DNA from: a virus
Virus record (IMG/VR): IMGVR_UViG_3300046011_005224
Coordinates: 1 to 27,994 of that record
Reading direction: 5' to 3' (one strand)
Length of the DNA stretch: 27,994 nucleotides
Shown: positions 1 to 27,994 of the stretch, piece after piece
How positions within the stretch are numbered: the stretch's first letter is position 1
Layout of the letters: the number at the start of each line of letters is the position of its first letter
Notes under the pieces: generated by a model
Told to the model about the DNA's origin: nothing
Database searches by the model: none
Seen by the model: the letters and a program-made list of their open reading frames with translations, nothing else
Translations under genes and position numbers: made by a program

Positions 1-77
1 GAATCAAATCCATCTTTTTCTGCTTGTTCAAGCAAAGAACGTATATATTCGAGGTATTCTTCGATAGTCAAGTCCAT
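1..77 (-). CDS. Hypothetical protein, N-terminal part only
   Basis: The minus strand opens with ATG at 77 and stays open to the window edge, giving 25 complete codons beginning MDLTIEEYLEYIRSLLEQ. A good ribosome binding site (AAGGAAC) lies about 7 bases before the ATG, and the sigma70-type promoter at 99-127 sits just upstream, so the start is well supported. The visible part is acidic and would form a helix. No family is recognisable from so short a fragment, and the rest lies outside the window. Confidence 0.6.
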   Translation of the reverse strand, partial: MDLTIEEYLEYIRSLLEQAEKDGFD

Positions 78-98
78 GATATAGTTCCTTTTGTTTAT

Positions 99-127
99 AA
101 TATAAACTGATTCTAAACGAATGTCAA
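99..127 (-). promoter_or_regulatory. Early-type sigma70 promoter
   Basis: Read on the minus strand, TTGACA (122-127) and TATATT (99-104) are separated by exactly 17 bases. The spacer contains TTCGTTTAGAATCAGT, shared with the promoters at 391-419 and 16954-16982. It drives the gene starting at 77. Confidence 0.8.
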
Positions 128-133
128 CTGCTT

Positions 134-364
134 TTAGATTTCTCGGATTGTGTCAAGAATATGTTGATAGTCAGAGTCACCTAGTACTTGAGAGACGAGT
201 TCCTCGAGGCAGTCTTGACTGTTAGATGAGAACTGATAGAGAGGGTTACCACCGGCAGGGCCGTATTCCATGATAAGAAGAGCGGTGCAGCCATGTTCAG
301 TTGCGAACTGATGGACAGTTTCTTGCGAAGCTTCGGCGGAGATATCGAGTTCAGCTACGTACAT
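134..364 (-). CDS. Hypothetical 76-residue protein
   Basis: A small soluble acidic protein beginning MYVAELDISAEASQETVHQF. It has no membrane segment or signal peptide. The predicted pattern alternates strand and helix (a strand at 1-7, a helix around 11-24, a strand near 27-33, and a C-terminal helix), which could be a small alpha/beta fold, but I do not recognise the family. The start is supported by AAAGGA about 7 bases upstream and by its own promoter at 391-419. It appears to be a single-gene unit between two promoters, typical of phage early accessory genes. The function is unknown. Confidence 0.65.
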   Translation of the reverse strand: MYVAELDISAEASQETVHQFATEHGCTALLIMEYGPAGGNPLYQFSSNSQDCLEELVSQVLGDSDYQHILDTIREI

Positions 365-390
365 GATGTATCCTTTCGTTTGATATATAC

Positions 391-419
391 AGCCTATACT
401 GATTCTAAACGAATGTCAA
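391..419 (-). promoter_or_regulatory. Early-type sigma70 promoter
   Basis: On the minus strand TTGACA (414-419) is followed after 17 bases by TAGGCT (391-396), a weak -10. A 15-base spacing to TATAGG is an alternative. The spacer repeats the TTCGTTTAGAATCAGT sequence of the promoter at 99-127 and contains the 13-base element TAGAATCAGTATA (395-407). It serves the gene starting at 364. Confidence 0.7.
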
Positions 420-420
420 C

Positions 421-837
421 TTATTTTGTACTCTGTTCTACAACTCTTTTTCTAAGACCGCTTGAACTGAAACGATGATCGCGCTTGTTAAAGTGCAGTT
501 GAATTCCTCTGCGCTTGCAGATCTCGCGGCCAGTAAAGTCTTTGTCTTTGTACTCTTCTCCAAGAATACGAACATCGATAGGATACATAGCTAGAATATC
601 TTCAAGATCCTGCTCTGAACGGTAAACGATGATTTCATCTGCGTACTTTACTGCTTGTAGTTGAATATATCTTTCGACAAGAGTTTGAACAGGAGCGTTT
701 TTTTCTGGGCGGTCTTCAGACGGATCCACTTGAAGAGCGCAGATAAGATATTCACAGACAGATTTTGCTTCACGGAGCATCATGACATGCCCTGCGTGAA
801 GTAGATCGAAAGTTGATGCAGTGATTCCAATTTTCAT
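421..837 (-). CDS. HxGH nucleotidyltransferase (TagD-like cytidylyltransferase)
   Basis: This 138-residue protein is a complete single-domain member of the cytidylyltransferase-like superfamily. The N-terminus GITASTFDLLHAGHVMML carries the nucleotide-binding HAGH motif (residues 15-18), and the C-terminal SSSGLRKR stands where TagD-type enzymes have their ISTS-like signature. Family members transfer CMP or AMP onto a phosphorylated alcohol or sugar, for example glycerol-3-phosphate (TagD) or heptose-1-phosphate (HldE C-terminal domain). The substrate here cannot be read from sequence. The start has a strong GGAGG site. It overlaps the phosphomannomutase-like gene upstream by 4 bases (ATGA), so the two are probably translationally coupled. 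I infer a two-step sugar or polyol activation pathway. Confidence 0.85.
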   Translation of the reverse strand: MKIGITASTFDLLHAGHVMMLREAKSVCEYLICALQVDPSEDRPEKNAPVQTLVERYIQLQAVKYADEIIVYRSEQDLEDILAMYPIDVRILGEEYKDKDFTGREICKRRGIQLHFNKRDHRFSSSGLRKRVVEQSTK

Positions 838-1574
838 TTTTTATCCTCCAATGACATGAGTGAGCGATAGGTGTCAATCCAACTTTCAACACTTACGATT
901 ACGTCGCATAATTGAGCCGCGTCATAATCATTACCACCAGGAAAAATCTGATCACCAAAGTAATAGAGTTTTTCGTCCTGATTTGTTCTGATATTACCTA
1001 TAGCCCGTGATTTACCTTGTCCCTTTTTAAAGATATCTAGACCTGTTTCACCACCGATGTACACATCGATATTATCAAACATATCTAAGATCCTATCACG
1101 TATAAGCTTTCTCTCTGTATGTTCAGAGTCCCAAAGTTTATATTGTTCTCTCTGTTCGAGAGTACACTTTCTCCCAGGAATAGAAAAGTTAACCATGCCT
1201 TTTCTAAGTTCTATATGATTTCCAGCTTTTTCTGGGAATTTTGACTCTTTGAGTAATTCTTCTAAATAGTCAATGACTGCCTGATGTGGACGCCAATCAT
1301 TTGAATAGACTAGATAGTCTTTATTCCATACTTCATTACCAGCGCAATTGAATGATAATTGCGCTGAGTTGAATATTTTTTCGCCAACCTGTTCTACAGT
1401 CTTTGGTTTATCACTTCCTGTAACAAAATAGACAGGATTAGTTTGACAAAATTTTTCAAAAAACTCTGCAAATTTATCGTCTATTTTTTTTCTAGATGGC
1501 GTTAATGTACCATCAACATCAAAAACAAATTTTCTAATCAATTTTATTAAATCTTCCTTATCCAATGTGTACAA
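834..1574 (-). CDS. Eukaryotic-type phosphomannomutase-like HAD phosphatase
   Basis: A HAD-superfamily protein of up to 246 residues. It has the DVDGTLT nucleophile motif (Asp19 and Asp21 in the long form) and resembles eukaryotic phosphomannomutase (PMM) along its length: TGSDKPK after the first motif, the stretch ELRKGMVNFSIPGR matching the PMM segment around RNGMLNVSPIGR, GGETGLDIF, and YFFGDQIFPGGND near the C-terminus. PMM interconverts hexose-6- and hexose-1-phosphate, and length matches the family. The reading frame is first open at TTG 1574, immediately after an in-frame stop. A second TTG at 1541, closer to where PMM proteins begin, is an equally possible start. It is coupled to the nucleotidyltransferase at 421-837. 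The exact substrate is not certain. Confidence 0.82.
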   Translation of the reverse strand: MYTLDKEDLIKLIRKFVFDVDGTLTPSRKKIDDKFAEFFEKFCQTNPVYFVTGSDKPKTVEQVGEKIFNSAQLSFNCAGNEVWNKDYLVYSNDWRPHQAVIDYLEELLKESKFPEKAGNHIELRKGMVNFSIPGRKCTLEQREQYKLWDSEHTERKLIRDRILDMFDNIDVYIGGETGLDIFKKGQGKSRAIGNIRTNQDEKLYYFGDQIFPGGNDYDAAQLCDVIVSVESWIDTYRSLMSLEDKK

Positions 1575-1675
1575 TCATCATGCGGGTCATCGACATGATT
1601 GCAGTCAAAATATTTTATCTCTTCTTGAGAGTCTCCATTATTTGGAGCTTTTCCGTATCTGAATACCAGAACCAA
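1547..1675 (-). CDS. Candidate 42-residue overlapping ORF
   Basis: A minus-strand ORF opens at TTG 1675 and ends at TAA 1547, reading VLVFRYGKAPNNGDS in its first half and DCNHVDDPHDDCTHWIRKI at its end. It overlaps the end of the DUF1289 gene in another frame, covers the otherwise uncoded bases 1575-1614, and stops six bases before the alternative TTG start of the phosphomannomutase-like gene. The Cys and His spacing looks non-random. Against it are the TTG start, a distant GGAAG site and an overlap of about 61 bases. It may be chance. Confidence 0.3.
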   Translation of the reverse strand: MVLVFRYGKAPNNGDSQEEIKYFDCNHVDDPHDDCTHWIRKI

Positions 1676-1788
1676 CTTGAGATTTCTTCCTCTGTTCGCT
1701 TACATCCGACGCAAATACCATCTTGTAAACGACACGCCCGTATGCACGGAGTAATAAGTTTAGGTTTCTTTTTATTCTTTCGTTTCAT
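1615..1788 (-). CDS. DUF1289 family small cysteine-rich protein
   Basis: This 57-residue protein is below common ORF cut-offs but fits the DUF1289 pattern well. A basic N-terminus is followed by PCIRACRLQDGICVGCKRT, with cysteines at 15, 19, 26 and 29, then EEISSWFWYSDTEK and a basic tail. The family is common in proteobacteria as short proteins with this CxxxC/CxxC arrangement, suggesting a metal or iron-sulfur site. No defined activity is known to me. The ATG at 1788 overlaps the stop of the upstream gene as ATGA, which supports coupled translation. A phage copy is uncommon and might have come from a host. Confidence 0.8.
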   Translation of the reverse strand: MKRKNKKKPKLITPCIRACRLQDGICVGCKRTEEEISSWFWYSDTEKLQIMETLKKR

Positions 1789-1973
1789 TCAGGATCGTAT
1801 ACTTCCATCCACCTTTCAAAGGCAATAAAAACTATTTCACCGGCAATCTCTTCAGAGATGTTGTATTTATGCATCAACAAATTTACTGCATCACCAGTTG
1901 CATTTTCTGATGTAACTAAAAGTTTGCCTAAAATTTCATACGCTGAATTGATTAGTTCTTCGTCAGTATTCAT
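1785..1973 (-). CDS. Hypothetical 62-residue acidic protein
   Basis: A short acidic, probably all-helical protein starting MNTDEELINSAYEILGKLL and ending in AFERWMEVYDPE. I prefer ATG 1973 over the GTG one codon earlier because the AAAAGGAA site is then better spaced. It is the first gene of an operon with the DUF1289 gene, the phosphomannomutase-like gene and the nucleotidyltransferase gene, read from the promoter at 1999-2027. Nothing identifies its function. The helix pattern resembles many small phage regulators, but this is only a guess. Confidence 0.6.
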   Translation of the reverse strand: MNTDEELINSAYEILGKLLVTSENATGDAVNLLMHKYNISEEIAGEIVFIAFERWMEVYDPE

Positions 1974-1998
1974 CACAATGATTCCTTTTCACATGTTT

Positions 1999-2027
1999 AA
2001 TATAATCACTGTATTATTATTTGTCAA
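1999..2027 (-). promoter_or_regulatory. Sigma70 promoter for the sugar-phosphate operon
   Basis: Minus-strand TTGACA (2022-2027), a 17-base spacer and TATATT (1999-2004). It overlaps the stop codon of the kinase gene upstream and lies 26 bases before the first gene of the 1973-421 operon, so this group can be transcribed early and independently. Confidence 0.8.
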
Positions 2028-2869
2028 CCCCAAGAAACGGAAGGTGGCACATATGATGATATTTTTGCTCTTAGATCTGTTGTAAGTTTTTCTTGGTCTA
2101 CGGGCTTTCCCGATCTTTTAACATAGAAATACTTAGCATCCTTGATGTACATACCACCTTTGTCGGATTTTGCTACATCAGAGTCAACTTTGACTTTATT
2201 GAAAGCAAATACAATATCGCCATCCATGTATTTTTTCAGATCATTTCCCATGTTAACAATATCGTGCATGGTGAGAGAAGCACCTCTGTGTGTGTTGACA
2301 AGAATTTCAACTGGAACTTGTCTTGATCTTTCGGTGTTTTGTTTTTTTGCTACTTCAATATCGTTAATAATCCATACCACATGAATTTTTTCATTTTCAT
2401 AACCAAGTATTTTTACTTGACGAGTTATATTCTGAAGTTTTCTGAGATCTTTGAGTGTCACATCAAAAATCAAGTTTGGCTTCCTATCTGGATGAGCAGT
2501 CATAATAGAAGTAAAAATAGTTTGTTTTCTTTTATCATCTAGATTTAGAGCATCACCAATAATTTCATGCAGTTTTGCAACATCATCTGGTTTCTTTAAA
2601 TCAAGTTTAGAAGGGTCGACACCAAACTCAGATTTAATTCTTTCTATTATTTTTGGTGTTCTCATTGAAAGAGACTTTAATTCATCAACGTCGAAGTTAT
2701 ATCCTTCCGCTCCGATTAGTTTGTCCTTCACGAAACCTTTACCTGATCCAGCACCACCTGCAAGAATAATAACATTTCCAAATTTTGGATATGCTTGTCC
2801 TGCAAATGTAATAAGTGCTTCGGTTAAATCAGAAAAAGACTCTTGAATGAACGAATTAAAAGAAAGCAT
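2024..2869 (-). CDS. P-loop kinase (zeta-toxin/polynucleotide-kinase-like)
   Basis: A 281-residue P-loop protein. NVIILAGGAGSGKG (residues 32-45) is a Walker A motif following a hydrophobic strand, NFDVDELK a likely substrate-binding segment, and NTERSRQVPVEILVNTHRG a lid-like region resembling zeta-toxin and polynucleotide-kinase-like enzymes. The substrate is unknown. The first residues, MLSFNSFIQESFSDLTEA, form an amphipathic helix resembling the capsid-targeting ends of T4 internal proteins, and IQE and LTE match the (L/I)xE pattern cut by T4 prohead protease. A TATAAATA late box stands upstream. I infer a late product that might be packaged with DNA. The ATG has a GGAG site 6 bases away. 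Confidence 0.72.
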   Translation of the reverse strand: MLSFNSFIQESFSDLTEALITFAGQAYPKFGNVIILAGGAGSGKGFVKDKLIGAEGYNFDVDELKSLSMRTPKIIERIKSEFGVDPSKLDLKKPDDVAKLHEIIGDALNLDDKRKQTIFTSIMTAHPDRKPNLIFDVTLKDLRKLQNITRQVKILGYENEKIHVVWIINDIEVAKKQNTERSRQVPVEILVNTHRGASLTMHDIVNMGNDLKKYMDGDIVFAFNKVKVDSDVAKSDKGGMYIKDAKYFYVKRSGKPVDQEKLTTDLRAKISSYVPPSVSWG

Positions 2870-2893
2870 GAAAAACTCCAGTCGTTTTTCACT

Positions 2894-2901
2894 TATTTAT
2901 A
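2894..2901 (-). promoter_or_regulatory. T4-type late promoter box TATAAATA
   Basis: On the minus strand the exact T4 late core TATAAATA, followed by AG, lies 25 bases before the kinase start. It has no -35 element, as expected for gp55-dependent promoters, and its first base overlaps the T-tract of the cca terminator. Confidence 0.7.
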
Positions 2902-2931
2902 AAAAGTTCAGGCAGCTTTCACTGCCTGAAC
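2901..2931 (-). terminator. Rho-independent terminator at the end of cca
   Basis: On the minus strand GTTCAGGCAG and CTGCCTGAAC form a perfect 10-base-pair stem around a 6-base loop (TGAAAG), followed directly by TTTTTAT. The last codons and stop of cca lie inside the hairpin. It would stop transcription from the cca promoter before the late kinase gene. Confidence 0.9.
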
Positions 2932-4137
2932 CCTTGCTTTAAGCATTCCGTCCTTGATCTTCGTCGTGTTCTTTTCGCCGTTTGGAAAAACATCGGCAAA
3001 CTTTACAGCGCGAACACGTTCAAAGACTTGCCGAACCTTCATCAGATGTTCAGTAGGTTCATCTTCTGAACCCAAACGTCCATTGTGATCACAGACCCCA
3101 ACGGCCCATAGCAGCAGAACAACTTCAGGATCACGAAACGCATCCATTTCCATGAACATATTCACAAACGTCTTTGGATTCAGTGTATCCAGTTTGTGCA
3201 TATGCATGTGAAACCGAGTTGTTCGCATAACTCGATCCCGCATCTTCGATGGAACAGTCAGACGATCACAGAAGTCACGAGCAACTTTCACACCCGACAT
3301 TTCATGTCCATAATGCTTTGGCAGTTGATCACGAGGAGTCAGACCTTTACCAAAGTCATGCACCAGACACGCCAGTCGAGTCTCCAGATCAAAGTTGCTC
3401 TCTGCAGCTTGAGTCAGAACCAGCATCGTATGTTCGTAGGCATCACCTTCAGGGTGCCACCGCCGAGATTCCAGAGCAGTCTTCAGTCGATACACTTCTG
3501 GAAACAGCACATGCAGAGCATCGCACTCCAACAGAGTATCAAAGAACAAACGAGGAAATTCCTCTTCCAGAGCTCGTGACAGTTCCTTCCAAACACGTTC
3601 AGCGGTCAGTTCATTCAGTACACCACGCTTTGCCATCGAAGCAACCAGAGAAACAGTTTCTGGTGCAACAGTCCATTCCGAACCTAAACGAGCACGGAAT
3701 CGAGCCAGTCGCAGGACGCGAACAGGATCTTCTTCAAAAGCATTTGAAGTGTGCCGCAGAACTTTATTTTGCAGATCAGTTTTACCGCCGAAGTAGTCAT
3801 GGACCAAGTAATGACCAGGATTATCTTCCTCTGCTTCGAAAGCCATCGAGTTGATAGTCAGGTCACGACGAGCCAGGTCTTCTTCCAGAGTCACATCGGT
3901 TCCAAATTCAGAGGTAAAGCCCAGGTAACCAGTCCCGGTCTTTTTCTCCCGACGGGCGAGAGCATATTCATCACCGGTTTCGGGATGCAGGAACACAGGA
4001 AAATCTGCACCGACCTGAGAAAACCCAGCAGCCAGCATATCAGAAGGAGATGAACCAACGACAACATAGTCTCGGTCTTTGGGTTCCAGACCCATCAGCA
4101 TGTCACGGACAGCGCCGCCGACCAGATATGTTTTCAT
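2908..4137 (-). CDS. cca: CCA-adding tRNA nucleotidyltransferase with HD domain
   Basis: A full-length 409-residue CCA-adding enzyme, closest in plan to E. coli Cca (412 residues). It has YLVGGAVRD (4-12), the catalytic DRD (21-23), RRDLTINSMA, EDPVRVLRLARFRARL, the ERVWKEL region, and a C-terminal HD phosphohydrolase domain with CLVHDFGKGLTP. The enzyme repairs or adds the 3' CCA of tRNAs. I chose ATG 4137, since AGAGGTG stands 7 bases before it, rather than the ATG at 4155. Codon use, rich in CTG, looks more GC-rich than the neighbours and suggests fairly recent acquisition from a gammaproteobacterium. Own promoter at 4162-4190. No tRNA gene is seen in the window. Confidence 0.95.
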   Translation of the reverse strand: MKTYLVGGAVRDMLMGLEPKDRDYVVVGSSPSDMLAAGFSQVGADFPVFLHPETGDEYALARREKKTGTGYLGFTSEFGTDVTLEEDLARRDLTINSMAFEAEEDNPGHYLVHDYFGGKTDLQNKVLRHTSNAFEEDPVRVLRLARFRARLGSEWTVAPETVSLVASMAKRGVLNELTAERVWKELSRALEEEFPRLFFDTLLECDALHVLFPEVYRLKTALESRRWHPEGDAYEHTMLVLTQAAESNFDLETRLACLVHDFGKGLTPRDQLPKHYGHEMSGVKVARDFCDRLTVPSKMRDRVMRTTRFHMHMHKLDTLNPKTFVNMFMEMDAFRDPEVVLLLWAVGVCDHNGRLGSEDEPTEHLMKVRQVFERVRAVKFADVFPNGEKNTTKIKDGMLKARVQAVKAA

Positions 4138-4161
4138 TGGTTCACCTCTTTTCATAAGACT

Positions 4162-4190
4162 AATCTATACCGTTTCGGGTTGAATGTCAA
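4162..4190 (-). promoter_or_regulatory. Sigma70 promoter for cca
   Basis: Minus-strand TTGACA (4185-4190), 17 bases, TAGATT (4162-4167). The -10 matches that of the promoter at 16954-16982, while the spacer differs. It lies 25 bases upstream of the cca start. Confidence 0.75.
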
Positions 4191-4197
4191 CCCCCTC

Positions 4198-4401
4198 TTA
4201 TTCAAACTCACAGATCAATTCTTCATAGTAATAACAGTCGTCTACATATTCAGGATCATATTGTTTTTCAATTGCTTGTTGAACATGATACTGATGATAT
4301 GCAAAGTCGCGTTCTGCTTCAAGATGAGCAGCAAGTTCTTGTTCAGGAGTCATAACACAAGCAGAAAGAAGAGCAACAGCAGCAAGAGTGAGATATTTCA
4401 T
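4198..4401 (-). CDS. Small predicted lipoprotein
   Basis: A 67-residue protein beginning MKYLTLAAVALLSAC, a short signal peptide ending in the lipobox LSAC, so cleavage before Cys15 and lipid attachment are expected. The mature part of about 53 residues is acidic, helical (PEQELAAHLEAERDFAYHQY) and ends with Tyr, Asp and two further Cys. A host-envelope location is likely. It could act in superinfection exclusion or as an outer-membrane spanin-like partner, but no inner-membrane spanin gene is next to it. The start is supported by AGGAA 7 bases upstream. It follows the gene at 4414-4647 by 12 bases, probably in one transcript. Confidence 0.7.
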   Translation of the reverse strand: MKYLTLAAVALLSACVMTPEQELAAHLEAERDFAYHQYHVQQAIEKQYDPEYVDDCYYYEELICEFE

Positions 4402-4413
4402 TTTGATTTCCTA

Positions 4414-4647
4414 TTATGCAAAAGCGGTATTAAATTCAACCCCACCAAACTTGGTTCGGGTAAATGCACCAGCTTCAAAGAGAGAAGCAATCATTTCAGC
4501 ATCAGCTTCGTTATTGATGTAATGCTGATCAATATGTTGAGTATTTTCAACAAAGGTCACAGTCCAAGACCAATCTTCAACTTTGCCGCGGCCCTTACGG
4601 CGAACTTCAGCCCATTCTTTTTCTACAATTGTAGTACGCATTTTCAT
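4414..4647 (-). CDS. Hypothetical 77-residue protein
   Basis: A small soluble protein with a basic, strand-rich first half (EKEWAEVRRKGRGKVEDWSW) and a more acidic C-terminal helix around NNEADAEMIASLFEAGAF. No family is recognised. Two starts are possible: ATG 4647 sits very close to the GAGG site, while ATG 4641 (two codons later) is spaced about 9 bases from it. The gene is first in a two-gene unit with the lipoprotein, downstream of the promoter at 4669-4697. Confidence 0.65.
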   Translation of the reverse strand: MKMRTTIVEKEWAEVRRKGRGKVEDWSWTVTFVENTQHIDQHYINNEADAEMIASLFEAGAFTRTKFGGVEFNTAFA

Positions 4648-4668
4648 TTTCCTCTACCTTATAGAATC

Positions 4669-4697
4669 AGTATAAACTATTTGAAAACAAATGTCAA
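4669..4697 (-). promoter_or_regulatory. Sigma70 promoter with downstream TATACTGATTCTA element
   Basis: Minus-strand TTGACA (4692-4697), 17 bases, TATACT (4669-4674). The -10 is the beginning of the 13-base TATACTGATTCTA (4662-4674), followed by TAAGGTA, exactly as in the promoter at 14700-14728. It serves the genes at 4647 and 4401. Confidence 0.8.
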
Positions 4698-4704
4698 CTG
4701 TGAA

Positions 4705-4968
4705 TCATTCTTTTAATGAAAATTTTTCTAAAATACGTTCTTTGATGTCGTTAAGTGTATCTTCCACATCCCATTCGTGCTCGAGCGCAAGTTTGTGACG
4801 TTCAGAAACTACTGAAACGCACTCATTCGCAATCAAACTTGCAAACATTTCAAGAGCGTCAGGAAACTCACGGTTCTCTTGCCAGATTCGCTCTTTGTTT
4901 CCGTTTGCCCAAGGTCCTTGAACCATACCAGCTTCTTTGGCAAGTCGCGTGATCATTTCAGACGTCAT
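4705..4968 (-). CDS. Conserved-type phage hypothetical protein, 87 residues
   Basis: An acidic helical protein starting MTSEMITRLAKEAGMVQGPW and containing FPDALEMFASLIANECVSVV and a C-terminal coiled helix. Small proteins with this plan (an N-terminal MITRLAxEAGM-like helix, then an FAxLIxxEC helix) are common in tailed phages as unnamed proteins, as far as I recall. None has a function I can name. AGGAG stands 7 bases before ATG 4968. The start lies inside the end of the receiver-domain gene, which it overlaps by 11 bases, so the two belong to one operon. Confidence 0.75.
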   Translation of the reverse strand: MTSEMITRLAKEAGMVQGPWANGNKERIWQENREFPDALEMFASLIANECVSVVSERHKLALEHEWDVEDTLNDIKERILEKFSLKE

Positions 4969-5323
4969 TCTTTGTCTCCTGTTGATGCTTCAAAAAATTA
5001 TCCATGTATTTGCGAATGTTCTCAGCTCCAACTGGGTTCTTTGAATGTACTAAATAGTTAAAATTCTCTGGAAGTGAATCACCATCCATGACCATATCAC
5101 AGAGTTGCTGCGCAATTTCGTAACCAGTTTTCTCGTTCTTACCAAGATCATGATCAAAGCTGATAAGTTTTGGAAGTCCAAACGTCACAACAAGTTCAAG
5201 CACATCGTCCCAGTTACGAGCAATGATCCATTCACTGTCTCGATAACTAATTTGATCTTGCCAAGTACCCCACTGCACATCCGTGGGAACTCGTTCGTCA
5301 TCAATGAAAAGATTGTAGCCCAT
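4958..5323 (-). CDS. Cyclic-phosphate processing receiver-domain (cREC) protein
   Basis: A 121-residue protein with a receiver-like fold. YNLFIDDERVP (residues 3-13) provides the paired acidic residues, RNWDDVLELV a helix, PKLISFDHDLG the central strand with further Asp residues, and NYLVHSKNPVGAENI the closing strand and helix. This pattern fits the domain called cyclic-phosphate-processing receiver, predicted to handle cyclic phosphates left on damaged RNA. That role is a prediction for the family and not tested here. I chose ATG 5323 because GGAGAT lies just upstream; the longer frame to 5362 would run into the promoter. Transcribed from 5351-5379. Confidence 0.75.
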   Translation of the reverse strand: MGYNLFIDDERVPTDVQWGTWQDQISYRDSEWIIARNWDDVLELVVTFGLPKLISFDHDLGKNEKTGYEIAQQLCDMVMDGDSLPENFNYLVHSKNPVGAENIRKYMDNFLKHQQETKNDV

Positions 5324-5341
5324 GTTGTATCTCCATTGCAA

Positions 5342-5349
5342 TATAAATA
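5342..5349 (+). promoter_or_regulatory. T4-type late promoter box TATAAATA
   Basis: A perfect plus-strand TATAAATA followed by G, 40 bases before the tail gene start. It is what a gp55-type sigma factor, encoded at 8021-8545, would be expected to read. It lies within the divergent early promoter region. Confidence 0.75.
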
Positions 5350-5350
5350 G

Positions 5351-5379
5351 ACAATATACCAATTCTCCCCATTTGTCAA
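5351..5379 (-). promoter_or_regulatory. Early-type promoter for the leftward genes
   Basis: Minus-strand TTGACA (5374-5379) with TATTGT (5351-5356) at 17 bases or TATATT (5353-5358) at 15 bases. It initiates leftward transcription of the receiver-domain gene. The divergent late box lies immediately next to it. Confidence 0.65.
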
Positions 5380-5389
5380 CGGAAATGAT

Positions 5390-5875
5390 ATGATAACAAA
5401 CTATTTTTCACCCCTTGAGTTCGTAGTCACTGTTAAGAGGCTTCCTCATATCGAATTCTTTACACAGAGAACACAGATACCTAGTGTGTCTGCAGCACCG
5501 GTTGAAAAACCAACGCCATTTAATATGATGTATGAAACTCCAGATAAATTGAGATACGAAAATTTCAACTTCTCATTTATTATAGATGAAAAGATGAACA
5601 ACTATCTCGAAATCTATAATTGGATTAAAGGTATCACGTTCCCACAGAACTACGATCAGTTCAAAGAAATAAATGAAAGTAAAGAAGGTAGATTTTCAGA
5701 CATATCTGTTTTGGTATTAAACAGTAATAAAAATCCTTCGATCAATGTCACTTATCGCAATTGTTTTCCGATAAGTCTTTCGGAAATTACACTTGATACA
5801 ACCTCTTCTGATTTAGTTTATCCAGAAGCAACTGTTACATTTCAGTATGACTATTACGAAATAGAACAGCTTTAA
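5390..5875 (+). CDS. T4-type tail protein, gp3-like tail completion/sheath stabiliser (tail-tube fold)
   Basis: A 161-residue structural protein. An N-terminal strand segment (FSPLEFVVTVKRLPHIEFF) is followed by a loop with PTPF, then LRYENFNFSFIIDEKMNNYLEIYNWIKGITFP, and a C-terminal half with NVTYRNCFPISLSEITLDT and PEATVTFQYDYYEI. This order resembles the T4 gp19-type tail-tube fold. In T4-like marine phages I recall gp3, the tail completion and sheath stabiliser, in this place just before uvsY, so gp3 is my first choice and a tube or tube-cap protein the alternative. A late promoter box lies 40 bases upstream, fitting a virion gene. Confidence 0.65.
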   Translation: MITNYFSPLEFVVTVKRLPHIEFFTQRTQIPSVSAAPVEKPTPFNMMYETPDKLRYENFNFSFIIDEKMNNYLEIYNWIKGITFPQNYDQFKEINESKEGRFSDISVLVLNSNKNPSINVTYRNCFPISLSEITLDTTSSDLVYPEATVTFQYDYYEIEQL

Positions 5876-5879
5876 GTAG

Positions 5880-5907
5880 TTGACATTTAACAAAAAAATT
5901 ATATAAT
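5880..5907 (+). promoter_or_regulatory. Sigma70 promoter for uvsY-uvsW
   Basis: TTGACA (5880-5885), a 16-base AT-rich spacer and a perfect TATAAT (5902-5907), 32 bases before uvsY. It lets the recombination genes be transcribed separately from the late tail gene. Confidence 0.85.
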
Positions 5908-5939
5908 ATTTAAAATAGATTTTATAGTATGAGGCTTTG

Positions 5940-6374
5940 ATGCAATTAGAAGAATTGAATGAGATGTGGGCGAAGGACGCCAAGATAGATGAAGCTCAAC
6001 TGGGGCAGGAAGCTATCAAAATACCACAATTACATAACAAATATTATACGATTTACAGCAAAGAAGCTCTTCGGATGCGGAAATATAAATCCGATCTAAA
6101 AGAACTTGAGCACGCAAAATATGAATGGTACACTGGAACTATGGCAGAAGAGGATATGAAAGCCAGAGGCTGGCGTCCTAATCCTCTCAAAATTCTTCGA
6201 ACAGATGTGAATAAATACATTGAGAGTGATAAAGATATTATCAACTTAAGTCTCAAGATCGACTATCACATGCAAATAGCAAATTATCTTGAGGATATTA
6301 TAAAACAAATCAACAATAGAAACTTTATGATTAGAGCAGCTATTGATTGGGTAAAATTCCAATCCGGGGGATAA
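5940..6374 (+). CDS. uvsY: UvsY recombination mediator
   Basis: A 144-residue all-helical protein matching T4 UvsY (137 residues) in length and plan. It opens with MQLEELNEMWAKDAKIDEAQL, close to the T4 start MRLEDLQEELKKDVFIDS. It then has KYYTIYSKEALRMRKYKSDLKELE, a YEWYTG turn, a middle DVNKYIESDKDIINLSLK segment, and a C-terminal helix ending in the RNFMIRAAIDWVKF pattern. UvsY loads the UvsX recombinase onto ssDNA coated with gp32. ATG 5940 follows GAGG by 5 bases. uvsX and gene 32 are not in the window. It is followed at once by uvsW, as expected for a recombination-repair pair. Confidence 0.93.
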   Translation: MQLEELNEMWAKDAKIDEAQLGQEAIKIPQLHNKYYTIYSKEALRMRKYKSDLKELEHAKYEWYTGTMAEEDMKARGWRPNPLKILRTDVNKYIESDKDIINLSLKIDYHMQIANYLEDIIKQINNRNFMIRAAIDWVKFQSGG

Positions 6375-6379
6375 TCTTT

Positions 6380-7885
6380 GTGCCAGATGTAGTAACAATT
6401 GAATATTTTAACGATGTATACATGAAAGTAACCGGCGATCCAGGCGTTAGACAAGAGCTATCTCAGTATTTTTCGTTCAGACCACCAGGCTATCAGTTTA
6501 CACCATCATACAAGAATAGAGTATGGGATGGTTATATTCGCCTGTACAATCCAATGAGACCACTTCTCTATGCTGGGCTAATAGATTATGTAAAAAAATT
6601 CTGTGAAGACAGAGAATATGAACTCGTTCTTCCGGAGTCGATGCACCCAGAGACTGATGTTCCTGATGATTATGTTGAAGAACTTGCTCGTGAACTTAAC
6701 GCTAAACTAAAACCACGCGACTATCAAATACAGTATGTTTTAAACGCACTTCGCAACAGAAGATCACTTTCACTTTCTCCTACTTCATCGGGTAAGTCGT
6801 TCATCATCTATCTTATCCAGCAGCACTACTATCGCGCGTTTGGGCATAGAACTCTTATCATTGTTCCTACAATTTCTCTTGTACACCAAATGGCGGGTGA
6901 CTTTATTGACTATGGGTGTGATCCCTCTTTGATCTACAAAATTCAAGGTGGCGTTGATAAGAATACTTCTTCATCAATTGTTATATCAACTTGGCAGTCT
7001 CTGATACGTCAACCAAAGGAATGGTTTGATCAATTCCGAGTTGTTCTTGGAGACGAAGCTCACTTGTTTCAAGCAAAATCGCTTACAACAATTATGGAAA
7101 AATTGACTGATGCACCCTATCGTCACGGCTTTACAGGTACGATCTCTACTGATTCCAAAGTACATAGACTCATTCTTGAAGGAGTTTTTGGTCCAATTAA
7201 AAGGTTTGTTACTACGAAACAACTAATGGATGAAGGTACTGTTGCTGATTTTAAAGTAAAAGCACTTGTTCTTCAACACAGCAATGAGACGAAAGAAGTC
7301 TTTGCAAAGAACTTGAAAGAATTAAAAAAGAAAAATCCAACAAAAAAGAATTTGATTTACACTGCTGAGCGTGAATTCATTTTTGCAAATGAGAAGAGAA
7401 ACAAATTTATTCAAAACTTGGTCCACTCTTTGGATAATCAAAACAATCTTATTCTTTTTGATTGGGTTGAAAAACATGGTAAGATCTTGGAACCTTTGCT
7501 TCGCAAAGAAGGACGAGTCCTACATTTCATTTATGGTAATACGCCTGGCGAAGAACGTGAACGCATTCGTCACATCATTGAAAATGATCCAGAAAAGAGA
7601 CATGATATTCTTGCATCGTTTGGTGTTTTTTCTACTGGTGTTAGCATAAAACGAATTGACAACGCTATCTTTGCTTCTGCTTATAAAGGAGAGATTAAGA
7701 CTCTTCAGTCCATCGGTAGAACGTTGCGCAAAGGAAATGGTTCTGACAAAGCTATACTATATGATATAACAGATGATCTCACGTTTGGTTCATTCACAAA
7801 TTATACGTTGCAACACTTCAGAAAACGCATTGAGATCTATGGATCAGAACAGTTTCCATTCAGAATATATAATATAGATATTTGA
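6380..7885 (+). CDS. uvsW: UvsW RNA-DNA and branch-migration helicase
   Basis: A 501-residue superfamily 2 helicase. It has the UvsW N-terminal domain (FSFRPPGYQFTPSYKNRVWDG), Walker A SPTSSGKS (about 133-140), LIIVPTISLVHQM (Ia), the DEAH box (about 225-228), FTGTIS (III), FGVFSTGVSIK, and QSIGRTLRKG (VI). T4 UvsW unwinds R-loops and branched recombination intermediates, and switches replication from origin- to recombination-dependent mode. I take GTG 6380 as start because GGGGGAT stands 8 bases before it; the frame extends upstream to 6347 inside uvsY. It ends far from the next gene, which has its own promoter. Confidence 0.95.
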   Translation: MPDVVTIEYFNDVYMKVTGDPGVRQELSQYFSFRPPGYQFTPSYKNRVWDGYIRLYNPMRPLLYAGLIDYVKKFCEDREYELVLPESMHPETDVPDDYVEELARELNAKLKPRDYQIQYVLNALRNRRSLSLSPTSSGKSFIIYLIQQHYYRAFGHRTLIIVPTISLVHQMAGDFIDYGCDPSLIYKIQGGVDKNTSSSIVISTWQSLIRQPKEWFDQFRVVLGDEAHLFQAKSLTTIMEKLTDAPYRHGFTGTISTDSKVHRLILEGVFGPIKRFVTTKQLMDEGTVADFKVKALVLQHSNETKEVFAKNLKELKKKNPTKKNLIYTAEREFIFANEKRNKFIQNLVHSLDNQNNLILFDWVEKHGKILEPLLRKEGRVLHFIYGNTPGEERERIRHIIENDPEKRHDILASFGVFSTGVSIKRIDNAIFASAYKGEIKTLQSIGRTLRKGNGSDKAILYDITDDLTFGSFTNYTLQHFRKRIEIYGSEQFPFRIYNIDI

Positions 7886-7960
7886 ATCATCCTTTAAGCT
7901 TTTATGGATGATAATCCAATTATAACACAACCAGAATATTTGTCAACTGATTCTTTTTGG

Positions 7961-7989
7961 TTGACATTTATTATTTGTTGTGTTATACT
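7961..7989 (+). promoter_or_regulatory. Sigma70 promoter for the 55-47-46 operon
   Basis: TTGACA (7961-7966), 17 bases, TATACT (7984-7989). It lies 31 bases before the gp55 start and within the 135-base gap after uvsW, where nothing else is apparent. Confidence 0.88.
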
Positions 7990-8020
7990 AGAAATAATTA
8001 AGAACAAAAGGAATTTCTTT

Positions 8021-8545
8021 ATGACTATTCAAAAAAGAGTAAAAAAGAACTATATTAATAATAAGGACCTTTTTGAAGCACTTGTCCAGTATCAAAAAGA
8101 CTGCAAAGAAGCAGAAAATTGTGGTGAAGAAAAACCAATTGTAACAAAATATATTGGCGAGTCAATCTATCAAATAGCTTCAAGACTTTCAACAAAACCA
8201 AACTTTTCTGGATATTCTTTTAAAGATGATATGGTGATGGATGGCATTGAAAATTGCTTACAATATATGCACAACTTCGATCCAGAGAAAACTCAAAACC
8301 CGTTTGCTTATTTTACACAAATTATTTGGTACGCGTTTTTGCGTCGTATTGCAAAAGAAAAAAAGCAGATGTACATACGATATAAGTCTTCTCACGAAAT
8401 GATTTCAATGGGAGAAACTTATGAAGGCGGCCAAGAGATAGCTCTTTATCTAAATACGAGCGCAGACTATATCAACAACTTTATTGAAGACTATGAAAGC
8501 AAATTGATTAAAGGTAAAAAGAAAACAATAGACGAGGAAGAATAA
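8021..8545 (+). CDS. 55: Late-transcription sigma factor gp55
   Basis: A 174-residue relative of T4 gp55 (185 residues). Shared segments in order are KNYINNKDLFEALVQY near the N-terminus, IYQIASRLSTKPNFSGYSF, DDMVMDGIENCLQYMHNFDPEK, NPFAYFTQIIWYAFLRRIAKEKK, and an acidic C-terminus. gp55 is a minimal sigma70-like factor that directs host RNA polymerase to TATAAATA promoters with gp33 and the clamp gp45. I set the start at ATG 8021, with AAAAGGAA 7 bases upstream, and reject a 39-codon extension that crosses the promoter. It lies at the head of the 55, small ORF, 47, small ORF, 46 operon. Confidence 0.93.
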   Translation: MTIQKRVKKNYINNKDLFEALVQYQKDCKEAENCGEEKPIVTKYIGESIYQIASRLSTKPNFSGYSFKDDMVMDGIENCLQYMHNFDPEKTQNPFAYFTQIIWYAFLRRIAKEKKQMYIRYKSSHEMISMGETYEGGQEIALYLNTSADYINNFIEDYESKLIKGKKKTIDEEE

Positions 8546-8703
8546 TGTTACCTGTCATAATTGAAGATTATATAAAGAATTTGACTAACAAAAATACGCA
8601 TGCTGAAAGAAGACAATTTTATTACATTACGCTTATTAAAATACGTGATGAAGTCGGTAATGCAATTTCTAAATATGAAAAGGAAAAGAGCACTCGTAAA
8701 TGA
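8545..8703 (+). CDS. Small conserved-position protein between 55 and 47
   Basis: A 52-residue basic protein (MLPVIIEDYIKNLTNKNTHAER at the start, YYITLIKIRDEV in the middle and a charged KYEKEKSTRK tail). It starts in a TAATG junction with 55 and ends in an ATGA junction with 47, so translation is coupled on both sides. That makes it a real gene despite its length. It has no recognisable domain and is probably two helices. Its position between a sigma factor and a recombination nuclease suggests a role in the operon's expression or as a partner, but this is inference. Confidence 0.75.
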   Translation: MLPVIIEDYIKNLTNKNTHAERRQFYYITLIKIRDEVGNAISKYEKEKSTRK

Positions 8704-9761
8704 AAATAGCCTTACTTTGTGATTCGCACTTCGGAACACGCTCGGACTCTAAAGTATTTTTAGAACACCAGGCTAAGTTCTTTCAAGAGCAGTTTTTTTC
8801 GTATCTAGAACAAAATGAAATTGATACGATTATACATTTAGGAGATATCTTTGACCGACGCAAGTATATCAACTTTTATACTTTAAAACGTGCCAAAGAA
8901 TTTTTCTTTGATGAGATGAAGAAGAGAAACATTGAAATGCATGCTATTCTCGGAAATCATGATACATTTTTCACTACAACAAACGAAATTAATTCAGTCG
9001 CTTTGCTACTTACCGAGTATGATAACATTCATATCTATGAAGATGAAGTTACTGAGTTGGATTTTGGCTCTACTCGTTTTGCAATGTGTCCGTGGCTTAC
9101 AAAGGAAAACACAGAAAAAAATCTCAAAGCACTCAAGAATTCAAATGCTCATATTCTTTGCGCGCATTTTGATCTAAAGGGGTTCGAAATGATGAAAGGC
9201 GTCGTGAGCGATCACGGACTTGATCACAAGACGTTTGACCACTTTGAAGCCGTGTATTCTGGACACTATCATCATCAGTCTCAGTATGGGAATGTCAAGT
9301 ATCTCGGAGCTCAGTACGAAATGAACTGGTCCGACTACGCTTGCAAAAAAGGATTTCATGTTATTGACACTGAAAATCGTGAGTTGACATTTATAGAAAA
9401 TGATGTTAGAATATATCATAAGATTAATTATGACGACGTAGATCTTACTATTGACGATATTGCGTCTCTTGACACTTCAGCTCTGAAAGATTGTTATGTG
9501 AAGGTTGTAGTGAAAAACAGAACAAATCCTTATCTATACGATCTATTCTTGAACAGATTAAACGAGTGCGGCGCAGCAGACATCAAGTCCGTAGAAGACA
9601 ATCTAAGTCTTTCAGAGTCTGGTGTTGAAGAAATGCTGGAAGACGCCAAGGATACAAAAGACATTTTGCATGCTTATATTGATTCTGTCGAAACGACGAT
9701 CGAAAAATCTAAAATCAAGAAAGTAGTAGATCAATTATATCTAGAAGCACTTAATGTTTAA
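8700..9761 (+). CDS. 47: Recombination nuclease subunit gp47 (Mre11/SbcD-like)
   Basis: A 353-residue calcineurin-like phosphoesterase matching T4 gp47 in length. The metal-binding motifs are in order: LCDSHFG (6-12), HLGDIFDRR, ILGNHDT, a CAHFD segment, and SGHYHHQS. gp47 with gp46 forms the Mre11-Rad50-type complex that resects DNA ends to start recombination-dependent replication. ATG 8700 overlaps the stop of the small gene before it (ATGA). The C-terminal region (EEMLEDAKDTKDILHAYID) would be the part that contacts gp46. All expected metal ligands appear to be present. Confidence 0.95.
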   Translation: MKIALLCDSHFGTRSDSKVFLEHQAKFFQEQFFSYLEQNEIDTIIHLGDIFDRRKYINFYTLKRAKEFFFDEMKKRNIEMHAILGNHDTFFTTTNEINSVALLLTEYDNIHIYEDEVTELDFGSTRFAMCPWLTKENTEKNLKALKNSNAHILCAHFDLKGFEMMKGVVSDHGLDHKTFDHFEAVYSGHYHHQSQYGNVKYLGAQYEMNWSDYACKKGFHVIDTENRELTFIENDVRIYHKINYDDVDLTIDDIASLDTSALKDCYVKVVVKNRTNPYLYDLFLNRLNECGAADIKSVEDNLSLSESGVEEMLEDAKDTKDILHAYIDSVETTIEKSKIKKVVDQLYLEALNV

Positions 9762-9763
9762 AG

Positions 9764-9910
9764 ATGTATTATCACGTAATTTTAGGAACAAAACATATTG
9801 ATTTGATCAAGGCCTCTTCACCAGAAGAGGCCATTCAAATTATCATTATGAAGTTTGGTTCTGCGTCAGTCTACTCGTGCAAACATGAGTACAAAGCAGT
9901 GAGGGCTTAA
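9764..9910 (+). CDS. Small protein between 47 and 46
   Basis: A 48-residue ORF (MYYHVILGTKHIDLIKASSP then EEAIQIIIMKFGSASVYSC), starting 2 bases after the 47 stop and ending in a TAATG overlap with 46. This spacing argues that it is translated. The pattern is a strand, a turn with SSPEEAI, a helix and a final strand, resembling a mini alpha/beta fold. Small ORFs occur in this place in other T4-like phages, as far as I recall. Its middle codons hold a perfect hairpin (9811-9832). The function is unknown. Confidence 0.75.
   Translation: MYYHVILGTKHIDLIKASSPEEAIQIIIMKFGSASVYSCKHEYKAVRA
9811..9832 (+). promoter_or_regulatory. Perfect RNA hairpin inside the small ORF
   Basis: GGCCTCTTC and GAAGAGGCC form a 9-base-pair stem with loop ACCA and no T-tract behind it, so it is not an intrinsic terminator. 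It lies 78 bases before the gp46 start and could slow translation or protect the mRNA end. It may also just result from codon choice for ASSPEEA. Confidence 0.55.
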
Positions 9911-11622
9911 TGCATATTCAATTCAATAAAATAAGATATAAAAATATTTTATCTGTAGGAAACCAATTTATTGAGATCGTTCTTAATAAGTCCAAAACAA
10001 CGCTCATAAGTGGTGCAAATGGTACTTCAAAATCTACCTTTATTGAAGCTATTGTTTTTGCGTTGTATGGAAAACCATTTCGTCGAATCAACAAACCGCA
10101 ATTGATAAACAGCATCAATCAAAAGGATCTTTTGGTTGAGCTGGAATTTATTATTGGCTTTGACAAATATCTGATCCGCCGTGGTATGAAACCTGGAATA
10201 TTTGAAATTTGGAAGAATAATGATCTCGTAAATAAGGATGCTGCTACGAGAGACTATCAAGAGTATTTTGAGCAAAACATCATTAAAATGAGTTTCAAAT
10301 CATTTTCACAGATTGTTATTCTCGGCAGCGCTACATATGTTCCATTTATGGAGCTTCCTGCGGGTCAGCGCCGAGAAATAATCGAAGACCTTTTGGATAT
10401 TCAAGTTTTCAGCACAATGAATATTCTATTGAAAGAGAAAATCGCAGATAATAAAACTCAGATTACAGACAATAACTATTCCATTGATCTGTTGAAAACT
10501 CGTATTGAAGCTGCTAAGGAGCACAATGAGGAAATTCAGAGAATTAAAGAAACTGAAGTTGAAAAGATTAAAGGTAGAATTGAAGAAAATCTAAATACAA
10601 TCGAGATTGAAAAACAAGTAATTGAAAAGTTAGAAACAGAAATTACTGAACTATCAACATTAATTACTGATAAATCAAAACAGAAGAAAACGTTAGAACA
10701 AGCTAAAAATCTTATATATGAACTAACATCAAAATATAAAAGTCATATGGATGAAATTTCATTCTATTCTAATCATGATAACTGTCCAACGTGTAAGCAA
10801 GGCATTGAACACGTATTCAAAGAACACGTTGTATCTGAAAAAACTGACAAGAACACAGAGTTACTCAGCGGTATCGATCAATTGAAAACACGTATTGAAA
10901 CAGTTGAAACTAGATTGAGTGAAATCTCTGATGTCGAAGATCAGATACAAAAACTGCACAATACTGCAAACGAACATCGACTTCAGGTAAAGATTATGAT
11001 CGGCCAATTAAAGTCATTCAAGAAAGAACTTGAAAGCGCAGAACGTGAAGTTGAAGAAATTGATCAAAGCAAGATACTCGAATTTACAAATGATTTAAAA
11101 ACAAAACAGGAAGATCAGACGACGCTCTATGAGAATAGAGAAACCTTTGGAGTTGTCGGTGCAATGCTAAAGGACGGCGGAATTAAGACACGTATCATTC
11201 GTACGTATATTCCGATTATGAACAAACTTATCAATCAGTACCTTTCTGAGTTTGAATTGTTTGTTGACTTCAACTTAGATGAAAACTTTAACGAGACTAT
11301 TAAATCTAGATTTAGAGATACTTTTTCATTCGCGTCCTTTTCTGAAGGTGAAAAGATGAGAATTTCTCTGAGCATTATGTTTACTTGGCGTGCAATCGCA
11401 AAGCTACGTAACTCAGTATCAACTAATCTTTTGATAATGGATGAAACTTTAGATGGCCCTTCAGACGCGGATGGTGTAGAATCATTGATTGACGTTCTGC
11501 ACAAAATGAACAATAATGACAATATCTACATTATATCTCATAGAGGCCAGCAGTTCTCAGAAAAGTTTGATGACCACATTCGTTTTGAAAAAATCAAAAA
11601 CTTCACGCAAATCGCTGCTTGA
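9910..11622 (+). CDS. 46: Recombination nuclease subunit gp46 (Rad50/SbcC-like ATPase)
   Basis: A 570-residue SMC-type ATPase, like T4 gp46 (560 residues). The N-terminal head has RYKNILSVGN and a P-loop GANGTSKST (35-43). Two coiled-coil arms (about 175-285 and 305-405) flank the zinc hook CPTC (292-295). The C-terminal head has the signature FASFSEGEKMR (474-484), Walker B LLIMDE (507-512) and IISHRG. It powers gp47 in DNA end resection. The P-loop has Ser40 where GxxxxGK(S/T) needs a glycine, which is unusual. TAATG junction with the preceding ORF. The next promoter begins 3 bases after its stop. Confidence 0.95.
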   Translation: MHIQFNKIRYKNILSVGNQFIEIVLNKSKTTLISGANGTSKSTFIEAIVFALYGKPFRRINKPQLINSINQKDLLVELEFIIGFDKYLIRRGMKPGIFEIWKNNDLVNKDAATRDYQEYFEQNIIKMSFKSFSQIVILGSATYVPFMELPAGQRREIIEDLLDIQVFSTMNILLKEKIADNKTQITDNNYSIDLLKTRIEAAKEHNEEIQRIKETEVEKIKGRIEENLNTIEIEKQVIEKLETEITELSTLITDKSKQKKTLEQAKNLIYELTSKYKSHMDEISFYSNHDNCPTCKQGIEHVFKEHVVSEKTDKNTELLSGIDQLKTRIETVETRLSEISDVEDQIQKLHNTANEHRLQVKIMIGQLKSFKKELESAEREVEEIDQSKILEFTNDLKTKQEDQTTLYENRETFGVVGAMLKDGGIKTRIIRTYIPIMNKLINQYLSEFELFVDFNLDENFNETIKSRFRDTFSFASFSEGEKMRISLSIMFTWRAIAKLRNSVSTNLLIMDETLDGPSDADGVESLIDVLHKMNNNDNIYIISHRGQQFSEKFDDHIRFEKIKNFTQIAA

Positions 11623-11624
11623 AG

Positions 11625-11653
11625 TTGACATTCTACATTTTATGATATATGAT
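11625..11653 (+). promoter_or_regulatory. Sigma70 promoter for gene 43
   Basis: TTGACA (11625-11630), 17 bases, TATGAT (11648-11653), 28 bases before the polymerase start. It separates DNA polymerase expression from the 55-47-46 operon. Confidence 0.85.
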
Positions 11654-11680
11654 AGACCAATACAAGTCTAGGAGTGATTT

Positions 11681-14215
11681 ATGAATTCATTTTATACTAA
11701 CATTGAGCGGTTCGGCAATACTTTACTTTGGCGTGGATACGAGAATGGTAAAGCATTCATGCGTAGAGTCAAGTATAAACCAACCCTTTATACTACAACT
11801 CGAGGCGATACCGAGTATCGATCAATGATTGATCATAAACCGCTCGAAACGCGCAAGTTTGACACAATGGCTGACACAAAAGATTTTATTGAGCGATATA
11901 AGGATGTCCATGGTATTGAAATATACGGCAATACAAACCATATCGCTTCTTTCATTCAGGAACAGTATCCTGGTCAGATTCAATATGACATGAGTCTCAT
12001 CAATATCGTGATGTTTGATATTGAATACGATACTACGACCGGTTATACTACGACGGATGAAGCAGAAAAGCCAATCAATTCGATTGCGTTTAAGTCTTCA
12101 AAAAACGATACGTATTATCTTCTTACTTTAAAAGGATACGACAAGTCAAAGACTATTACTGGCATTGATCCAGATAAGATTCATCATATGTCTTTTGAAA
12201 AAGAAACTTCTCTTCTTTCTCGGTTTGTTCAACTTTGGACTAATGATTATCCAGATATTGTAACTGGTTGGAACGTTGAATATTTCGATATTATGTATAT
12301 TATCACTCGTATTAACAAACTATTCGGTGAAGAAAAGGCTAAACAGCTTTCACCTTGGGGCAACATTCGCAAAACTTCGCGCGAAATCTTCGGTAAGATG
12401 CAGTCCACATATCAAATATCTGGTGTAGCTATTATTGACTATATGGACGCTTTCAAAAAGTTTGGATATAAGTATGGTCCGCAAGAATCATACAAGTTAG
12501 ATCATATTGCTCACGTTGTTCTTGGTGAAAAGAAACTCGATTATTCAGAGTATGGTTCTCTTAGTGAACTCTATATTCAGAACCCACAACTATTCTTTGA
12601 CTACAACCTAAAAGATACTCATCTTATCGAATTAATGGAAGAAGAAACTGCTCTTCTATCTCTTGTTATGACTGTTGCTTATGGTGGCGGAGTTAACTAT
12701 GGCGAAGCATTCGGCACAGTTGGTATTTGGGAAACAACATTGTATCGCAAACTAATGGGAAAGAAACTTATTCCGCCGCTAAAGCGTGGCCCAGGCGATA
12801 GAGCAGGTGAACTTGTTGGTGGTTACGTTAAGGATCCAAAGGTTGGTATGCATTCTTGGATTGTTTCATTTGACCTTAATTCACTGTATCCTCACTTGAT
12901 GCTTCAATATAACATGTCACCTGAAACCTACATTCCAGACGAGCGTGAATACGTTTCTCAGGAAATGGTTCTCGAAGATAGATTTAAAAACACGAATTCT
13001 GATCGTTCCGTGTGCGCTAACGGAGCTTGCTTCTCAAATAAGCAACTCGGTATTATTCCAGAAATCATTGACGAATACTATGGCAATCGTTCTAAAATCA
13101 AAAAGCAGATGCTTGCAGTTGAGCAAGAAATGGAAAATGAAAAAGACAAGGTTCGCAAAGCAGATCTTAAACGCCAGATGACTCAGTTGCACAATGCTCA
13201 GATGGCTATCAAGATTGCTATGAACAGTTTGTATGGTGCGACCGCAAACATATATTTCCTCTATTATATTAACGATATGGCGGAAGCAATCACGACAAGC
13301 GGCCAGTTATCTATTCGTTATGCTCAAAAATCTGTAAACGCGTATCTTAACAAAATTCTTAAAACAGAAAATAAAGACTATGTTATCTATATCGACACCG
13401 ACTCTATCTATGTCGATATGTCAAAGCTTGTTGAAATGTCGTTCGGAACCACAAACATTACAAGACAACAAGGTGAAGAATTCCTTGACAAAGTCTGCCG
13501 CGAAAAGATTGAAGCAGTTATCGCTCTCGGATATGAGAACCTTGCGAAAAAGATGGGTGCGTATCGAAACGCAATGTCTATGAAGCGTGAAAAGATTACT
13601 GATAAAGCTGTGTTCGTTGCTAAGAAACGCTACATACTGAATGCTCTTAACTCAGAAGGTGTTCACTTCGCCAAACCAAAGATTAGCGTAACTGGTATCG
13701 AGTCTGTTCGTTCTTCAACTCCTGAAGTCTGCCGAGAAAAGCTTAAAGAAGCCTTTGCGGTTATTATGAACGGCACTGAAAAAGATACACAGCAATTCAT
13801 CGAACAATTCAGACAAGAGTTCTTTACTCTTCCCGCAGAAGATATTGCTAAGATTTCTGGCACTGACAACATCGAAAAATATATGGAAAACGGAACATAC
13901 AAAAGAGGATGCCCTATGCATGTTCGTGGATGTATTCTTTACAATAACTTCTTGAAAGGTAAAGGTTTAGACAGCCGTTATCAAACAATTCAAAGTGGAG
14001 ATAAGATTAAATTTGTTTATCTCAATCTTCCAAATCCAATTCGTGAAAATATGATTTCTTTCCCCAACGTTCTTCCAAAAGAATTTGCTATTGAGAAATA
14101 CATAGATTATGAAACACAATTCGAAAAAGTATTCTTGAGTCCAATCGAAAATATTCTTGGTGCCGTTGGTTGGGCTTCTAAGAAGATAGACACAATCGAA
14201 GATTTCTTTTCATAA
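11681..14215 (+). CDS. 43: Family B DNA polymerase gp43
   Basis: An 844-residue replicative polymerase, slightly shorter than T4 gp43 (898). The 3'-5' exonuclease domain has Exo I FDIE (Asp113, Glu115), Exo II GWNVEYFD (about 197-203) and Exo III YNLKD (Asp312). The polymerase domain has motif A DLNSLYP (398-404), motif B KIAMNSLYG (510-518) and motif C DTDS (571-574). All catalytic residues are present, so it should polymerise and proofread. AGGAG lies upstream of ATG 11681. The C-terminus (IEDFFS) is the type used by T4 polymerase to bind its clamp. In T4, regA, 62, 44 and 45 lie between 46 and 43; here they do not. Confidence 0.97.
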   Translation: MNSFYTNIERFGNTLLWRGYENGKAFMRRVKYKPTLYTTTRGDTEYRSMIDHKPLETRKFDTMADTKDFIERYKDVHGIEIYGNTNHIASFIQEQYPGQIQYDMSLINIVMFDIEYDTTTGYTTTDEAEKPINSIAFKSSKNDTYYLLTLKGYDKSKTITGIDPDKIHHMSFEKETSLLSRFVQLWTNDYPDIVTGWNVEYFDIMYIITRINKLFGEEKAKQLSPWGNIRKTSREIFGKMQSTYQISGVAIIDYMDAFKKFGYKYGPQESYKLDHIAHVVLGEKKLDYSEYGSLSELYIQNPQLFFDYNLKDTHLIELMEEETALLSLVMTVAYGGGVNYGEAFGTVGIWETTLYRKLMGKKLIPPLKRGPGDRAGELVGGYVKDPKVGMHSWIVSFDLNSLYPHLMLQYNMSPETYIPDEREYVSQEMVLEDRFKNTNSDRSVCANGACFSNKQLGIIPEIIDEYYGNRSKIKKQMLAVEQEMENEKDKVRKADLKRQMTQLHNAQMAIKIAMNSLYGATANIYFLYYINDMAEAITTSGQLSIRYAQKSVNAYLNKILKTENKDYVIYIDTDSIYVDMSKLVEMSFGTTNITRQQGEEFLDKVCREKIEAVIALGYENLAKKMGAYRNAMSMKREKITDKAVFVAKKRYILNALNSEGVHFAKPKISVTGIESVRSSTPEVCREKLKEAFAVIMNGTEKDTQQFIEQFRQEFFTLPAEDIAKISGTDNIEKYMENGTYKRGCPMHVRGCILYNNFLKGKGLDSRYQTIQSGDKIKFVYLNLPNPIRENMISFPNVLPKEFAIEKYIDYETQFEKVFLSPIENILGAVGWASKKIDTIEDFFS

Positions 14216-14228
14216 TAAAGAATTGAGA

Positions 14229-14259
14229 ATGACGTTAAACACACAACGATACTTATAAT
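14229..14259 (+). promoter_or_regulatory. Probable promoter for the MazG-like gene
   Basis: A perfect TATAAT (14254-14259) lies 21 bases before the next start. The -35 is weak: ATGACG (14229-14234) at 19 bases is the best candidate. An activator may be needed. Confidence 0.45.
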
Positions 14260-14280
14260 AGATAACTGAAAGGAAACTAA

Positions 14281-14676
14281 ATGAGTAATGACTGGGTCAA
14301 AGATATTCATGAAATGCATGCTCACTATGGTATGCATGAAAAATTTGCTGAATTTGACAATGAAAAGAAAAAACTGTTCCTAGAATTTAGAACAAGATTT
14401 CTTCAAGAAGAACTCGACGAACTCAAAGAAAACATTAACAACCCTGAGGAAGTAGTTGATGCTCTGATCGACTTATGCGTGGTTGCTATTGGTACTCTAG
14501 ACGCGTATGGCATTGACTCTCATAAGGCATGGGACGAAGTTCTTAGAGCAAACATGAACAAACGTGTTGGAGTAAAACCTGGACGTTCTAACCCACTCGG
14601 ACTTCCTGACCTTATGAAACCGGAAGGTTGGACTGCGCCGTCTCATGAAGGAAACCATGGTAACCTTCCAAAATAA
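14281..14676 (+). CDS. MazG-like all-alpha NTP pyrophosphohydrolase
   Basis: A 131-residue protein. The N-terminal DWVKDIHEMHAHYGM helix leads to LQEELDELKE (Glu43, Glu44, Glu47) and PEEVVDALIDLCVVAIGTL (Glu57, Asp60, Asp64), matching the ExxE...ExxD magnesium-binding pattern of the all-alpha NTP-PPase superfamily. The C-terminus ends RSNPLGLPDLMKPEGW, a tail often seen in phage members. Such enzymes hydrolyse (d)NTPs to monophosphates. T4 gp56 dCTPase is from the same superfamily. With a dCMP hydroxymethylase encoded downstream, removal of dCTP (and dUTP) is an attractive role, but specificity is inferred. The start has AAAGGAAA upstream. Confidence 0.85.
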   Translation: MSNDWVKDIHEMHAHYGMHEKFAEFDNEKKKLFLEFRTRFLQEELDELKENINNPEEVVDALIDLCVVAIGTLDAYGIDSHKAWDEVLRANMNKRVGVKPGRSNPLGLPDLMKPEGWTAPSHEGNHGNLPK

Positions 14677-14699
14677 TTTAATAAAAATGAAAAAAAGGG

Positions 14700-14728
14700 T
14701 TTACAAGACTCCTTTTTTAGTTTATACT
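14700..14728 (+). promoter_or_regulatory. Sigma70 promoter with TATACTGATTCTA element
   Basis: TTTACA (14700-14705), 17 bases, TATACT (14723-14728), with the 13-base TATACTGATTCTA at 14723-14735 followed by TAAGGTA, as at 4662-4674 on the other strand. It drives the hypothetical genes from 14760. Confidence 0.8.
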
Positions 14729-14759
14729 GATTCTATAAGGTAAAACAGAGAGAATCAAA

Positions 14760-15122
14760 ATGACCAAGTTTGCTAAATTCGACCGTACCAATCTGAATGC
14801 TCTTCGTGCTGAGATGAGCGCTCTCTTGAGCAAGTACGGTGTTGACTCGAACCTTGAGTTTGAAGTCGGTAACATGAAGTTCAGCGAAGCTGAAGTTGAG
14901 ATTAAAGTCAAAGCAAAAGTCAAAGGTGCCAAGACTTTCACTAACGTGATCCTTGAGTCTCGTGCTGCTGCTCTCGGCTTGAAGCTGAAGAACAAAGCAG
15001 GTGACGAGCTCGTTGACTATAACACTCGCGCTCACAAGATGCCGTTCGTCTATCGGTGTGGTAACACCGGTAAAATGTTCAAATGCGACGATCGTACTGC
15101 AAAAATGCGGTTTGCTGCTTAA
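14760..15122 (+). CDS. Hypothetical 120-residue protein
   Basis: A basic soluble protein (MTKFAKFDRTNLNALRAEMS at the start) with an N-terminal helix, several Lys/Val-rich strands (EVEIKVKAKVKGAKTFTNVI) and a C-terminal part, MPFVYRCGNTGKMFKCDD, containing two Cys (no full zinc pair). I recall similar unnamed proteins in large T4-like phages, but no function. Nucleic-acid binding is a possibility from the charge and strand pattern. A GAGAG site precedes ATG 14760. It is the first gene after a strong early-type promoter, which suggests an early abundant product. Confidence 0.7.
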   Translation: MTKFAKFDRTNLNALRAEMSALLSKYGVDSNLEFEVGNMKFSEAEVEIKVKAKVKGAKTFTNVILESRAAALGLKLKNKAGDELVDYNTRAHKMPFVYRCGNTGKMFKCDDRTAKMRFAA

Positions 15123-15145
15123 TCAAAGTAAAAAAAGGACTTCTA

Positions 15146-15352
15146 ATGGGTAAACATATCAAAACTCAACTGGACTACGATCTAATCGAAACTCTTGCAC
15201 AGGAGTTGCATCAAGTGGATCCAGATAATGCTAAACTGAAACACTATCTGGCAATGGATAACTTTGAAGGTGGAGAGCTGCGCAAAGCGGTTGCAAAGGT
15301 CAAAAAAATAACTGTTGACGCTGCTCAACAACAGTGTATAGTAATACTGTAA
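15146..15352 (+). CDS. Hypothetical 68-residue protein
   Basis: A small helical protein (MGKHIKTQLDYDLIETLAQE at its N-terminus, then HYLAMDNFEGGELRKAVAKV). I set the start at ATG 15146, with AAAAGGA about 6 bases upstream, and not at the in-frame codon at 15083, which lies inside the preceding gene. It is co-directional with the genes on both sides with short gaps. I see no motif that gives a function. Confidence 0.65.
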   Translation: MGKHIKTQLDYDLIETLAQELHQVDPDNAKLKHYLAMDNFEGGELRKAVAKVKKITVDAAQQQCIVIL

Positions 15353-15368
15353 GCAACGGAGAATCATC

Positions 15369-16052
15369 ATGAGTGATCAATACACAATAGAGAACCGCAG
15401 CAAACTTGAGGCTTATCTCGCAACCCACAGCTTACCTAGTGGGCTTGGAAACGAGGAAAGTGCTTGCACTGTTGCAGCAATCAATCTCGCAATCACGGGC
15501 AAGCTCACGGATAAAATCCCAAGCTGTATGTCTTTGGTGCTTGGCCGGACTACTATTCGGATGCAGGACTGGATGCCTGATCAAATGCGTAACAGCAAAC
15601 GGTATAAGCGTTTAATCCCTGACATGCCGGGAACTGGTCGAGAGCGTGAGACTGAACGTCTTGCGGTGCTGATGGACTGGATGTGGACTGTTGTTTTACC
15701 ACAGTTACAGCCCTTAGCAGACAATCACGGTTTTGGGCCAGCATGGAGAAACATGTGCGAGGTTAAGACTCCTGCTGCTGCTGCTAATGCTGCTGAGGCT
15801 GCTGCTGCTGCTAATGCTGCTTGGGTTGCTGGTATTGCTGCTGCTCGTGCTGCTGCTCGTGCTGCTCGTGCTGCTGCTAATGCTGCTGCTAATGCTGCGG
15901 ACCGGCTGCACCGGCTACACGCCGCTGCTAATGCTGCTGAGGCTGCTGCTGCTGCTGTTGCTGCTCGTGCTGTTGATGCTGAATTTTGGGAGGTTGTAGA
16001 CCCAATTTGTGTGCTTGAGCGCATGACGTATCTTGGTGAGGGGGAAAGGTGA
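15369..16052 (+). CDS. Ala-rich repeat-tail protein
   Basis: A 227-residue protein with two parts. Residues 1-136 are ordinary in composition, with Trp- and Arg-containing helices (MQDWMPDQMR, RLAVLMDWMWTVVLPQLQPL) and a GFGPAW turn. Residues 137-205 are almost pure Ala with spaced Asn, Glu and Arg, written nearly only with GCT codons, and then a conventional tail (FWEVVDPICVLERM) resumes. The tract would form long alpha-helices, perhaps a hairpin. A 33-base sequence is duplicated exactly inside it. A GGAGA site precedes ATG 15369. I do not recognise the N-terminal domain. The function is unknown; a structural or protein-binding role is plausible. Confidence 0.72.
   Translation: MSDQYTIENRSKLEAYLATHSLPSGLGNEESACTVAAINLAITGKLTDKIPSCMSLVLGRTTIRMQDWMPDQMRNSKRYKRLIPDMPGTGRERETERLAVLMDWMWTVVLPQLQPLADNHGFGPAWRNMCEVKTPAAAANAAEAAAAANAAWVAGIAAARAAARAARAAANAAANAADRLHRLHAAANAAEAAAAAVAARAVDAEFWEVVDPICVLERMTYLGEGER
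15780..15812 (+). repeat. Copy 1 of a 33-base direct repeat (GCT-rich)
   Basis: GCTGCTAATGCTGCTGAG followed by five GCT triplets, identical to 15924-15956. It encodes an AANAAE-type segment plus five Ala. Such triplet runs expand and contract by replication slippage. Confidence 0.9.
15924..15956 (+). repeat. Copy 2 of a 33-base direct repeat (GCT-rich)
   Basis: Exact second copy of 15780-15812, 144 bases downstream and in the same reading frame, so a segmental duplication or slippage origin is likely. Confidence 0.9.
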
Positions 16053-16086
16053 TGTATGGATTTGGTCTGGGCGCGAGGGGTATCTG

Positions 16087-16275
16087 ATGCCGAACAATGT
16101 GAGCGTTTGCCGGAACTGCCGAGGCGAGGGTTGGTTTTTCGACACCACTTATGACCGCTGCGGAGCGTTGGCCAAGTGCGACAGGTGTCATGGCTCGGGC
16201 CTGAATGACGAAGCAGTCAAAAGTATTATCGGCAACGCCTTTGACCCATATCTTTTGCCGAAGCCAAAGGAGTAA
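16087..16275 (+). CDS. Small DnaJ-type zinc-finger protein
   Basis: A 62-residue protein with CRNCRGEG and CDRCHGSG, two copies of the CxxCxGxG motif that together bind one zinc as in DnaJ cysteine-rich domains. A C-terminal DPYLLPKPKE tail follows. There is no J domain, so it is not a full co-chaperone; it may bind protein or nucleic acid. I set the start at ATG 16087, with GAGGGG 6 bases before it. The frame is also open upstream to 16033 but overlaps the previous gene. Confidence 0.7.
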   Translation: MPNNVSVCRNCRGEGWFFDTTYDRCGALAKCDRCHGSGLNDEAVKSIIGNAFDPYLLPKPKE

Positions 16276-16278
16276 GTC

Positions 16279-16614
16279 GTGAGAATGCAAATGAGTGACG
16301 AAGAACTGGTGAAGCGATTAGATAATCTCTGGACAATGCTTGAAGAGGATGGCCACTATGTAAAAGCAAACACCGTCTCACTTGCAAAAGAACATATTGA
16401 ATATCTTGAAAAGAAGCTAAAACTTCTTGAGAAGACTGATATGTATCTTAAGACCAACTATCCTGAACATACCGGATATTACTTCATCTGTGGTGAAGGT
16501 GGAACAAAGGATGGCAATGGTCTTCCTGAACGTCTGCACGTCTGTCCTGCTTATGGAGCAGCCTGGATGATGCTATATACAAGAACTGATAAAACATCTG
16601 GACCGGAGTATTGA
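16279..16614 (+). CDS. Hypothetical 111-residue protein
   Basis: The N-terminal half is helical and charged (MSDEELVKRLDNLWTMLEED, HIEYLEKKLKLLEK, a probable coiled coil). The second half is a compact region with HTGYYFICGEGGTKDGNGLP, PERLHVCPAYG and AAWMMLYTRT. No family is recognised. GTG 16279 is preceded by AAAGGAG at 6 bases, a better fit than ATG 16285 or 16291, which lie in the same frame. It follows the zinc-finger gene by 3 bases and is probably coupled to it. Confidence 0.68.
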   Translation: MRMQMSDEELVKRLDNLWTMLEEDGHYVKANTVSLAKEHIEYLEKKLKLLEKTDMYLKTNYPEHTGYYFICGEGGTKDGNGLPERLHVCPAYGAAWMMLYTRTDKTSGPEY

Positions 16615-16615
16615 A

Positions 16616-16927
16616 ATGACCAAATATGCAATCGTAACTGCTATCTCGTCTTACCGTATACGGTATTGTATTCCTGTAGATGAACTGCAGGAATTGAACG
16701 TTGAAGTTCCCGTCGAAGGACGTGAGATCGAATGGGCTGAAGACTGTGTTACTTGTAACGAGGTAGTAGAGTTTTCTCAGAAGCACATCGGTGAGACTAT
16801 CATCGACTCAGAGATTCTTACAGAAGAACAGATGCTCGAAAAGTTTGATGCTGATAATGACTATCTTACAGACTGGACTCGTGAGAAGAAGATTCAATAC
16901 GTTCGCGATTGGAAAAATATTTCTTAA
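16616..16927 (+). CDS. Hypothetical 103-residue protein
   Basis: A small acidic protein beginning MTKYAIVTAISSYRIRYCIP with strands followed by VDELQELNVEVPVEGREIEW and two Cys (VTCNEV), then helices and a charged tail with DYLTDWTREKK. The N-terminus looks like a compact beta-sheet, and I recall similar unnamed proteins from large phages without a known function. ATG 16616 lies 1 base after the previous stop. It is the last gene before the promoter at 16954. Confidence 0.68.
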   Translation: MTKYAIVTAISSYRIRYCIPVDELQELNVEVPVEGREIEWAEDCVTCNEVVEFSQKHIGETIIDSEILTEEQMLEKFDADNDYLTDWTREKKIQYVRDWKNIS

Positions 16928-16953
16928 AAAATTCATTTCAGCGCACTTTCCTA

Positions 16954-16982
16954 TTTACATTCGTTTAGAATCAGTATAGATT
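16954..16982 (+). promoter_or_regulatory. Early-type promoter, same family as 99-127
   Basis: TTTACA (16954-16959), 17 bases, TAGATT (16977-16982). The spacer is the conserved TTCGTTTAGAATCAGTA, and the 13-base TAGAATCAGTATA is at 16966-16978. It drives the operon starting at 17012. Confidence 0.8.
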
Positions 16983-17011
16983 GATAATAGGAAAAGGAAA
17001 GGAACCATCCT

Positions 17012-17257
17012 ATGACTCGCACTTCTGCTTATCGCTTCACTGTTCGTATGGTTGACGGTCAAGTTGCTCCTGAGGACCAGGCGTCAGTTGACGGTCTGCG
17101 TACCGTTGTCAAGCTTGGTAACGCTGCTTTCGGTACCACTCAGTATGTCAAGCTACAGGGCCGCGGTCATCGTCGTGGCGTTTATCAATACAATCAATCG
17201 CTTCCTCTTCCTTATGCTACGTCTGCTGATGTCTACGTGTATACTCGTAACCGCTAA
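17012..17257 (+). CDS. Hypothetical 81-residue basic protein
   Basis: A basic, strand-rich protein (MTRTSAYRFTVRMVDGQVAP at the start, then VVKLGNAAFGTTQYVKLQGR and a repeated Arg/Tyr pattern). It has the look of a small beta-barrel with nucleic-acid binding potential, but no family is recognised. AAAGGAAC precedes ATG 17012 at 9 bases. It is the first gene behind a strong early-type promoter, and the stop overlaps the next ATG (TAATG). Confidence 0.68.
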   Translation: MTRTSAYRFTVRMVDGQVAPEDQASVDGLRTVVKLGNAAFGTTQYVKLQGRGHRRGVYQYNQSLPLPYATSADVYVYTRNR

Positions 17258-17769
17258 TGTCTCTGCAAACAAATCTCACACTCGTAAAATTGCTCCTGGA
17301 CGATATTCGTTCGGGAGCAAAGTACAATTCTAATGATACAAAAATGCTTAGATACACTCTAAGCAACATTTATAACGCAGCTCTTCATAAAAAGCTTGGT
17401 ATCGAAAAAGATATCGAAAGCCCAGATTATGTTTATATGTCTGAGAGATTTAAACAAAAATGGGAAGACCTAGGTAAGCCGCCGGGTGGCAGTACTCTTA
17501 GAAAGATAGGTATTCATGAGCATGTTATACCTTTCAATATTCTTATGAAAAGAATGGTAGTAGAATGTTCTGATGAAGATTCTATCTATGAATTCGTAAG
17601 TAGATGCAATATGCTCGTGTTTGTTACGAAAGAAGAAGATAGTGATTTAAATTCCGCCGGATATCAAAGGTCTCTACCAAAAGACGGCAAAGATAGATAC
17701 GAAGAAGTTGGTATCAAAATTCATCCTGAACCAGTATTATACAAAAATTTTGGAAAACACAAGAAATGA
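17257..17769 (+). CDS. Hypothetical 170-residue protein
   Basis: A soluble alpha/beta protein with LTLVKLLLDDIRSGAKYN at its N-terminus, a VYMSERFKQKWEDLGKPPGG segment, then IHEHVIPFNILMKRMV and EFVSRCNMLVFVTKEED. The HEHVIPFNILMKRM stretch looks like a helix with a metal-capable HxH, but I cannot assign a family. It may relate to small restriction-type or recombination-related phage proteins, which is speculative. The start is in a TAATG junction with the previous gene and it overlaps the next by 4 bases (ATGA), so the operon is coupled. Confidence 0.68.
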   Translation: MSLQTNLTLVKLLLDDIRSGAKYNSNDTKMLRYTLSNIYNAALHKKLGIEKDIESPDYVYMSERFKQKWEDLGKPPGGSTLRKIGIHEHVIPFNILMKRMVVECSDEDSIYEFVSRCNMLVFVTKEEDSDLNSAGYQRSLPKDGKDRYEEVGIKIHPEPVLYKNFGKHKK

Positions 17770-18611
17770 AACTATCTGAAGTAACTAAAGAAATACATGT
17801 TTGGATCGCAGAAGATATTTTTGCGTTAGCAGACTTGTGTAGAAAAAAGAAAAACATTCTTGACGATAAATCTTACTACAGTTACTATCGCAGTCGAATT
17901 GGTATGATCGGCAACGCCTTTCATAGCAGCAAAGCAAATGTTGTTCTACCATACATGACAGAAGAAGCATCAAAGCTTAAATCCGGAAATAGAACGAATG
18001 AGCACGTGAATTCTAGACTTCGTCGCGCAAGACAGATTCTCGACAGAGTAATTGCAAATCCTAACATTAGGTTTGAAAGAATTGTTGCGTATGTAGTAGA
18101 CTCTTGCAAGGTCGTGCAGACTACAAACGAAGAAAACAAGCGTCTTGAGAAACGTAGGAGGAACCATCTGAATGACGGTAACAAAACAATTCCATGGCGA
18201 TACCTGTATAAACTTGAAAATTGTATTTTGATAGATCGTGATCTAAACGAATATAGAAAATATTACTATATGATTGAAGGTATTCGATACGACTCTGCTA
18301 CTGAAGTTGCAGAAGACTATGAAATTACTCCGGCAGAAGTTGACATGCGTGCTCTAAATAAAAATTCTTGTCATGATTGGACTAAACACTCTATCGAAAC
18401 TAACGAGCAAGTGTTTCGTAAAAAGTATCCTACAAAAAAGAAATCAAAAAGCAAAAAGTCACAAAAATATGTTTACATGATCAGTGGCGTATTATATAAT
18501 GCTAATGAAGCGACTACTAAATACAACATCACTCATTCTACTCTGATTAGTCGCTGTAAGGCAAAAACTAAATATCTAGACTGGAAACAATTTGAAAAAG
18601 AGGCAGCATGA
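17766..18611 (+). CDS. Putative DNA-binding protein with two NUMOD-like repeats
   Basis: A 281-residue basic protein. Residues 1-150 are helical and unrecognised. Two related segments follow: 166-205 (YYMIEGIRYDSATEVAEDYE...HDW) and 235-273 (YVYMISGVLYNANEATTKYN...LDW), joined by a Lys-rich linker (217-234). Each has a two-strand start, an A-rich helix and a second helix, resembling NUMOD-type DNA-binding repeats found in homing endonucleases. No GIY-YIG, HNH or LAGLIDADG nuclease motif is visible, so it may be a transcription factor or DNA-binding remnant. ATGA overlaps on both sides couple it to its neighbours. Moderate confidence in the repeat, low in the family. Confidence 0.6.
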   Translation: MKLSEVTKEIHVWIAEDIFALADLCRKKKNILDDKSYYSYYRSRIGMIGNAFHSSKANVVLPYMTEEASKLKSGNRTNEHVNSRLRRARQILDRVIANPNIRFERIVAYVVDSCKVVQTTNEENKRLEKRRRNHLNDGNKTIPWRYLYKLENCILIDRDLNEYRKYYYMIEGIRYDSATEVAEDYEITPAEVDMRALNKNSCHDWTKHSIETNEQVFRKKYPTKKKSKSKKSQKYVYMISGVLYNANEATTKYNITHSTLISRCKAKTKYLDWKQFEKEAA

Positions 18612-19168
18612 TTTTAATCATTGAAGGCATGGATCGTTGTGGTAAAACCACTCTTATATCCAACCTGAGAAAAAACTATTTCAGCAATCATAAAGTAATC
18701 GTACATCATTCATCTGCTCCGCCGAAGTGCGTAGCGGATAAAAATACATGGGAGGTAGATCATTATACAGATCTTGCAAAGACCTTTCATCGCCTCTCAG
18801 CAAACGACGGTTACGATATCATATGTGATCGCTTTCACCTTGGTGCAATGGTTTATGGTATGCGATATCGTGGACTCCAACCTCATACAATCTTTGAAGT
18901 TGACCGCGATGTAATTTCCTGCAGAGAAGAAAAGAAGATTGCTTTAATTCTTCTAACTGACTATGCAGATGCTATTATGGCAAGAAACGATGGCGAGTCT
19001 ATCGAAACAACAACTAAAGAGTTTGAAAGTACTCGAACCGAGTTTACAAATTTCTTTAACTATTCAATGATACAAAACAAACTACACATAAATATTACTG
19101 ATAATGGTGGTTTTCAAAGCACGTATCCTCGAGTAGAAGCATTTTTGGATAATCTATCAAATGAATAG
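18608..19168 (+). CDS. Thymidylate-kinase-like deoxynucleotide kinase
   Basis: A 186-residue P-loop kinase. LIIEGMDRCGKTTLI carries Walker A (Gly7 to Thr14), DRFHLGAMVYG (from Asp74) matches the DRx-type substrate segment of TMK-like enzymes, and CREEKKIALILLTDYADAIMARND resembles the strand and lid of that family. TMK makes dTDP from dTMP. In T4 the unrelated gp1 phosphorylates hydroxymethyl-dCMP. Placed two genes before the dCMP hydroxymethylase, this enzyme could take over that step, which is inference. It overlaps the gene before it by 4 bases and the next by 8. Confidence 0.8.
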   Translation: MILIIEGMDRCGKTTLISNLRKNYFSNHKVIVHHSSAPPKCVADKNTWEVDHYTDLAKTFHRLSANDGYDIICDRFHLGAMVYGMRYRGLQPHTIFEVDRDVISCREEKKIALILLTDYADAIMARNDGESIETTTKEFESTRTEFTNFFNYSMIQNKLHINITDNGGFQSTYPRVEAFLDNLSNE

Positions 19169-19619
19169 ATTGTTAGAAAAACAGTTAGGCGACGATGCTG
19201 AATACGTAGTAAAAGAATTCTTTGCGCAAAAAGGATATGAATTTATTTTATCCGAAAATAAGTACGATGATAAAAAAGATGCAATATTAATTGCAAATAA
19301 TGAACAGTATCAAGTTGAGATAAAGCTTGAGACAAGATACAAAAAGTTCAATTCGTTTACAATTCCAATTGAGTATAGCAATCAACTAAGTAAGTGCGCC
19401 AATGTTGACATGCTCATCTTTTGTCAACGCCCTACTCAAGATGATCCGACCTTTAAGATCTATCAAGCACCACCAGTCGGTCAAAGATTTTTTGAAATCA
19501 AACAAAATGAAATAGACAAGCGGCATGTAGCTCACTTTTTTATTGACAAAATGAAACTTATTGGTAAAATAACTAATAAGGAAATTATAGAAAAATACAT
19601 GGTAAGAAAGGCATACTAA
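19161..19619 (+). CDS. Putative PD-(D/E)XK nuclease
   Basis: A 152-residue protein with a possible PD-(D/E)XK core: Glu14 in an N-terminal helix (GDDAEYVVKEFF), Asp40 in DDKKDAILIANNE, and Glu53-x-Lys55 in YQVEIKLETRYK, with FNSFTIPIEYSNQLSK following. The spacing D-x12-E-x-K is right for the fold. I do not recognise a named family. Because it lies next to dCMP hydroxymethylase, a role in degrading host cytosine-containing DNA, as T4 denA/denB do by other means, is possible. This is inference. It overlaps the kinase gene and the next gene (TAATG). Confidence 0.6.
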   Translation: MNRLLEKQLGDDAEYVVKEFFAQKGYEFILSENKYDDKKDAILIANNEQYQVEIKLETRYKKFNSFTIPIEYSNQLSKCANVDMLIFCQRPTQDDPTFKIYQAPPVGQRFFEIKQNEIDKRHVAHFFIDKMKLIGKITNKEIIEKYMVRKAY

Positions 19620-20281
19620 TGCAAAGAGTTTCTGATATTCGAGCAAAGCTCATTCAAAAGTATCGTGATCAAGACTTTGTGACTGATAAGACCGGTGTTA
19701 AAACCATCGAGTTGATCGGCGAGTCATTTATTGCTGATGAAGACTGGATCATTCGTAAACCAAACTACGAATACATCGAACGTGAACTCGAATGGTATGA
19801 GTCGCAATCGTTGTATGTAGAAGATATTCCTGGTGAGACTCCTGCGATCTGGAAAAATGTTGCTTCAAAACATGGTCGTATCAACTCGAACTATGGTCAT
19901 CTCATTTGGTCTAATGAAAATCATAATCAATATGAAAATGTTCTTACTGAACTTTTGAATAACCCTAACAGCCGCCGTGCTGTCATGATCTACAATCGTC
20001 CTTCCATGCATACTGACTATTACGAAGACGATATGTCTGACTTCATCTGCACCTATGCAAACACATTCCTTATTCGTGACGGTAAACTTATCAGCCACTA
20101 TCTGATGCGTTCGAACGATGCAGTGTTCGGCTATGACAACGATGTTCACTGGGCAATGCATGTTCAGAAGAAACTCGCAGCAGACCTTAGAGTTGGAGTC
20201 GGTGATCTCATCTGGACTGCAACGAACCTGCATGTATACGAGCGCCACTTCAAGTTCATCGAAGAGTTGATGGATGCGTGA
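19619..20281 (+). CDS. 42: dCMP hydroxymethylase gp42
   Basis: A 220-residue thymidylate-synthase-fold enzyme that matches T4 gp42 closely: VTDKTGVKTIELIGESFIAD, YIERELEWYES then VEDIPGETPAIWKNVAS, GRINSNYGHLIW, MIYNRPSM and SDFICTYANTF with the catalytic Cys144, MRSNDAVFGYDND with Asp175, and TATNLHVYERHF. Cys144 and Asp175 stand in the places of T4 Cys148 and Asp179, with the same spacing of 31, and the Asp is the residue that favours dCMP over dUMP. It converts dCMP and methylene-tetrahydrofolate to 5-hydroxymethyl-dCMP. It is about 26 residues shorter than T4 gp42 at the C-terminus. TAATG start. Confidence 0.93.
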   Translation: MQRVSDIRAKLIQKYRDQDFVTDKTGVKTIELIGESFIADEDWIIRKPNYEYIERELEWYESQSLYVEDIPGETPAIWKNVASKHGRINSNYGHLIWSNENHNQYENVLTELLNNPNSRRAVMIYNRPSMHTDYYEDDMSDFICTYANTFLIRDGKLISHYLMRSNDAVFGYDNDVHWAMHVQKKLAADLRVGVGDLIWTATNLHVYERHFKFIEELMDA

Positions 20282-20447
20282 TATAGGTGTAACTTATACT
20301 ATCTCTGCACCACCCGAACCTGCTTGGAAGTGCCAACTAATAAACGGCGTATATTGGAACTTAGAAGAAGGCAAGCAACCAAACGCTTTTCATCGCTTTA
20401 TGCAGAGACTCTTCTTTGGAATTAAATGGAGTAAGATAAATGATTGA
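20274..20447 (+). CDS. Small 57-residue protein between 42 and dCMP deaminase
   Basis: It begins ATG 20274 inside the end of 42 and ends at TGA 20447, inside the start of the deaminase gene, overlapping both by 8 bases. It opens MRDIGVTYTISAPPEPAWKC and ends FHRFMQRLFFGIKWSKIND, with a distinctive aromatic and basic C-terminus. The overlaps on both sides support real translation. Proteins with a similar FHRFMQRL-type end are, as I recall, found in T4-like phages without a known function. It could be a small membrane-associated or partner protein. Confidence 0.72.
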   Translation: MRDIGVTYTISAPPEPAWKCQLINGVYWNLEEGKQPNAFHRFMQRLFFGIKWSKIND

Positions 20448-20910
20448 TAGTAAATGGGACAACCGCTTTATGAAACTCGCGCGCGAGATCTCAACTTGGA
20501 GCAAGGATCCTTCGAGCAAGATCGGCGCAGTGATCATAAATGATGAGCGTCGTATCCTCGCGACCGGTTATAACGGGTTTCCTCGTGGCATCGAAGATAC
20601 CGAGGAGCGTCTTAACGATCGTGAACAAAAGTATCCGCGTATCGTTCATGGCGAGATGAATGCTCTGATGAATGCGCTCTACAGTGGTGTATCCGTTAAA
20701 GACGCAACGATCTACGTCTGGGGTCTGCCGATCTGCTCTGAGTGCACTAAGTCGGTCATTCAATCCGGTATTAAACGAGTCGTAATCACATACCCTGAAT
20801 ACGCTCCTGAGAAATGGCAGAACCAGTGGAATGGAATGTCCAAGCCGATGTATCAAGAAGCGGGTGTCTCGATTACATACGTCAATGAAAAGCATTGGAG
20901 CTTTGAATAA
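20440..20910 (+). CDS. dCMP deaminase
   Basis: A 156-residue cytidine/dCMP deaminase-fold enzyme. It has DPSSKIGAVI, HGEMNAL (His70, Glu72, where most members have HAE) and PICSECTKSVIQSGI (Cys99, Cys102), giving the zinc and proton-shuttle residues. It deaminates dCMP to dUMP, which feeds dTTP synthesis. In T4 the same enzyme (cd) works with gp42 in the nucleotide complex, so both share the dCMP pool. It overlaps the preceding ORF by 8 bases. Downstream there is a gap of 90-100 bases holding the next promoter. Confidence 0.93.
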   Translation: MIDSKWDNRFMKLAREISTWSKDPSSKIGAVIINDERRILATGYNGFPRGIEDTEERLNDREQKYPRIVHGEMNALMNALYSGVSVKDATIYVWGLPICSECTKSVIQSGIKRVVITYPEYAPEKWQNQWNGMSKPMYQEAGVSITYVNEKHWSFE

Positions 20911-20978
20911 ACCAAAACTAAATTGTAAAAAATTTGAAAAAAATGTTCTAGAAGATTGTAAACGATTTATTCTGTCGG

Positions 20979-20986
20979 CATAAATA
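20979..20986 (+). promoter_or_regulatory. Possible late promoter box CATAAATA
   Basis: CATAAATA followed by CG, 29 bases before the galE-like ATG, differs from TATAAATA at one base. The AT-rich gap 20911-20978 has no clear sigma70 pair. The box may put the sugar block under late control. Confidence 0.5.
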
Positions 20987-21014
20987 CGCTCGCAACAACA
21001 TGAAGGATTATATG

Positions 21015-21905
21015 ATGAAACGTGGTGACATATTAGTTACGGGCGCATACGGATATATTGGTGCTCATATCTGCAAAGAGGCATACGAGAACGGCTTCAA
21101 TGTCTATGCAATAGATATTAACACTTCAAAAAATAATATATCTAAATATTGCAAAGACATAAAGATAGTCGACATTCGAAAGGACGCAGAATTTTTTCAG
21201 CATAAAGAGTTTTTTGAAAAACATTTTGATGCTGTAATACATTGTGCTGCTCTTATCTCAATCGAAGAATCAGTAGAAAAACCTCACATCTATTATGACA
21301 CAAATGTAAATGGTGTTTTAAAAACAATACTGCACACAAAATGCGATAATTTTATTTTTGCTTCTACTGGTGGAGCTTTTGATCCTATTTCGCCGTACTC
21401 TAAATCTAAATTGATTGCTGAACATGTAGTCAAAACGATGTGCAGCAGCTTCAATATTTTTAGATTCTTTAATGTAGCAGGAAACAATGGTGAGTTTGGA
21501 CAGATCTGTAAACCAAGTCATATCATGCATATCGCAGCTCAGGTAGCTGCAGGCAAAAGAGATAAAATGGTGATCTTTGGGAAAGATTATAACACTTTTG
21601 ATGGCTCGTGTGTGCGCGACTACGTGCACGTGCAGGATCTTGCAGAAGCAATAGTAAGAAGCATATACGAACCTCTCAATTCAGAATATGAGTGTGTTGG
21701 TTCCGGTTCTGGATACTCTAACATTGAAGTTGTAGACGCGATGAAAAAAGCTTCAGGACAAGATTTTAAAGTCGAATTTGGAGAAAGAAGAAAGGGAGAT
21801 CCAGACTTTCTGAAAGTAGATCGTCCTTCTGAATTTGTAGAAATAAAAAGATCCATTGAAGATATGTGTTATTCTGCTTATTTGACGGAAATGAAAAATG
21901 GCTAA
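21015..21905 (+). CDS. UDP-glucose 4-epimerase-like SDR (GalE family)
   Basis: A 296-residue extended short-chain dehydrogenase. It has the NAD-binding GAYGYIGAH (a GxxGxxG motif), DAVIHCAALISIEESVEKP, the catalytic YSKSK, FFNVAG, and DGSCVRDYVHVQDLAEA, which follows GalE. GalE interconverts UDP-glucose and UDP-galactose; related sugars are possible. It is shorter than bacterial GalE (about 338) mainly between STGGAF and PISPYSKSK, where a loop is missing. ATG 21015 has AAGGA 7 bases before it; ATG 21000 or 21012 are alternatives. It overlaps the next gene by 8 bases. With the glf gene it could provide UDP-galactofuranose. Confidence 0.85.
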   Translation: MKRGDILVTGAYGYIGAHICKEAYENGFNVYAIDINTSKNNISKYCKDIKIVDIRKDAEFFQHKEFFEKHFDAVIHCAALISIEESVEKPHIYYDTNVNGVLKTILHTKCDNFIFASTGGAFDPISPYSKSKLIAEHVVKTMCSSFNIFRFFNVAGNNGEFGQICKPSHIMHIAAQVAAGKRDKMVIFGKDYNTFDGSCVRDYVHVQDLAEAIVRSIYEPLNSEYECVGSGSGYSNIEVVDAMKKASGQDFKVEFGERRKGDPDFLKVDRPSEFVEIKRSIEDMCYSAYLTEMKNG

Positions 21906-22569
21906 GGGACTCAGTGATATATACGTTGGAGTAAATAAGTCCGACCCGAATAGAAGGGATAACGATTTTTATCCAACACCACCAATAGCAACATATGTTC
22001 TTCATAAATACTTCGATCTGCCAAAGAACATTATGGAACCTTGCGCAGGTAGAGGAAACATATCAGTCGAACTGGAAAGATGCGGATATAACGTAACTTC
22101 CTTTGATCTCCACAAATACGACAATCTTCTAACTAAAGTTAGTGACGGTCAAGATTTTATGAGTCTTTCTCGTCAGCCAGAAATAGAAGCAGTAGTTACA
22201 AATCCACCATATCACAAAGATCTTCCGAGAAAGATGGCGGAAAAATCCGTATCGGAATATCCTGTTACAGCAATGTTTCTTCGTCTTACATTTCTTGAGG
22301 GAAAGAAACGAAAAAAGTTGTTTACAAATTCTAAACCAAGTGATATAATAATACTATCTGATCGAGTAAAATTTGAAAAGAATATAATTGAACCGATTGA
22401 AAAGAAAGATCAAATTGGTGGTATGATTAGTTACGCTTGGTTTATTTGGGATAAACGACGTGACAACATTAATACCCGTCTACAATGGGTGACTCTTGAA
22501 AATGAATATGACGAATGGAACAATCATTTTTTGGCGTACAAACAACAGTATTTAAATAATTTGCTATGA
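21898..22569 (+). CDS. N6-adenine-type DNA methyltransferase-like protein
   Basis: A 223-residue SAM-dependent methyltransferase. DNDFYPTPPIATYVL leads to motif I EPCAGRGNI (47-55), SFDLHKY, and motif IV NPPY (102-105). This is the order and NPPY signature of N6-adenine methyltransferases. Target recognition would come from the C-terminal half, which is short, so it might be a stand-alone phage methyltransferase acting on DNA or another amino group. It sits between galE-like and glycosyltransferase-like genes, so a role on DNA or on a modified base is plausible. ATG 21898 lies within the end of the gene before. Confidence 0.8.
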   Translation: MAKGLSDIYVGVNKSDPNRRDNDFYPTPPIATYVLHKYFDLPKNIMEPCAGRGNISVELERCGYNVTSFDLHKYDNLLTKVSDGQDFMSLSRQPEIEAVVTNPPYHKDLPRKMAEKSVSEYPVTAMFLRLTFLEGKKRKKLFTNSKPSDIIILSDRVKFEKNIIEPIEKKDQIGGMISYAWFIWDKRRDNINTRLQWVTLENEYDEWNNHFLAYKQQYLNNLL

Positions 22570-22581
22570 GGTAAATACAAA

Positions 22582-23694
22582 ATGTCTAAACAGAAAATAC
22601 TTATTACTGGTTTAAATAAAAATCAGTGCACTAAAGATTACTTTTTGACTCAAGAACTTCAGGTTGTTCCATCACATTACTCACTTATCCGTAGTCTCGA
22701 GGATATGGGTTATGCGGTAGAACAGAGGCCCGTTGTTCTTGGAGAAGATCTATCTGGATATGCTGAAGTAATTCTTTATATTCATAGTATACAAGCATTC
22801 TGTCAATTTCTATGGGCAGGTCTTTATACAATGACAGCAAGACCAGATTGTATCATCGCTTTTGATGATTGGCAGTTTAATCAGATCATGTATTCCTTTA
22901 AGCAATATCGTAAAGATCTTACTGAAAAGGAAGACAAAGTTTTTAGACAGTATCTCTTCGATCTTTGGCAGGGCAAGGAAGACCAAGAGACTGTTATGAA
23001 GTACAAGCAAAACTATATGGATGCTTGCGATCTTATTCTCGAAAAAAATAATCGTATTTTGGTTTCGGCTTTTGCAGGAGGTGACATCGGTCTTCTCGAT
23101 CTTGGTTGGAATAAGGATAAGATTTTTACGTACAATCCAAACCCATATCATCTGAATAGAACTTTTGAAAATAATTATGGTAAAGAAGAGGATCTTTTTT
23201 CTTTCTTAGATGGATACGATCGTGTAAAACCAGAAGAAAAAGTGCGTCAATGGAATTTTGCTTCGTTGGTTCAGGAAAAAACAAGAAAGTGGCTAGAAAA
23301 ACAAAAAGTTTCTTGGGATATTAACTACTACGGAGCACGTAGAGGAGAATTCAAGTCCGAAAGAAAGACTGAACCTGATATGTGCAGAGTATATGAAGAG
23401 CAATGGGGTTGTTTGATGCCAGGATATTTCCATGCAGGATCTGGTTGGTGGAGAGCTAGACCGCTGCAGGTTGCAGACGCTGGATCGATTATCATCGGTG
23501 ATGAAAAGGAAATGAACGTTTACTATCGAGATTCGTATTTGTCTTCTCTTAAGGCTTCAGATATCGAAAACATGGATCTAACTCAACTAATTCAGACCGC
23601 TGCAGCACAAAAAGAAGCGATCTATGCAAACCATCCTATTGATAAGAAAATTCAGCAAGAAGAACTAAAACGCATTATTGAGGCTACTAAGTGA
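22582..23694 (+). CDS. GT-B-like glycosyltransferase A (candidate DNA-glycosyltransferase)
   Basis: A 370-residue protein with two Rossmann-like halves. The N-terminal half includes VPSHYSLIRSLEDMGYAV and EVILYIHSIQAF; a middle stretch has DIGLLDLGWNKDKIFTYNPNPY; the C-terminal half has WDINYYGARRGEF, GYFHAGSGWWRARPLQVADA and GSIIIGDE. The order (SLIRSLEDMG near the start, YYG, R-rich loop, IIIGD) resembles the general plan of T4 beta-glucosyltransferase, but similarity is remote and the family is not certain. Sugar and acceptor are unknown; hydroxymethylcytosine DNA is my inference from neighbours. The next gene starts GTG inside its stop (GTGA). Confidence 0.65.
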   Translation: MSKQKILITGLNKNQCTKDYFLTQELQVVPSHYSLIRSLEDMGYAVEQRPVVLGEDLSGYAEVILYIHSIQAFCQFLWAGLYTMTARPDCIIAFDDWQFNQIMYSFKQYRKDLTEKEDKVFRQYLFDLWQGKEDQETVMKYKQNYMDACDLILEKNNRILVSAFAGGDIGLLDLGWNKDKIFTYNPNPYHLNRTFENNYGKEEDLFSFLDGYDRVKPEEKVRQWNFASLVQEKTRKWLEKQKVSWDINYYGARRGEFKSERKTEPDMCRVYEEQWGCLMPGYFHAGSGWWRARPLQVADAGSIIIGDEKEMNVYYRDSYLSSLKASDIENMDLTQLIQTAAAQKEAIYANHPIDKKIQQEELKRIIEATK

Positions 23695-24779
23695 AAAACG
23701 CTCTAATTATTACAACTCGTGCATTTTCTTCTGACTTTAAGTCACTCTATGAACAGATGGCTTTCCTTAAGGAAGAATATGATAACATCTATTTGGTGCA
23801 TGCATATACCACAGATAGAATGAGAAAGTTTGTGGAAGAAACTGCTAGAATTAAGATTGCGGCAGACTTTAGTATTTCAAGCCACGTTGATGATGTAGGT
23901 AAGAAATGCATTTACAAAAATTGGGAAGAGTACTATGATAACTTAGATATTTCTTTCTTAAAAGATATTCATATCGACGACGTTTGGATGTTCGGAGCTC
24001 CTCTAAGTGAGGGTGGACATTTGAAGCGCGGTGCTCTCGGTCTAAGTAAAAACTTTAGAAAAAATTCCTATATGAATTTTTTAAGTGTTTCTAAATACTA
24101 CATCATAAGTTATATTGCTTTAAAAATAGCAAATGAAAAGAAAGCTTTCTATCGTGAAATCTGTTACGATCCAGGCGAAGCATCAGTAAATGAAATTACT
24201 GAACAAAAAATTATGCCTACACAAGGATTTGAAGTTTATCACGGTTACGACATTGATATGTATGGTATGAAAAAACATTCATCATATCAATATGGACTCA
24301 AGGCTGTGGGCAAAACATTCCCGTTTGCTTCTAAAGACTACGATGTAACATTTGGATATTCCTTTATGACTAAAGAAAGAAAAAATGATCACGAATTGAT
24401 GCAAAAAGTTTACTCTGATATTCAGGGAAAAGTCAATGGAAATCTTCTTTACAGATCAAAGAAAGATGATCATGATTCTTTAGTTGGTAAAGACGCGTAT
24501 ATGTGCTTGATCGCAGAATCAAGATATACATTTATCATACCGGCATATATGAAAGGTGCCTTCTCATGTTTGCGCTTTATTGAATCGATATTCTATAATT
24601 GTCTTCCTCTAGTTTTTGATCATTGCGTCTATGAAGAATTCTTTGAATCTTATAACATAGATAAAAGTATCTATGATGAAATCATTGTAAATCAAGATAA
24701 TGTGCTAGACAAACTTACCAATATGACTGAACAAAGACGCGTTGAAATTATTGAATATATGAAGGAGAAACTATTCTGA
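23691..24779 (+). CDS. GT-B-like glycosyltransferase B (exostosin-like C-terminus)
   Basis: A 362-residue protein that looks like a second glycosyltransferase. The C-terminal region CLIAESRYTFIIPAYMKGAF followed by SCLRFIESIFYNCLPLVFDH has the arrangement of GT-B nucleotide-sugar sites, close to exostosin-type ends (SRY...P...G..S.RF.E....C.P). The N-terminus (MKNALIITTRAFSSDFKSLY) would be the acceptor half. It starts at GTG 23691 and overlaps the next gene by 1 base (TGATG). Tandem position suggests that it acts after, or as an alternative to, enzyme A. A role in adding sugar to DNA is inferred; cell-surface glycans are the alternative. Confidence 0.6.
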   Translation: MKNALIITTRAFSSDFKSLYEQMAFLKEEYDNIYLVHAYTTDRMRKFVEETARIKIAADFSISSHVDDVGKKCIYKNWEEYYDNLDISFLKDIHIDDVWMFGAPLSEGGHLKRGALGLSKNFRKNSYMNFLSVSKYYIISYIALKIANEKKAFYREICYDPGEASVNEITEQKIMPTQGFEVYHGYDIDMYGMKKHSSYQYGLKAVGKTFPFASKDYDVTFGYSFMTKERKNDHELMQKVYSDIQGKVNGNLLYRSKKDDHDSLVGKDAYMCLIAESRYTFIIPAYMKGAFSCLRFIESIFYNCLPLVFDHCVYEEFFESYNIDKSIYDEIIVNQDNVLDKLTNMTEQRRVEIIEYMKEKLF

Positions 24780-25798
24780 TGAAGAATATTCTTGTTGTCG
24801 GTGCTGGTTTTTCCGGTGCTACTATTGCTCGTGAACTAGCAGAGTCTGGATATAAAGTCTGGGTGTTTGAATCGCGTAATCATGTTGCCGGTAACGCGTA
24901 TGATTATGTAAATGAACATGGTATTCGTGTACATCAATATGGACCTCATTTGTTTCATACGAGCAATCAAAATGTGTTTAAATGGCTATCTCGGTTTACA
25001 GAGTGGATTCCTTACAAGCACAAAGTAAAAGCTCAACTTGAAGATGGCAGATATGTTACTCTACCAGTAAATAAAGAAACAAAAGAAATCGTTGGAAATG
25101 AAAATGTTCTTGATATTTTCTTTCGGCCTTATACAAAAAAGATGTGGGGAGTTTCATTAGATGAGCTTAACCCAGAGATTATTAATCGCGTTCCAACTCG
25201 TGACGATATGAACGAATTCTATTTCCCTGATGACGTGTATCAATTTATGCCAAAAGATGGATACACAAAGATGGTAGAAAATATTCTAGAACATCCAAAC
25301 ATTACCGTAAAACTAAACACGTACTATGACCCAGACATGGAAAAAAATATCGGAATATTTGATCATGTTTTTAACTCTATGCCAATTGACCAATACTTTA
25401 ACTTTAAGCACGGGCATTTGCCATATCGATCTATACGGTTTGAAACAGTAACTATTCCAATTCCTCGTGCTCTTCCTACTACTACAGTAAACTTTACTCA
25501 CGATGGACCAAAAACCAGAGTAACTGAATGGAAAAATATTCCTAACCATGGAGACAATAAATACTTCACAACACTGACTTTTGAAGAGCCATGCGATTAC
25601 AAAAATAATAACATGGAAAGATACTATCCTGTAAAAGACAGAGATGGTAAAAACAGAGAGTTGTACGAGAAATACAAGGCAGAACAACCAGAAAATATGA
25701 CCTTTATCGGTCGTTGTGGTCTATATGCGTATCTTGATATGGATCAAGCAATTAATTCTGCGATGGCAATATCTAGAAAATTTTTGAATAAGGAATAA
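24779..25798 (+). CDS. glf: UDP-galactopyranose mutase
   Basis: A 339-residue FAD enzyme matching Glf/UGM. It has VVGAGFSGATIAREL (FAD GxGxxG), FESRNHVAGNAYDY, HQYGPHLFHTSN, PYTKKMWGVS, RVPTRDDMNEFYFPDDVYQF, and FIGRCGLYAYLDMDQAI near the C-terminus, the conserved segments in order. UGM converts UDP-galactopyranose to UDP-galactofuranose through a flavin adduct. It is within the normal length range. It overlaps the glycosyltransferase before it by 1 base. With the galE-like gene it gives a complete UDP-glucose to UDP-galactofuranose route. A UGM in a phage DNA-modification context is unusual. Confidence 0.95.
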   Translation: MKNILVVGAGFSGATIARELAESGYKVWVFESRNHVAGNAYDYVNEHGIRVHQYGPHLFHTSNQNVFKWLSRFTEWIPYKHKVKAQLEDGRYVTLPVNKETKEIVGNENVLDIFFRPYTKKMWGVSLDELNPEIINRVPTRDDMNEFYFPDDVYQFMPKDGYTKMVENILEHPNITVKLNTYYDPDMEKNIGIFDHVFNSMPIDQYFNFKHGHLPYRSIRFETVTIPIPRALPTTTVNFTHDGPKTRVTEWKNIPNHGDNKYFTTLTFEEPCDYKNNNMERYYPVKDRDGKNRELYEKYKAEQPENMTFIGRCGLYAYLDMDQAINSAMAISRKFLNKE

Positions 25799-25800
25799 TT

Positions 25801-27033
25801 ATGAAACACGCTGGAATTATCCCTCTCATCGGTGGTGAGATACTTGCCTCAGAAGAAGCTTATGGAGTCAGACCAGAATATCTACTCACATATTCTGGAT
25901 TTATGAACAATGAAAAACATCTAATACACAGATACAAGTCTCAGGGGTACGATATTCCGTATCATATTTTGGATCAAACAGAGTTATCTTCACTTAATCT
26001 TCCACAGATTGACGTTATGTCTTCTGTCTGCCCGTGTGCTGGTCTAAGCAACTATCATAATGCGTATGGTGAAGAAAATCAAAACAACCAATGGTTGGAA
26101 AAGACTACACAACTTGTACTGAATGAGGTGAAACCAAAGGTTCTTTGGGGAGAAAACGCGCCTGCTCTTGCTACAAATGTTGGAAAGTTTATGAAGAACA
26201 AAATGATTGACATCGCAGACAAAGCGGGTTATAATATGTCCATATACATGACTAAGTCTCTTAATCACGGGAATCCACAAATTAGACGTAGAACTTTCTA
26301 CTTCTTTTGGCAGAGAGAACATTTTAACAATTCTATTCCAGTGTTTGAATACTATTCGCGACAGCCTGTTAACATCCGCGAGTACCTTATTGATATTAAG
26401 ACTAATTTTCAGACAGATGTTATTAGTAAGAAAATTCCATCTAAGGACGATATATACTACCGTTACTTCCTAGAAGTTGTAAAAAATGGCATGTCACATA
26501 AAGATTTTTCAGAAGAAATTTCAAAGGATCCAAATTTTACAAGCCCATTCTTTAATGTAGAATTTGAAATGGTCAATCGTATGGGAGTTACATATGAGAC
26601 CATTGGCGAATGGATGAAGGAACAAGGCAATCAAAGAGAGGCTGATCGTTGTCTAAGACGACACGTAAAGTTAAAAAGTGGTAAGGGAGTAATGTGGCGA
26701 GGTACAGTTATTCCTGTAAGATACATCGGCGCGTTCGTTGTTCACATGCCTTACGTAGTTGCGCATCCAACTGAAGATAGATATCTGAACTATCGTGAAG
26801 CAATGACGATTATGGGTCTACCACAGGATTTTGAACTACTTGATCCAGAAGACTCGACTAATCACATCTGTCAAAATGTTCCCTATTATACTGCGAAAGA
26901 TATGGCTACTGAAGTAAAGGCTGCAATTGAAGGAAAAAGAAATATGGAAAAGGCATCATTCATGCTTCAAGACAATTTAGCAAAAAATATTAGAGAAAAA
27001 GTTTCTAACGCTTCTATTATGGATTTTATGTGA
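25801..27033 (+). CDS. C5-cytosine DNA methyltransferase homologue with divergent motif I
   Basis: A 410-residue protein with the main motifs of C5-cytosine methyltransferases: PCAGLS (IV, catalytic Cys79), ENA (VI, 118-120), QIRRR (VIII, 160-164), a variable region, and YLNYREAMTIMGLPQDFELL plus NVPYYTAKDMATEV (IX-X). The SAM-binding motif I is unusual: it reads AGIIPLIGGEILASEEAYG without the DLFxGxGG form. Methylation of cytosine C5 would not be possible on hydroxymethylcytosine, so the target may be host DNA, early cytosine-containing DNA, or another chemistry. It follows glf by 2 bases with AAGGA upstream. Confidence 0.78.
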   Translation: MKHAGIIPLIGGEILASEEAYGVRPEYLLTYSGFMNNEKHLIHRYKSQGYDIPYHILDQTELSSLNLPQIDVMSSVCPCAGLSNYHNAYGEENQNNQWLEKTTQLVLNEVKPKVLWGENAPALATNVGKFMKNKMIDIADKAGYNMSIYMTKSLNHGNPQIRRRTFYFFWQREHFNNSIPVFEYYSRQPVNIREYLIDIKTNFQTDVISKKIPSKDDIYYRYFLEVVKNGMSHKDFSEEISKDPNFTSPFFNVEFEMVNRMGVTYETIGEWMKEQGNQREADRCLRRHVKLKSGKGVMWRGTVIPVRYIGAFVVHMPYVVAHPTEDRYLNYREAMTIMGLPQDFELLDPEDSTNHICQNVPYYTAKDMATEVKAAIEGKRNMEKASFMLQDNLAKNIREKVSNASIMDFM

Positions 27034-27659
27034 TGAAATATCTTTTTATAGACTTTGAAACTATGGGTCAAAACGTACATGACTGCGCAGTGATAGACTG
27101 CGCAGCCATTTGTATAACAACTGAAAAAATGTTATCATCTGATCCTTATAACTTAAGGGATATAGTAAACGTAAATAAGTTTAAGTTGTCTATTAAGGAT
27201 CAGGTTGAAAACTATAACTCTAAAGTATATGAAGACACAGTAAAATTCTGGTCTACAGTATCAGAAGAAGCAAGAAAACATATCAAACCTCTTAAAACAG
27301 ATCTTACTGTAGAAAATTTTGTAGAGGATTTTTTGAAATATCTTATTGACTGCGGTAAGATTGATTATTGGTGGTCTAGATCAAATACATTTGATCCTGT
27401 TCTACTCGCTCGCATCTTTGATTCTGCAAATAAATACAATCATATGAACGCGTATCTTCCTCACTGGAAAATTAGAGATATTAGAACGTTCATAGATGTT
27501 AAATTAGATTTTCCTAAAAAGAATGGTTTCGTCCCAATTCAGGATGAAGAAAAATGGAAAAAAGTTTTTGTAGAACACAATAGTTCTTGGGATGTTCTTG
27601 CCGATGTTTTAAGAATGCAGGCCGTTTTAAGAGCAGAGAATGATTTGGAGCAAGTGTAA
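27033..27659 (+). CDS. dexA: DexA-like 3'-5' exonuclease
   Basis: A 208-residue DEDDh exonuclease. FIDFETMG (Asp7, Glu9), AVIDCAAI, KFWSTVSEEARKHIKP, RSNTFDPVLLARIF, KIRDIRTFIDV and HNSSWDVLAD (the final His-x4-Asp) follow T4 DexA (227 residues) in order. DexA degrades ssDNA from the 3' end. I take ATG 27033, which forms a TGATG junction with the previous gene, over the GTG at 27030. A perfect palindromic repeat (CTGCGCAG, 27083-27090 and 27098-27105) lies in its first codons. Confidence 0.9.
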   Translation: MKYLFIDFETMGQNVHDCAVIDCAAICITTEKMLSSDPYNLRDIVNVNKFKLSIKDQVENYNSKVYEDTVKFWSTVSEEARKHIKPLKTDLTVENFVEDFLKYLIDCGKIDYWWSRSNTFDPVLLARIFDSANKYNHMNAYLPHWKIRDIRTFIDVKLDFPKKNGFVPIQDEEKWKKVFVEHNSSWDVLADVLRMQAVLRAENDLEQV

Positions 27660-27994
27660 TGTCTAAAAAAGTATTAATAACAGGTTTAGCAGGATTTATT
27701 GGATTTCATACTGCAAGAAAGCTTAAGTCACTAGGTTATAAAGTGTGTGGCCTTGATAATTATAATGATTATTACGAGGTAGAATTAAAAGAAGCTCGTA
27801 CTCAAGAGTTAGCTAAAATTGATATTGATGTTAAAAGATGCGACCTTCGAGACGCTAAAATGACATATGAGTTTGTTGAAGAACAGAAGCCAGATCTTGT
27901 TATACATCTTGCAGCTTACGCTGGAGTAAGACATTCTTTTAATAACCCAATGGAGTACATAGAGAATAATATATTAGGTACACAGAACTTAATT
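27659..27994 (+). CDS. UDP-glucuronate 4-epimerase-like SDR, N-terminal part
   Basis: The gene starts in a TAATG junction with dexA and runs off the window. The first 112 residues hold ITGLAGFIGFHTARKL (NAD binding), GLDNYNDYY, and LAAYAGVRHSFNNPMEYIEN, an arrangement typical of UDP-glucuronate epimerases (GAE/CapI) that turn UDP-glucuronate into UDP-galacturonate. A related 4- or 5-epimerase is possible. Its place after the glf, methyltransferase and dexA genes suggests that the sugar-nucleotide block continues beyond the window. Confidence 0.85.
   Translation, partial: MSKKVLITGLAGFIGFHTARKLKSLGYKVCGLDNYNDYYEVELKEARTQELAKIDIDVKRCDLRDAKMTYEFVEEQKPDLVIHLAAYAGVRHSFNNPMEYIENNILGTQNLI

Follow-up and report, generated by a model that had tools for sequence, protein, structure and literature searches.

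A UDP-galactopyranose mutase gene in a T4-type phage replication region and its predicted role in DNA hypermodification

The window, by which we mean the whole stretch of DNA analysed, is an IMG/VR virus fragment of 27,994 bases. It contains a T4-type replication block with a UvsW-like helicase, a gp55-like sigma factor, gp47, gp46 and a DNA polymerase. The polymerase is nearest to those of Phage C48C1 (classed in the Kyanoviridae) and Synechococcus cyanophages, at 42–43% identity, and its gene is followed by that of a MazG/PRA-PH-type pyrophosphohydrolase. A UDP-galactopyranose mutase gene (UGM, glf) is placed within this replication region, alongside genes for a dCMP hydroxymethylase (HMase), a dCMP deaminase, a UDP-glucose 4-epimerase (GalE), two glycosyltransferase-like proteins (GT1 and GT2) and two methyltransferase-like proteins. 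Located 5' of UGM on the same strand are a kinase, the HMase, the deaminase, GalE, a methyltransferase-like gene, GT1 and GT2. The 3' side carries a C5-methyltransferase-like gene, a DexA-like exonuclease and a second epimerase that is cut off by the window end. The features are as follows.

14281–14676, + strand: MazG/PRA-PH-type nucleotide pyrophosphohydrolase, possible dCTPase (PF01503, 1.8e-8; PHROG 671, 2.7e-21; dCTP substrate inferred)
18608–19168, + strand: dNMP kinase, thymidylate-kinase-like, possible hmdCMP kinase (Pfam Thymidylate_kin, 2.6e-9; PHROG 761, 8e-13; substrate inferred)
19619–20281, + strand: dCMP hydroxymethylase of the T4 gp42 family, predicted to make hmdCMP
20440–20910, + strand: dCMP deaminase (PHROG 174, 7.5e-44)
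21000–21905, + strand: UDP-glucose 4-epimerase (GalE), predicted to make UDP-galactopyranose
21898–22569, + strand: DNA methyltransferase-like protein (PHROG 799, 1e-43; NPPY motif read from the sequence)
22582–23694, + strand: GT1, T4 beta-glucosyltransferase-like (GT-B fold), predicted hmC-DNA glycosyltransferase (AlphaFold model, PDB matches and profile match)
23691–24779, + strand: GT2, second glycosyltransferase-like protein, accessory, with distant GT47 (exostosin) similarity
24779–25798, + strand: UDP-galactopyranose mutase, short form, 339 residues
25801–27033, + strand: cytosine-C5 DNA methyltransferase-like protein (PF00145, 1.3e-21)
27659–27994, + strand: second nucleotide-sugar epimerase, truncated at the window end (PF16363, 1.7e-24; PHROG 540, 4.7e-27)

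The UGM reading frame starts with an ATG that overlaps the TGA stop of GT2 (24777–24779) by one base, as the original prediction, made from the sequence alone, had stated; GT1 and GT2 overlap by 4 bases. The protein contains the GLF domain (PF03275, 2.2e-53) and an FAD-binding Rossmann domain (PF13450, 5.7e-19), and its closest PDB relative is the Deinococcus UGM (3hdq, E 4.8e-76). Residues W123, R137, R247, Y282/Y283, Y318 and D320 align with the known active-site residues of 3hdq and 1wam, and are also conserved in alignment A3. The claim that the full set of UGM segments is present holds for the active-site residues. It needs correction elsewhere, as the helical domain is approximately 34 residues short. 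This absence likely explains why the protein scores 292.9 bits against the NCBIfam equivalog TIGR00031, just under the annotation threshold of 303.75. The linker between P96 and Y118 comprises 19–23 residues throughout the main phage clade compared to 54–59 in bacteria, so the deletion is specific to the clade and does not reflect decay. The long form of UGM is found in Aeromonas phage 25, Erwinia phage FBB1 and actinophage DSL-LC01.

The phylogeny suggested as a check of the original prediction assigns the window UGM to a phage clade that is supported and comprises 71 rows. Its nearest relative is viral and 83% identical, while the bacterial relatives retrieved, a set that is not exhaustive, reach at most 47% identity. 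Recent gain of the gene from a bacterium is therefore not supported. A chance match or artefact can be rejected, as the gene is full-length, conserved and part of a conserved gene order. An intact UGM family member is present at this position; its conversion of UDP-galactopyranose to UDP-galactofuranose is inferred.

The linkage to a dCMP hydroxymethylase, also claimed originally, is confirmed. The HMase belongs to the T4 gp42 family (1b49, E 1.3e-72) and keeps the equivalents of the catalytic Cys148 and the cytosine-selecting Asp179. An aspartate at the Asp179 position is shared with TS-like proteins that are more distant, so the assignment rests on the strong overall match to gp42. GalE matches PDB entry 7k3p (E 3e-46), with GalE entries throughout the top matches, and TIGR01179 (E 2e-62), where it falls under the equivalog cut-off. 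These matches show to which families UGM, HMase and GalE belong; the catalytic activities of the three are inferred.

GT1 matches no Pfam family, and PDB sequence searches with the GT1 and GT2 profiles gave nothing useful. An AlphaFold model of GT1 built with 39 homologues has a pLDDT of 93.4 and a pTM of 0.90, and supersedes an earlier model based on 8 sequences (pLDDT 71). When the model is compared with the PDB, ranks 1–5 are all T4 DNA beta-glucosyltransferase (BGT), with E-values of 1.2e-6 to 3.4e-5 and moderate TM-scores of 0.53–0.60. Identity in the structural alignment is approximately 10–13%. A broad GT1 profile matches BGT over the whole length in hhalign, with a probability of 89% in local (E 2.6e-6) and 94% in global mode; a smaller alignment gave a weak match of 63%, restricted to the N-terminus. 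In the full-length alignment, D95 of GT1 lies opposite D100 of BGT, and D96, which follows it, does not vary among GT1 sequences. D100 is the catalytic base of BGT. The model thus predicts a BGT fold for GT1, that of the GT63-like DNA glycosyltransferases, and we predict that the protein is a glycosyltransferase of DNA containing 5-hydroxymethylcytosine (hmC). Its hmC glycosylation activity, DNA as the acceptor and galactofuranose as the donor sugar are inferred.

The second transferase is less certain, and the claim of two glycosyltransferase-like genes before UGM is only partly borne out. GT2 matches Pfam GT47 with an E-value of 0.03 (14.0 bits, gathering score 33.4), and a relative in the viral locus L077 reaches 1e-5 (25.5 bits), also below the cut-off. 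Judged by sequence similarity, GT2 resembles a glycosyltransferase weakly. Profile comparisons of GT2 with BGT and of GT1 with GT2 were not significant. Pattern scans for GT2 relatives returned three with an alignment as the query, and none with either the single GT2 protein or a Vibrio protein. GT2 is missing from the close relatives L110, L113 and L104 and is located after UGM in L011/L012. In L077 its relative occurs with HMase and UGM in the absence of GT1, and in Agathobaculum phage AB434P2 it adjoins a hydroxymethylase gene. Vibrio phages carry a relative near tail-fibre genes and have no UGM in the genome. We rejected GT2 as an essential partner, since close relatives have GT1 and UGM without it. 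It is a rare accessory that may add a second sugar, a role that is a guess.

The association between UGM and GT1 recurs across viral loci. A scan of viral contigs with the UGM alignment alone yielded 79 loci beyond those already collected, with GT1 adjacent in 55. Including nine earlier loci, GT1 lies beside UGM, within two genes, in 62/88. Using GT1 as the query added another 63 loci, and UGM is adjacent in 54 of them; the two scans overlap in contigs. The pair is found in the Kyanoviridae (C48C1), the Straboviridae (Aeromonas phage 25, Erwinia phage FBB1), an actinophage and contigs of 290–360 kb. Among isolates, GT1 is adjacent to UGM in Aeromonas phage 25 and its relatives, FBB1, C48C1 and DSL-LC01; the Aeromonas phages Aes012 and IME13 also have the pair. 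Both orders, GT1-UGM and UGM-GT1, occur, and two UGM forms are involved.

The pair is in turn linked to the genes that would provide hmC. HMase is present in 32 of the 39 GT1-UGM loci with at least 5 kb of upstream sequence. Of the 20 UGM loci that lack GT1, by comparison, a single one has HMase, and it also carries GT2. A whole-record search of FBB1 and phage 25 revealed a strong HMase elsewhere in both genomes. Of the seven other GT1-type loci, five (L080, L096, L100, L101 and L102) contain a TET/JBP dioxygenase in the same cluster; the assignment for L100 rests on L102, where gene order and ORF lengths are identical. TET/JBP dioxygenases are the other route to hmC. Phage C48C1 shows the same TET-GT1-UGM arrangement. 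The last two loci have neither HMase nor TET in the cluster: L056 carries a TS-like gene elsewhere on the contig, and no hmC-making gene was found on the 45-kb fragment L064, where the GT1-UGM pair is present. A TET-associated glycosyltransferase (TAGT) is present in two UGM loci that lack GT1: in L016 it is adjacent to UGM, and in L038, which shares the replication setting, it lies approximately 2.7 kb upstream. From this distribution of HMase, TET and TAGT we infer that the partner of UGM is a BGT-like or TAGT-type transferase, and that the source of hmC is HMase or TET.

GT1 loci without an adjacent UGM keep HMase in 8/9 cases, which indicates that GT1 follows hmC. GT1-family members without UGM occur on the fragments L140–L142, L144, L159–L162 and L165, mostly by HMase, and in Providencia phage PSTRCR_127 and Gordonia phage Mareelih. 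The family as a whole is therefore not tied to galactofuranose and the choice of donor may vary; the fragments suggest more than one donor sugar.

A 2x2 test of HMase against GT1 gives a Fisher p of 8e-9, treating the loci as independent although they are related. The locus counts are not independent observations in the phylogenetic sense, and separate gains or losses are few. A tree-based test of independence finds just 3–5 independent pairs, and its sign test is not significant and underpowered. Stronger support than the counts comes from the fold of GT1, from the occurrence of the pair in both gene orders and with either form of UGM, and from the exchange of HMase for TET in loci where the pair is retained.

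It had been proposed that a full-length UGM in a phage replication/nucleotide region, linked to dCMP hydroxymethylase, is unexpected, such genes being normally tied to bacterial surface polysaccharides. The first part needs qualification, as full-length UGM relatives are not rare in phages: we found 88 isolate records and at least 576 IMG/VR stretches, not all of the GT1-linked type. The second part describes another group. A second class of phage UGM sits in LPS-like clusters, in L097 with GT8, GT25 and a carbamoyltransferase, and in L013 with a family-2 glycosyltransferase; judging from these neighbours, it looks like surface-glycan synthesis. The proposal would have been refuted if phage glf genes were always linked to surface or tail genes and never to hydroxymethylase genes. 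This is not so, given the 32/39 loci with HMase and five more with TET/JBP. The original prediction that galactofuranose is the donor for DNA glycosylation is supported for one class of phage glf genes, not all, and the identity of the attached sugar is an inference.

We consider it likely, with a probability of about 0.68, that the cluster encodes a DNA-hypermodification pathway in which GalE and UGM make UDP-galactofuranose and GT1 transfers the sugar to hmC. This is a prediction without any chemistry, and the identity of the sugar is the other main doubt. Taken as a whole, the cluster would cover the synthesis of both hmdCMP and UDP-galactofuranose, with all catalytic activities inferred. 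First, the gp42-type HMase would make hmdCMP, the kinase would assist its phosphorylation to the triphosphate, and hmC would enter the DNA through the T4-type polymerase. GalE would convert UDP-glucose to UDP-galactopyranose, and UGM would convert this to UDP-galactofuranose. Finally, once the DNA has been synthesised, GT1 would transfer galactofuranose onto the hydroxymethyl group of its hmC, and the resulting coat would shield the DNA from host nucleases. What has been shown is the family membership of UGM, HMase and GalE, the conservation of the active-site residues checked in the first two, the fold prediction for GT1 and the repeated linkage. That DNA is the acceptor, that galactofuranose is the donor, what GT2 does and that the modification is protective are inferences. 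It is also possible, as a bolder reading, that GT2 adds a second sugar after GT1, resulting in a genome that carries a disaccharide on galactofuranosyl-hmC. By inference, distantly related phages with the same pairing probably also coat their DNA with galactofuranose.

The proposed pathway resembles hmC glucosylation in T4, with an HMase of the same family that keeps C148 and D179 and a transferase with the BGT fold (predicted for GT1), both in the replication region. It differs in the low identity of GT1 to BGT and in the supply of the donor: the window phage brings its own GalE and UGM, so the donor is probably UDP-galactofuranose, whereas T4 uses host UDP-glucose. Arabinosyl-hmC in RB69 is likewise an hmC sugar whose donor needs phage-encoded sugar-nucleotide genes (PMC6024577). 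There, ORF003c and ORF053_052c are used, and neither mutase nor furanose appears as a word in the main text of that paper. The window UGM, in contrast, implies that the sugar is a furanose hexose. The system of TET and TAGT is similar in that TET/JBP replaces HMase beside GT1-UGM in several relatives and UGM lies near TAGT in L016 and L038. The window instead uses a gp42-type HMase and a BGT-like transferase, and neither TET nor TAGT was identified among the window genes scanned. Bacterial glf genes for cell-surface galactan share the enzyme family and active-site residues with the window UGM, which differs from them in its phage clade with the helical-domain deletion, its DNA-modification neighbourhood and its low identity to the bacterial relatives retrieved.

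While hmC glycosylation in phages is already known, galactofuranose as its sugar would be a new variant. In the open-licence literature searched, we found no paper that connects UGM or galactofuranose with the modification of phage DNA, and none that describes a disaccharide base built on galactofuranosyl-hmC. If the reading is true, a furanose hexose joins the sugars known on phage DNA, GT1 is a new transferase that modifies DNA, and a new case arises for the defences that recognise sugars on hmC through type IV restriction or DNA glycosylases. It would also explain a gene that published phage work reads as an aid to, or an attack on, the host cell wall, and it concerns many environmental phages and several cultured ones.

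Of the two main rivals, the one closest to this reading has the same target and logic: the UGM homologue acts on UDP-L-arabinopyranose, and GT1 places arabinofuranose on hmC. Arabinosyl-hmC is known from RB69 (PMC6024577), a second epimerase lies at the window end, and a UDP-glucose dehydrogenase is annotated in the same region of Phage C48C1. UDP-arabinopyranose can be a substrate of UGMs, and UDP-xylose of GalE-type enzymes. However, UDP-glucose 4-epimerase is the closest match of the cluster epimerase, the window UGM retains the active-site residues seen in galactose-specific enzymes, and no UDP-glucuronate decarboxylase was identified in the window, which is itself just a fragment. We regard this version as unlikely.

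It is similarly unlikely that UGM and the transferases alter host LPS or capsule, for example for superinfection exclusion, with their location among replication genes being incidental. The LPS-like clusters of L097 and L013 favour this explanation. Pelagimyophage glycosyltransferases have been read as O-chain genes (PMC7029224), and phage UGM has been described as a cell-wall or host-survival gene, the Atu_ph04 (PMC6630229) and DSL-LC01 (PMC10611076) genes both being read as cell-wall genes. Against it, BGT is the best PDB fold match of GT1, and GT1 tracks HMase or TET, not surface genes. The DSL-LC01 UGM itself adjoins a GT1 homologue, in a nucleotide-metabolism region. A third explanation, in which the UGM-transferase pair glycosylates a protein of the virion or host and for which the weak GT47 similarity of GT2, its lack of a known acceptor and the Vibrio relatives near tail-fibre genes in genomes without UGM could be cited, is very unlikely, as it leaves unexplained why the pair follows HMase or TET.

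Several further observations concern the neighbourhood of the pair. Actinophage DSL-LC01 has two GT1-family genes, one on each side of UGM (L022, 10001–13146). The TET-type locus L102 carries a Glycos_transf_1 gene between GalE and GT1 (7976–8959), possibly a further sugar transferase. The C5-methyltransferase-like gene is a conserved neighbour, present in 33/79 viral UGM loci of the scan, though gp42-type phages should hold little unmodified cytosine; motif VI of the window protein reads ENA, where ENV is usual.

Elsewhere in the window, an alanine-rich, low-complexity ORF with Ala/Asn runs and no PHROG match is located at 15369–16052. A tRNA nucleotidyltransferase of the CCA-adding/poly(A) polymerase type with an HD domain is encoded at 2908–4155 on the minus strand, despite which no tRNA gene was found within the window. 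The minus-strand gene at 834–1574 matches eukaryotic-type phosphomannomutase (PF03332, E 2.3e-26) and adjoins a cytidylyltransferase-like gene at 421–837.
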